The notes under the pieces: generated by a model
Databases searched by the model: none
What the model was told of the DNA's origin: nothing
Seen by the model: the letters and a program-made list of their open reading frames with translations, nothing else
In this document: positions 1 through 55,153 of the stretch, piece after piece
Position numbering within the stretch: the stretch's first letter is position 1
How the letters are laid out: each line of letters starts with the position of its first letter
From: Patescibacteria group bacterium
GTDB taxonomy: Bacteria; Patescibacteriota; Minisyncoccia; Phycocordibacterales; JAKFXT01
Direction of reading: 5' to 3'
Assembly: GCA_021731245.1 (NCBI GenBank)
Contig: JAKFXT010000019.1
Location: forward strand, 1 to 55,153
DNA length: 55,153 nt
Program-made: the position numbers and the translations under genes

Positions 1-45
1 GACAGGGGGATAGTTTACTAAAATTCTATAAAAAGTATTTTTATC

Positions 46-849
46 CTAAATTGAGGCGGCTAAATCTCTCCACTGTGATAAAGAAAGGTCCTCCCCCCTT
101 ATGTTTAGGGGGATATTTGCCTTTCTGAAGGCTTTTTGTAGTTTTTCTCCAGAAATTATTGAAGAAAGGTTGGAAAAAAGGAATTTTCTCTTGTGAGCAA
201 AGCCTGTTTTAAGGATTTCAAACAACTCTTTTTCACTGAAACCTTTAAAAAAATCCTTATTTATATTTGTAATGGTGATAATGGCGGAATCCACATTTGG
301 CGCAGGGAAGAAATTGCCACGAGAGATATAAGAGACGAGAGTTGGCTTGCCATAAACCTTAACAGAAATTGAAAGTATGCTTTCTTTGCCATCACGCGCC
401 ACAACTCTTTGTCCCACCTCTTTTTGCACCATCAAGGTCATTGATGATGGTTGTATTTTGTTTTCCAAAAAAGTTCGGAAGATTTCCCCGGTAATATAAT
501 AAGGAATGTTTGCTACCAACTTCCAACTTCCAGTTTTTAGCTTTAAGCTTTTTAAATTTATGTCGCGTATATCCTTTTCAATTAAAATTAGTTTTTTATT
601 TTTTATATATTCACTAAACTTTTCTTTTAATCCGGGGATTAAGTCACGATCTTTCTCAATCGCATAAACAGTCGCCCCACTTAAAAGCAGATTTTCTGTG
701 AGCGTGCCCTTACCCGGACCTATTTCAAGAATAGTGTCTTCTTTGGTAACAGAAGCTGTTTCCACCATTCTTTTGACTACATTTTTATTGGTTAAGAAGT
801 TTTGTCCAAATTGTTTTTTGGGCCCCCTTTTGATTCTTGTCTTTAGCAT
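46..849 (-). CDS. rsmA: 16S rRNA (adenine1518-N6/adenine1519-N6) dimethyltransferase
   Basis: KKQFGQNFL, LEIGPGKGTLTE and VANIPYYITGEIF motifs of the RsmA/KsgA family. Confidence 0.96.
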   Translation of the reverse strand: MLKTRIKRGPKKQFGQNFLTNKNVVKRMVETASVTKEDTILEIGPGKGTLTENLLLSGATVYAIEKDRDLIPGLKEKFSEYIKNKKLILIEKDIRDINLKSLKLKTGSWKLVANIPYYITGEIFRTFLENKIQPSSMTLMVQKEVGQRVVARDGKESILSISVKVYGKPTLVSYISRGNFFPAPNVDSAIITITNINKDFFKGFSEKELFEILKTGFAHKRKFLFSNLSSIISGEKLQKAFRKANIPLNIRGEDLSLSQWRDLAASI

Positions 850-894
850 GAGGCCACCTTATACCTTTTTCTATTTTATTCAAGTCTAAAATTT

Positions 895-2856
895 TTATTC
901 CAAATAAACTATTTTTCCTCTAAAAGAATCATTTTCACCAAGTTCATTTTCTAAAATGTCCGGTGCTATGTCGTCTATAAAAGAAGAAGGAACATTCATG
1001 TTGCGTTGCCCGTATTGGCTTCTGACAGACGCATATGTAAGAAATAATTTTTTACGAGCACGAGTGAGCGCTACGTAAAACAATCTTCTCTCCTCTTCTT
1101 TTTCCTCAAGATTTTTTTTGCCACCCATACCCTCGTGTGGGAAAAGACCTTCTTCAAGTCCTGTGATAAAACAATAATTAAATTCGAGCCCCTTAGCCGC
1201 GTGTACTGTCATAAGGCGAACTCCTTCTTTTTCTTCTTTCAAATCATCTTGGTCACTGGTGAGTGCGCATTCGGTTAAAAACAAATCTAAGGCCTCCTGT
1301 GTTTCAAAAGAGTCATATTTACTGGCAACGGAAATAAGCTCAAACATATTTTCTAGTTTTTCTACTCCTGCATCCTTTTCTTCCTCGTAATATTTTTTAA
1401 GCCCACTTTTTTCTATAATAAAAAGTATAGTTTCCGAAAGCTTCTTATTTAAAGCCATATTTTTTATTTCTAGGAGAAGCTTTCTTACGCTAAAAATCTT
1501 TTCTTTGGTTGCACTTGGCAATTGTTCCTCGTGCCCTTCAATAATTTTAAGTAAAGTTGTCTTGCCGACACCTCTTGGTGGAGTATTAATGATTCTTCTA
1601 AAATCGTTCAAGCTATTTTCATCAAGGGAGGCGCGCAAGTAACTGATAATGTCTTTTATTTCTTTTCTTTCATAAAATTTTGTACCAAGAACCTGATAAG
1701 GAATATTTTCTTTAAGCATTATTTCTTCCATTATGCGTGATTGAAAATTGGCTCTGTACAAAATTGCCATATCTTTGGTTTTCATACCGCTTTGCAGTAA
1801 ACTTTTTATTTTTTGAGCAACGAAAGAGGCCTCATGATTTTCATCATATGCACCAAAGAGAGAAATTTTCTCCCCCTCTTCATTTTCTGTAAAAAGATTC
1901 TTATCTTTTCTTAAAGTATTTTTTTCAATAACAGCATTCGCCGCTTTTAAAATTATTTTGCTGGAGCGATAGTTCTGTTCAAGTAAAATGGTTTTAGTTT
2001 CGGGGTAATCTTTTTCAAAACGCATAATGTTTTTGAAATCAGCGCCGCGCCAACTATAAATACTTTGATCAATGTCACCCACGACACAAATGTTTTTCTT
2101 CTCTCCCGTTAAAAGTTTGGCAATTTCATACTGAACTTTGTTGGTATCTTGATACTCGTCTATATGAATATATTGCCAAATATTTTGATAGCGCTTCCTA
2201 ACGCCATCATTATCTTTTAATAAATTTTTTGTAACTAAAAGCAAATCATCAAAGTCGTAGGCCTTGTCATTTAAAAGCGTCGTCTGATATTTTCTCCAAA
2301 TTGAAAGAAGAATTTTATCAATATAATTCTCACTCGCTTTTTCTTCATAGTGCGAAAGAGAAATTCCCTCGCCTTTTTGTTTAGAAATTATGGAAAGAAA
2401 TTTGGCTGGCTCAAATTGTTTGGGATCTAAGGAAAGTTCTTTCAAGGCGCCTCTAATTGCACTAATAGAGTCGCTCCTATCGTAAATTGTGAAATGACGA
2501 GGGATTTTGAGTAAGGAAGAATTTTCTCGCAAAATGTGAACGCCAAGAGAATGAAAGGTCGAAATGAAAGGTCGTGCGAACTCGGAAATCGGTAAATTTA
2601 TAGTTTCGTCCTCCTCTATAAGTTTGAAAATGCGCTCGCGCATCTCTTTGGCGGCTTTGTTGGTAAAGGTAACTGCTAGTATTTGGTGGGGCGAAACCCC
2701 CTTTTTTATTATTTCCAACACCCTGTGGGTTATGGTTTTGGTCTTTCCTGCCCCGGCTCCCGCTAAAATTAGGAGGGGGCCACCTATCAATTCCGCCGCT
2801 TCTTTCTGTTTTAAATTCAAATCTTTTAAGTGGGACATAAAAGTAGAGTTTAACAT
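895..2856 (-). CDS. pcrA: UvrD/PcrA-type superfamily 1 DNA helicase
   Basis: GAGAGKTKTITHR Walker A, DEYQDTN, GDIDQSIYSWRGAD, VHAAKGLEF, VALTRARKKL motifs. Confidence 0.95.
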   Translation of the reverse strand: MLNSTFMSHLKDLNLKQKEAAELIGGPLLILAGAGAGKTKTITHRVLEIIKKGVSPHQILAVTFTNKAAKEMRERIFKLIEEDETINLPISEFARPFISTFHSLGVHILRENSSLLKIPRHFTIYDRSDSISAIRGALKELSLDPKQFEPAKFLSIISKQKGEGISLSHYEEKASENYIDKILLSIWRKYQTTLLNDKAYDFDDLLLVTKNLLKDNDGVRKRYQNIWQYIHIDEYQDTNKVQYEIAKLLTGEKKNICVVGDIDQSIYSWRGADFKNIMRFEKDYPETKTILLEQNYRSSKIILKAANAVIEKNTLRKDKNLFTENEEGEKISLFGAYDENHEASFVAQKIKSLLQSGMKTKDMAILYRANFQSRIMEEIMLKENIPYQVLGTKFYERKEIKDIISYLRASLDENSLNDFRRIINTPPRGVGKTTLLKIIEGHEEQLPSATKEKIFSVRKLLLEIKNMALNKKLSETILFIIEKSGLKKYYEEEKDAGVEKLENMFELISVASKYDSFETQEALDLFLTECALTSDQDDLKEEKEGVRLMTVHAAKGLEFNYCFITGLEEGLFPHEGMGGKKNLEEKEEERRLFYVALTRARKKLFLTYASVRSQYGQRNMNVPSSFIDDIAPDILENELGENDSFRGKIVYLE

Positions 2857-2914
2857 ATACTAAAAGCTAACTTTTAAGCCCTAACTCATTATCCACATGA
2901 ACTTCCTGTTAAGG

Positions 2915-2942
2915 TTGACACCCCTTTTGAGGGGGGTATAGT
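2915..2942 (+). promoter_or_regulatory. sigma70-like promoter (TTGACA-N16-TATAGT)
   Basis: TTGACA 2915-2920, TATAGT 2937-2942; spacer contains the small inverted repeat CCCC-TTTTGA-GGGG. Confidence 0.6.
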
Positions 2943-3123
2943 AGATATATAGGGTGTGGAAGAAAGCCAAAAACCGACATAAAAACGGCTTAACAGAGCC
3001 ATTATTTCAGAAAAAAAAGATTAATTTAAATTAAAACTTATTAGAATAAAACAAAAACAAAACCCACCCAAATCTGTTAAAGGGGGGTTACATAGTGGAT
3101 TTTTACCGTTTCTCCTTAAACCG

Positions 3124-4119
3124 GTGAGACTAATTGTCATTTTTGCCTTGTTTTTCGTGATTCCCGGCGCAGCTAACGCTGGTTTTTTTTCGCTTATAAC
3201 TGATTTTTTTGAAAAACCAAAAGAAATAATTGAAAGTAGATCAGTCAACACTCAAACGATGGGACTTCTTCAGGCAGCGGTAAGTCCTGACCCAAATCCA
3301 GCTAAGGGTGGGGGTGACATCACAGTTGTTTCGGGTAGTGCCCTACTTTCAGAAGATGGGCCAGAAGGAACTTCTTTAGATGTTGAAGAAAAAACTCAAG
3401 CGGGACACATTAGTTTGTACGTTGTCCGTCAAGGAGACACTCTCTCAACAATTGCTAAGATTTTTGGTGTTACTAAAAACACAATAATGTGGGCCAATGA
3501 AATTCCAGGAGGCGTTATTAAGCCGGGGCAAACCCTCGTCATTTTGCCAATTTCTGGAGTTCAGCACACCGTTGCTAAGGGGGATACTATAAAATCAATT
3601 GCTAAAAAGTATAAAGCAGATGAAGAAGAAGTTTTTCAATATAACAATCTTGAAGAAACCGCAAAGATTGCCGTTGGAGACATTGTAATAGTTCCAGACG
3701 GTGAAATCGCAACAGCGCCTAAAGTAAAAGCCGTTACAAGTACTTGGAAGAAAAGTGTTGGTGGTCCAAAAATCGAAGGATATTATTTGAAGCCACTTCT
3801 TGGTGGCATAAGAACTCAAGGATTGCACGGATATAATGGGGTGGACATAGCGAGTTATTCTGGTGCCCCAATCCTAGCTTCAGCTACAGGGAATGTGATT
3901 ATAAGTAGAACAACAGGATGGAACGCTGGATACGGCCAATATATTGTTATTCAGCATGAAAACGGAACACAGACTCTCTATGGTCACTTAAGTAAAAACT
4001 TAGTTGGTGTTGGAGAGCGTGTAGTACAGGGACAAGTAATTGGTGAAATGGGCAGAACTGGAAAGTCCACCGGAGTACACCTTCACTTTGAAGTTCGCGG
4101 CGCCGCCAATCCGTTCTAG
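3124..4119 (+). CDS. LysM-domain M23 family metallopeptidase (secreted)
   Basis: GTG start, hydrophobic N-terminus, two LysM repeats (YVVRQGDTLSTIAKIFG; HTVAKGDTIKSIAKKY), C-terminal M23 motifs (HGYNGVDIA, GVHLHFEVR). Confidence 0.92.
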   Translation: MRLIVIFALFFVIPGAANAGFFSLITDFFEKPKEIIESRSVNTQTMGLLQAAVSPDPNPAKGGGDITVVSGSALLSEDGPEGTSLDVEEKTQAGHISLYVVRQGDTLSTIAKIFGVTKNTIMWANEIPGGVIKPGQTLVILPISGVQHTVAKGDTIKSIAKKYKADEEEVFQYNNLEETAKIAVGDIVIVPDGEIATAPKVKAVTSTWKKSVGGPKIEGYYLKPLLGGIRTQGLHGYNGVDIASYSGAPILASATGNVIISRTTGWNAGYGQYIVIQHENGTQTLYGHLSKNLVGVGERVVQGQVIGEMGRTGKSTGVHLHFEVRGAANPF

Positions 4120-4122
4120 TTT

Positions 4123-4602
4123 TTATTGACCAATATGGTAGCAATGCTGATCTTCGTAAGATCCATTTATTTTTTCTTTGAAGGTTAGACCTCCTGGAGC
4201 TATTCCCATCTCTTTAATACTTAGATCAGCGCTCTCGTATTCTCCGGCCAGGCTTTTCTCATCCTTATTTATGAGTAAAAATTGCCCTCTATTTTCTATA
4301 ACAAGAGTTAAATATTTCCATTCTTTGCCGTTTAAAATTTCGATGTAGTAATATTTATAGTTAGGACTATAACACTCATATAGATCACTCCCTGGGTATA
4401 TTCTTTTCTGTGTTCTATAAATTTTTTCTTCTTCTTTAATATCAGAAAGGTATGAATTAGAGATTTTTGTTGGGGGTGATGGTGTTAATTCTGAAAAATT
4501 ACTAAAAGAGTCTTTGTTATTTTTATCTATATAGAAAAATATAGTAATGAAAATTATTGCAATTGAAATAAGGCTCAGTATTAATTTATTTTTTTGAATC
4601 AT
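4123..4602 (-). CDS. hypothetical membrane-anchored protein
   Basis: N-terminal TM segment, 159 aa, no family recognised. Confidence 0.6.
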   Translation of the reverse strand: MIQKNKLILSLISIAIIFITIFFYIDKNNKDSFSNFSELTPSPPTKISNSYLSDIKEEEKIYRTQKRIYPGSDLYECYSPNYKYYYIEILNGKEWKYLTLVIENRGQFLLINKDEKSLAGEYESADLSIKEMGIAPGGLTFKEKINGSYEDQHCYHIGQ

Positions 4603-4626
4603 GTAGATAGGATATTAGCATGAATT

Positions 4627-6150
4627 TTAATTTTCTTTTTGTCTATACTGCAGTGCTTCCAAAATGTGTTTTGGGAGAACAAATCTTTCGTGTTCTAAAT
4701 CTGCAATGGTGCGTGCTAATTTTATAACTTTGTGATAGCTTCTGGCTGATAGTTGTAATTTTTCGGCTGAATTATTTAAAATCTCTCTTACCTCTTCGTT
4801 TAGTGGCACCAAATTTTCTATATCTTTGGCACTCATATCAGCGTTTAGCATTTTCTTTTTCTTACCCCCAAATCTTTTTTCTTGGTGTAGTCTTGCAGCA
4901 ATAACTTCTTTTTTAAATTCAACGCTGCCTTTGGCTTTTGTTTTTTCCCCCAAAATTTTGTGTTTTACCAAAGGCACTTCAATCCACATATCAATTCTGT
5001 CCGCTATGGGTCCGGAGATTTTCTTTTTGTATCTGCCAATATCTTTTGGTGTGCAGACACAGGGCTTTGTGCTTCCAAAATTCCCACATGGGCACGGGTT
5101 CAGCGCTGCAACTAAAATAAAATTTGCTGGGAAAATGCCACTTCCCTTTACACGAGTTATAGAAACTATTTTATCTTCCAGCGGTTGTCTTAAAGCGTCA
5201 ATTACACGACGCTCAAATTCTGGGAATTCGTCCAGGAAAAGAACTCCGCGATGGGAAAGAGTTACTTCTCCAGGACGAGGAAAAGATCCTCCACCAACCA
5301 AAGATATATAGGAAGCAGTGTGATGTGGGGCACGGAATGGCGGAATTGCTATATAACTTTCTCTTAAATTTCCAGAAACAGAATGAATTGCCGTAACCTC
5401 TAGTATTTCTTCATAAGAAAGTTCTGGGAGTATTGAAGTTAAAGCTCTCGCCAACATAGTTTTGCCAGTTCCTGCTGGGCCATATAAGGCGATATTGTGC
5501 CCGCCGGATGCGGCTATTAAGAGCCCACGCTTTCCTGCTTCTTGTCCTTTGATATCAGAAAAATTTCTGTCATCTAGATTTTCTGGTATTTTTATTTTAG
5601 TTTCTTTTTGTTGTATCAAAACAGGAGCTTTACTCAGAAGATGTTTTATAAGTTCTGATAAATTAGAAACTGGGTAAATTTTAATATCACGAATTAGCGC
5701 GGCTTCTTCAGCGTTATCTTTCGGAACATATATTTCTTTGAATCCTTTTTTCTTAGCTGTTTCAACGAGAGGTAATATTCCAGTAACGGCTCTTAAGTTT
5801 CCATTTAAAGATAACTCACCAATAAATATTTTGTCTTTTGTTTCAAAATCAATTTCTTCTTTGGCCAGTAAATACGAAAGAGCGATAGCGACATCATGAA
5901 GTGGACCTTCCTTTTTTAAATTTGCAGGGGCCAAAGAAACTACAATTTTTTGATTGTGAGATTTGGGAGATGAAAACCCAGAATGTTTTATGGCAGCGGA
6001 AACCCTATCTTTGGCTTCCTCGTTCGCTTTGTCAGCTAATCCTATAATTGAAAAATTGTGAAGACCTTTAGAAAGGTCAACTTCAACATCAATAATAAAT
6101 CCTTCTAATAAATGTGTTTGGGCGCTATGAACTTTCCCAATTTGTGCCAT
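4627..6150 (-). CDS. comM: YifB/ComM family Mg-chelatase-like AAA ATPase
   Basis: GPAGTGKTMLARAL, HHTASYISLVGGG, FLDEFPEF, ALNPCPCG motifs. Confidence 0.95.
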   Translation of the reverse strand: MAQIGKVHSAQTHLLEGFIIDVEVDLSKGLHNFSIIGLADKANEEAKDRVSAAIKHSGFSSPKSHNQKIVVSLAPANLKKEGPLHDVAIALSYLLAKEEIDFETKDKIFIGELSLNGNLRAVTGILPLVETAKKKGFKEIYVPKDNAEEAALIRDIKIYPVSNLSELIKHLLSKAPVLIQQKETKIKIPENLDDRNFSDIKGQEAGKRGLLIAASGGHNIALYGPAGTGKTMLARALTSILPELSYEEILEVTAIHSVSGNLRESYIAIPPFRAPHHTASYISLVGGGSFPRPGEVTLSHRGVLFLDEFPEFERRVIDALRQPLEDKIVSITRVKGSGIFPANFILVAALNPCPCGNFGSTKPCVCTPKDIGRYKKKISGPIADRIDMWIEVPLVKHKILGEKTKAKGSVEFKKEVIAARLHQEKRFGGKKKKMLNADMSAKDIENLVPLNEEVREILNNSAEKLQLSARSYHKVIKLARTIADLEHERFVLPKHILEALQYRQKEN

Positions 6151-6155
6151 AAGGA

Positions 6156-6545
6156 CTATATTCCTTGCTCCCGGAGCTCAGCTTCTTTTTCTTTGTTCTC
6201 AATTGACGTTCGAGCAGCGGGGTTTGCTTCAAGGCGCTCAACTTCTATTTCTTTCCCTGATATTTCACAAATTCCGTAAGTGCAATCGCCTATTCTTTTC
6301 AGTGCACCTTTTACATCGTTATAGCGAATTTCTAATTGTTTTAGAATGGCGGTGTTTCCCTCATATTCTTCAATTGAGTCTGCAAGTTCCGATTCATCAG
6401 CTGAGTCAGGTCTTAAGTCAGAAGGAGTAGCTTCCCAATCGTTTTTATTATCAGGATTACGACGACCGACACTTTTCAATTCTGCTTCTAAGGTTTGTAA
6501 TTCTTCCTCTAGCTTTTTCTTAAAATGATTTGTATCTATAGACAT
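6156..6545 (-). CDS. TraR/DksA-like protein with degenerate zinc finger
   Basis: DKNDWEATPSDLRPDSADESELAD... and GDCTYGICEISGKEIEVERLEANPAARTSIENKEK match the DksA/TraR layout. Confidence 0.8.
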   Translation of the reverse strand: MSIDTNHFKKKLEEELQTLEAELKSVGRRNPDNKNDWEATPSDLRPDSADESELADSIEEYEGNTAILKQLEIRYNDVKGALKRIGDCTYGICEISGKEIEVERLEANPAARTSIENKEKEAELREQGI

Positions 6546-6584
6546 ACCCGAATTCTAACATTAATGTATTTTTTTGATAATTTT

Positions 6585-7982
6585 TTAGTCCACCACTTTT
6601 CTAGCAGAAAGACCGCTTAGAATCTCAGCCAAGGTTTCAGGGTGTGAAGTGAAAACAATAGTTTCTCTATCTTTAAGAAAAGTGTATAAGAAAAGAAAGT
6701 TATTATTTTCATCATATAGGACTCTAGCGTCTTGATTCTTTATGGTTTCGTCCTTGAAGACCCTTCTGTTAGTTACAGAGTCGCTACTCGTTGCGTATTC
6801 AAAGTCGCCTGACGATCTCAAAACTTTACCAATATCTTCTTCGAGATTTTTTTCCCAATCAAGCATGCTGGCTCTCGCTGTATCATAGGAATCGGTTTTT
6901 AAAATTATAAAGGATTGGTTTTCTGTAAATCTGTGAAGGCCTAACATATATGAAGAATAAAGTGTGCGTAAAAGTTCTGACGGCATACGAAGTTCTAGAG
7001 CTCTCACAAATTCTTGTGTATTTAAGTTTTCTTCACGGAGTAGTCCTTTTTTTGTAAGTAGGACATTGCCCACTTCGTTTAGATTGTTTTGATTCTGTTT
7101 CCTCTCTGCTGCTATGGCAGCTCTAATATATGATGAGTTGCGCTTATCTGTTGATATTTTTGTTTCAAATTGTGTTGGTATAAATGGCTGGTCTCCGTTG
7201 GGAAGGTCAATTGTCATAATAGGCTCCTTCTCTTTAACTAATATGTAATAAAGCGCATATCCGCCACCGCCTAAAAGTATTAATCCTACAAAAACCGCCA
7301 CAATCTTTATTATTGAGGAGGATGATTTACCGGGTATTTTTTCGTCTGTATTATTGAGAGCTCCCTTTGGTGGAGTTATCATAGACTTCTGACTCATTTC
7401 AGAAGCCACAAAAGAAGTGAGAGTTGTTTTGCCACTACGCATCGCTTCTTGTATGTCACCTTCTAGAGTTCGGAGCTTTTTTATAATTGAAGAGTCAGTT
7501 TTTGGAGAATAGGAAATTTGTTTTAAGTTTTCTTTTATTTTATCTATTCCTTCAGGCGCTACATTTTCTTTGCTATTTTCGTATGAATAAGGAGAGGATG
7601 AGTCGGGCCTTGTTTTTGTGGTTGGTGGATTTTTAGCTACATTTGCCTCAATTGAAAGAAGGTCAGCAATTGTCTTTGGTCTATCTTGTTTAACTTCTGG
7701 TCTGTGAGGCGTTTGGATTATTTTTGGTTTTATTTTGGCACTAGTAATAGCCCCCAAATCTTCATCAAGATCTACCACATGAGTTGGTATTTCTTTTTCT
7801 ACAGGCTCATCATCGGACTCTGCTACAGGAGGCGTTTTCGGAATTGTGTTTCCTTCCGGAATTTTAGTTTCATCCGGCGTTAAAATAATATTATCAATTT
7901 CTGTTTTAGAAAATGATTTTTTAGAGTCCCCCTTACCTGATTGCAATTGGCTGTCTATCAGTTTTTGCAGATCATCTTTCAT
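6585..7982 (-). CDS. hypothetical single-TM protein
   Basis: Start placed at MKDDLQKL; TM segment IIKIVAVFVGLILLGGGGYALYYILV; disordered N-terminal half. Confidence 0.7.
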   Translation of the reverse strand: MKDDLQKLIDSQLQSGKGDSKKSFSKTEIDNIILTPDETKIPEGNTIPKTPPVAESDDEPVEKEIPTHVVDLDEDLGAITSAKIKPKIIQTPHRPEVKQDRPKTIADLLSIEANVAKNPPTTKTRPDSSSPYSYENSKENVAPEGIDKIKENLKQISYSPKTDSSIIKKLRTLEGDIQEAMRSGKTTLTSFVASEMSQKSMITPPKGALNNTDEKIPGKSSSSIIKIVAVFVGLILLGGGGYALYYILVKEKEPIMTIDLPNGDQPFIPTQFETKISTDKRNSSYIRAAIAAERKQNQNNLNEVGNVLLTKKGLLREENLNTQEFVRALELRMPSELLRTLYSSYMLGLHRFTENQSFIILKTDSYDTARASMLDWEKNLEEDIGKVLRSSGDFEYATSSDSVTNRRVFKDETIKNQDARVLYDENNNFLFLYTFLKDRETIVFTSHPETLAEILSGLSARKVVD

Positions 7983-7993
7983 TTCAATATATA

Positions 7994-8030
7994 TTAACAC
8001 CCCTCCCCGTTGTTCGGGGAGGGGTGTTAA
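7994..8030 (-). terminator. strong hairpin downstream of pnp
   Basis: TTAACACCCCTCCCCG-TTGTT-CGGGGAGGGGTGTTAA, 16-bp perfect stem. Confidence 0.7.
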
Positions 8031-8043
8031 GTGAGTTTGGTAT

Positions 8044-10194
8044 TTATTTCGGCTGACTACTTACCGTTCCGCTTTGTGGCGGTTTCGCCCCATTCTTTTC
8101 TGCAAAAGTCGCATCTGCCTGTTTAATAGAAAGATTAACGCGGCCCCTATCATCAACTTCTTTTACAACAACAGGCACAACCATTCCTTCTTTTAATATG
8201 TCCGTTACTTTTTCAACTCGGAATGGTGCGATTTCAGAAATGTGCACCAAGCCCTCTGTGTTGTGTCCGATTTTTACAAAAGCTCCGAAGTCTAGAATTT
8301 TTACCACTGTGCCTTCGAATCTATCCCCTTTCACATACTCTCTCGTCATTTCCTCAATTATTTGTTTTGCTTTTTCTGCTCCTCCATCTTTTCCAGTAAT
8401 GAAAACAGTGCCGTCATCCTCAATATCAATTTCGGTCAATGTGTTTTCACGAATTTCGTTTATTGTTTTTCCACCGGAACCAATAATCATTCCAATCTGA
8501 TCTGGCTTTATTTTGAGCACTACTATCATTGGTGCACGCGGAGATATCTTTTCTTTTGCGTTCGGAATTTCTTTACTCAAAACACTCAAAATTTCTATGC
8601 GCGCTTTTTTCGCTTGCATGAGCGCTTCCTGTAAAATTTTTATGGAAACTCCAGACACCTTTACATCAAGTTGCACACCGGTAATTCCTTCTGTTGTTCC
8701 TGCAACTTTAAAATCCATATCCCCGTGCTCATCTTCTGGTCCTTGTATATCCGTCAGCACTTTATATTTACTATCACTTTCATACATTAGTCCCATAGCA
8801 ATTCCGGCCACACCTCTTTTTATTGGCACTCCTCCATCCATTAAAGCTAAAGTTGATGCGCAAACAGAACCCATTGAACTTGAGCCGTTTGAAGAAAGAG
8901 TTTCAGAAACAAGTCTAATTGTGTAAGGGAAAATATCTTTGTTTGGAATAACCGCACGCAATGATTTTTCTGCGAGTATTCCGTGCCCCACCATTCTTCT
9001 GTTTGTTCCACCCATTCTGCCAACTTCGCCAACAGAAAATGGAGGAAAATTATAATGATGCAAAAATCTTTTTTTCTTTTCTGATCCATCGACATAATCA
9101 ATTGTTTGCGAATCTTGTGGACCACCCAAAGTTAGCGCTGTGAACATATGGGTTTCACCTCTATAGAAGATACCTGAACCGTGCAACACGGGAGACACTC
9201 CACCAGCCTTAGCGTATAGAGAGCGAAGTTCATCCATTTTTCTTTCATCGGGGCGCCTCTCTTTTTCGATAGCTTCTTTGTGTAAATAATCATTAACAGC
9301 TTCTTCAAAGAGGTGTTCTGCAAGAGGAAGTTTCTCATCCCCAAACTTTTCTTCAAACTTTTCTTCCCAAATATTTTTTAATGCATAAATTCCTGCTTTG
9401 CCTGATCCGGAGAACATCGCCTTGTCTAAGTTTGGTGTAACAGCCTCGTGAAACAGCGCTAACCCCTCTTCACTCAAAGCCTTTTTTTCAAATTTTTGTT
9501 TTTCTTTTCCAATTTCTTTAATAATTTTTTTCTGAAAATCTTCAAGAATGGAAATATTTTTACTGGCAAATTCTAATGCTTCTGCCATATCGCTTTCTGA
9601 TATTTCTCCGGACTCCACCTCTATCATATTTATGAGTCCGTCCTTTCCGCAAACAACCATGTCAAAATCCAGTGTGCCTTCTGCTCTCTCTGCGAATGTT
9701 GGGTTAAGCAACCATTCTTTAGTTTCTTTTTTTCTAGAAACTCTAACGCTCCCCACTGGTCCATTCCAAGGAATGTCGGAGGTTGCAATTGCAAGAGAAC
9801 CCGCAAGAACTGCGAGTGTGTCTGGGTCGTGCTTGTCTACTGCAAGAGTTGTAATAACAACTTGAACATCGCGACGAATTGATTGATCAAAAAGTGGGCG
9901 AATAGTTCTGTCTAAAATGCGACCGCGTAAAATCGAATCATCTCCTGGCCTACCTTCGCGACGAATATATTGACTACCTTTTATTACGCCGGATGCATAA
10001 AACTTTTCTTCGTAATCAACCGTTAGTGGAAAATAATCACTATCTTTATCGTGCTTACCTATTACCGCTGTCGCAAGAACAGTTGTGTCTCCATAATGTA
10101 AAATTACAGAACCATTAGCTTGCCCCACAAGATCAGTAAATTCTGCTGTAATAGTTTCTCCAGCAAAATCCAAAGAATATTTTTTTTCTTTCAT
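8044..10194 (-). CDS. pnp: polyribonucleotide nucleotidyltransferase
   Basis: Two RNase PH domains (VDYEEKFYASGVIKGS, VASTLALMDGGVPI), KH (IGMIIGSGGKTINEI), S1 (FEGTVVKILDFGAFVKI). Confidence 0.97.
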   Translation of the reverse strand: MKEKKYSLDFAGETITAEFTDLVGQANGSVILHYGDTTVLATAVIGKHDKDSDYFPLTVDYEEKFYASGVIKGSQYIRREGRPGDDSILRGRILDRTIRPLFDQSIRRDVQVVITTLAVDKHDPDTLAVLAGSLAIATSDIPWNGPVGSVRVSRKKETKEWLLNPTFAERAEGTLDFDMVVCGKDGLINMIEVESGEISESDMAEALEFASKNISILEDFQKKIIKEIGKEKQKFEKKALSEEGLALFHEAVTPNLDKAMFSGSGKAGIYALKNIWEEKFEEKFGDEKLPLAEHLFEEAVNDYLHKEAIEKERRPDERKMDELRSLYAKAGGVSPVLHGSGIFYRGETHMFTALTLGGPQDSQTIDYVDGSEKKKRFLHHYNFPPFSVGEVGRMGGTNRRMVGHGILAEKSLRAVIPNKDIFPYTIRLVSETLSSNGSSSMGSVCASTLALMDGGVPIKRGVAGIAMGLMYESDSKYKVLTDIQGPEDEHGDMDFKVAGTTEGITGVQLDVKVSGVSIKILQEALMQAKKARIEILSVLSKEIPNAKEKISPRAPMIVVLKIKPDQIGMIIGSGGKTINEIRENTLTEIDIEDDGTVFITGKDGGAEKAKQIIEEMTREYVKGDRFEGTVVKILDFGAFVKIGHNTEGLVHISEIAPFRVEKVTDILKEGMVVPVVVKEVDDRGRVNLSIKQADATFAEKNGAKPPQSGTVSSQPK

Positions 10195-10320
10195 TATTTA
10201 TTTTTTGTAGAAACCTTCAGATTTCAGTACTGAAAGCTCATGCCTTCAAAACTGCTTATCCAAAGATTTCTCTAACTTGTAATTTCTTCACTTTAAGTAA
10301 TTTTGGGTAAAAAAGCAAAA

Positions 10321-10348
10321 GCCCGCCGAAACCAATGTTTCGGCGGGC
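10321..10348 (-). terminator. intrinsic terminator
   Basis: GCCCGCCGAAAC-CAAT-GTTTCGGCGGGC; T-rich tract follows on the minus strand. Confidence 0.85.
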
Positions 10349-10361
10349 TCTGCTGAAAAGT

Positions 10362-10973
10362 TTATTCTTCTTTTTGCTCTTCTGTTACTTCTTCTATTTT
10401 TTCTTCGGAAAGAATTTCATCCGGCGAGCGATATCCTTTTCTTGGACGTCTCTCGCCTCCTCTCCCACTACCCAATAAATATTTTCTAGGGTTCTCGCAG
10501 AGATCAAAGAAATCATCGGTTGCTTCTTTCAAAGCGCTTGATGTTGATTTACCAAAAGAAACTACTTCTACTTGGCAACCGAAACTATTTCGAAGGAATT
10601 CAACTAAAGGAGCGAAGTCGCCATCTCCTGTTGCAAGAATTACAGTATCTAATTTTGGTGCCATGCGAATTGCATCCACCGCAAGTCCGACATCCCAGTC
10701 GGCCTTTTTTGCTCCACCCCAAAATACTTGGAGATCTTTGGTTTTTATTTCAATGCCCATTTTTGTTAGGGCCTCAAAAAAATTTGTTTCATCTCCCGCT
10801 TCTGTGGTGATGACGTAAGCAATAACGCGAATAAGTTCACGTCCTGCAACGGCATCTTTTACTACTTGGCCAAAGTTTACTTTACCGTGGTAAAGATTTT
10901 TGGCGCTATGATATAGGTTTTGGGCGTCGATAAACATACCGACACGCTGACCTTGGTGTTTTATTACACTCAT
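10362..10973 (-). CDS. NYN domain (LabA/DUF88-like) protein
   Basis: RVGMFIDAQNLYHSAKNLY, DVGLAVDAIRMA, VILATGDGDFAPLVEFLR. Confidence 0.9.
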   Translation of the reverse strand: MSVIKHQGQRVGMFIDAQNLYHSAKNLYHGKVNFGQVVKDAVAGRELIRVIAYVITTEAGDETNFFEALTKMGIEIKTKDLQVFWGGAKKADWDVGLAVDAIRMAPKLDTVILATGDGDFAPLVEFLRNSFGCQVEVVSFGKSTSSALKEATDDFFDLCENPRKYLLGSGRGGERRPRKGYRSPDEILSEEKIEEVTEEQKEE

Positions 10974-11072
10974 AAAAATTTGTTTGTCCTAAATTTCCAA
11001 AGGAAATTAGGCAACTAATTACTAAATTATTAAAAAATCGACAACACTTACCTTGAAAAAAGAAAAAACTAA

Positions 11073-11351
11073 CTATTTACTAAGTTCTAGTTTTTTGACG
11101 ACAGAAGCGTAGCGTTTTTCGCTCTTCTTCTTTAAATATGCCATATGGGTGCGACGATCCGCTACCATTTGCAAAAGTCCTCGGCGGGAATGCTTATCCT
11201 TTGGGTTTTTCTTTAAATGACCCGCCAATTCATCAATTCTCTTACTTAATATAGAAATCTGGACCTCAGGAGACCCTGTGTCCTTATCGTGTTTTTGCAC
11301 GACTTTTATTGCTTTTTCCTTCTTTTTCTTAGTAAGCATTACTCTATACAT
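11073..11351 (-). CDS. rpsO: 30S ribosomal protein S15
   Basis: DTGSPEVQISILSKRIDELAGHLKKNPKDKHSRRGLLQMVADRR. Confidence 0.97.
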   Translation of the reverse strand: MYRVMLTKKKKEKAIKVVQKHDKDTGSPEVQISILSKRIDELAGHLKKNPKDKHSRRGLLQMVADRRTHMAYLKKKSEKRYASVVKKLELSK

Positions 11352-11400
11352 TAGCAGATTTTGGGCCTTTTGGCAATGACCTCAAAAAGGGGGTATAATA

Positions 11401-11886
11401 TTGTGCGACACCATGGAAAAACTCCCGAATCAGGAAGGATTGGACATAAGGCTTAGAAAGGCCAATATCGAGAACATTCCTGTTCTCATAGAAATTGAAG
11501 AAAGTGCGGGAAATCTTCGTATTTACTCCCCCACCTTAACTGAAGCGGAATGGATTAAGGAGCTTCAGAAAGCAAAAGTTTTTCTTGTAGAAAAAAATGG
11601 AATTGTTGCTGGCAATGTTTCCTATGAAATAAAGAGCAAGGATGAGGCTTATGTTTCTGGCTTGATTACCAAACCAGAATTTCAAGGTAAAGGTGTTGGG
11701 CGCAAGGCTTTGGAAATGATTCTGGATGAATTGAAAGATTACAAAAGAATTACTTTAGTAACTCACCCTGATAATAAAAATGCTTTAGAATTATATAAAT
11801 CATTTGGTTTTGAAATTGAATTTCAAAGTGAAAATCATTTTGGTGATGGAGAAGCGAGAGTTTTTATGGCTTTGGAGAAAAAGTAA
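11401..11886 (+). CDS. GNAT family N-acetyltransferase
   Basis: LITKPEFQGKGVGRKALEMIL acetyl-CoA binding motif; exact start uncertain. Confidence 0.88.
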   Translation: MCDTMEKLPNQEGLDIRLRKANIENIPVLIEIEESAGNLRIYSPTLTEAEWIKELQKAKVFLVEKNGIVAGNVSYEIKSKDEAYVSGLITKPEFQGKGVGRKALEMILDELKDYKRITLVTHPDNKNALELYKSFGFEIEFQSENHFGDGEARVFMALEKK

Positions 11887-11892
11887 ATATGT

Positions 11893-12816
11893 ATGGCAAC
11901 TGAAATTGAAAATCTAAAAAGGCAGTTTCTGGAATATGTAGAAATTGAAAAGGGGCGCTCTCTGAAGACTGTAGAAAACTATGACCACTACCTCACTCGA
12001 TTTTTTGGTTTTGTGAAGATTAGTAAGCCCTCACAAATAACGGACGATAATATTCGCGAGTTTCGTCTTTGGTTGAATCGTCAAGAAGGGCAAAGAGAAA
12101 AAGGATTAAGTGCCGGAACCCTTAAAAAGAAAACTCAAAATTATTATTTAATAGCTCTTCGTTCATTTTTAAAGTATTTAATGAGAAGAGGGATTGAGTC
12201 TCTCCCACCAGACAGAATTGAACTTGCAAAAGTTGGTGAAAGACATTTGGATTTAATTTCTAATGATGAACTTAATCGCTTGCTTAATGCGGCCAAAGGG
12301 ACTGATGAAAAAAGTTTACGTGACAGAGCTATTCTAGAATTACTTTTCTCAACTGGTCTTCGTGTGTCAGAGCTTTGTTCCCTGCCGCGCGACCTAGATA
12401 TTAAACAGGACAGCACTCCTATTAGAGGTAAGGGGGAAAAAATCCGCGTAGTATTTTTTTCTGACACAGCGAAAAAGGCGCTGACAGAATATTTGAAAGT
12501 ACGTAAAGATATGGACGAAGCACTTTTTGTAAATGTCGGCAAATCAAAAAAGGAAGATAAGGAAAGACGTCTCACTCCGCGTTCAATTGAAAGATTGGTA
12601 AAGTTTTATGCAATTAAAGCTGGGATTTCTAAAAAAGTTACTCCTCACGTAATACGCCACTCATTTGCAACAGATTTGCTTAACAATGGAGCTGATTTAC
12701 GTTCCGTCCAAGCGCTTTTAGGTCACGCCAACATTGGCACCACGCAAATATATACTCACGTTACCGACGTGCACTTGCGAGACGTGCATAAGAAGTTTCA
12801 TGGCAAGAAAAAGTGA
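11893..12816 (+). CDS. tyrosine recombinase/integrase, XerC/XerD-like
   Basis: N-terminal SAM-like domain; ELLFSTGLRVSELCSL, HVIRHSFATDLLNNGADLRSVQALLGHANIGTTQIYTHV. Confidence 0.93.
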   Translation: MATEIENLKRQFLEYVEIEKGRSLKTVENYDHYLTRFFGFVKISKPSQITDDNIREFRLWLNRQEGQREKGLSAGTLKKKTQNYYLIALRSFLKYLMRRGIESLPPDRIELAKVGERHLDLISNDELNRLLNAAKGTDEKSLRDRAILELLFSTGLRVSELCSLPRDLDIKQDSTPIRGKGEKIRVVFFSDTAKKALTEYLKVRKDMDEALFVNVGKSKKEDKERRLTPRSIERLVKFYAIKAGISKKVTPHVIRHSFATDLLNNGADLRSVQALLGHANIGTTQIYTHVTDVHLRDVHKKFHGKKK

Positions 12817-12834
12817 AAATGATAAAATAAAAGA

Positions 12835-13629
12835 ATGATTCAATATTTGCTTCATGGGTATTTAAATCCCTCTCCACTTTTTCTAATTCTGTTTTTTATT
12901 ATTACTTCCCTACTCACCCTCCTCGCTGTTTCTTGTTTTTTACACCGTTCACAAACACATCGTTCTGTTACTCTCTCTGCTCCCATAAGTCATATTTTTC
13001 GATTTATTCTTTGGATTTTTACAGGAATGGTAACTAAAGAATGGGTGGCAATTCACAGAAAACATCACGCTTTTTGTGACGTCGAGGGCGATCCTCACTC
13101 ACCCAGATTTTTGGGACTCAAAAAAGTATTTTTTGAAGGAGCGGATATTTATACAAAGGAAGGAAAAAACAATAAACCCTTGCTCGATGAGTATGGAAAA
13201 GGAACGCCGGATGATTGGATGGAGAGAAATGTGTATGGAGGAAACAGAAGATATTTGGGTATTGGAATTGCTTTTGCTATTGAATTATTTTTGTTTGGGC
13301 TTCCAGCCATAATTATTTGGGCCGGACAAATGCTCGTCATTCCTGTGATTGCCGCAGGTTTTATAAATGGAGTGGCGCACGTCATCGGTACACAACGCTA
13401 CAAGGACGGAGATATAAAAGAAAATGGAAAAGTATTTGAAAGAATTGGGGATGCTAGGAATGTGCCAACTTTTGGTTTAGCGGTTGGTGAAGAATTTCAT
13501 AATAATCATCATGCGTATCAAGACAGATTTAAATTTTCACACAAGTGGTGGGAGTTTGATTTGGCGGGAACATTTATAGAAATTTTGTGCTTATTCAAAT
13601 TAGCAGAAGTTCCGAAAAGACAAAAATAA
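12835..13629 (+). CDS. acyl-CoA/fatty acid desaturase
   Basis: Three histidine boxes HRSQTH, HRKHH, HNNHH plus multiple TM segments. Confidence 0.9.
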   Translation: MIQYLLHGYLNPSPLFLILFFIITSLLTLLAVSCFLHRSQTHRSVTLSAPISHIFRFILWIFTGMVTKEWVAIHRKHHAFCDVEGDPHSPRFLGLKKVFFEGADIYTKEGKNNKPLLDEYGKGTPDDWMERNVYGGNRRYLGIGIAFAIELFLFGLPAIIIWAGQMLVIPVIAAGFINGVAHVIGTQRYKDGDIKENGKVFERIGDARNVPTFGLAVGEEFHNNHHAYQDRFKFSHKWWEFDLAGTFIEILCLFKLAEVPKRQK

Positions 13630-13644
13630 TTATAAAAAAGAAAA

Positions 13645-13666
13645 CGGCGCGTCCCAAGTCGCGCCG
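13645..13666 (-). terminator. intrinsic terminator
   Basis: CGGCGCG-TCCCAAGT-CGCGCCG, followed on minus by TTTTCTTTTTTA. Confidence 0.75.
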
Positions 13667-13676
13667 CTGTCGATGA

Positions 13677-14075
13677 TTAGTTCATCACGCTTTTCAATAG
13701 ACACGCCCTCCTTTCTTGGGGATCAAGAACTCGATAAATATACGAACCTGTCTCACAGTTTCTTGCGACGTAAAGCCAAAATCTTGCTGGGTTCCTTTTT
13801 GAATTTTTACGATTTGCCTCCTCGATGATTTCCATTAAAGGCAGAATCGCGAGAGCAACTTTTTGTTCATCAAGGGGACCCATTGCGATTTTTTGGTGGG
13901 GCAAAATACTTAAGCCCCACTCATCTAAATCCTTGATATAGCCATCGTCCCAAACACTTCTGAGCAATCTGCACGTGCTGACGAAGACTTCATCTCCCTC
14001 GGTCAACCACACAGGAAGAGGTGTTCCGTCGTGCGAACTTCTCATGCGAACTGTCATGTCGATGTTCATGGACAC
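13677..14075 (-). CDS. small orphan hypothetical protein
   Basis: 132-aa ORF, SD-like GGGGAGAG upstream, own terminator. Confidence 0.6.
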   Translation of the reverse strand: MSMNIDMTVRMRSSHDGTPLPVWLTEGDEVFVSTCRLLRSVWDDGYIKDLDEWGLSILPHQKIAMGPLDEQKVALAILPLMEIIEEANRKNSKRNPARFWLYVARNCETGSYIYRVLDPQERRACLLKSVMN

Positions 14076-14135
14076 TCTCCCCGAAGTTGAGTTGAATGAC
14101 CTGCCTAATTAATAGTGTATGCTAAAATCAAAATA

Positions 14136-14903
14136 ATGAAAATAATTTCTTGGAATGTTAATGGTTTGCGGGCGGTGCATAGAAAAGAGTCACTCCCTCC
14201 TATTTGGAAAATGAACCCAGATATATTTTTTATAAATGAGACTAAAGCGCACCCCGAGCAACTTCCAGAAGAATTACAAAAACCGAAGGACTATTTTGCC
14301 TATTTCAACTCCGCCACTACTCGCAAAGGCTATTCTGGAGTTGCACTTTACAGCAAAGTGAAGCCAGATATGGTGGTTTATGATGTGAAAAAGATAAAAG
14401 ACGAAGAAGGTCGCTATATTGAAGCTCATTATGGAAAACTTGTAGTGATTGGTTGCTACTTTCCAAATGGTGGAGGTGAACCCCATCGTCTTAAATACAA
14501 ATTAGCCTTTTATGATCAGTTTTTGGAACACATTGAGAGTTTGAGAAAAAGTGGACACTCAATAATTTTCTGCGGTGATGTGAACGCGGCGCATGAGCCG
14601 ATAGATTTGGCGCGCCCAAAAGAAAATGACGGTGAAATTGGTTTTCTTCCGGAAGAAAGGGCTTGGATAGATGAACTTGAGTATTCGGGATATGTAGATA
14701 TTTGGAGAGAATTAAACTCAACTAAAGTGCAGTACACTTGGTGGGATGTGAAAACCGCTTCTCGCGAAAGGAATGTGGGTTGGCGTATAGACTACTTCTT
14801 TATAGGCAATAACTTAGTCAAAAAAGTGAAAAAAGTGGCCATACTAGATGAGATTTACGGCTCTGACCACTGCCCTATCTTGCTCGACATAGATTTAAAG
14901 TAG
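14136..14903 (+). CDS. xth: exodeoxyribonuclease III / AP endonuclease
   Basis: MKIISWNVNGLRA, INETKAHPEQL, GYSGVALYSK, GDVNAAHEPIDL, DYFFIGNNL, GSDHCPILLDI. Confidence 0.95.
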   Translation: MKIISWNVNGLRAVHRKESLPPIWKMNPDIFFINETKAHPEQLPEELQKPKDYFAYFNSATTRKGYSGVALYSKVKPDMVVYDVKKIKDEEGRYIEAHYGKLVVIGCYFPNGGGEPHRLKYKLAFYDQFLEHIESLRKSGHSIIFCGDVNAAHEPIDLARPKENDGEIGFLPEERAWIDELEYSGYVDIWRELNSTKVQYTWWDVKTASRERNVGWRIDYFFIGNNLVKKVKKVAILDEIYGSDHCPILLDIDLK

Positions 14904-15039
14904 AAGAAAAATCACTATCCACATATATGTCCTTTACATGTCTTTTAAAGGACATATAATTGTCCTAGACAAATAAGCAAAAGTTCTTTACACAATTTTT
15001 TTTGAAGACATTAATTTTGTCTTCTTCCTTCCTCTTATT

Positions 15040-15353
15040 CTTTTAGACGCTCGTTTAAAAGAAACAAGTCACAAGGAATTCTTGGGCCCGACTAGTTTGC
15101 TATATAAATCGCATAACCTCACGAACATATAGGGATTCGGTATAAAGAGTCTTAAAGTTTAGGACTTTCTACACCGAATCTCATTGGAATTTGGGTTAAA
15201 AGATTCAGCAAGCATAGGCAAGTACCTGGGGATCACCTCAGTGAAAACAAAAGCGCCTTAACAACGGCGATTACACTTTTTTCGACTTCTTCTCACTTCA
15301 ATTAGAAGTCATGTTCTTTGTAAGCGTAATCACAGATGTTTGGCGCTTTTTTT
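15040..15353 (+). ncRNA. candidate structured non-coding RNA, family not assigned
   Basis: ORF-free; hairpins GATTCGGT...ACCGAATC (15134-15180), GATTAC...GTAATC (15269-15331), GACTTCT...AGAAGTC (15284-15310), long-range AAAAGCGCC...GGCGCTTTT (15249-15350) ending in a T-run. 5' end uncertain. Confidence 0.6.
15342..15353 (+). terminator. 3' arm and T-run of the ncRNA candidate's intrinsic terminator
   Basis: GGCGCTTTTTTT, complementary to AAAAGCGCC at 15249-15257. Confidence 0.65.
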
Positions 15354-15365
15354 GTTTCCCTCTAT

Positions 15366-16892
15366 TTACTCTACAAAGTATTTTCCTCGTATTTCTTTCA
15401 CTTTCTTTTCTTGTTCTTCTTCTTTTTTATTTTTTCCTTGTTTCCCCAATTTTTCTAATTCACTAATTTCTAGTTTATTTAATTCACCGGCTTTCTTTTC
15501 TAAATATTCAATAGTGTTTAACTCAGGATTGTCTAACACCTCTTCAAAAAGGGCGTGCAAAATGTAGCCAATTTTGGGCCCTGGAGGTATGCCAAGCACC
15601 TTCATTATGGAATCCCCCTTTATCTTGAGCATTCCCACAGATATTGGGTCTTGCAGTGCCTCTTCCACCATAGATTTATACTTTCTGAACCTATAGGGGT
15701 TTTCCTTAGGTCTTCCTGTGCCTATACGGTCACAAATACGCAAATTCATAAGTTCCCAAACATCTTCTTTGCCAATGTTGGATATTAAGCGTCGGACAGC
15801 AGAAAGGGTTATTTGTTCTGGGTCAGAGAAGAACATATGCCAGCGGACCATCTTCGCGACTTTCTCAACTCGGACAGACGAGAATTTAAGCTCTGTAAGG
15901 ATTTTTTTGGTTAATTTTCCACCGACGACATCGTGTCCGTGAAAGGTATAGTCATCTTTTTCTTTAGAAAAGCGCCTTGTCTCAGGTTTGGAGACATCAT
16001 GGAACAAAGAAGCTAATCTTAAGTCTATTCCCCACTTTTTATCCGCTGCGTGCTGTAAGGTACGCAAATTATGCTCAAAAACATCATATTTATGGGCTTG
16101 ATTCTGCTCTACGCCTATTCCCCTCTCTAAATCTTTGGCAATGTATTGTAAAACCTTTAATTTTAGGGCTAATTCTAGGCCTTTTTTGGGTTCGTCTGAC
16201 ATTAAAATACGAGAAAACTCATCCCGAATACGCTCTTTGGATATCTTTTCCAGCATTTTAGCCTTATTTTGTATAGCTTTTTCGGTATTCTGTTCAATTT
16301 CAAAGCCAATTTCCGCTGAAAGGCGTATTGCGCGCAGGATTCTCAAAGCGTCTTCCTCAAATCTGTCTTCCCCTTTCCCTACCGCACGTATAATTTTGTC
16401 CTTTATATCTTTCTGACCATCGTAGGGGTCCACAATTTTCCCAGTATTTCCGTCCAAGGCGATGGCATTAATAGTGAAGTCACGACGCTTCAAATCATCT
16501 CCCAAGTTCTTACTGAAGCTCACCTTGTCTGGGTGCCTTGCGTTTGAGTAAGTTCCTTCTTCGCGATAAGTGGTGACCTCCACAACCTTCAAACTTTCGT
16601 CGGTTGCCTCGTCATTTACTACCCCCACTGTGCCGAAGGTATTTTCATAAAAAGCATGGGGGAAAATCTGGGTGATTTCTTCCGGTGTGGCGATGGTGGT
16701 GATGTCCCAATCTTTGGGATTTTGACCGCGAAGTAGATCGCGGACACAGCCTCCAACTAGGTAGTTTTCGTACCCTGCTTTTTGTAAAGCAGAAGACACG
16801 GCCAGGACTTCTTTTGGTATCTCTATTCCGTCTGTTGAAGCTCTTTTCATTTCGAATATTGTATCATAATTCCCCACTTTTATACTACTCAA
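15366..16892 (-). CDS. cca: CCA tRNA nucleotidyltransferase with HD domain
   Basis: YLVGGCVRDLLRGQNPKDWDITT, RRDFTINAIA, RFEEDALRILRAIRLSAEIGF, HD region LASLFHDVSKPETR. Confidence 0.95.
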   Translation of the reverse strand: MSSIKVGNYDTIFEMKRASTDGIEIPKEVLAVSSALQKAGYENYLVGGCVRDLLRGQNPKDWDITTIATPEEITQIFPHAFYENTFGTVGVVNDEATDESLKVVEVTTYREEGTYSNARHPDKVSFSKNLGDDLKRRDFTINAIALDGNTGKIVDPYDGQKDIKDKIIRAVGKGEDRFEEDALRILRAIRLSAEIGFEIEQNTEKAIQNKAKMLEKISKERIRDEFSRILMSDEPKKGLELALKLKVLQYIAKDLERGIGVEQNQAHKYDVFEHNLRTLQHAADKKWGIDLRLASLFHDVSKPETRRFSKEKDDYTFHGHDVVGGKLTKKILTELKFSSVRVEKVAKMVRWHMFFSDPEQITLSAVRRLISNIGKEDVWELMNLRICDRIGTGRPKENPYRFRKYKSMVEEALQDPISVGMLKIKGDSIMKVLGIPPGPKIGYILHALFEEVLDNPELNTIEYLEKKAGELNKLEISELEKLGKQGKNKKEEEQEKKVKEIRGKYFVE

Positions 16893-16951
16893 TACCCATT
16901 TTAAGCTTGTTTTATATAGGGTTGTATATATAATATGTTATATAACAATAT

Positions 16952-17623
16952 ATGAGTGTTTCAATTAAAGAACAATCCATTCTACTCCGAAAAAATGGGG
17001 CTACTTACTCCGAAATTTCTGCCAAACTTAAGGTAAGTCGGGGCCTTCTTTCCAAGTGGTTTGTAGGACTTCCCTTGTCCTCTTCCGAAAAAGAGGGCCT
17101 TTTGAAGCATCAAAAAGAGGTGGTTCTTAGAAGTCGAAGTAAGAGCAAATTGAGTCGCCAAATGAAGAAGGTTTTTGGCGAAAGACAGGCGCTTGTGGGT
17201 GGGCAAAAAAGCTTCAAAAAGTTTCAGGCCGACCCTCGATTTTTGGTCGGACTTTCTATGTATCTTTCTCACGGATCATTCAATAACCCATACCTACAAT
17301 TTAGTTCTGATGATGAGGGGGCGGTCCAAATATTCCTAGATTGGCTCATTCGCTTTCTTGCTGTGCCGGTCTCTTCCATTCGCTGTAGATTGTATATAAA
17401 CAGCAATATCCCCTACTCTGAAGCTCAAAGTGGCTGGATTAGGAAAATAGCTATAAATGATAAGCAGTTTTTGAGCCCGGTAGTGTATAAAACTAGACAG
17501 AAATCCAAAGAAAATGGCTCAAATAAAGGGTTTTTACAGATTACTGTGCCAGGTATCAACAATATACGCACCCTTAGCGTTTGGAAAAACCTTCTTTTTG
17601 AGCTTTATAAGAAAAAAGCTTAA
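16952..17623 (+). CDS. HTH + LAGLIDADG-like protein (paralogue A; acidic motif degenerate)
   Basis: N-terminal HTH (YSEISAKLKVSRGLLSKWF); LVGLSMYLSHGSF aligns with the GEG motif of paralogues B and C; convergent with tRNA-Arg. Confidence 0.7.
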   Translation: MSVSIKEQSILLRKNGATYSEISAKLKVSRGLLSKWFVGLPLSSSEKEGLLKHQKEVVLRSRSKSKLSRQMKKVFGERQALVGGQKSFKKFQADPRFLVGLSMYLSHGSFNNPYLQFSSDDEGAVQIFLDWLIRFLAVPVSSIRCRLYINSNIPYSEAQSGWIRKIAINDKQFLSPVVYKTRQKSKENGSNKGFLQITVPGINNIRTLSVWKNLLFELYKKKA

Positions 17624-17626
17624 TTG

Positions 17627-17698
17627 TGCCCCCGGCAGGACTCGAACCCACAACAACTGATCCGAAGTCAGTTATGATATCCATTTCACCACGAGGGC
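17627..17698 (-). tRNA. tRNA-Arg (anticodon UCG)
   Basis: GCCCTCG...CTTCGGA loop...GGGTTCGAGTCC...CGGGGGC + A; CCA not encoded. Confidence 0.95.
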
Positions 17699-17762
17699 AA
17701 TTCTTAAATAGTAGCTTTAAATTGGTATTTTGTAAAAATGAACTCCCATTATAGTATTATAA

Positions 17763-18428
17763 ATGTATATGAGAACAGATAAGAAAGAAGCTTTTGAATT
17801 AAGGAAGCAAGGAAAAACCTTCAATGAGATTTCTAAGAGTCTTGGCATTTCTAAGGGCACTCTCTCCTTCTGGTTTAAGGGTATTGATTGGTCAAGGGAA
17901 ATTTCGGAAAAGAACTTTGTTTTCAACTACTCCCCTGAAAATATAAAGAAAATGCACATAGCCAGACGTCATATGCTTGATAAAAAATATTTATTAGCAC
18001 GTCAGGAAGCCCTAAACGAATTTGATAAATATAAGGAAGAAACGCAATTTGTGGCTGGTATTGTAGCCTATTCTGGTGAGGGTGATCATTCTGTAAAAAA
18101 TGGTATGGCGCGCATAGCAAATTCAAATCCAGGAATTATCCTTATTTTTAAACGTTTTTTAGAGAAATACTATTTTGAAATGTATAAAAAAATACGTGTA
18201 AGCATATTACTTTATCCGGATTTAAATGATGAGGAGTGTTTAAAATATTGGTCAGAAACTTTAGGTGTCTCAATCAAACAATTCCATAAACCAGTACATA
18301 TAATAGGAAAACATAAAAAAAGACGATTGCGATATGGAGTTGGAAGCCTTATAATCAGCAATAAGTTTTTTAAAATTAAACTTTTGGAATTAGAAAACTT
18401 GTGCTTACAACATTTAGCGCGGATATAG
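17763..18428 (+). CDS. HTH + LAGLIDADG-like protein (paralogue B)
   Basis: HTH (FNEISKSLGISKGTLSFWF); VAGIVAYSGEGDH; RIANSNPGIILIFKRFL; C-terminus and TAG stop lie inside the tRNA-Gly gene. Confidence 0.75.
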   Translation: MYMRTDKKEAFELRKQGKTFNEISKSLGISKGTLSFWFKGIDWSREISEKNFVFNYSPENIKKMHIARRHMLDKKYLLARQEALNEFDKYKEETQFVAGIVAYSGEGDHSVKNGMARIANSNPGIILIFKRFLEKYYFEMYKKIRVSILLYPDLNDEECLKYWSETLGVSIKQFHKPVHIIGKHKKRRLRYGVGSLIISNKFFKIKLLELENLCLQHLARI

Positions 18429-18492
18429 TTTAGTGGTAGAACGCATGCTTGCCAAGCATGGGGCGGGGTTTCGATTACCCCTATCCGCACCA
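18419..18492 (+). tRNA. tRNA-Gly (anticodon GCC)
   Basis: GCGGATA...TTGCCAA loop...GGGTTTCGATTACCC...TATCCGC A CCA. Confidence 0.95.
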
Positions 18493-18575
18493 AAAGGACA
18501 AGAAATAATAATAGACATTGAGATATGTCAAAAAAAAGTCTAAAAAACTCTTTATTTAAGCCAAATTATGAAAGC

Positions 18576-18584
18576 TGTGGATAA
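18576..18584 (-). promoter_or_regulatory. perfect DnaA-box 9-mer
   Basis: TGTGGATAA (reverse of TTATCCACA), intergenic, ~100 bp from the parS-like sites. Confidence 0.35.
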
Positions 18585-18690
18585 AAATGGGGATTGTGTT
18601 TATAAAAGACAATTGTAAAAAAGTAAATTTTTGTGCTAAAAGTCATTAAAGAGCCAAAGTAAGCCATTATTTGACAATTTAAGAGTAAAT

Positions 18691-18970
18691 AGTTTCATAT
18701 GAAACAAACAGATAGTTTTCACGTGAAACACTCAAAGAAGGTAAGAATATAGCTAAAAAATTACACGTGAAAGAAAAAAGAGTAAAAAAGACAACAGAAA
18801 AGAGGAAAACAGGGGATTTGGGTGAGTCTATTGCCATTAAGTATTTAGAAGGGAAAGGTTATAAAGTTTTAAAGCAGAACTATCTTAAGCCTTGGGGTGA
18901 GATAGATATTGTAGCTAGGAAGGGAAGCAAGCTCTACTTTATTGAGGTTAAAACCGTTACACATGAAACA
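18691..18970. promoter_or_regulatory. cluster of parS-like palindromes
   Basis: AGTTTCATATGAAACA (18691-18706), GTTTTCACGTGAAACA (18715-18730), TTACACGTGAAAGA (18761-18774), TTACACATGAAACA (18957-18970) versus consensus TGTTTCACGTGAAACA. Confidence 0.6.
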
Positions 18971-19162
18971 AATGGCTCAAATACGTATAGAGCAGAGGAT
19001 AATATTCACCCCTTTAAGCTAAAGCGCCTTGAAAGGACCATAAACTCTTACTTATTAGAGAAAGGAGAAGGTGAGAGCGATTGGCAAATGGACTTGGTAG
19101 TAGTGGCACTAGATAAAGAGAGTAAAAAGGCCAAAGTGAAGTATATAGAGGGAATATTCTAA
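18767..19162 (+). CDS. yraN: YraN family (UPF0102) endonuclease-like protein
   Basis: GDLGESIAIKYLEGKGYKVLKQNYLKPWGEIDIVARKGSKLYFIEVKT; GTG start. Confidence 0.93.
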   Translation: MKEKRVKKTTEKRKTGDLGESIAIKYLEGKGYKVLKQNYLKPWGEIDIVARKGSKLYFIEVKTVTHETNGSNTYRAEDNIHPFKLKRLERTINSYLLEKGEGESDWQMDLVVVALDKESKKAKVKYIEGIF

Positions 19163-19238
19163 AGGACACTATCGTTTAGTGTTTGTCCTATATTTTGGGA
19201 TATTCAATTTACTCCCAAAAATGCTATAATGTAACTCA

Positions 19239-19634
19239 ATGGAAGCTACTAAGAAATGTCTTTACTGTAATAAATTTTATGCCCCAGATCGTTTTGGTGT
19301 GGCGCTGACCACTTCCCAAAAAGTTTATCGTCGCCAAAAATGTTCGAATTGTTATAGGGAGACAAAACAGAAACTGATACAAAAACATCTTTCTTGGATT
19401 AATGATTATAAAAAGGAGAAAGGATGTACTAGATGTGGTAATATTGACCCGCGAGTCCTTGATTTTCACCATAGGAATGGTAAAGATAAGCTGTTTGGCT
19501 TAGGAACTTTTCGCAGAGCTGTTGGCTTTGAAAGAATAAAAAAGGAAGTTGAAAAGTGTGAAATTGTTTGTGCAAATTGCCACAGAATTTTACATTACGA
19601 AATGAGGCAAGAAAATACAAAAAACGGGGCGTAG
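19239..19634 (+). CDS. HNH endonuclease-like protein
   Basis: CLYC, CSNC, CTRCGNIDPRVLDFHHRNGKD, EKCEIVCANCHRILHYE; stop codon inside tRNA-Pro. Confidence 0.88.
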   Translation: MEATKKCLYCNKFYAPDRFGVALTTSQKVYRRQKCSNCYRETKQKLIQKHLSWINDYKKEKGCTRCGNIDPRVLDFHHRNGKDKLFGLGTFRRAVGFERIKKEVEKCEIVCANCHRILHYEMRQENTKNGA

Positions 19635-19695
19635 TATACCGGCAGTACGCTTGTTTTGGGAACAAGTAGACTGGGTTCGATTCCCAGCGCCCCGA
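19625..19695 (+). tRNA. tRNA-Pro (anticodon UGG)
   Basis: CGGGGCG...TTTGGGA loop...GGGTTCGATTCCC...CGCCCCG A; CCA not encoded. Confidence 0.95.
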
Positions 19696-19700
19696 CAATT

Positions 19701-20393
19701 ATGAAATTAAGAAAGATTAGAGGAGGTAATATAGAAGACCTTCAATCTAAAAAATACAATATAGGAGTTGGTATTAGTTTGGGTAACAGATGGTTTACTC
19801 CTTCTAATATCGTAGAAGAGGTAAGGTGGGCTTTGCAGTATACAAAAAAATACGTTGTTATATATGTTGCTGATTCCATACACGCAATTAATTTGGAAGT
19901 CAGAAATAAAATCTCTAAAGAAAAGGCCCTGCGTTCAGCAAATAGGGCTGGAGATAAAATTTTAAAGGAAGTGAAACTTGAAATAGAGAAAAATTTTGAG
20001 TCAATAGATTTCATCAAAATACAATACGCAAAATGGGATGATCTCATTGATGATGATTACAGGAAAAAATTGGCATACCTTTATTCCTTCTATGGTAAAA
20101 ATGATAAATTTAAATTTAACATCCACAATCTTGTAAAAAGCCATCTTTCAAAAGAAGGAGATAGATTTTCTGAAGAAGATATTCATAAATTAGGAACATA
20201 TATTATTGAAGAAATGCCAGAAGTTATGTGTAGAGTTGGTATAAAAGGCAACGTATACGAAGCATACACGTACCCTTTTGATGGAGAGTTGCCAAAGTTT
20301 GTAGAGGATATTCAGAAAGGAATAATTTTCCCTGAAATAAAAGAAAGCATAATGAATACAGAGCCGAAAGTGTTCCTTGAAGTTAACCTGTAA
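19701..20393 (+). CDS. tRNA-dependent cyclodipeptide synthase (CDPS)
   Basis: GISLGNRWFT aligns with AlbC GISAGNSYFS (Ser37); YIIEE aligns with Tyr178/Glu182; ungapped counting gives Y202-P203. Confidence 0.87.
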   Translation: MKLRKIRGGNIEDLQSKKYNIGVGISLGNRWFTPSNIVEEVRWALQYTKKYVVIYVADSIHAINLEVRNKISKEKALRSANRAGDKILKEVKLEIEKNFESIDFIKIQYAKWDDLIDDDYRKKLAYLYSFYGKNDKFKFNIHNLVKSHLSKEGDRFSEEDIHKLGTYIIEEMPEVMCRVGIKGNVYEAYTYPFDGELPKFVEDIQKGIIFPEIKESIMNTEPKVFLEVNL

Positions 20394-20425
20394 CCCCCAC
20401 CCATTTTCTTTAGTTCTATACTCAT

Positions 20426-20743
20426 ATGTCACCAATACTTAAAACAGCGATTGTTAATGCTCTAGGGACAGCCCTGTATATTGCTCTAATTTCTACTTTT
20501 ATGTTTTATGGGCCAGAGTTTTTGGGCGAACCTGATACACCGGACTCTGTTTTGCTTCCCATAATGATGATATCTCTTTTTGTTTTTTCAGCCGCTATAA
20601 CTGCCGGACTTGTTATAGGAAGACCTATAATGTGGTTTTTGGAGGGAAAGAAAAGGGAAGCGGTCACGCTCTTTGTTTACACTCTCGCTATTTTCCTAGT
20701 AATTATTATAGGAATAGTCGGTTTAGTTGCCTTTGTTCACTAA
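20426..20743 (+). CDS. hypothetical three-TM membrane protein
   Basis: 105 aa, three hydrophobic segments. Confidence 0.65.
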   Translation: MSPILKTAIVNALGTALYIALISTFMFYGPEFLGEPDTPDSVLLPIMMISLFVFSAAITAGLVIGRPIMWFLEGKKREAVTLFVYTLAIFLVIIIGIVGLVAFVH

Positions 20744-21963
20744 TTTGTCAGTTCTTGTACGAGAAGATTTTTCAAATAATCAAATTTGTTTGCACGGAAG
20801 GTGAGGACTTTGCTTACTAAATTGCCCGCAAGATATTCACTTAAGTTTTGATTTGTACTCTCTTGAATGCTTCTGTTGATGTGAGAGAGAGTGATGGCGC
20901 GTAAATCTCTTGCAGAGGTTGTGTCTTCGGTTGTGGTGGTGACAATAATTCCTACTACTTTTTTCTCACTTACTTTTACTACAGCGCCACCTGATGAGCC
21001 CTTTTGCGCTAAGACAGAGCCACCTAAAGACATTAAATCCAAAGTAGTCTCTTTGAAGGTGAAGAATTGTTTGATGGTGGAGACGGTGGAGGAGATATAT
21101 AAATTTTGTATGACGGTAATGCCTCCAAGAAAGCCAGCGGGGTAAGCGGTGACTACATAAGAATCCGCTAAAGCAGATTTTTCATCTGGTTCCTCTGCGT
21201 TAAATAGAACATAGGGGAATGTGACAGGGAGTGGCTTATCTTTATTCGCTGAGCTTGTGATTAGGATCAAGGCGAAGTCGTGTTCACCAGTTCCAAGTGG
21301 ATTCTCTTCGCTTAAATTTTTCTTATTCTTTTCAATCCAAGGAGGGGAGATGTATAGAAGCTCTCCTCTGTAAGCGGCTGTTGCAGGACTCCCTGTTCTT
21401 ATAACGCAATCAATATTGTTGGGGGTTGGATAATCTTTCAGTAGAAAATATTGGGCTAGGTGAGCGTTTGTGAGTACTACACCGCGTTCGTCTATTATGA
21501 CACCGCTTCCTGTGAGTGGTCTCAAAACACTTCCAGCCTCGGTGTAGCAGAGAATGTTCACCGCTGCTTTTCTTGCCAATTCATTTACTTCATTTGCGCT
21601 TGGGGCCGGTTGCGGAGGAGTTTCTGCTATTGGCTTAATAGAAAGGGTGAGTGTTTCTTCTATTGGTTTTAATGTTTCTTTTATTGGGGTATTTGTTTTG
21701 GGAGTCGTGGCAGTTTTTGTTGGGGTACTTTCTATTTTGGTTATTGGTTTTGTTTCTAGTGTAGTGGTTGCTTTGGGTTCATTGGCAATTTTTTCTTCGG
21801 TTGTGGTCGCAATAAGTGTTTTGAGTGGGGTAGAGGTGGACGTTTGCACTTCCTCCTTAACATAAGTAGAAGGCGTGCTCGTAGACATAAGATTCGCCGC
21901 TACAAGTAGGGAAATAAAGCCAACAGAAGCTATTTTTATTAGCATTTCGAACAGAGAAAGCAT
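20740..21963 (-). CDS. trypsin-like serine protease with N-terminal TM and Thr/Pro-rich linker
   Basis: VLTNAHLAQ (His), HDFALILI (Asp), GSSGGAVV (Ser); low-complexity TSTPSTYVKEEV...TTPKTNTPIKET. Confidence 0.8.
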   Translation of the reverse strand: MLSLFEMLIKIASVGFISLLVAANLMSTSTPSTYVKEEVQTSTSTPLKTLIATTTEEKIANEPKATTTLETKPITKIESTPTKTATTPKTNTPIKETLKPIEETLTLSIKPIAETPPQPAPSANEVNELARKAAVNILCYTEAGSVLRPLTGSGVIIDERGVVLTNAHLAQYFLLKDYPTPNNIDCVIRTGSPATAAYRGELLYISPPWIEKNKKNLSEENPLGTGEHDFALILITSSANKDKPLPVTFPYVLFNAEEPDEKSALADSYVVTAYPAGFLGGITVIQNLYISSTVSTIKQFFTFKETTLDLMSLGGSVLAQKGSSGGAVVKVSEKKVVGIIVTTTTEDTTSARDLRAITLSHINRSIQESTNQNLSEYLAGNLVSKVLTFRANKFDYLKNLLVQELTN

Positions 21964-22029
21964 TCTGTAATAATATCAGAATTAAAGTGAATTTCAGATG
22001 TTGAACCCCCGTATATAGTACGATAGAAT

Positions 22030-22698
22030 GTGCATATGAAATTGGCTTTAAGAAAAAAAGCTGAGGGACTACGCTTAGGAGGATATTCTTATACTTATAT
22101 ATCTAAAAAATTAAATGTATCAAAAGGCACTTTAAGTCAGTGGCTTTCTCTTGTTCCTTATACTCCAAATAAAGAAACCATAGCCGTTATAGGGAAAGCC
22201 AGAGTGGCTTCTGGGTTGGTAAAACATAAGTTAAAACTTAAATCTATAGCTGATGCTAAAACAGAAGCTGAAAAAGAAATAGGGAATCTTTCCGAAAGAG
22301 ATATTTTTATGTTGGGTTTAGGTATCTATATTGGTGAAGGAGCGAAAACCCACAGCATTATACGCCTTATTAATTCAAATCCTGATATAATCAAATTCGC
22401 AGTAAAATGGTTTAAGGAATCTTGCGGTTTAAGTATAAGCAATATTAGGATTAGGTTGCATCTTTATCCTGATAATAACGAAAGTAAATGCATTGATTTT
22501 TGGTCTAAAGTCACAGGCATTCCTAGAAACAATTTTCATAAAACCTATATTGATAGGAGGGTAAATAAAAAACTTGCGAAAAGAGGTAAATTGCCTTATG
22601 GTACTGCACATATTGGCATTAAAAGTTTGGGGCAAAAGAAATTTGGGGTTTTTCTTTCAAGAAAGATTAATGCCTGGATTGATAGGGCTTTGAAATAA
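22030..22698 (+). CDS. HTH + LAGLIDADG-like protein (paralogue C)
   Basis: HTH (YTYISKKLNVSKGTLSQWL); LGLGIYIGEGAK; RLINSNPDIIKFAVKWF; IRLHLYPDNNESKCIDFWSKVTGI. Confidence 0.77.
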   Translation: MHMKLALRKKAEGLRLGGYSYTYISKKLNVSKGTLSQWLSLVPYTPNKETIAVIGKARVASGLVKHKLKLKSIADAKTEAEKEIGNLSERDIFMLGLGIYIGEGAKTHSIIRLINSNPDIIKFAVKWFKESCGLSISNIRIRLHLYPDNNESKCIDFWSKVTGIPRNNFHKTYIDRRVNKKLAKRGKLPYGTAHIGIKSLGQKKFGVFLSRKINAWIDRALK

Positions 22699-22709
22699 AA
22701 CACATAATT

Positions 22710-22783
22710 GCGGGATTAGTTTAATGGTAAAATGGGAGTTTTCCAAACTCTTGATGGGAGTTCGATTCTCCCATCCCGCACCA
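22710..22783 (+). tRNA. tRNA-Gly (anticodon UCC)
   Basis: GCGGGAT...TTTCCAA loop...GGAGTTCGATTCTCC...ATCCCGC A CCA. Confidence 0.95.
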
Positions 22784-22827
22784 AATTAAAAATAGTCCTA
22801 TACACATAGGACTATTTTTAATTTTTG
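22784..22827. terminator. bidirectional-looking terminator after tRNA-Gly(UCC)
   Basis: AAATTAAAAATAGTCCTAT-ACAC-ATAGGACTATTTTTAATTTTT. Confidence 0.85.
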
Positions 22828-22833
22828 TGGACT

Positions 22834-22927
22834 GTAGGATGGGAGAATCGAAAGCCGGAGCACGACAGGTGCGAGGCGGGGTCGCGGAAATTTTTAGTAA
22901 AAAATTATCTGTGACCGATTCTCCTAC
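22834..22927. repeat. palindromic element bounded by tRNA-Gly T-arm-like sequence
   Basis: GGATGGGAGAATCGAA (22837-22852) is an exact inverted copy of tRNA 22761-22776; right end CGATTCTCCTAC (22916-22927). Confidence 0.6.
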
Positions 22928-22946
22928 TTACTTCATTTTAAGAAAA

Positions 22947-22982
22947 GAAAAAACCCCGTGCTAATCTGGGGCTTTTTTCTTA
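22947..22982 (-). terminator. intrinsic terminator for the HU gene
   Basis: AGCCCC-N10-GGGGTTTTTTCTTTT on the minus strand. Confidence 0.7.
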
Positions 22983-23025
22983 TCCCTAATATTTCTAAGG
23001 ATTATAAATTTTTCTGCAGAAAAAT

Positions 23026-23298
23026 TTATTTGACCGCTTCTTTCAAAGCTTTGGCTGCACGGAACTTCGGTACCTTCATTGCTTTAACTTGAACCATTTC
23101 TCCAGTGCGTGGGTTTCTCGCTGTGCGCGCAGCGCGTTGCTTCACTGTGAAGATTCCAAGACCTGCAATTGATACTTCTCCGCCTTTCTTTAATTCATTA
23201 ACAATTCCGCCAATGAATGTTTCAACAGCTTGTTCGGCTTGAACTTTGGTGCCACCAAGAACTTCTTGAACGGCATCAACTAATCCTGCTTTATTCAT
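23026..23298 (-). CDS. hup: HU/IHF family DNA-binding protein
   Basis: MNKAGLVDAV...GGEVSIAGLGIFTVKQRAARTARNPRTGEMV. Confidence 0.95.
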   Translation of the reverse strand: MNKAGLVDAVQEVLGGTKVQAEQAVETFIGGIVNELKKGGEVSIAGLGIFTVKQRAARTARNPRTGEMVQVKAMKVPKFRAAKALKEAVK

Positions 23299-23426
23299 AT
23301 TTATAAAAAATTGAAGTGGGTTTGTTGTTTTCGACCAATGAAATAAGTATATAATGAGCCATTTTTTGCGCAATAGCTTCAAAATTACCTATTTTTTGAG
23401 TTAAAAATTATTTTAAATAAAAGAAA

Positions 23427-23447
23427 AAGCCGAGTTTCTCGGCTTTC
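23427..23447 (-). terminator. intrinsic terminator
   Basis: AAAGCCGAG-TTT-CTCGGCTTT with T-rich tract on the minus strand. Confidence 0.8.
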
Positions 23448-23463
23448 TAAAGGAAAAGCAGTG

Positions 23464-23904
23464 TTAGACGTGAGCATGATTCACCAACATTTCTTCGCAA
23501 CTTCTGCCCCAGCCCTCTGCGTATAGTAGAAAGAAGCAGATTCTTTCGGTGATGAAGAAAGCAATTGAAATACCGGCCGCTCCATACAGCAAGTGGGCTT
23601 CGCTTGCGCCCAATGCGTATGAGACGTAGGCCACTATGAGGAAGGCAATGTTTGCCACCCTAAGAATTAGCGCGTAATAGAAAAGACGTCGCTCGAACTT
23701 GCGCATTCCCCCTTCTTTTTCCCAAGACCCACTTCTTTTGGGGTTGGAAATAAAGAATTTGTAGTAATCAACAAGGCTACGAGGAGAAGATTCCCTGTAC
23801 CAGAACCACAGGCTAGCTACAAATAGTAAGTAGCACCTGTGTTCCCAGAAGAACACGTAGGTTCGACCACGGGTGTGGGATAGAAGTGATAGGATGGCGT
23901 TCAT
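23464..23904 (-). CDS. small orphan membrane protein
   Basis: SD AGGAG 5' of ATG, hydrophobic segments, own terminator. Confidence 0.6.
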   Translation of the reverse strand: MNAILSLLSHTRGRTYVFFWEHRCYLLFVASLWFWYRESSPRSLVDYYKFFISNPKRSGSWEKEGGMRKFERRLFYYALILRVANIAFLIVAYVSYALGASEAHLLYGAAGISIAFFITERICFFLLYAEGWGRSCEEMLVNHAHV

Positions 23905-23996
23905 TTCTGCTTACTCCTCTGTAATTTGAAAAGGCTGTTCCAATAGCAAAACTACATTTTAGGTTTGCTGATGTCAAATTATCTAAATTTGCGCTA

Positions 23997-25526
23997 CTAT
24001 CTTGCGTATTCGATTGAACGACTCTCGCGAATTACATTTACTTTAATTTCTCCTGGGTATTTCATTTCTTGTTCTATGCGAGTAGCAATATCTTTAGCAA
24101 GCTTACGAGCCTCGAGGTCAGTTATTTGGTCTGGTTTCACAAAAACACGCATTTCACGGCCTGCCTGAATGGCAAAAGCCTTCTCTACGCCTGTAAAGGA
24201 CAATGCTATGGCTTCTAAGTCGCCAAGACGCTTTATGTAGTTCTCTATTGTGTCACGACGAGCGCCGGGACGCCCTCCTGAAATAGCGTCAGCCACTTGA
24301 ACGAGAATGGATTCAACGTTGTCGTATGGGTATTCCTCATGGTGAGCGGAAACCGCGATGATGATTTGTTCTCCTACGCCAAATTTCTGGAGAATTCTAC
24401 GGCCAATTTCTACGTGAGTGCCTTGTACTTCGTGGTCTACTGCCTTACCAATATCATGTAAGAGGGCACCGGCTTTAGCTACTGCTACATTTGCTCCAAG
24501 CTCTTCTGCCATAACTCCAGCTATGTGGGCCATCTCAATTGAGTGTTGCAAGACGTTTTGGCCATAACTAGTGCGGAAATGAAGGCGTCCGAGAATAGAA
24601 ACCACTCTTGGATCTAGATTGAATACCCCACACTCATAACAGGCCTGTTCGCCTTTTTCTTTTATAATTTTGTTTATTTCGTTTCGTGCCTTTTCTACCA
24701 ATTCCTCAATCTTCGCTGGCTGAATTCTGCCGTCTATTATGAGGTTTTCAAGGGCAACACGAGCTATTTGGCGACGAACTGGATCAAAACAAGAGATTGT
24801 AATAACACCTGGGGTATCATCAACTATGACTTCAACTCCGGTTGCACGCTCAAAGGCCTTTATGTTTCTACCCTCTTTACCAATAATTTTTCCTTTTATT
24901 TCATCTGATGGAATAGAAACGGAAGTTGCCATTGTGTCTGCGGCAACAGAATTACCAAAACGATGAATTGCAGAAATGATTATTTCTTTAGCGCGACGCT
25001 CCAATTTTTCTTGACCAGTTTGTTCAAGTTTTTGAATGCGTTGCATTATGTCTTCCTCAGATTGATTTTCTATTGATTTTACTAGTTCTCCTTTCGCTTC
25101 TTCTTTTGAAAGTCCTGCAACTCTTTCTAATTCAACTTGCTTCTCTTTTTCTAGCGCTTCAGTCTTTTCTTTTATTTGTTTTATTTCCGTGACCTTATCT
25201 TTTATGTGATTTACTTCGTTATCAATATCGACTTGGCGCTTATCTAGAAGCTCCTCCTTTTTTATGAGACGCTCTTCTGACTTTTGTATTTTCTCTTCTC
25301 TTTCCTTGGTTTCTTCCTTTGCTTGTTTTTCTAATTCCTCTATTTTTTTCTTGGCTTCGGACGTAATTATTTCAGCGGCTTCTTTTGCCTTGAGTTCCAT
25401 TTGGCGTAGCTCAATTTCTACAGAACCACGCTTTCCCATGGTGAGGAGATAACGTAATAAATATCCTAAAACACCACCTACTATTGTGCCTATCCCAAGA
25501 AGGGCTAATATTATTTTTAATGACAT
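23997..25526 (-). CDS. rny: ribonuclease Y
   Basis: N-terminal TM, coiled coil, KH (GKIIGKEGRNIKAFERATGV), HD (AGALLHDIGKAVDHE). Confidence 0.96.
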   Translation of the reverse strand: MSLKIILALLGIGTIVGGVLGYLLRYLLTMGKRGSVEIELRQMELKAKEAAEIITSEAKKKIEELEKQAKEETKEREEKIQKSEERLIKKEELLDKRQVDIDNEVNHIKDKVTEIKQIKEKTEALEKEKQVELERVAGLSKEEAKGELVKSIENQSEEDIMQRIQKLEQTGQEKLERRAKEIIISAIHRFGNSVAADTMATSVSIPSDEIKGKIIGKEGRNIKAFERATGVEVIVDDTPGVITISCFDPVRRQIARVALENLIIDGRIQPAKIEELVEKARNEINKIIKEKGEQACYECGVFNLDPRVVSILGRLHFRTSYGQNVLQHSIEMAHIAGVMAEELGANVAVAKAGALLHDIGKAVDHEVQGTHVEIGRRILQKFGVGEQIIIAVSAHHEEYPYDNVESILVQVADAISGGRPGARRDTIENYIKRLGDLEAIALSFTGVEKAFAIQAGREMRVFVKPDQITDLEARKLAKDIATRIEQEMKYPGEIKVNVIRESRSIEYAR

Positions 25527-25535
25527 ACAGGGTTT

Positions 25536-25693
25536 TTACCCTGCTTTACTTAGAGCATTCTGTACTTTTGCGATATCGCTTGGTTCTTTTTGGAAATTTT
25601 CATTAAGGATAAGTTTTACGGGAATTTCGGTAAGATTTCAGAAAGTTCTTCTATAAAACAGTGGCTAATTGCTAAATTTGTTAATGTCCACAT
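25536..25693 (-). pseudogene. possible frameshifted ~52-aa ORF
   Basis: MWTLTNLAISHCFIEELSEI in one frame continues as LTEIPVKLILNENFQKEPSDIAKVQNALSKAG* in another. Confidence 0.35.
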
Positions 25694-25718
25694 ATTAGCG
25701 ATAATTGACTAAAAAAGC

Positions 25719-25753
25719 AAAGCCCCCTTCCTCGAACCGAGGAAGGGGGCTTT
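25719..25753 (-). terminator. intrinsic terminator for clpP
   Basis: AAGCCCCCTTCCTCG...CGAGGAAGGGGGCTT with T-run on the minus strand. Confidence 0.88.
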
Positions 25754-25769
25754 GTGGCCTTATTTTCCT

Positions 25770-26378
25770 TTATTTCTTATCGGGTTTTTCTCCGGCGCTA
25801 CTTTTGTGTATTTCATCAATAATTCCGTACTTTTTAGCGTCGTCTGATGACATGTAGTAGTCGCGCTCTACATCTTTTTCTATTTTTGATACAGGTTGAC
25901 CCGTATTTTTAGCTAGTATTTTATTTAAGGTCTCACGAGTTTTTAAAATATGCTTAGCGGAAATTTCAATATCAGTTGCTTGACCTTCAGTTCCTCCCCA
26001 AGGTTGGTGAATCATTACTTCTGAATTAGGAAGTGCAAAACGCTTACCTTTTTCACCGGCAGAAAGAATTACAGCGGCGGCGGATGCAGCGATCCCCACA
26101 CACACAGTTGCAACGGCTGGCTTTACATAATTCATAGTGTCTAATATGGCAAGTCCCGCAGTTACGACACCACCTGGTGAATTTATATAGAGATAAATAT
26201 CTTTTTTAGAATCAACTGATTCAAGATAAAGTAGTTGAGCAATTACAATGTTAGCTACATTGTCATCAATTGCTCCTCCTAGGAAAATGATTCTGTCTTC
26301 AAGTAGGCGAGAGTAAATGTCATAAGCGCGCTCGCCGTCAGAACTCTTCTTGATAACTGTTGGTATTAATATAGACAT
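25770..26378 (-). CDS. clpP: ATP-dependent Clp protease proteolytic subunit
   Basis: [47 protein letters not shown]. Confidence 0.96.
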
Positions 26379-26458
26379 AAAATTAGATAGATTAGACGAT
26401 TAGATGAATTAGATTATCAGAATTGCATATTATCAGATTTACATTTCTAGACAAGTTT

Positions 26459-27229
26459 TTATTTTTTCTCTTCCGCTATACCCCAAAGCATAAGGAAGAA
26501 TTGTTTATAGTTCATGGCTACTACGGGAGATTTTATTACATAAATTAGTGGGGGAGTAAGAAAACTATAAAAAGACACTTCACTGCTGCGAATCACCATG
26601 TGCGTTACGCCCTGAGGTAGACTTTTCATAAATCGATATTGCTGATTGGGGAATATTCCGATGTATTTTTCATAAAGAGACCTCTCGTTTTCACTGCCAA
26701 TATATTTTACTTCGATATGTTTTTTCTTTTTTATTTCTAAGTATTCATCTAATAAATCTCCCATTACTTCACTAAAACCTTCTGTGTGCCCACCAATAAT
26801 AAATTCTTCAGAAGATTCTGTGCAGTGTTTTACTGCATCCATCTCAAATTGTTGAATGACTCGTACCCCTTGTATCACTTCAAAATCCTGTTCGTAACCC
26901 ACTTTGCTGATTTTCCCCAATTGCTCGGCAAGATCACTTGCTTCCACCGTTTTCTTTTTGGCAATTTTCTCAAGTTGAATTGGTGGCCGAGCTTTATATT
27001 TTCCGTGCTTGCCATACTTTATTTCGTCGACAAGGCCAAATTCAATCAAGCGACGAAGGGCCAGATAGACATATTGGCGATGAATCTTAGCTCCTAATGC
27101 AATTTTGGATCCGCCTGCCTCTGTACCACGCTCCAAAAGGTAAAGATAAACTTTCGCCTCGTTTTCTGAAAGCCCAAAAGAGACAAGGGAGGAGAGGTGT
27201 GGGTCAATGATTGATTTTTTATTTGTCAT
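26459..27229 (-). CDS. TrmB-family transcriptional regulator
   Basis: N-terminal wHTH (GLSENEAKVYLYLLERG...HRQYVYLALRRLIEFGLV) and TrmB-like C-terminal region. Confidence 0.8.
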   Translation of the reverse strand: MTNKKSIIDPHLSSLVSFGLSENEAKVYLYLLERGTEAGGSKIALGAKIHRQYVYLALRRLIEFGLVDEIKYGKHGKYKARPPIQLEKIAKKKTVEASDLAEQLGKISKVGYEQDFEVIQGVRVIQQFEMDAVKHCTESSEEFIIGGHTEGFSEVMGDLLDEYLEIKKKKHIEVKYIGSENERSLYEKYIGIFPNQQYRFMKSLPQGVTHMVIRSSEVSFYSFLTPPLIYVIKSPVVAMNYKQFFLMLWGIAEEKK

Positions 27230-27403
27230 ATATTTTATTACAACTTACTACAATAACGTTATTTTGCAAGCATTTGTGTAAGAAATAACTGTCATTATAT
27301 TATTGACAATACTGCTTAAATATGGAATAATATATGAAGATAAGTACATTGAATCCGCGGATAACCGCAACCGCACCTCGGGCACTGGGGTAGGGAGAAG
27401 GAC

Positions 27404-27814
27404 ATGAGCACACAATACGATTGTTACACCGGTTTTATCCCCGCTCATTTCTGTGATGCGCGGGTGCTCCAGCTTCTCGAGGGGCTCAAACGCCTGAATA
27501 AAGAGGCTGTGCGGCTCGACGAGCATGGGGCGGAATTCCCAGTCGAGGAGGATTATACGGGGGGACCGTACATCTCTGGACTCTGGAAGGAGCGCCCGTT
27601 TGCGGAGTGGGCGAATGGGCTTATGGACGAGCTTATGCGAGAGAGGAAGATCTCTCTCACGTATCTCGGACACTTTGACTCGGGGGATTGTGGGTACGAT
27701 GAAGAAAAACTCCCCGCCCCCGAAGATTGGGAGGCCTTCCTTTCCCATTGCCCAACCCTTGTTCTTCGCGAAATCATAGCGAAGAGGCAGGAGTCGCTCG
27801 AGCCTTCACCGTAG
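27404..27814 (+). CDS. small orphan hypothetical protein, GC-rich
   Basis: SD GGGAGAAGG-ATG; compositionally unlike its neighbours; flanked by CTCGGGCAC direct repeats. Confidence 0.65.
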   Translation: MSTQYDCYTGFIPAHFCDARVLQLLEGLKRLNKEAVRLDEHGAEFPVEEDYTGGPYISGLWKERPFAEWANGLMDELMRERKISLTYLGHFDSGDCGYDEEKLPAPEDWEAFLSHCPTLVLREIIAKRQESLEPSP

Positions 27815-27878
27815 TCTCGGGCACCATTACGCCGCATATGTCGGCTCGCCAAGCGCGAGAGTGGAGACAGAACGGCTT

Positions 27879-27900
27879 GGGAGAATCGTAAGATTCTCCC
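27879..27900 (+). terminator. hairpin, probable terminator
   Basis: GGGAGAATC-GTAA-GATTCTCCC followed by CTTTAT. Confidence 0.6.
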
Positions 27901-27968
27901 CTTTATAAAGTTTCTGAAATCAATCAGGAATTTTTAGAGGTTAGTTCTTAAACAATAGGGAGAATCAA

Positions 27969-28205
27969 ATGGACAGGGATAGCATCGGCATCTTTATAGA
28001 CACAAGTCATGGTCCGTCCCATTTGCAAAAGTTCGATGATGTTCTGGTCAAGAAATATCCCTTGGCCAGGTTGCATTTTCGACAGAATATTGCGGAAGTT
28101 AATAATAGCTTGGCTTCGCTTATGCCCAACATTACAAAAATGGAGCGTAAGAAGGAAGAAATCGGAGCCTACCTCGTCGAAATCGTTTATGTTGAATTTA
28201 GGTAA
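27969..28205 (+). CDS. small orphan hypothetical protein
   Basis: SD AGGGAGA upstream of ATG; own terminator. Confidence 0.55.
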   Translation: MDRDSIGIFIDTSHGPSHLQKFDDVLVKKYPLARLHFRQNIAEVNNSLASLMPNITKMERKKEEIGAYLVEIVYVEFR

Positions 28206-28220
28206 CTAAATGATCGACAG

Positions 28221-28250
28221 CAAAGAGCAGTTTAGGCTGCTCTTTTTCTT
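28221..28250 (+). terminator. intrinsic terminator
   Basis: AAAGAGCAG-TTTAGG-CTGCTCTTTTTCTTTTTT. Confidence 0.88.
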
Positions 28251-28262
28251 TTTTCACTATCT

Positions 28263-28298
28263 CTTCCTCCTCTAATTCGCGCGAATTAGAGGAGGAAG
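28263..28298. repeat. 36-bp perfect palindrome
   Basis: CTTCCTCCTCTAATTCGC|GCGAATTAGAGGAGGAAG. Confidence 0.8.
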
Positions 28299-28311
28299 TA
28301 AAATAAGAAAA

Positions 28312-29430
28312 CTAAGCTTGATTTTCTAAAAACTCAAAGATTTTTTCGTTTTTTATAACATGACGGAAGTATGATGCGGCACGCATCTTGTCTGTGTCTT
28401 TGTAATGCTCTTCCAAGTGTTTAACTTCCTTGTCTACCTCTTCATCTGTTGCTACGATTTTCTCCTCTCGTCCTATGGCATCCAAGATTAACTCCATTTT
28501 AGCTCTTTCAATTGCATCCTTCTCCCATTCTTTTCTTAAATCAGCTTCAGTTTTGTTTATTTTCTTTAGATAATCGGTAAATTGTAAATTCATACGACTA
28601 ATATCATCTTTCATTTGCCCAATCATTCTATCAAGTTCGCCCTCAATAATGACTTGGGGGATGTCTATTTCCGTTTTTTCTATTACTGCTTTGATAATGG
28701 AAAGGCGATTCTTCTCTTTTTTCTTCAATTCTTTTTCCTTTTTGATATTTTCTGTAAGCTTTTTCTTGAAATCTTCAACGTTTTCAAAATTGCCAACAGT
28801 TTTTACAAAATCATCATTTAATTCTGGTAGATCTTTATCTTCAATTATGTCAGCGGGGGATTTTTTGAGAGACATTCTGCGTACTGTGTTTATAGTATCC
28901 TCAATCTCTTTTTCATTAATAGAGACTTCTTCTTTAACAGAAGATTTTTTGGAAATATTTTTATAATCAGGCAAATCAAATTGAGGGAATACGGCTACGT
29001 CTATTTTAAATTCCATAGGGTTGCCTATTGCGAGCTTTGTTATAGAAATCATTGGGGCACCAAGTGGCTCCACTTTGCTTTCTAATAGAATCTCTCCATA
29101 ACAGCGAGAAAGGGCAAGTTCTCCTGCTTTTTCTAATAGGGCAAGTTCGCCCACTCTTTCTATAATGGTTTTTTCTGGTACATGACCTTTTCTAAATCCA
29201 GGAAGATCCACTTCTTTTTTGAAGTGATTTATGGCATCTCCCTTAAAAAGCTCTAGCGCTTTTACACTAATGGACCCTGAAATAGAGATTTCACTTTTTG
29301 GAAGCTTTGAGATATTTATATTCTCAAAAAGCTTCTCGTCTTTATGGCTCGTATGATTATGCTCGTCTGAATGACTGTGATCATGGTTGTGCCCGTGATG
29401 ATCGTGGTTGTGGTCGTTGTGTTTATGCAT
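28312..29430 (-). CDS. tig: trigger factor-like chaperone with His-rich N-terminus, apparently lacking the FKBP/PPIase domain
   Basis: LPGFRKGHVPEKTIIER signature and C-terminal chaperone domain; HNDHNHDHHGHNHDHSHSDEHNH tail. Confidence 0.85.
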   Translation of the reverse strand: MHKHNDHNHDHHGHNHDHSHSDEHNHTSHKDEKLFENINISKLPKSEISISGSISVKALELFKGDAINHFKKEVDLPGFRKGHVPEKTIIERVGELALLEKAGELALSRCYGEILLESKVEPLGAPMISITKLAIGNPMEFKIDVAVFPQFDLPDYKNISKKSSVKEEVSINEKEIEDTINTVRRMSLKKSPADIIEDKDLPELNDDFVKTVGNFENVEDFKKKLTENIKKEKELKKKEKNRLSIIKAVIEKTEIDIPQVIIEGELDRMIGQMKDDISRMNLQFTDYLKKINKTEADLRKEWEKDAIERAKMELILDAIGREEKIVATDEEVDKEVKHLEEHYKDTDKMRAASYFRHVIKNEKIFEFLENQA

Positions 29431-29485
29431 AGTCTTTTATTGAATTCATCAGTTTAAATTAAATTTAAATTTAAGCAAGTTATAT

Positions 29486-29533
29486 AAAAACCCCTTTCGT
29501 CTAAGGGTTTACCTTATGGCGAAAGGGGTTTTT
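29486..29533 (-). terminator. intrinsic terminator
   Basis: AAAAACCCCTTTCG...CGAAAGGGGTTTTT. Confidence 0.75.
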
Positions 29534-29551
29534 AATTAAAAATTTGTGATT

Positions 29552-29923
29552 TTAAATTGCAAGTTCTGCGTCTATATTATTCATATCAGAGTCTAAGTTA
29601 TCTAGATCTGTTGAATTTAAGTCTGCATTTATTTCACCAAGGTCATCGCTTGAGCCTTGTTGTTCTATAGAAGCAAGAGAAGTTTCATTTGTAGTACTTG
29701 TTTCTTGGGGCGGCACCACAGCTTCGTTTTGCCCAAGTTGCTGGCCATATAAATAGAGCCCACCCAAAACGACAATCAAAACAACAATTATAGAACCAAT
29801 TATTGGACCAGTTGAAGATTTGTGCTCATCATTTCCAATTGGAGGCATTTGATTCATTGGAGAGTTTGTTGCTGGGCCTCCTACTACTCCTGTCTGATTT
29901 GGCGTTGTGTTTATTCCATCCAT
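29552..29923 (-). CDS. hypothetical single-TM protein
   Basis: TM GPIIGSIIVVLIVVLGGLYLYG; Asp/Asn-rich C-terminus. Confidence 0.65.
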   Translation of the reverse strand: MDGINTTPNQTGVVGGPATNSPMNQMPPIGNDEHKSSTGPIIGSIIVVLIVVLGGLYLYGQQLGQNEAVVPPQETSTTNETSLASIEQQGSSDDLGEINADLNSTDLDNLDSDMNNIDAELAI

Positions 29924-29942
29924 ATTTTTTAATAATTATTAT

Positions 29943-30950
29943 TTATTGTACCGTAGTATTCGTTTCTGTAGAAATCACCGTACTGCTTGTTGTTGTTGCT
30001 CCCATTTGTCCTTGGAGAGATGTTACAGCTTTTCTTAGGTGTTCATTCGCTTCTTTTATTTTCTCATTAACCTTTTTAGTCGCTTCTTTTAGAGCTTCAA
30101 CTTGGCTTTTTGGATCAGTTGATGATGCCATGTTTCCAAAAGTAGAACTAATATTGCTTATACCGTTCTTAGCGTCAGTAATTGCAATCGTTGCAGTTGC
30201 GAGTTCCGCTTCCGCTGTCGCTGTATTGCCTCCGGCTGCTTTTATTTTTTCAACTCGGCTTTGAATTCTAGCGGAAAGTTTCTCAATACGTTCAATTGCG
30301 GCGGTTAAACGCTTAACTACGTTTTCAACCATGTTGGCCACACGCTCGAGCGCCTTTTGTTTCATTTCTTCGCGACGAACATCGGTTGAAGAAGCGATTT
30401 TCATTTTGCGATCTTCCAAAATCTTTTTTATATCCTCACGACTTTCTTCGCGACGGTCCTTTATGTCTTGGAAACCAGTTTCACGCTCCAATTTTATTTT
30501 CTCTTGCGCCTCTACTCTAAGATTCTTATTATCGAGTCTCATTGCTTCCGCCTTAACTTTAAGAGAAGCTTTTTCTTCTATTGTGAGACCGTCTTCACGA
30601 GCTGTTTGTACAGTGCCTTTAAGTTCCATACGATTCTCTTTTACTTCTCCTTTCAGATCTAAACGTGTGTCTTTATTTGTATTGATGACATCCTTTTTTA
30701 TAGCATTTACATCTTGTCTTTTTTCTTGCTGGACATTCTTGATAAGATTTTTATTTTTTTGAGCATTTTCCATGGCACGAGCCTTCATTTCAGGGGTCAT
30801 AATGACCGGAGCTGGCTTTATTTTAGGCGCTGGGAGAACATCTCCGCCAGTTTGGGCAGGATCTGCATTCTCAGTTTCAGCTTTAACGAAGACGGCCCCA
30901 CCAAAAAGTATAGAAAGGCCTATGATGATAGCTAATATATTTTTCTGCAT
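29943..30950 (-). CDS. hypothetical secreted coiled-coil protein
   Basis: Signal peptide-like N-terminus, long charged helices. Confidence 0.75.
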   Translation of the reverse strand: MQKNILAIIIGLSILFGGAVFVKAETENADPAQTGGDVLPAPKIKPAPVIMTPEMKARAMENAQKNKNLIKNVQQEKRQDVNAIKKDVINTNKDTRLDLKGEVKENRMELKGTVQTAREDGLTIEEKASLKVKAEAMRLDNKNLRVEAQEKIKLERETGFQDIKDRREESREDIKKILEDRKMKIASSTDVRREEMKQKALERVANMVENVVKRLTAAIERIEKLSARIQSRVEKIKAAGGNTATAEAELATATIAITDAKNGISNISSTFGNMASSTDPKSQVEALKEATKKVNEKIKEANEHLRKAVTSLQGQMGATTTSSTVISTETNTTVQ

Positions 30951-31047
30951 AATTTATAAGTTAGGTATTAATACTGATTCGAACCAATACATTATATAAC
31001 ACTCAAATTGAGTGTTAAAATTTCTTTTTGTTGATAACAAAAAAGGG

Positions 31048-31572
31048 TTATTTTTTGAATTCTTTGTTGTAAAGTTCAATGGATTTTGCAAAAGCTGCTT
31101 TTGCGTCCTCTGATGTGCCAAATCCCTTAACCTCGACTACCTTGTTTTGTAGTTTCTTATAAGTTGAGTAGAAATGCTCTATTTCTTTAAGGGTGTGCTT
31201 GTTTATATCCTTCAAATCCTGGATTTCGCTCCAGCGAGGGTCATCTGTTGGTACGGCTATGACTTTGTCGTCTCCTTCTCCGCTATCAATCATTTTTAAG
31301 AGGGCGATTGGTCTTGCGTGAACAAGAATACCCGGTAGTAGTGGGTAAGTAGTAAGCAGAATTACGTCGAGAGCATCCCCATCTTCCCATAGAGTTTGCG
31401 GAACAAATCCATAATCAAAAGGAAAGTCTTGTGCAGTGTGCGCCACGCGATCAAGCGCAATAAGACCAGATTTTTTGTCTATCTCGTATTTGTTTTTTGA
31501 GCCCTTATTTATCTCTACGATTACATTGAGCTCGTCTTTTGTTCCTGGTTCTATATCGTGCCAAAGATTCAT
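31048..31572 (-). CDS. ppa: inorganic pyrophosphatase
   Basis: NKGSKNKYEIDKKSG, FPFDYGFVPQTLWEDGDALDVILL. Confidence 0.95.
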   Translation of the reverse strand: MNLWHDIEPGTKDELNVIVEINKGSKNKYEIDKKSGLIALDRVAHTAQDFPFDYGFVPQTLWEDGDALDVILLTTYPLLPGILVHARPIALLKMIDSGEGDDKVIAVPTDDPRWSEIQDLKDINKHTLKEIEHFYSTYKKLQNKVVEVKGFGTSEDAKAAFAKSIELYNKEFKK

Positions 31573-31627
31573 ATTTTTTATATTACTAAATAGTTTATCT
31601 ATTCTAGGTTTTTTTGACTATAAATAC

Positions 31628-31664
31628 AAATCCCTCCGCAAGTTTAAAACTTGCGGAGGGATTT
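31628..31664. terminator. intrinsic terminator downstream of nusA
   Basis: AAATCCCTCCGCAAGTTT...AAACTTGCGGAGGGATTT. Confidence 0.85.
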
Positions 31665-31682
31665 GATTTTAGATTTTTATTT

Positions 31683-32843
31683 TTATGCAGAGACTTCTCC
31701 TTCTTCTTCAGAACTAGCCACACTTTCTCCAGCGAGAGAGGCTATATCAATGCGCCAACCGGTAAGCTTTGCAGCAAGACGAACATTTTGTCCGCCTTTT
31801 CCAATTGCAAGGGATTGTTGATCCTCGGAAACTATAACTTTTGCTTGATGGGTTTCAGAATCTATTTTAACTTCCAGTACTTTAGCAGGGGAAAGGGCGT
31901 CTTCAATAAACTTTTTAGGATCTTCTGACCACTCTATAACATCGATTTTTTCTCCACCCAATTCACTCATAACGGTAGAAACACGTACCCCACGTTGCCC
32001 CACCATTGAACCTACTGGATCAATATGAGGGTCGCTCGACGCTACTCCTACTTTTGAGCGAGAGCCAGCTTCTCTTGCAATTGATTTTATTTCTACGATT
32101 CCGTTACTAATCTCAGGTGTTTCTTGTTCAAAAAGTTTTGCTAAAAACTTAGGGTGTGAGCGAGAAAGCTTTAAGAAAACTCCACGAGGAGATTCTTCTA
32201 CAGCAAAAAGATACGCTCTTATGCGCTCACCTTGTTTGTAGCGCTCACCAGGGATTTGTTCTTCATAAGAAAGAACCCCCACCGCACGGCCCAAATTTAT
32301 AAAAAGGGCACCGCGCTCTATTCTTTCAACGGTTCCAGCTACGATTTCTCCTTCGCGTTTACCGAATTCTGAAACAACTGAAACTTTTTCAGCTTCACGA
32401 ATCTTTTGAATTATGACTTGTTTGGCTGTTTGAGCGGCAATGCGTCCAAAGTCAGACTTTGTTTCAAGAGGGAAGGTCACTTCTTCATCAAGTAGAGCGT
32501 CTCTCTTAATGCGCTTAGCATCAGATAGTAAAATGTGATGATCTTCATTAAAACGTGGACGAAAATCTTCTGGATCTGCCTCTTTTTCACCATTTAATTC
32601 CGCTTCTACTTCGTCCGGCATCTTTACGCGAGTTTCATCAACTACGAGTTTTACCTGTTCAAAGTTTAAAGAACCAGAACTTGTACTAAAGTGGGCGCGA
32701 ACAATTTGCCCCTTTTTTCCATATTCTTTACGATAAGCCGTTGCAAAGGAAGCTTCGATTGCTTCTACTATTTTTTCTCTTGGAATACCCCTATCGCTCT
32801 CCAATTCATTTAAGACTGAATTTATAACTTTTAAATCAAACAT
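31683..32843 (-). CDS. nusA: transcription termination/antitermination factor NusA
   Basis: EAIEASFATAYRKEYGK, S1 region, KH: DPHIDPVGSMVGQRGVRVSTVMSELGGEKIDVIEWSEDP. Confidence 0.96.
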   Translation of the reverse strand: MFDLKVINSVLNELESDRGIPREKIVEAIEASFATAYRKEYGKKGQIVRAHFSTSSGSLNFEQVKLVVDETRVKMPDEVEAELNGEKEADPEDFRPRFNEDHHILLSDAKRIKRDALLDEEVTFPLETKSDFGRIAAQTAKQVIIQKIREAEKVSVVSEFGKREGEIVAGTVERIERGALFINLGRAVGVLSYEEQIPGERYKQGERIRAYLFAVEESPRGVFLKLSRSHPKFLAKLFEQETPEISNGIVEIKSIAREAGSRSKVGVASSDPHIDPVGSMVGQRGVRVSTVMSELGGEKIDVIEWSEDPKKFIEDALSPAKVLEVKIDSETHQAKVIVSEDQQSLAIGKGGQNVRLAAKLTGWRIDIASLAGESVASSEEEGEVSA

Positions 32844-32866
32844 AATAATTTTATTTTAGCTTTTAG

Positions 32867-32896
32867 TTAAAAAAATAAGCCCGCAGGGAAGCGGAC
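32867..32896 (-). terminator. intrinsic terminator in the nusA 5' leader
   Basis: Minus strand GTCCGC-TTCCCT-GCGGGC-TTATTTTTTT. Confidence 0.75.
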
Positions 32897-32914
32897 TATC
32901 AGGAACATCTATAT

Positions 32915-32942
32915 ATACTAGCATATACGGTATTTTTGTCAA
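32915..32942 (-). promoter_or_regulatory. sigma70-like promoter for nusA
   Basis: Minus strand TTGACA (32942-32937), 16-nt spacer, TAGTAT (32920-32915). Confidence 0.7.
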
Positions 32943-33014
32943 ACTCACTTTTTGTACCACTGTATCCCCATATTTAAAGATAATTTAAGCATTAGTTATA
33001 TATAATAGATACAA

Positions 33015-33347
33015 ATGAGTCTTTCTGATGAATTTTTTAAAGAAGAAGATCAAAGTAAAACCCCTCTGGCTAAGTGGCTTGTTCTCACAATAGTTTTTTT
33101 ATTTTTAGTATGGCTCATATGGGCAATTTTCTTTGGCGGTTTATTTAAAAAGAAAGAAGAGAAGGGATGGCCAACTACAATAGAAGAAAAAAAGGAAGTT
33201 CTAGATAATTTAAGTTTAGGAACTTCTTCTCCACCAATCTCAGTTTCTGAAAAAAAGAAAGTTTTGGAGAATCTTTCCAAAAAATCAGTAAAAACACCCG
33301 TAATGTCCGACGAAGAAAAATTCAAAGCTCTGCAGGGTCTCCAATAA
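33015..33347 (+). CDS. small single-TM hypothetical protein
   Basis: TM WLVLTIVFLFLVWLIWAIFFGGLF; two similar EEKKEVLDNL/EKKKVLENL segments. Confidence 0.65.
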   Translation: MSLSDEFFKEEDQSKTPLAKWLVLTIVFLFLVWLIWAIFFGGLFKKKEEKGWPTTIEEKKEVLDNLSLGTSSPPISVSEKKKVLENLSKKSVKTPVMSDEEKFKALQGLQ

Positions 33348-33439
33348 AAGTATTTTTGTGCACAAGTTTGAGAAATTTATTTTCTTACCTCTGATATAAT
33401 TGTTTGGAAAGAAGGGGAGGGCTCTTTCTCTATATTTTT

Positions 33440-35200
33440 ATGCATATACAAGAGGATCAATTAAAAGAATTTATTCTTGATTCTGGATTAGTCTCGCGAA
33501 GCGATTTCGAAGTTGCTGAAAAAGAGGCGATAAGTAAAGACCAGAACGTTGGGCAAATATTGATTTCGTCAGGCAAACTTTCGGAAGATGATTTGCGCCG
33601 TATACAAGCTTATATTCTTGGTATTCCTTTTGTAAATTTAAAAGGCCAGAAAATAGATTTTGAAATTTTAAATCTTATACCAGAGCCTATTGCTCGCAAT
33701 CATAATATTGTCAGTTTCAGAAAAGATAAAACCTCTCTTGAGGTTGCGATGTTAGACACGGAAGATTTGGGGGCAATTGATTTCGTTAAAAAGAAAGTGG
33801 GTCTAAAGGTTTTGCCACGTTTAACTGATACCGAATCGATGAAATCGGTTCTACTTCAATATCAAAAGTCACTGAAAGCAGAATTTGGCGACATAATCCA
33901 AAAGGAAAGTGACACACTTAAAACTTTGATGGAGGAAGCGGGAGGCGAGGAGGCCTCGGCTAAAGATTTGAAGAAATTGGCCGAAGATTTGCCTGTCGTT
34001 CGCATCGTGGACTCTCTTTTAAAGCATGCAATTATTCAAGATGCTTCCGACATTCATATTGAACCTATGGAAAATCAAGTTTTGGTTCGCTATAGAATAG
34101 ATGGAATGCTCCATGATGCTATGGTTCTGCCGAAAGCGGCAGGATCCTCAATCACCGCTCGTATAAAGGTGCTTTCAAATTTGAAACTTGATGAAAAGCG
34201 TCTTCCACAAGACGGACGCTTCAAAGTGGAATCAGAATCTCAAAAAGTTTCATTCCGTGTCTCGGTTTTACCGACTTATTTTGGTGAAAAAACTGTAATG
34301 CGCTTACTTAAAGAAAACGCTGGGGGATTTACTTTGGAAGGACTTGGGTTTCATGGGGAAGGATTAGAACTTATTCATGAAGCAACACAACTTTCTAGCG
34401 GAATGATTTTAACAACTGGACCAACAGGAAGCGGTAAAACCACCACACTTTATACTTTGCTCGATATTTTAAATACGCCGGATGTGAACATTTCAACAAT
34501 TGAGGACCCTATTGAATATCAAATGCCTCGCATTAATCAAACTCAAGTAAAATCAGAAATTGGTTTTAATTTTGCGTCCGGCCTCCGAACTCTAGTTCGC
34601 CAAGATCCGGACATAATAATGGTTGGTGAAATTCGTGATGAGGAAACAGCTTCTCTTGCGATTAACGCTGCCTTAACTGGTCACTTGGTGCTTTCTACTT
34701 TGCACACCAATTCCGCAGCAGGTGCCATACCTCGTCTTATAGATATGAAAGCTGAGCCATTTCTTTTGGTTTCAACAATTAAAGTTATTATTGCGCAAAG
34801 ATTGCTTCGTCGTCTTACGGCAAACAAGGAAGAGCATAAATTAACAAAAGCTGAAATTGAACAGTTAGGAAAAAGAGTTGATTTGGAAAGAATACTAACT
34901 TTTCTTAAAAAAGAAAAAATAGTCCCTGCGAACGCTTCTTGGGAAAGCGTGCCATTTTTTAGACCAAAGCCATCTAAAGATTCTGAAGACGGTTATGGCG
35001 GACGCGTTTCTATTCACGAAGTTTTGAAAATGACTACGACAATAAAAGAAATGATAATGAAAGGAGCGACAGCTGACCAAATTGAAGTTCAGGCTAAAAA
35101 AGACGGAATGATGACAATGCTTGAGGATGGAATATTCCAAGCAGTTAACGGGCTTACTACTATTGAAGAAGTTTTGCGTGTCGTAAATAGTGAACAATAA
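33440..35200 (+). CDS. pilB: type IV pilus assembly ATPase PilB/GspE
   Basis: GPTGSGKTTTLYTLLDIL, VGEIRDEETASLAINAALTGHLVLSTLHTN. Confidence 0.95.
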   Translation: MHIQEDQLKEFILDSGLVSRSDFEVAEKEAISKDQNVGQILISSGKLSEDDLRRIQAYILGIPFVNLKGQKIDFEILNLIPEPIARNHNIVSFRKDKTSLEVAMLDTEDLGAIDFVKKKVGLKVLPRLTDTESMKSVLLQYQKSLKAEFGDIIQKESDTLKTLMEEAGGEEASAKDLKKLAEDLPVVRIVDSLLKHAIIQDASDIHIEPMENQVLVRYRIDGMLHDAMVLPKAAGSSITARIKVLSNLKLDEKRLPQDGRFKVESESQKVSFRVSVLPTYFGEKTVMRLLKENAGGFTLEGLGFHGEGLELIHEATQLSSGMILTTGPTGSGKTTTLYTLLDILNTPDVNISTIEDPIEYQMPRINQTQVKSEIGFNFASGLRTLVRQDPDIIMVGEIRDEETASLAINAALTGHLVLSTLHTNSAAGAIPRLIDMKAEPFLLVSTIKVIIAQRLLRRLTANKEEHKLTKAEIEQLGKRVDLERILTFLKKEKIVPANASWESVPFFRPKPSKDSEDGYGGRVSIHEVLKMTTTIKEMIMKGATADQIEVQAKKDGMMTMLEDGIFQAVNGLTTIEEVLRVVNSEQ

Positions 35201-35207
35201 AATCAAA

Positions 35208-36428
35208 ATGTCTAAATTTAATGTAAAAGTTATTAATAAAACTGGCGGAATTGAAAGTAGGGTAATTGAAACTGTTTCAAAAGTAGCGCTTTATGAAGAA
35301 ATTAGACGAGGTGGTGGAAAGTTGGTTTCTGCTAGAGAAGTTTCTGAATTTGGTTTTCAAGTAATTTTAGACAAGATAGATTCATTTTTAAGTCGCATAA
35401 AGTTGCAAGACAAAATAATGTTTGCGAGAAACATTTCCGCCATGCTTTCCGCGGGACTGGCTCTTTCTCGCGCCATTATGATAATGGAAAGACAAACTAA
35501 AAATAAAAAGTTCAAAGTCATTCTGCAAGATATCAATGAAGAAATAAGTAAAGGAAGTACTTTTTCTCAGGGTTTGGCTAAATATCCAAAAGTTTTTTCT
35601 AAGCTACTTGTTTCCATGGTTAAAGCGGGAGAAGAAACAGGAAGCCTGGCTGATTCTTTGCTAGTCGTTTCTGATGAAATGGAAAAAAGTTATATGCTTC
35701 AGAAAAAAATAAAAGGGGCGATGTTGTATCCTGCAATTATTCTTACTGCCATGGTCGGAATTGGTGTCTTGATGATGATTTACGTGGTGCCGTCTCTTAC
35801 GGCGACTTTTAAGGAGTTAAATGTTGCACTTCCAACTTCTACTCGCATCATAATTTTTATGAGTGATTTTCTTCAGTCACACATGATTCTTTTTCTTGTT
35901 TCTTTGGTTGGAGGAATATTTGGTTTAATTGGTCTTTCACGTACAAAAAAAGGATCTCGTCTACTCGATTACATTACTCCTAGGTTTCCTATTATCGGCA
36001 CTATAGTTCAGGAGTCTTATGCTGCAAGAACTTCTCGTACGCTCTCTTCTCTTTTATCAGCTGGAGTGGAAGTTATTACGGCCCTTACTATTACGAGAGA
36101 CGTTTTAGCTAACTCATATTATAAAGACGTTCTCTCTGAAGCGGAAAAAGTAATTCAAAAAGGAGCCCCTCTTTCGGAAGTGTTTCTAAAGCATGAAGAA
36201 ATTTACCCAATCTTGGTTGGAGAAATGATGAGCGTGGGAGACGAAACAGGGTCTATTGCTGACATGCTTTTAAAATTAGCCGTTTTTTATGAAACGGAAG
36301 TTGATCAAAAGACAAAAGATCTCTCCACTATAATAGAGCCGTTTCTGATGCTCTTTATAGGAAGCGCTGTCGGATTCTTTGCTGTTGCAATGATTTCTCC
36401 TACATATTCAGTTCTTACCAATCTTTAA
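35208..36428 (+). CDS. pilC: type IV pilus inner-membrane platform protein PilC/GspF
   Basis: MFARNISAMLSAGLALSRAIMIM, MVKAGEETGSLADSLLVVSDEMEKS, MLYPAIIL. Confidence 0.93.
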   Translation: MSKFNVKVINKTGGIESRVIETVSKVALYEEIRRGGGKLVSAREVSEFGFQVILDKIDSFLSRIKLQDKIMFARNISAMLSAGLALSRAIMIMERQTKNKKFKVILQDINEEISKGSTFSQGLAKYPKVFSKLLVSMVKAGEETGSLADSLLVVSDEMEKSYMLQKKIKGAMLYPAIILTAMVGIGVLMMIYVVPSLTATFKELNVALPTSTRIIIFMSDFLQSHMILFLVSLVGGIFGLIGLSRTKKGSRLLDYITPRFPIIGTIVQESYAARTSRTLSSLLSAGVEVITALTITRDVLANSYYKDVLSEAEKVIQKGAPLSEVFLKHEEIYPILVGEMMSVGDETGSIADMLLKLAVFYETEVDQKTKDLSTIIEPFLMLFIGSAVGFFAVAMISPTYSVLTNL

Positions 36429-36436
36429 TTCAATTT

Positions 36437-38269
36437 ATGAATAATAATTGGGGTAGTTGGAAAAAAAGAAAAAAGGCGGGGATGAGCCTAATGGAAATTA
36501 TTATTGGCGTTGCTGTTTTTCTTATTATCGCACTTTCTGTTTATCAAAGTTACGCTGGATTATTAAATTTAGTTAGAGTTTCTCGTGTAAAAATTACTGC
36601 AGCAAATTTAGCTAATGAGCAATTTGAAATAACTCGTAATTTACCATACACAGACGTTGGTGTGGTGGGGGGAGTTCCAAATGGAAAAATTCCCTCAACT
36701 CAAAATTTAACACGCGATGGAATTCCTTTTGTGGTTGAAGCTTTTGTTCGTAATACCGATGACCCTTTTGATGGAACGATAGGAGGCTCTCCAAATGACT
36801 TGTCTCCATCGGACTATAAACTTATTGAAATTAAAATTGATTGTCCGACTTGTAAAAATTTTACACCGCTAACTTTTGTGGGACGTGTTGCACCTAAAAA
36901 TTTGGAAGCGGCGTCCACTAACGGATCTTTATTTGTTCGTGTTTTCGATGCTAATGGCTTACCGGTGCCTCAAGCTGACGTACATATAGTCAATAATACA
37001 GTGAGTCCAGCGGTTAATTTAAATGAGGAAACAAATAATCAGGGAGTTTTCCAACTGATTGATGCTATTCCTGCCGTCGATACATATGACATTACTGTTA
37101 GTAAAACAGGATATTCAACCGAAGAGACGTATGCACCAGGGGGCGCGATTGTAGATGTTCCTAGTAAGGCGCATTCAACGGTAGTCCTTCAGAATGTAAC
37201 ACAAACAAGTTTTGCAATTGATAGGGTAAGTACTATTAATGTTGAAACACTGAGATCAAATTGTGCAGTTGTTCCAGATGTTGGATTTTCCATTGTAGGG
37301 GTAAAAACAATTGGAACTTTATCTGGCAATCCTGTCATTAAATACAGCTCCAATCAAACAACTAACGGTTCTGGAATTAGAACTATCTCAGATTTAGAGT
37401 GGGACACTTACAATATTTCTTTAAATGATGCGACATATGACCTTGCGGGCACAATTTCTCCATTGCCTGTCGCCCTTTCTCCTAATAGTAGTCAAAACGT
37501 AACTTTGATTGCTGCTAATAAAAATCCCAACTCCCTTTTGATTACTGTGAAAGACGCAGCGACAGGGCTTCCTGTGACCGATGCATCAGTGCAATTAATC
37601 GACGGGGGCGCATATGATGTCACAAAAGTTACTAACCAAGGTTTTCTTAATCAGACTGATTGGCAAGGAGGTGGAAGCCAAGATGATTTTGTAAACGATA
37701 ATACTAAATATTTCAGCAGTGATGGAAACGTTGAGGACAATAGTCCTTCTGGGGAATTAGGTTTAAAGCAGGTTTTCGGGCTTTATCAAACCCACGGTGA
37801 ATTAATTTCCTCAACTTTTGACACAGGCTCTCTAAGTAATTTTTACCAATTGCTCTGGGTTCCTAATAATCAACCTGTTGAAACAGGAAGTCCTAATGTT
37901 CGCTTCCAAATAGCGACAGCAACTACAAGTGATGCAGGGACAGTCTGGGATTTTAAGGGACCAGATGGAACAGCTTCAACTTACTTCACTACAGGTAATC
38001 AAAATATACATTCCTCACACAATGGAGACAGATATTTACGTTACAAATTAATAATGGATACGGCCGACAATACTTTTACTCCAAGTGTTGGTGATGTTTC
38101 CTTCACCTTTACATCTTCTTGTGTGCCACCTGGACAAGTTCTTTTCGACGGTCTTTCAAATGGCACCTATACGTACGCTGTTACTAAAACGGGGTATCAA
38201 ACTCATACAGCCAATGTTGATGTAAATAATAATTGGCAGAATCAAGATGTTATTTTCCAGCCTGAATAA
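36437..38269 (+). CDS. large prepilin-like protein with carboxypeptidase-regulatory-like domains
   Basis: Class III signal KKAGMSLMEIIIGVAVFLII; SLFVRVFDANGLPVPQADVHIVN and LLITVKDAATGLPVTDASVQLID. Confidence 0.85.
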   Translation: MNNNWGSWKKRKKAGMSLMEIIIGVAVFLIIALSVYQSYAGLLNLVRVSRVKITAANLANEQFEITRNLPYTDVGVVGGVPNGKIPSTQNLTRDGIPFVVEAFVRNTDDPFDGTIGGSPNDLSPSDYKLIEIKIDCPTCKNFTPLTFVGRVAPKNLEAASTNGSLFVRVFDANGLPVPQADVHIVNNTVSPAVNLNEETNNQGVFQLIDAIPAVDTYDITVSKTGYSTEETYAPGGAIVDVPSKAHSTVVLQNVTQTSFAIDRVSTINVETLRSNCAVVPDVGFSIVGVKTIGTLSGNPVIKYSSNQTTNGSGIRTISDLEWDTYNISLNDATYDLAGTISPLPVALSPNSSQNVTLIAANKNPNSLLITVKDAATGLPVTDASVQLIDGGAYDVTKVTNQGFLNQTDWQGGGSQDDFVNDNTKYFSSDGNVEDNSPSGELGLKQVFGLYQTHGELISSTFDTGSLSNFYQLLWVPNNQPVETGSPNVRFQIATATTSDAGTVWDFKGPDGTASTYFTTGNQNIHSSHNGDRYLRYKLIMDTADNTFTPSVGDVSFTFTSSCVPPGQVLFDGLSNGTYTYAVTKTGYQTHTANVDVNNNWQNQDVIFQPE

Positions 38270-38272
38270 AGT

Positions 38273-38902
38273 ATGCAGAAAAATATGAAAAATTTTTATA
38301 AAACCAACAAAGGAGCTACGATTACAGAAATTCTTGTAACCATTGCTGTTTTGGCACTAGTCATAAACGCCGTCGCCTCTTTTAGTGCTGATATTTTTCG
38401 TTTTTCTGGGACAATTTATAATTCTGTTCAAGCTCAGCAAGACGCTCGTAATGTTTTGCGTCAAATGGCTTTTGAACTTCGAACTACTTCTCCATCGAGC
38501 ACAGGGGCGTATGCTTTAGCTGAAGTTTCTGCGAATAGAATCCGCTTTTACAGTGATATTGATAATGATGGATTAAAGGAAGAGGTCATCTACTATTTAT
38601 CGGCTAATGGAAAAACTTTATATAAAAATGTAAGAAAGCCAACTGGTGCCCCGCTTCAATATGTAGGAAATTTCAGTACTTCAACTGTAGCAAGCGATAT
38701 TGTAAACGGGGCAACGCCAATATTTACTTATTATGACACTAATTACGATGGTACAACTGGCTCTCTTGCTCAACCAGTTAATATTTTGTCAGTTCGTCTT
38801 TTGAAAATAGAAATTATTATTGAAAGAGATCCAAATCGCGCTCCTGTACCAATAGTTGTTTCGACTCAAGTTTCATTACGTAATTTGAAAGATAACTTAT
38901 GA
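38273..38902 (+). CDS. prepilin-like protein
   Basis: NKGATITEILVTIAVLALVINAV class III signal. Confidence 0.85.
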   Translation: MQKNMKNFYKTNKGATITEILVTIAVLALVINAVASFSADIFRFSGTIYNSVQAQQDARNVLRQMAFELRTTSPSSTGAYALAEVSANRIRFYSDIDNDGLKEEVIYYLSANGKTLYKNVRKPTGAPLQYVGNFSTSTVASDIVNGATPIFTYYDTNYDGTTGSLAQPVNILSVRLLKIEIIIERDPNRAPVPIVVSTQVSLRNLKDNL

Positions 38903-40401
38903 AGAATAATTTCCTTAAAAAACAAAAAGGAGTTGTTTTGGTTCAGGTTTTAGTTTTTGCAACTGTTTCCGTAATTATAATGACAGGGCTTGTTGGTTGG
39001 GCGGGAACGAACGTTAAAGCTTCACGTCTCGCTTTTTTTCGTGAACAGGCCTTTCAAATAGCAGAATCAGGCATTGAATATTATCGTTGGCATTTAGCGC
39101 ATGCTCAAAGTGATTTTCAAGACGGTACAGGTGCAGCTGGTCCTTACGTGCATAATTATTTAGATAAAGATGGAAATATTATAGGAACATTTACATTAGA
39201 GATTACACCTCCTCCTATTGGTTCAACCGTTGTAACAATTCGCTCCACTGGGGTTGTAAACGAATACCCAACCGTTAATAGAAAACTTGAGGTTAGAATG
39301 GCCATTCCTTCTTGGGCGCGCTATGCCGTTGCGGCGAATGCGGATATGCGTTTTGGAAGTGGAACTGAAGTTTTTGGACCACTCCACTCAAACGGAGGAA
39401 TTCGTTTTGATGGTTTGGCTCATAATATTATTTCAAGCAGTAGAACAAGTTACGATGATCCAGATCATAGTGGCGCTGTTGAGTTTGGAGTACACACCCA
39501 CACCGATCCATCGCCTCCGGCAAATCCTGCTCCACCGAATTCCCCAACTAATAATGCATTTAGAGCCAATGAAGCGCCCCCAACAAATCCCGTTCCTACG
39601 AGAAGCGATATTTTCCAAGCGGGGCGTCAATTTCCGGTTCCCGCGATTGATTTTTCTGGAATCACAACGGACTTAGCTTCTATAAGAACACAAGCACAGA
39701 CTGCATCAGGGTTTTATAGAGGAGGGTCCGGTGCTTTAGGTTATAGAGTTTTGCTTATGAATAATGATACTTTTAGCTTGTATAGAGTAAACACTTTGCG
39801 CGCAGCACCGAACAATTGTACTAACACGGCGAACCAAACAACTTGGGGGACATGGAGCATTGCGACAAGTGGTGGAGCCCAAACCCTTTTAGGGAATTAC
39901 CCAATCCCAGTTAATGGACTTATTTTTTTGGAAGATTCTCGCGTTTGGGTTGAAGGACAAATTAATACAGCCCGCGTCACTATTGCTGCCTCCCGTTTTA
40001 GCCCAGATCCTAATGTTCAATCTCAAATAACAGTTAATAATAATTTACTTTATACAAATTATGATGGGACTGACACAATTTCAATGATAGCGGAGAATAA
40101 TTTTAACGTCGGTTTATTTAGCTTAGATAATTTGCGAATTGATGGAGCTATTGTTGCTCAACTTGGACGTGTCGGTCGTTATTATTATGAAAATGATTGT
40201 TCTCCTAGTGACAATAGAAATACACTTACTTTGTATGGAATGATTGCAAGCTCTCTTCGTTATGGATTTGCTTATACAGACGGCTCTGGTTATGCAACTC
40301 GTAATATTACCTATGATGCCAATTTACTTTATTCACCACCGCCATCATTTCCACTGACATCTGACCAATACACCATAATTTCTTGGCAGGAGGTTAAATA
40401 A
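38899..40401 (+). CDS. PilX-like pilus accessory protein
   Basis: QKGVVLVQVLVFATVSVIIMTGLVGWAG N-terminus; fourth gene of the pil operon. Confidence 0.75.
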   Translation: MKNNFLKKQKGVVLVQVLVFATVSVIIMTGLVGWAGTNVKASRLAFFREQAFQIAESGIEYYRWHLAHAQSDFQDGTGAAGPYVHNYLDKDGNIIGTFTLEITPPPIGSTVVTIRSTGVVNEYPTVNRKLEVRMAIPSWARYAVAANADMRFGSGTEVFGPLHSNGGIRFDGLAHNIISSSRTSYDDPDHSGAVEFGVHTHTDPSPPANPAPPNSPTNNAFRANEAPPTNPVPTRSDIFQAGRQFPVPAIDFSGITTDLASIRTQAQTASGFYRGGSGALGYRVLLMNNDTFSLYRVNTLRAAPNNCTNTANQTTWGTWSIATSGGAQTLLGNYPIPVNGLIFLEDSRVWVEGQINTARVTIAASRFSPDPNVQSQITVNNNLLYTNYDGTDTISMIAENNFNVGLFSLDNLRIDGAIVAQLGRVGRYYYENDCSPSDNRNTLTLYGMIASSLRYGFAYTDGSGYATRNITYDANLLYSPPPSFPLTSDQYTIISWQEVK

Positions 40402-40435
40402 TATTAGGTATTGGTTAGTAGATCAAAATAAAAAT

Positions 40436-40458
40436 CCCGCGTGCACGAAGCACGCGGG
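40436..40458 (-). terminator. intrinsic terminator
   Basis: CCCGCGTGC-ACGAA-GCACGCGGG; ATTTTTATTTTG on minus. Confidence 0.8.
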
Positions 40459-40476
40459 GGCATGGTGGAAACTTCT

Positions 40477-40848
40477 TCAACAGTCAGCGTAGGCGACGGG
40501 TCCTGCTTGGCAGGCAATTTGGAAATCCACGAGCTCCAGCTGGTTCTTCTTGTCGCCACCGACGATACCGCCGCAGCAGTTAACGAAGGTGAGATTGAGG
40601 CCGTGGCAGACATGTTCCTGCACGAGCGGCCGTACGGCATCCGATGCGTGGATACGAATGAGTTGCTTGCCGAGCTTGGAGTTGGGGTCTTCCGTCCATT
40701 GCACGGGCCTCCCAATCTCTTTCGCTTCGTGCGCTTTGCGATGAAGGTAGTCCACGGCCTCGGGACAGTCCTCACGCACTGCTGCAAGAAGTGCCACTAT
40801 ACCCATCTTGCCACCTGCAACATGCCTTTTTACCGAAGGAAACGACAT
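40477..40848 (-). CDS. small orphan hypothetical protein, GC-rich
   Basis: SD AGGAGAATATCC-ATG; MSFPSVKRHVAGG...; own terminator. Confidence 0.65.
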   Translation of the reverse strand: MSFPSVKRHVAGGKMGIVALLAAVREDCPEAVDYLHRKAHEAKEIGRPVQWTEDPNSKLGKQLIRIHASDAVRPLVQEHVCHGLNLTFVNCCGGIVGGDKKNQLELVDFQIACQAGPVAYADC

Positions 40849-40888
40849 GGATATTCTCCTGTAAGAACAATTCGCTGGCGATCTTACC

Positions 40889-40924
40889 AGCGTGCCCTCC
40901 GCCATATATTTCGGAGGGCACGCT
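40889..40924. terminator. 13-bp perfect hairpin
   Basis: AGCGTGCCCTCCG-CCATATATTT-CGGAGGGCACGCT; no clear T-run. Confidence 0.5.
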
Positions 40925-40932
40925 AATAGCAT

Positions 40933-41610
40933 CTATTGCACGTATGCGAATATTTCTTTAGTCACTCGTTTCGTATCAGCTTCCATTCCATCTTTTTTAT
41001 TATTTACAGTTAAAAAGCGAACTCCTGCGATTTTAAGTTCATGCTTTATCTGTTCGGCTACACGCTTACTGTTGATAGTCGGCTCTACTACAATCACAGC
41101 CAAATCCACACTATTTAAAATTCCCGTAGCCACTGGGTCAGTGCCCGCTCGTTCATCTATTACTACGGCTTCATTTTCTTCAAGCTGTAATAGTGGTAAA
41201 TATGTTTTCAGCGGAGCCGCTAAAGAATGACTACAATGTTCACCAGAGCGGACGATTTCTGTATGGGGACCTGCAACCATAAGGAGTAAATTTTTTTCAT
41301 GTTCAGTTGTTACTTGGGAGGTAAATTCATCAGGAGGATTTAATTTGAAACCAACTCCTTTCTTCAGGGCGTGTTCTTTTGCTTCAAGAAAACCCGCTGA
41401 GTCAGATAAGCCAACATATCTTTTAATTAGATATGGATCAGACCCAAGAAACTTTGATGTAATATCCGCCCCCAAGTTAAAAGAGAAGTCCATATTATGG
41501 TCGGCGTCTATGGCAAGAACTCTATATCCTTTATTTTGTAAATATCTAACAGTCGCTGTTGCAAGCGTAGATTTGCCGCTACCTCCTTTTCCTAAGAATC
41601 CTATTATCAT
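40933..41610 (-). CDS. CooC/MinD-like P-loop ATPase
   Basis: MIIGFLGKGGSGKSTLATATVRYLQNKGYRVLAIDADHNMDF. Confidence 0.85.
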   Translation of the reverse strand: MIIGFLGKGGSGKSTLATATVRYLQNKGYRVLAIDADHNMDFSFNLGADITSKFLGSDPYLIKRYVGLSDSAGFLEAKEHALKKGVGFKLNPPDEFTSQVTTEHEKNLLLMVAGPHTEIVRSGEHCSHSLAAPLKTYLPLLQLEENEAVVIDERAGTDPVATGILNSVDLAVIVVEPTINSKRVAEQIKHELKIAGVRFLTVNNKKDGMEADTKRVTKEIFAYVQ

Positions 41611-41674
41611 TTTTTATATATAGAATACAGCCCGTTTTGAAAGCATTAATAAAAAAACGGGATGGACTCTAATC

Positions 41675-41697
41675 TAAATGCGACTTTCTCGCATTTA
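41675..41697. promoter_or_regulatory. inverted repeat between the CooC-like and Fur genes
   Basis: TAAATGCGA-CTTTC-TCGCATTTA, 9-bp perfect arms. Confidence 0.4.
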
Positions 41698-41771
41698 TAA
41701 AAATAGCATAATACAAAAATTCTTGCAAACAGACAGTTGTAAATTATTAGAAACTCTCACATAATTAAAAT

Positions 41772-42203
41772 ATGTTTAAAGAGATTAATTTTTCAGAGCT
41801 TTTACGATCGAGAGGGCTTAAGGTGACTAAAGATCGACTTTTTTTGCTTTCTGTCATAAAAAAATCAAAAAAACCAATATCTATACCCACTTTAATTAAG
41901 AGTGCTAAAAAAATAGACAGGGCTACTATTTATCGCAACGTTAAAGTTTTGTTACAAAGAGGAGTATTACAAGAGGTTTCTTTAGGACACGCTCATGCTC
42001 ATGTAGAATTGGTGGAAAATACATACCATCACCATCATGTCATATGCGAAGGTTGCGGCAGTTTAAAGGATATCGAGGTTTCTAATTCTCTTGAATCTTT
42101 AATAAAAAAAGAAGCCAAAAAACATAAAGCTGAAATTAGACACACTTTAGATTTCTACACCAACTGCGTTAAATGTAAAATAAAAAATGAAATTCTTAAT
42201 TAA
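41772..42203 (+). CDS. Fur family transcriptional regulator
   Basis: LLRSRGLKVTKDRLFLLSVI, RATIYRNVKVL, HHHHVICEGCGSLKDIEV, CVKC. Confidence 0.92.
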   Translation: MFKEINFSELLRSRGLKVTKDRLFLLSVIKKSKKPISIPTLIKSAKKIDRATIYRNVKVLLQRGVLQEVSLGHAHAHVELVENTYHHHHVICEGCGSLKDIEVSNSLESLIKKEAKKHKAEIRHTLDFYTNCVKCKIKNEILN

Positions 42204-43269
42204 AGTTGTTTTTCCACTTATTTTTTTATTCCCCCTTTTTTCAAGTGGGGCTGAATTGCATAGGGATATTACAGAAACACTCCGAGCTAAAGCAACTTTA
42301 ATTATAAGTGAAGAAATCGTAGAAATTCCGGGAACTGATACCAAGGGTGTATTGCAAGAAATTGAACTTAAGATTTTAGATGGTGAACGTAAGGGTGAAT
42401 TGATAAAAGCACAAAATGATTTTTTGAAACTTGAAATAGGAGATGTTGTTTTTGTAAACCACATAGAAACAATTGAAGGTATAAATCTTTATTCTGTTCT
42501 TGAGCCAGATAGGCGTCTAGGCTTATTAATTTTATTTATTATTTTTTCATCGATAGTAATTTATTTTGGTGGCAAAGAAGGTTTTCGTTCACTAATAACT
42601 TTGCTTCTAAGTATTTTGTTAATAGCTTATGTATTTTTGCCATCAATATTAAATAACTTAGCCTCACCCTTGCTTTTGAGTATGGTTTTTGGAATTTCGT
42701 TGTTAGCTTTTTCTATGTATGGAACTCACGGTTTTAATAAAAAAACTAGCATTGCATTTTTTGGTGCGACCATTTCAATATTAATAACAGGATTTTTAGC
42801 GGCTGTTTTGGTTCCCGCTTTAAATTTATCTGGCTTTTCAAGTGATGAAGCCGTTATTTTGAATTTTTCAGAACGCGGTGCAATCGACATGGCCGGACTT
42901 CTTTTGGGTGCAATTATTATAGGTGTAATTGGAGTTTTGGATGATGTAACAATAACTCAATCCTCGGCTGTTTTTGAATTAAAAGATGCCAATAATAATT
43001 TGAGTATGAAGGAGCTTTATAAAAGGGGTACTCAAATAGGTAAAGATCACGTTGGAGCTTTAATAAATACTTTAGCTTTGGCCTACATAGGAGTTGCTTT
43101 ACCACTTTTGTTATTATTTTCTCTATCAGAAACATCTGCTTTTATCCTTGTAAATAGAGAGATTTTTGCAACAGAAATTGTCCGTATGTTAATAGGTAGT
43201 ATCGGCCTTACTTTAGCTGTTCCAATAACGACCTTTCTAGCCGCTTTAATTGCTACCAAACGCTCGTGA
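42187..43269 (+). CDS. YibE/F family membrane protein
   Basis: Multi-TM; MAGLLLGAIIIGVIGVLDDVTITQSSAVFELK, GKDHVGALINTLALAYIG. Confidence 0.9.
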   Translation: MKFLIKVVFPLIFLFPLFSSGAELHRDITETLRAKATLIISEEIVEIPGTDTKGVLQEIELKILDGERKGELIKAQNDFLKLEIGDVVFVNHIETIEGINLYSVLEPDRRLGLLILFIIFSSIVIYFGGKEGFRSLITLLLSILLIAYVFLPSILNNLASPLLLSMVFGISLLAFSMYGTHGFNKKTSIAFFGATISILITGFLAAVLVPALNLSGFSSDEAVILNFSERGAIDMAGLLLGAIIIGVIGVLDDVTITQSSAVFELKDANNNLSMKELYKRGTQIGKDHVGALINTLALAYIGVALPLLLLFSLSETSAFILVNREIFATEIVRMLIGSIGLTLAVPITTFLAALIATKRS

Positions 43270-43282
43270 TACAATAATTCCT

Positions 43283-44041
43283 ATGTTTAAAAAGTTAATA
43301 GTTGCTAACTGGAAAATGAATCCAGAGACTCCCTTGCAGGCCAAAACAATTGCTAAAGGTGTGTTAAAAAAAATCCCAAGAGGAGTAGAAGTTGTTCTGT
43401 GTCCACCGAACATTTTCTGGAGTGACGTGGCAAAAGTGAAACGTCCTAGCAATGTGTTTTTAGGAACGCAGAATGTTTTTTTTGAAGACAAAGGAGCTTT
43501 TACTGGAGAGGTTTCGGCTTCTATGGCCAAGGAATCAGGTGCCACCTTTTCAATAATAGGGCATTCGGAGAGACGTGCTTTAGGAGAAAGTGATGAATTT
43601 ATATCAAAGAAAGTTTTAGCTGCAAAAAACGCAGAATTGATACCTATTATTTGCGTTGGAGAGAAAGAACATGACACACAAGGTCTATATTTAGATTTTT
43701 TGAAGAAACAAATAATCAGTGCCACTTCCTTACTTAGTAAGAGCGCAATAAAAGACATTGTAATTGCCTATGAACCTATTTGGGCTATAGGAAAAGACGC
43801 AAAGAACTCTATGAGTTCTTATGATATACATCAGACATCTCTTTTTATAAGAAAAGTTTTTATTGATTTGTATGGCCAATCTGGTAAAGGAGTGAGAGTT
43901 CTTTATGGTGGCTCTGTTGCTCCAGAAAATTGTGAGGAACTTGTAAAAAATGGAGAAGTAGATGGTTTACTTGTGGGACATCAAAGTTTGATTCCAGAGA
44001 ATTTTATAAAAATACTTACAGCCGTTTCTAAAATTAAATAA
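43283..44041 (+). CDS. tpiA: triosephosphate isomerase
   Basis: LIVANWKMNP, IIGHSERR, IVIAYEPIWAIG, VLYGGSVAPEN. Confidence 0.96.
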   Translation: MFKKLIVANWKMNPETPLQAKTIAKGVLKKIPRGVEVVLCPPNIFWSDVAKVKRPSNVFLGTQNVFFEDKGAFTGEVSASMAKESGATFSIIGHSERRALGESDEFISKKVLAAKNAELIPIICVGEKEHDTQGLYLDFLKKQIISATSLLSKSAIKDIVIAYEPIWAIGKDAKNSMSSYDIHQTSLFIRKVFIDLYGQSGKGVRVLYGGSVAPENCEELVKNGEVDGLLVGHQSLIPENFIKILTAVSKIK

Positions 44042-44053
44042 AAACAAAATTGA

Positions 44054-45166
44054 ATGAAAGTCGTCGATCAAATTGAAGACTGTGGAGGAAAAACAATTAT
44101 TCTTAGAGCCGATTTTAATGTTCCAGTTAAAGACGGAGCAGTTGTAGATGATAGAAGGATTACGGCCGAACTAGAAACTATAAATTTCCTTTTAGGAAAG
44201 GGGGCTAAATTAATATTAGTAAGTCATATTGAAAGTGAGGGAGAGGATACCCTTATTCCTGTTTTTAATATTCTTAAAAACAAATATAAAATTTATTTCG
44301 TAGAAGCTAATATTTCTAAAATAAAAGAAGCAAAAGAAAAATTACAAAACGGAGAAATAATTCTTGTAGAAAATATTCGCAATTTTAAAGGTGAAAAAGA
44401 AAATGACGAGAGTTTTTCCAAAGAATTCACAATGCTCGGGGATTTTTATGTGAATGAAGCCTTCCCTGTTTCTCATAGAGAACACGCCTCTGTTGTTGGT
44501 TTTCCAAAATTTTTACCATCGTTTATGGGGTTTCGGTTTAAAAAAGAAATTGAGGAACTCTCTCACGCCTTTAATCCACCCCACCCATTTATTTTCATTT
44601 TAGGGGGAGCAAAATTTGAAACTAAGGAACCCTTAATAGCAAAATTTCTAGAAATTGCGGATTATGTTTTTGTAGGTGGAGCTTTGGGTAATGATTTCTT
44701 TAAAGCTAAGGGTTATGAAATTGGGGGCTCTATTACTTCAAGCTCAGTACCACCAGAAAATATTTTAAATAATGAAAAAATAATAATTCCAATTGACGTT
44801 GTTGTTCGTGCTTCAGATGATAGGCACGTAGTAAGGGGGGCAGAGGAGATTTTACCCCAAGAAATAGTGTCAGATGCAGGTCCTAAAACTCTTGAAATAC
44901 TTCAAAAACACATTATGGAAGCTCGTACAGTATTGTGGAATGGACCTTTAGGTTTCTACGAAAAAGGTTTTGATGGCGGGACAAAAGAAATTGCAACAAC
45001 TATTGCTAAAAGCCGTGCTCGTTCAATTGTGGGAGGAGGGGATACAACGGCGGCGATTGAAAACTTAGGAGTTGCTGAAAGGTTCTCGTTTATTTCTACA
45101 GGAGGTGGCGCAATGCTTGAGTTTTTGGCCAAAGGCACGCTCCCAGGACTTGAGGCCCTTAAGTAA
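44054..45166 (+). CDS. pgk: phosphoglycerate kinase
   Basis: ILRADFNVPVKDG, NEAFPVSHREHASVVGFPKFLPSFMGF, TVLWNGPLGFYE, VGGGDTTAAIE. Confidence 0.96.
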   Translation: MKVVDQIEDCGGKTIILRADFNVPVKDGAVVDDRRITAELETINFLLGKGAKLILVSHIESEGEDTLIPVFNILKNKYKIYFVEANISKIKEAKEKLQNGEIILVENIRNFKGEKENDESFSKEFTMLGDFYVNEAFPVSHREHASVVGFPKFLPSFMGFRFKKEIEELSHAFNPPHPFIFILGGAKFETKEPLIAKFLEIADYVFVGGALGNDFFKAKGYEIGGSITSSSVPPENILNNEKIIIPIDVVVRASDDRHVVRGAEEILPQEIVSDAGPKTLEILQKHIMEARTVLWNGPLGFYEKGFDGGTKEIATTIAKSRARSIVGGGDTTAAIENLGVAERFSFISTGGGAMLEFLAKGTLPGLEALK

Positions 45167-45169
45167 TTT

Positions 45170-45577
45170 CTAGAGTAATTTTTTTATTTTTTCTCCAGCT
45201 TTTGAGATTTCTTCTTTAGTAGGATTGGTTTTTTGCCAGTTAACAAATCCATCATTTTTGTATCTTGGAATTATGTGTACATGGGTGTGAAAAACCACTT
45301 GTCCGGAAGCAGCTTCATTATTCATGTGAACATTTACGCCATCAGCGTTAAGAGCTTCTTTTACTGCTTTAGCAACAAGTCTAGCGGTCTTTGCAACATC
45401 TTTGTAAGACTCTTCGCTTATTTCTAAAATATTTTTTGAATGAACCTTCGGAACAACCAAGGTGTGCCCGGGGTGCAATGGATTTATATCTAAGAAGGCG
45501 TACGTGTCTTCATCTTCGTATACACCTTCGCTAGAAATTTCTTTGGCTACAATTTTGCAAAATAAGCAATCATTCAT
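45170..45577 (-). CDS. HIT family hydrolase
   Basis: CLFCKIVAKEI, NPLHPGHTLVVPK, VFHTHVHIIPRY. Confidence 0.95.
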   Translation of the reverse strand: MNDCLFCKIVAKEISSEGVYEDEDTYAFLDINPLHPGHTLVVPKVHSKNILEISEESYKDVAKTARLVAKAVKEALNADGVNVHMNNEAASGQVVFHTHVHIIPRYKNDGFVNWQKTNPTKEEISKAGEKIKKLL

Positions 45578-45605
45578 AGAGAGTATACTATGTTAAAATT
45601 CACAA

Positions 45606-47300
45606 ATGGGAAAGTATACTCTGAGAGAAAGTGCACCGGATGAAATTCAAAAAGAATTTTCAGCATATCCTGAAATATTAAGAGATTTATTTTTTAGTAG
45701 GGGGATTACGAATTTAAAAGAAGCTCAAGAATTCACAAATCCTTCCTATGAAAATCACACCCATGACCCGTTTCTAATTGCTGGAATGGATAAGGCCGTG
45801 TCGCGCATTTTAAAAGCTATAAAAGATAAGGAGCGAATTGTGATTTGGAGCGACTATGATCACGATGGAATTCCAGGAGGAGTTATTTTGCATGATTTTT
45901 TTAAAAAGATTGATTACGAAAATTTTTTAAACTATATTCCACACCGACACTCTGAAGGTTATGGTGTGAACGAAGGAGGCGTGGGAACTCTTTTTAAAGA
46001 TAAGGTGACGCTTATGATAACTGTTGATGTTGGTATCACAGATGTGGATCCGATTTCAAAGGCCCAAGACTTAGGGATTGATGTCATTGTGACCGACCAC
46101 CATTTGCCAGGAGAAAAACTGCCGAAGGCATATGTGATTTTGAATTCAAAACAAGATCACTGTGATTATCCAGACGATATGCTCTGTGGAGCCGCTCTTG
46201 CTTGGAAATTGGTCACAGCTTTAATTGAAAAAGGTAATTTTAGAGAAAAAGTCGGAGAAGGATTTGAAAAATGGCTTTTGGATTTGGTTGGAATTTCTAC
46301 TATTGCGGATATGGTGCCGCTCGTAAAAGAAAATAGAGTTTTGGCGCATTACGGATTAAAGGTTTTACGAAAAACTAGACGACCTGGACTTTTGAAACTA
46401 TTTAAAAAAATTGGAATAAGGGCAAATTTTCTTGCTGAAGATGACGTTGGTTTTTCCATAGCCCCTCGCATTAATGCAGCGTCTCGTATGGATAATCCAT
46501 ATTTAGCTTTTGAATTACTTTCAAGTACAGATGAAATAAGGACAGAAGAGCTGGCCGTAGAACTGCATAAATTAAACGATGTTAGAAAAGGCACTGTCGC
46601 CGCTATGGTTAAAGAAATGAAACACACTCTTTTGAAAAGAGAATTAATACCGAGTGTAATTGTTATGGGGAACCCACATTGGCAGCCAGCGCTTTTGGGT
46701 CTTGCCGCTATGAATCTTGTGGAAGAACACAATAGACCGGTATTTCTTTGGGGCAAAGAAGGAGGCGGAGTTTTGAAAGGATCATGTCGTTCAGATGGCT
46801 CCGTTAATCTCGTTTCTTTAATGCAAGTAGTTAAAGAGGGAGTTCTTCTTGGTTTTGGAGGCCATGCATATTCTGGAGGATTTTCGGTTCATGATGATGA
46901 AATACATTTTCTAGAGGATCATTTAAATAATGCATATGAGAAAGTTGATAAAAAAGAAATGGAAAAAGAAATTATAATTGATAAAAAATTAAATCTTGAT
47001 GATTTAAACTGGAAACTTTGGGACACTCTCTCACTCCTTTCTCCGTTTGGAGTTGCAAATCCCAAACCACTTTTTTTATTTGAAAACGTAGTCCCAGAAA
47101 AGGTAAGAACTTTTGGGAAAAAGAATGCACATTTGGAAATTACTTTTAGAAAAGATAATGGGGACTTTGTAAGGGCTATTGAATTTTTCAGTAATCGTGA
47201 AATTAAGGAAAATGAAAAAATAAATCTTGTCGCTACACTTGAGAAATCAACTTTTGGTAGATACCCAGAATTGAGATTAAGGATTGTTGATTTACTTTAA
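45606..47300 (+). CDS. recJ: single-stranded-DNA exonuclease RecJ (DHH family)
   Basis: IWSDYDHDGIPGGVIL, VTDHHLPGEKLP, APRINAASRMDNP, GGHAYSGGFSV. Confidence 0.92.
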   Translation: MGKYTLRESAPDEIQKEFSAYPEILRDLFFSRGITNLKEAQEFTNPSYENHTHDPFLIAGMDKAVSRILKAIKDKERIVIWSDYDHDGIPGGVILHDFFKKIDYENFLNYIPHRHSEGYGVNEGGVGTLFKDKVTLMITVDVGITDVDPISKAQDLGIDVIVTDHHLPGEKLPKAYVILNSKQDHCDYPDDMLCGAALAWKLVTALIEKGNFREKVGEGFEKWLLDLVGISTIADMVPLVKENRVLAHYGLKVLRKTRRPGLLKLFKKIGIRANFLAEDDVGFSIAPRINAASRMDNPYLAFELLSSTDEIRTEELAVELHKLNDVRKGTVAAMVKEMKHTLLKRELIPSVIVMGNPHWQPALLGLAAMNLVEEHNRPVFLWGKEGGGVLKGSCRSDGSVNLVSLMQVVKEGVLLGFGGHAYSGGFSVHDDEIHFLEDHLNNAYEKVDKKEMEKEIIIDKKLNLDDLNWKLWDTLSLLSPFGVANPKPLFLFENVVPEKVRTFGKKNAHLEITFRKDNGDFVRAIEFFSNREIKENEKINLVATLEKSTFGRYPELRLRIVDLL

Positions 47301-47347
47301 TAATACTGATTGAATAAGAACCTCTGTTCTTTCTGGGGGGGGTAATA

Positions 47348-47599
47348 ATGGAAGAGCTCTTCCATCGACTTGTTCTAAATAACGCCTTAAACCCCTTAAC
47401 CTCTAAAGACGACGAGGAGATTGTGTTTTCGGCACTTGAACGTGATTTAAAGAAACTTTATCGACGTACGGTTAATGTAAGGATTTTGGATATTGTCGTT
47501 GAAGGAAGGCCTCTTCTCGGTTGGGAAAAGGGGAGTGATTTGACAGACGAGGCAGCAATTCCGGTTACGACCGTCATCGTAAAGTACAATTTCCGCTAA
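47348..47599 (+). CDS. small orphan hypothetical protein
   Basis: 83 aa; GGGGGGGG-TAATA-ATG; own terminator. Confidence 0.55.
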   Translation: MEELFHRLVLNNALNPLTSKDDEEIVFSALERDLKKLYRRTVNVRILDIVVEGRPLLGWEKGSDLTDEAAIPVTTVIVKYNFR

Positions 47600-47611
47600 C
47601 GCCTGTTTAAC

Positions 47612-47638
47612 TAAAAGCCGCCCTGGAAGCGGCTTTTG
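47612..47638 (+). terminator. intrinsic terminator
   Basis: AAAAGCCGC-CCTGGAA-GCGGCTTTT. Confidence 0.8.
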
Positions 47639-47657
47639 ATATACTTAATTTAAATTT

Positions 47658-47705
47658 ATGAAAGAAGTAACGATTTATTGTGATGGCAGCGCTATAGGGA
47701 ACCCT
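47658..47705 (+). pseudogene. truncated duplicate of the rnhA 5' end
   Basis: MKEVTIYCDGSAIGNP versus rnhA KEITIYCDGSAIGNPGPG. Confidence 0.8.
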
Positions 47706-47808
47706 TGGTCTCCTTGGAAACCCACGGTTTTCCAACGAGCTTCGCTCTGCCTTCCTCCACGGGAAAACAGAACTAGTGTTTTCCCGACCCCTTTCCTGGT
47801 CCAGGATT
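47706..47808. repeat. hairpin-rich element ending in an inverted rnhA fragment
   Basis: Nested hairpins (GGGAAAAC...GTTTTCCC; GAGC-TTC-GCTC); GGTCCAGGATT (47798-47808) is the reverse complement of rnhA AATCCTGGACC (47880-47890). Confidence 0.6.
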
Positions 47809-47828
47809 GATGTGTTTATATTTAATAT

Positions 47829-48527
47829 ATGAATTTTTCTAAAGAAATAACAATATACTGCGACGGTAGCGCCATCGGTAATCCTGGACCTGGGGGATGG
47901 GGGTCAGCTATTTTAATATTTCAAAATCGGGGAGGCAAAGTAGTAGAAGAAATTGGTGGGTTTGAAAAACACACAACTAATAACAGAATGGAAATTACCG
48001 CTGCAATTGAAGGCTTAAAAAAAGCCGTTAGAAATTCTGAAGTTACTGTAAAAACTGATTCACAATATTTAGTAAATGGAATTACTAAATGGGTTTTTGG
48101 TTGGCAGCGTAATGGTTGGAAGACAGCACAAAAGGGAGACGTTTTGAATAAAGAGTTATGGCAAGAATTAATGAAAGTGTCGGCGGATTTAGATGTGACA
48201 TGGGAGCATGTGAAAGCGCACTCAGGTATAACCATGAATGAAAGAGTAGATAAAATAGCCAATGGTTTTGCACGAGGAGAAAAAATAAAATTATATAAAG
48301 GAGGAGACAAGGACTACAAAACTTTCTTGGAGGGTGAACCAAAAGCGAGGGCTACTTCAGGAAGTGGCAAGGCATATTCCTATGTCTCTTTGGTTGGAGG
48401 AGAGGTAAAAACTCATAAAACTTGGAGCGAATGTGAAAAACGAGTAGCAGGGCAAAAGGCGAAGTTCAAAAAAGTTTTTAATAAAGAAGAAGAAGAGTCT
48501 CTAATAAAACAGTGGCAGATAAATTAA
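47829..48527 (+). CDS. rnhA: ribonuclease HI with C-terminal viroplasmin-like domain
   Basis: IYCDGSAIGNPGPGGWG, NNRMEITAAIEGL, TDSQYLVNGI, WEHVKAHSG; C-terminal YSYVSLVGGEVKTHKTWSECEKRVAGQKAKFKKVF. Confidence 0.93.
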   Translation: MNFSKEITIYCDGSAIGNPGPGGWGSAILIFQNRGGKVVEEIGGFEKHTTNNRMEITAAIEGLKKAVRNSEVTVKTDSQYLVNGITKWVFGWQRNGWKTAQKGDVLNKELWQELMKVSADLDVTWEHVKAHSGITMNERVDKIANGFARGEKIKLYKGGDKDYKTFLEGEPKARATSGSGKAYSYVSLVGGEVKTHKTWSECEKRVAGQKAKFKKVFNKEEEESLIKQWQIN

Positions 48528-50005
48528 GGAGCAAAATACTTTTATTATTGGTTTTAGGTTTTGTTTTGGGAGTTTTCTTCGCTTCTTTTATAGATATAAG
48601 TATATATTTGTACTTATTTGTATTTTTACTTTCATTCGGACTCATTGTTTTAGGAATCTTTCTAGAAAAAGAAAAAGCCAGAATTTATATTTTAGGCGCT
48701 CTTTTTATTTTTGCCCTTTCCCTTGGAGTTTTGCGATTTGATATTTCCAAGAGTAATTTAAATTCAAATTTGTTACCGAGTGGGAGCTCGTTTTTTGAAG
48801 GAGTTATTTCTGAGGAACCTGACTATAGAGAAAATACCACTCTACTGACTGTTTCTCTGTCTAAATTTGGTGAAGTGGAATCTAAAGAAAAAATCCTTGT
48901 GTTTACTGATGTCGGTGTTTCGTATAAATATGGAGAAAAAGTAAGTTTGTTTGGCGCACTTGAGAAGCCAGAAAATTTTGAGACAGACACGGGGCGTATT
49001 TTTGATTATAAAAACTATTTAAAAAAAGAAGGAATAAATTATATTTTAAGCCGGCCACATATTGAGATTGAGGAAGAACGTGAGGGAAATAAAATAAAGC
49101 AGGCCCTTTTTGATACCAAGAATGTTTTTGTGGAAAAATATGAAAAAGTAATAAATGAACCAGAGTCATCTTTGCTCGGGGGACTTTTACTTGGACTAAA
49201 GCAGGGCTTAGGAAAAGAGTGGAGTGATATTTTGCGAAACGCAGGCATTATTCATATTGTTGTTCTCTCTGGTTATAACATTACGATTGTCGCACAATTT
49301 CTGATGAAACTTTTTGGGTTTTTACAATTACGTTATCGCTTGTCTTTAGGAATTATTTCTATAATAGCTTTTGCAGTGATGACCGGGGGCTCTGCGACGG
49401 TGGTAAGGGCGTCTCTAATGGCTTTGATAGTATTGCTTGCGGAGTTTATAAGACGAAAATACGATGTTACTCGTGCGCTTATTTTGGCAGGAGTTTTGAT
49501 GGTGTTTCAAAACCCGCAAATTTTAGTTTTTGATTTATCTTTTCAGCTTTCATTCTTAGCAACGGTCGGACTTATTTATGTTTCTCCAATTATTGAAAAA
49601 TATTTAAGGATTATTCCGGAAAAGCTCGGCTTTAGAGAAATAATCACTGCAACAATTGCAACTCAGATATTTGTTTTGCCATTTTTACTCTATTCAATAG
49701 GCACCTTCTCATCAGTTTCGCTTATTGTAAATATTTTAGTTTTGCCAATAATCCCTTTCGCCATGCTCTTTGGTTTTCTTGCAGGCATATTTGGCTTTAT
49801 TTTTGCGCCAATCTCTATTCTATTTGGCTTTATAACTTATTGGTTATTAAATTACGCACTCTCCACTGCAAAGTTTTTTGGAGAATTGCCGTTTGCCGCT
49901 TACACTGTCCCACAGTTTTCCGCGGTACTAATGTTTATTTTGTACGCAATATTAATTTCCGGAATATTTTATTGGTATAAAAGGAATGCCGCGACCACAA
50001 GATAG
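48512..50005 (+). CDS. comEC: ComEC/Rec2 competence (membrane channel) domain protein
   Basis: GLKQGLGKEWSDILRNAGIIHIVVLSGYNITIVAQFL; multi-TM; no MBL domain in this ORF; GTG start. Confidence 0.9.
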   Translation: MADKLRSKILLLLVLGFVLGVFFASFIDISIYLYLFVFLLSFGLIVLGIFLEKEKARIYILGALFIFALSLGVLRFDISKSNLNSNLLPSGSSFFEGVISEEPDYRENTTLLTVSLSKFGEVESKEKILVFTDVGVSYKYGEKVSLFGALEKPENFETDTGRIFDYKNYLKKEGINYILSRPHIEIEEEREGNKIKQALFDTKNVFVEKYEKVINEPESSLLGGLLLGLKQGLGKEWSDILRNAGIIHIVVLSGYNITIVAQFLMKLFGFLQLRYRLSLGIISIIAFAVMTGGSATVVRASLMALIVLLAEFIRRKYDVTRALILAGVLMVFQNPQILVFDLSFQLSFLATVGLIYVSPIIEKYLRIIPEKLGFREIITATIATQIFVLPFLLYSIGTFSSVSLIVNILVLPIIPFAMLFGFLAGIFGFIFAPISILFGFITYWLLNYALSTAKFFGELPFAAYTVPQFSAVLMFILYAILISGIFYWYKRNAATTR

Positions 50006-50020
50006 TTTTGGTCGCGGCTA
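49990..50020. terminator. hairpin at the convergent comEC/orphan junction
   Basis: GCCGCGACCA-N11-TGGTCGCGGC; comEC stop codon lies in the loop. Confidence 0.65.
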
Positions 50021-50275
50021 AATTTTCCTGTTCTCTTTTTTTCCTTTGAAACTTTTTCTCTCGGCTTTGTGCGTCTGAATAAGCTGATAGATAATTCTCT
50101 CTAATTGCCCGAAGGTGCTTACGGGATTGAGAGATCTCACCTTTGCTTCCTCGCAGAGCTTTTCCAGCTCTTCATCGTTTAAGCTCTCCAGGTGATCGCG
50201 TAAACGATTGGAGAAGGCCTCAAAATGGTCTGGCCCTTCGATCCAGCTTTTCAGCCGTCGAGCAAATGTACTCAT
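50018..50275 (-). CDS. small orphan hypothetical protein
   Basis: 85 aa; SD AAAGGAG upstream of ATG; shares hairpin terminator with comEC. Confidence 0.6.
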   Translation of the reverse strand: MSTFARRLKSWIEGPDHFEAFSNRLRDHLESLNDEELEKLCEEAKVRSLNPVSTFGQLERIIYQLIQTHKAERKSFKGKKENRKI

Positions 50276-50327
50276 TGGCGACTCCTTTCTTTTCCAAAAT
50301 GAAGATTATTTTAAATGTTATTTAAAG

Positions 50328-50918
50328 TCAATTTGTTTTCTTAAATCTTTCTTCTACAACTTCCCAATTTAGATTTGCTAGAAAAGCTTCAACATATTTA
50401 ACTTTCTCCGCTGGAACATAATCAACCATAAAGGCGTGTTCCCACATATCCATGGCCAAAAGTATTGGAAGTCCGGACATCTGCCCCAATTCATGATCAT
50501 TTACCCAGTATATGTGGGGAGTTTTGCCAATAGGATCGTAGGCAAGAATAGTCCAGCCAATGCCACGCATTAGCCCCACTGCTTTAAAGTGATTTATAAA
50601 TCCGTCCCAACTTTCATATTTCTCAATCAACACTTTTGAAAGTTCGCTGCCTGTATTAACTTCCTTAGCCCCTCCTTCAAATTGTTCAAAATAGTATTCG
50701 TGCATTCGCATACCGTTGAATTCAAATGGAAGTCGGCGCATTACTTCGCCTAGTGCATAAGAGTTCTTTTCAGAATCTTTTCGGAGTTCTGAGAGAGTTT
50801 CTCTTAGAGTGTTGGTAAATTTTACATAACCCTCATAGAGCTTGATATGAACCTCTACTTGCTTAGGAGAAATTCCTTTTAGCTCGGGAATGTTGAATTT
50901 TTTCGCCTCATATTTCAT
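50328..50918 (-). CDS. sodA: Fe/Mn superoxide dismutase
   Basis: HIKLYEGYVKF, GIGWTILAYDP, LAMDMWEHAFMVDY. Confidence 0.92.
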   Translation of the reverse strand: MKYEAKKFNIPELKGISPKQVEVHIKLYEGYVKFTNTLRETLSELRKDSEKNSYALGEVMRRLPFEFNGMRMHEYYFEQFEGGAKEVNTGSELSKVLIEKYESWDGFINHFKAVGLMRGIGWTILAYDPIGKTPHIYWVNDHELGQMSGLPILLAMDMWEHAFMVDYVPAEKVKYVEAFLANLNWEVVEERFKKTN

Positions 50919-50966
50919 AAGTATTTTTGAATAGATTAATAAATTAATTGTACTATACTTTTTATA

Positions 50967-51842
50967 ATGGCTAAGTCCACTAAGGTTTTGCTTCTACTTG
51001 TCGGGGCTTTGATTGTATTTAACTTTTTCATTTGGCGGGCTACTTCTGCAGAAACCCCAAACTCAATTCTTAAAGTTTATTTTCTTGATATTGGTCAGGG
51101 AGATGCAACTTTTATCGAATCTCCAAACGGTAATCAGGTTTTGATTGATGGTGGCCGTACGGACAATAAAGTTTTGCGTGAGCTCGGTGAAGTTATGAGT
51201 CCACTCGATAGAGAAATTGATGTGATTATTGCAACGCATCCTGACGCTGATCATATTGGGGGGCTTCCAGAAGTTTTAAAACGATTTAGAGTAGAAAATT
51301 ATATTGATTCGGGAAATATGGGCAAGAACACGCAGATATTTAATACTCTAACTGCAATTGTAAAAGAAAAAGATGATAGCGGAATGAATTATCTTTTAGC
51401 TAAGAGAGGAGACAGAATTATTCTTGATGCAGAAAAGCAGATTTATTTAGATATTCTGTATCCGGACAAAGACGTGACTTATGTAGAAAGTAATGACGCT
51501 TCAATTGTCGTGAAATTATCATACGGGAAAACATGCTTCATTATGAGTGGGGATGCTTTTCAGGATATTGAGCGCCATGTTTCTAATATTGAAAAAAACA
51601 ACTTGGATTGTGATGTTTTGAAAACGGGCCACCATGGCTCTCGCACTTCAACTGGGGAGCAGTGGGTTGGTTTTGTTTCACCAAAGTATGCAGTTATTTC
51701 AGCGGGTAAAGATAATTCTTACGGCCACCCGCACAAAGAAGTAACAAACATTTTAGAAAAATTTGGAGTGAAAATTCTTCGTACAGATGAAAGTGGAAGA
51801 ATTGAAATTTATTCCGATGGGGGCGGGGTTTATCTAAGATAA
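50967..51842 (+). CDS. ComEC/Rec2-like metallo-beta-lactamase-fold hydrolase
   Basis: YFLDIGQGDATFIESPNGNQVLIDGG, ATHPDADHIGGLPEVL, LKTGHHGSRTST, ISAGKDNSYGHPHKEV. Confidence 0.92.
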   Translation: MAKSTKVLLLLVGALIVFNFFIWRATSAETPNSILKVYFLDIGQGDATFIESPNGNQVLIDGGRTDNKVLRELGEVMSPLDREIDVIIATHPDADHIGGLPEVLKRFRVENYIDSGNMGKNTQIFNTLTAIVKEKDDSGMNYLLAKRGDRIILDAEKQIYLDILYPDKDVTYVESNDASIVVKLSYGKTCFIMSGDAFQDIERHVSNIEKNNLDCDVLKTGHHGSRTSTGEQWVGFVSPKYAVISAGKDNSYGHPHKEVTNILEKFGVKILRTDESGRIEIYSDGGGVYLR

Positions 51843-51881
51843 AAAACTATTCCCTTATTCGTGCGAATAAGGGAATAGTTT
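51843..51881. terminator. intrinsic terminator
   Basis: AAACTATTCCCTTATTCG-TGC-GAATAAGGGAATAGTTT. Confidence 0.82.
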
Positions 51882-51910
51882 AAAGAGAGCATTTGAAATT
51901 GATGTTTGTT

Positions 51911-52153
51911 TTAGAAAATACCTGCTTTCTTGAGAGTGGCGTAGGCGCCATTCTTATTTATTGTCTTAATTGCTTGAGTTGAAATATTCAAAGTGAAGGT
52001 CTTATTGAGTTCAGGGACGAAAATACGCTTCTTTTTTATATTTGGGTAGCGACGAGAATTACCACAAGGGTTAAATTGGGTTGCACGAGTTCTGTTGGAG
52101 TAGCGTCCTCCAACTAGTGAGCCTTTTTGAGTTATGTCGCAAACTTTTGCCAT
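51911..52153 (-). CDS. rpmB: 50S ribosomal protein L28
   Basis: MAKVCDITQKGSLVGG...RYPNIKKKRIFVPELNKTFTLNISTQAIKTINKNG. Confidence 0.93.
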   Translation of the reverse strand: MAKVCDITQKGSLVGGRYSNRTRATQFNPCGNSRRYPNIKKKRIFVPELNKTFTLNISTQAIKTINKNGAYATLKKAGIF

Positions 52154-52219
52154 TTGTTTAAATTAAAAAAACGGGTTTCATACCGCTATTCCGGCATATG
52201 TTATCATACCTTTACCTAT

Positions 52220-52843
52220 ATGCAAGGAGACGTTTTAACAATAGTATTCCAAGTCGCGATACTAGTTTTTTCTGTTGTTTTGCACGAATTAGCTCACGGT
52301 TACGCAGCTAGTTACTATGGAGATCCAACAGCAAAGCTTGCAGGGCGTCTCACTATGAACCCAGTAAGCCACATTGACCCGTTCGGCTCAATTATTTTGC
52401 CCGCTATTATGGCCATGCTTCCGGGAGGAGTCATCTTGGGTTGGGCAAAACCTGTGCCATATAATCCATATAATTTGAAAGGGCGTTTCGCTGAAACTGT
52501 TGTGACAGGAGCGGGGATAATGACCAACTTACTTTTGGCTTTAATCTTTGGACTCATTTTGCGTTTTGGGGGAGCGAGTTTGGGAGAAGGATTCACATCC
52601 TTAGCTGTCTATATTGTTCTTATAAATCTACTTCTGGCTATATTTAACGCAGTACCAATACCACCCCTTGATGGCTCTAAGGTTCTTTCTACAATTTTAC
52701 CTTTTCAGTATCGCAGAGTATTGGACTCACTTGAGAGATGGGGGTTTGTAATTTTGATAGGATTTGTATTTTTTGGTTGGCAGTTTCTTTCTCCAATCAT
52801 ATACGCTTTGTTTGAATTAATAGTGGGTATTTCTATAAGGTAA
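52220..52843 (+). CDS. site-2 protease (M50) family metalloprotease
   Basis: VVLHELAHGYAASYYGDPTA (HExxH), NLLLAIFNAVPIPPLDGSKVL. Confidence 0.92.
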   Translation: MQGDVLTIVFQVAILVFSVVLHELAHGYAASYYGDPTAKLAGRLTMNPVSHIDPFGSIILPAIMAMLPGGVILGWAKPVPYNPYNLKGRFAETVVTGAGIMTNLLLALIFGLILRFGGASLGEGFTSLAVYIVLINLLLAIFNAVPIPPLDGSKVLSTILPFQYRRVLDSLERWGFVILIGFVFFGWQFLSPIIYALFELIVGISIR

Positions 52844-52929
52844 TACCCGCCCCCAATATTCTTGCACTGTAGAGATGTATATAGTAGAGTGTTGCGACAA
52901 AGAGCTTAGGGCTCGATTTTAATTTAAGG

Positions 52930-53346
52930 ATGTCAACAATCAATCAATTAATAAAGAAGAATCGCAAAACTCCTCGTCGCAAAACAAAGACGACGGCTCT
53001 AAGTCGTGGTTTTAACTATGTTAAAAACAGACCGATGTTTTACCCTAGTCCATTTAAAAGAGGGGTGTGCGTAAAGGTAACAACAAAGACTCCAAAGAAG
53101 CCAAACTCCGCTATTAGAAAAATTGCTCGTGTGCGTCTTACTAATGGAATGGAAGTAACTGCTTATATTCCAGGAGAAGGACACAATCTTCAAGAACACT
53201 CTGTAGTATTGCTCCGCGGTGGTCGCGTAAAGGATATCGGTCTACGCTACACTATTGTTCGTGGAGTATTGGATACACAAGGAATTGATAAACGCCGTGT
53301 TTCTCGCAGTCGTTACGGAACAAAACTTCCTAAGGCTGGAAAATAA
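52930..53346 (+). CDS. rpsL: 30S ribosomal protein S12
   Basis: [57 protein letters not shown]. Confidence 0.97.
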
Positions 53347-53362
53347 TTTTAAATATTAAAGT

Positions 53363-53833
53363 ATGCGAAGAAAATTAAACATAAAAAGAGTCAAACCACT
53401 AGAAATCGTCTATGGTTCAGAGCAAATTGGGAAATTCATTAATTACATAATGAAAGATGGAAAAAAGAGCACTGCTCGTAAGGTTGTTTATGATGCGCTT
53501 GATATAGTGAAAGAAAAAGCCAAGGTAGAAAACCCATTGGAAATTTTCCAAACAGCCATGTCTAACATTTCTCCAAATATGGAAGTACGTTCTCGTCGTG
53601 TGGGAGGCGCCAACTATCAAGTGCCTCGTGAAGTGCGTCCAGAGCGAAAGCAAGCTCTCGCGTTCCGTTGGATTATTGAAGCGGCTTCAAACAAAAAAGG
53701 AAAACCAATGAGTGTAAAACTTGCTGATGAAATTCTCGCTGCTTCAAAAAATGAAGGAGAAGCTATGAAGAAAAGAGAAAATACTCACAGAATGGCGGAA
53801 GCTAACAAAGCTTTTGCTCACTTCGCTTGGTAA
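53363..53833 (+). CDS. rpsG: 30S ribosomal protein S7
   Basis: [10 protein letters not shown]...[33 protein letters not shown]. Confidence 0.97.
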
Positions 53834-53869
53834 GATTACTTTAACTTTTAATAAGTTCTTTATTGTTTT

Positions 53870-55153
53870 ATGAATCGCGACTACCCACTAGAAAAAGTTA
53901 GAAATTTCGGAATTATAGCTCACATTGATGCTGGGAAGACCACAACTTCCGAGCGTATTCTGTATTACACAGGAATGACTCACAAGATTGGTGAAGTGCA
54001 CGAAGGTGAAACTGTAACCGACTGGATGGAACAAGAGCGTGAACGTGGAATTACTATTACTGCCGCTGCCATTACTTGTTTCTGGAATAAAACAGATGAT
54101 CCAGAAAAGAAGGACATGTTTCGTTTCAATATTATTGATACCCCAGGTCACATTGATTTTACAGTGGAGGTAAAACGCTCACTTCGTGTTTTGGATGGAG
54201 CTGTTGTGGTGTTTGATGGAGTTGCAGGCGTTGAGCCACAATCAGAAACAAATTGGCGCTATGCTGACGAGGCTTCTGTGCCACGTATTTGTTTTATAAA
54301 TAAATTAGACAGAACGGGTGCCTCTTTTGAAAAATCATACGCGTCCATCCTTGATAGATTGAACAAAAATGCAATTAGAATGCAGATTCCAATTGGTTTG
54401 GAAGATAAGCATGAAGGAGTAATAGATCTTTTGAAAATGAAGAGCTATCACTTTGAAGGAGAAATGGGAATGAAAATTGTAGAAGGAGAAATCCCAGCCG
54501 AACTCATGGAAGAAGCTAAGAAATATCGTCATGAGCTTGTAGAAAAGATTGTTGAGAACGATGACGTTGCAATGAATGAATATTTGGAAGGAAAAGAAAT
54601 TTCAATTGAGAGACTGAAAGCCCTTTTGCGTAAAGCGGTTATTGGAAACAAGATTTTCCCAGTTTATACAGGCTCTGCTTTGAAAAATAAAGGTGTGCAA
54701 TTGGTGCTTGATGCTGTTTCCGATTATCTTCCTAGTCCACTTGATCTACCCCCTGTTAAAGGAAAAAATCCTGATACAGGAGAAGAAATATTTCGCAGTG
54801 CAAGTGATGCGGACCCGTTCTGCGCTCTCGCTTTCAAACTTCAAGCTGATCCATTCGTAGGACAACTTACATTCTTCCGAGTTTATTCTGGAACAATTGA
54901 AGCCGGTTCATATATTTATAATTCAACAACAGGAGAAAAAGAGCGCTTGGGACGTATTGTGCGTTTGCAAGCGAATGAAAGAGAAGAAGTGAAAAAAGTT
55001 TTTGCTGGAGAAATCGCAGCAGCTGTAGGACTAAAAAGCGCTCGCACCTCACACACCTTTTCTGATGAAAATAATCCTATAGTACTTGAAGAAATCAAAT
55101 TCCCAGAACCAGTTATATCTTTGCGCATTGAACCAAAGACAAAAGCTGACCAA
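53870..55153 (+). CDS. fusA: elongation factor G (partial, runs off window end)
   Basis: [48 protein letters not shown]; open frame to the last base. Confidence 0.97.

Follow-up and report, generated by a model that had tools for sequence, protein, structure and literature searches.

Cyclodipeptide synthases (CDPSs) are enzymes that turn the amino acids of charged tRNAs into small ring-shaped dipeptides, and their specificity is hard to predict. An initial annotation had placed such an enzyme in a 55,153-nucleotide stretch of Patescibacteria DNA (hereafter, the window). The source genome comprises 694,538 bases, is 95.6% complete and carries one CDPS copy; a search of this genome found no second. 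This raises the questions of whether the locus encodes a genuine CDPS and which product it would make. The gene and its key codons are located as follows.

19701–20393, plus strand: CDPS gene, 230 aa, XYP subfamily, ParcuCDPS clade (PF16715, TIGR04539, ungapped match to 7QB8, AlphaFold2 model)
19776–19778, plus strand: nucleophile codon Ser26, equivalent to AlbC Ser37 (alignments)
19863–19874, plus strand: codons 55–58, with Tyr55 (P1 histidine pocket) and Asp58 (hydrogen bond to Ser26) (alignment; roles from PMC7613923)
20199–20222, plus strand: codons 167–174, with Tyr167 and Glu171 (AlbC Tyr178 and Glu182) and Glu174 (P1) (alignment; PMC7613923)
20265–20276, plus strand: codons 189–192, with Tyr189 (P1) and Tyr191-Pro192 (XYP signature, AlbC 202–203) (alignment)

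The ORF list and the sequence place the start of the frame at the ATG at 19701 and its stop at 20393. A longer version from a TTG at 19656 (245 aa), lying within a tRNA gene, was rejected because the close homologues all start at the residue of ATG 19701. The frame matched both Pfam PF16715 (27.9 bits, cut-off 27) and NCBIfam TIGR04539 (47.7 bits, cut-off 45), and the divergence of the clade explains why the Pfam score is barely above its cut-off. When the PDB was searched with phmmer, the crystallised ParcuCDPS (7QB8) was recovered as a full-length match (E = 3.6e-65), and residues 1–228 align to it without a gap at 48% identity. The AlphaFold2 model, for which 16 window and locus sequences served as input, reached a mean pLDDT of 95.1 and a pTM of 0.89. 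Its best PDB match in Foldseek was wild-type ParcuCDPS, again 7QB8 (E = 4.1e-23, TM 0.87/0.90); the best seven matches were all ParcuCDPS, wild-type and mutants, with CDPSs from Streptomyces, Porphyromonas, Fluoribacter and others ranking next. The predicted model has the Rossmann-type CDPS fold, with AlbC (3OQV) matched at E 4.2e-7 and TM 0.58/0.62. The identification made in the initial annotation is thus borne out by both profiles, by the 7QB8 match and by Foldseek, and the checks that it had proposed, an HMM match and a superposition of residues, came out in its favour, with both curated cut-offs exceeded and the key residues in place.

The initial annotation had also counted out residue equivalences to AlbC, and these proved correct in the alignment: Ser37, Asn40, Tyr178, Glu182 and Tyr202-Pro203 correspond to S26, N29, Y167, E171 and Y191-P192 (equivalences from PMC7613923). 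The catalytic Ser37, Tyr178, Glu182 and Tyr202 of AlbC are therefore present as S26, Y167, E171 and Y191. All seven catalytic and subfamily residues (S26, N29, D58, Y167, E171, Y191 and P192) are kept, and six of these (N29, D58, Y167, E171, Y191 and P192) are invariant across 16 CPR and archaeal homologues. ParcuCDPS, classed as an XYP enzyme (PMC5816076), cannot do without the hydrogen bond from Asp58 to its nucleophile (PMC7613923). The XYP signature requires Tyr202-Pro203 and leaves position 40 free; the window enzyme has Y191-P192 together with N29, a trio that it shares with ParcuCDPS. An Asn at position 40 alongside Tyr-Pro had been taken as an NYH trait beside the XYP signature. The residues are there as described, but the reading of N29 as a hybrid NYH/XYP trait was discarded: the X in XYP means that the position is not conserved, and ParcuCDPS, itself an XYP enzyme, carries the identical Asn. 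As judged from sequence and predicted structure, the ORF at 19701–20393 encodes a genuine XYP-subfamily CDPS whose active site is intact.

A protein with the CDPS fold might nonetheless be inactive, or might serve some other function that depends on aminoacyl-tRNA, for example the regulation of tRNA-Pro or the aminoacylation of a different acceptor. The absence of tailoring genes nearby and the tRNA-Pro gene abutting the CDPS gene would both suit this idea, and some XYP enzymes were inactive when tested in E. coli (PMC5816076). We consider it highly improbable, given that the full catalytic set is kept, that ParcuCDPS, 48% identical and equipped with the same residues, is active (PMC7613923), and that relatives have different abutting tRNAs (Pro, Gln or Ser) or none, leaving no matched partner.

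A CDPS from Parcubacteria had been mentioned in the initial annotation as already reported, and this is confirmed by the 48%-identical orthologue ParcuCDPS, from the same group, which has been expressed, its products identified, and crystallised (PMC5816076, PMC7613923). ParcuCDPS is CDPS 90 of Parcubacteria bacterium RAAC4_OD1_1 (ETB63777.1); its structure was solved (PMC7613923) and is available as PDB 7QB8, together with mutants. Upon expression, it yielded 44% cHP and 56% cHE (PMC5816076). The two enzymes align without a gap and are identical in the catalytic set, in D58 and in the triad Y55/E174/Y189; each is a single gene, and both genomes are near 0.69 Mb. In contrast, they differ in the P2 pocket and in their gene neighbours, tRNA-Pro in the window and a PLP-dependent decarboxylase gene next to ParcuCDPS. 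The closest relative found, with 62% identity to the window CDPS, is that of Parcubacteria group bacterium LiPW_30 (L031/L002). Its triad is identical and its P2 (LSYKFSD) similar, but its gene is flanked by pheT and a gene for a C39-like peptidase. AlbC of Streptomyces noursei and other NYH/XYP CDPSs share the fold and the catalytic Ser/Tyr/Glu/Tyr with the window enzyme, whereas identity in the structural alignment is only ~14–20% and the pockets differ. The window CDPS thus adds one more member to a clade that is already known and has been characterised structurally; it is nothing new in kind.

Which amino acids would this enzyme join? For the CDPS with H in P1 and P/E in P2, the published pocket motifs are GAYAWELY (P1) and FEWKYTR (P2) (PMC5816076). 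By fitting these motifs to the ParcuCDPS sequence, we assigned positions 22, 24, 55, 110, 112, 174, 175 and 189 to the P1 lining and positions 144, 147, 148, 151, 193, 195 and 196 to that of P2; this mapping returns both motifs exactly on ParcuCDPS. In the window enzyme, P1 reads GGYAWEVY, differing at two of the eight positions (A24G and L175V). The histidine triad Y55/E174/Y189 is intact, and the enzyme also has Asp58, as ParcuCDPS-like histidine-accepting CDPSs do. P2 reads LSHKFGE; it shares one of seven residues with that of ParcuCDPS, includes R196E, and does not correspond to the motif associated with Pro/Glu.

In the trapped acyl-enzyme of ParcuCDPS, His sits in P1, mutants in Y55, E174 and Y189 lose histidine use or show it reduced, and E174A and E174H abolish it (PMC7613923). 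Since all three residues whose mutation hurts histidine use are kept, histidine is predicted as the P1 substrate and is probably the first building block of the window CDPS. The positive P2 pocket of ParcuCDPS was suggested to favour Glu (PMC7613923); as Arg196 is replaced by Glu, cyclo(His-Glu) is disfavoured, and Pro or a neutral residue appears likelier in this place. Our best prediction for the product is consequently cyclo(His-Xaa), where the sequence does not determine Xaa and Glu is disfavoured. The product had been described as unknown in the initial annotation; the intact triad now turns the P1 residue into a specific prediction.

Alternatively, this could be a true CDPS in which P1 no longer selects histidine, making another product such as cyclo(Tyr-Xaa) or cyclo(Gln-Xaa). 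P1 shows subtle changes (A24G, L175V), P2 has diverged as described, two or three P1 changes are enough to switch ParcuCDPS to Leu or Phe (PMC7613923), and P1 residues have changed within the clade: seven of its nine enzymes keep the triad, but it is altered in L021 (H174, L189) and in L010 (N189). Even near relatives may therefore differ in whether they use histidine. We regard this alternative as unlikely for the window enzyme, because none of the three residues that experiments tie to histidine selection has changed.

Our model is therefore that of a working CDPS producing cyclo(His-Xaa) from histidyl-tRNA, probably co-transcribed with tRNA-Pro, and we hold this reading as a whole to be likely. 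Histidyl-tRNA(His) would bind in P1, where Tyr55, Glu174 and Tyr189 would surround the imidazole, and Ser26, positioned by Asp58, would accept the histidyl group to form a histidyl-enzyme. A second aminoacyl-tRNA at P2 would then take the histidyl group, giving a dipeptidyl-enzyme, and cyclisation, aided by the conserved tyrosine and the Glu171 region, would release cyclo(His-Xaa). The cell would use or release this product, with no modifying enzyme evident close by. The analysis shows the family, the catalytic and pocket residues, the gene spacing and a confidently predicted fold; activity, the choice of histidine, read-through expression and any role toward a host or neighbouring cell are what we infer for this gene.

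Three features lie in the immediate surroundings of the gene.

19239–19634, plus strand: 131-aa ORF, small and zinc-finger/HNH-like, which overlaps tRNA-Pro at its 5' end; HNH assigned by eye (CxxC...HHRNGK...CANCH); context only
19625–19696, plus strand: tRNA-Pro (anticodon UGG), ending 4 nt before the CDPS ATG (ARAGORN; Rfam RF00005, 59.4 bits)
20426–20743, plus strand: membrane protein of 105 aa whose start lies 32 nt past the CDPS stop; context only

The 4-nt gap between tRNA-Pro and the ATG contains no Shine-Dalgarno motif and leaves no room for one, or for a promoter, so the tRNA transcript probably also carries the CDPS; going by spacing alone, the two genes are probably co-transcribed. 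The initial annotation had overlooked this tRNA neighbour. Cutting at the tRNA 3' end would leave a nearly leaderless CDPS message, which would then be translated.

Similar arrangements occur in relatives. Three of 11 members lie directly behind a same-strand tRNA (window, 4 nt; L023, 6 nt; L025, 9 nt), and the L021 gene starts 71 nt behind one. The upstream tRNAs are Pro in the window, Gln in L023, Ser in L021 and an intron-bearing archaeal tRNA in L025. The last of these loci (L025:5884-6687) encodes a Pacearchaeota CDPS with 40% identity; its intron-bearing tRNA has a long variable arm and is probably tRNA-Ser(GCU), and a partial second tRNA-like copy lies at 5729–5783.

One could hypothesize that this adjacency is functional, either through co-opted tRNA transcription units or through the neighbouring tRNA serving as P2 substrate, which would give cyclo(His-Pro). 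Such a proposal is compatible with our model, as it concerns the setting and not the enzyme. ParcuCDPS does use Pro-tRNA, and the chance of seeing the adjacency described above is P ~1e-5 to 1e-3 against a background of 0.4–2% of genes, a post hoc value from a small sample in which the background comes from individual stretches of the genome and its lower rate (0.4%) assumes about 750 genes. Against it, the hypothesis was picked after the data had been seen, and ORFs abutting tRNAs are common: an ORF starts within 5 nt of three of the 36 tRNAs examined in this genome, the CDPS being one of the three, and in relatives that have no CDPS at that site (L086, L101 and L106) unrelated ORFs lie 4–5 nt behind tRNA-Pro. 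CDPS genes also follow closely behind pheT, prfA and an MGMT-like gene, and tRNA identity does not track the pocket. We therefore find a functional adjacency doubtful and treat it as a lead, not a finding. The narrower idea of tRNA-Pro as a specific substrate partner is unsupported; relatives stand behind tRNA-Gln, tRNA-Ser, protein genes or no tRNA, so the link is not tied to the substrate.

As the initial annotation had stated, no tailoring oxidase adjoins the CDPS; a cyclodipeptide oxidase, a P450 and a methyltransferase are all absent alongside, unlike in many NYH/XYP CDPS clusters, which contain oxidases, P450s or methyltransferases (PMC5816076). The 105-aa membrane protein was considered as a dedicated exporter and ruled out, since many genomes have relatives of it without a CDPS match (18 of the 20 genomes with relatives, among 98; the other two have a CDPS match in the same set). 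Nearby genes in the window also encode a trypsin-like protease, a CCA-adding enzyme, a UPF0102 nuclease-like protein, HU and RNase Y.

Four small window ORFs (16952–17623, 17763–18428, 19239–19634 and 22030–22698) abut or overlap tRNAs (Arg, Gly, Pro and Gly, respectively) within a 6-kb stretch. Three are similar-looking helix-turn-helix proteins of ~220 aa and one is the 131-aa HNH-like protein; none of the four has a Pfam match above the cut-off, and their appearance suggests genes of the homing-endonuclease type linked to tRNAs. Elsewhere, in genome G043 (contig C1, 152639–152771), the 3' half of a tRNA-Pro (39 bases) is repeated at 95% identity 22 nt beyond that gene, and G058 (contig C21) has a similar partial copy; both are possibly traces of insertion at tRNA 3' ends.

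The CDPS gene has a G+C content of 31.7%, compared with 38.2% for the window (2.6th percentile of equal-sized stretches), which fits, but does not prove, a fairly recent arrival. Within the order, 15 of 397 genomes have a CDPS match; the figures are 8/387 for the class and 8/382 for the phylum, and even in a single family only two of 41 genomes have one. Among 85,462 species genomes, an alignment-based scan recovered 13 CDPS loci, including RAAC4_OD1_1 and several DPANN archaea (the Pacearchaeota L025 and the Nanoarchaeota L026 and L030), whereas a single-sequence scan of genome contigs returned no relatives. None were found in viral contigs, giving no evidence of phage carriage. A quick tree placed the window CDPS as sister to L031 (SH-aLRT 96) within the nine-member ParcuCDPS clade (support 84), next to a group that mixes archaeal and CPR sequences. 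Gene neighbours differ from locus to locus: pheT (L031), prfA (L022), an MGMT-like gene (L020), a PLP-dependent decarboxylase gene (L024), tRNA-Gln (L023) and tRNA-Ser (L021). Such patchiness, with no conserved neighbourhood, is the pattern expected of a lone gene moved between genomes. A bolder scenario would have a promoterless, lone CDPS lineage spreading in the ultra-small CPR and DPANN by landing behind tRNA and other translation genes and being expressed from their transcripts, its His-diketopiperazine following tRNA supply and acting on hosts or neighbours; we rate it as quite improbable. Among open-access papers, we found nothing relevant on CDPSs in DPANN or CPR.

Several of the other loci have features of their own. 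A Paceibacterota CDPS (L032:1622-2947) is fused to a SAM methyltransferase domain in one 441-aa frame, in which the Pfam CDPS model reports no CDPS half; in L029/L003, a separate methyltransferase gene lies 14 nt downstream of the CDPS. Cys replaces the catalytic Ser (residue 26) in L029, L030 and L032, and also in L016, L019 and L043 (PICLGN or AICLNN). S26C ParcuCDPS kept activity (PMC7613923), which makes natural cysteine-nucleophile CDPSs plausible; open-access papers yielded nothing relevant on such enzymes. In LiPW_30, the pheT gene directly preceding the CDPS (L031:3646-5991) contains, by eye, an NlpC/P60-like stretch inside the synthetase (HAFNCSSLISYLYKG...DHVGMYLGGGKIVHSTR).

These Patescibacteria and DPANN make few building blocks of their own and yet keep a CDPS, which raises the question of the compound's purpose. 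The nine relatives of the clade, some retaining the P1 triad and others with it broken, and with P2 pockets that vary, form a natural test panel for the histidine-recognition rule that mutagenesis established on ParcuCDPS. This panel, the prediction of a product with histidine first, and the wider sharing of a single-gene pathway among CPR and DPANN are what the locus adds to the known clade. It also adds to the evidence that genome-reduced Patescibacteria and DPANN archaea, which are probably host-dependent, keep and exchange an enzyme that makes small molecules.
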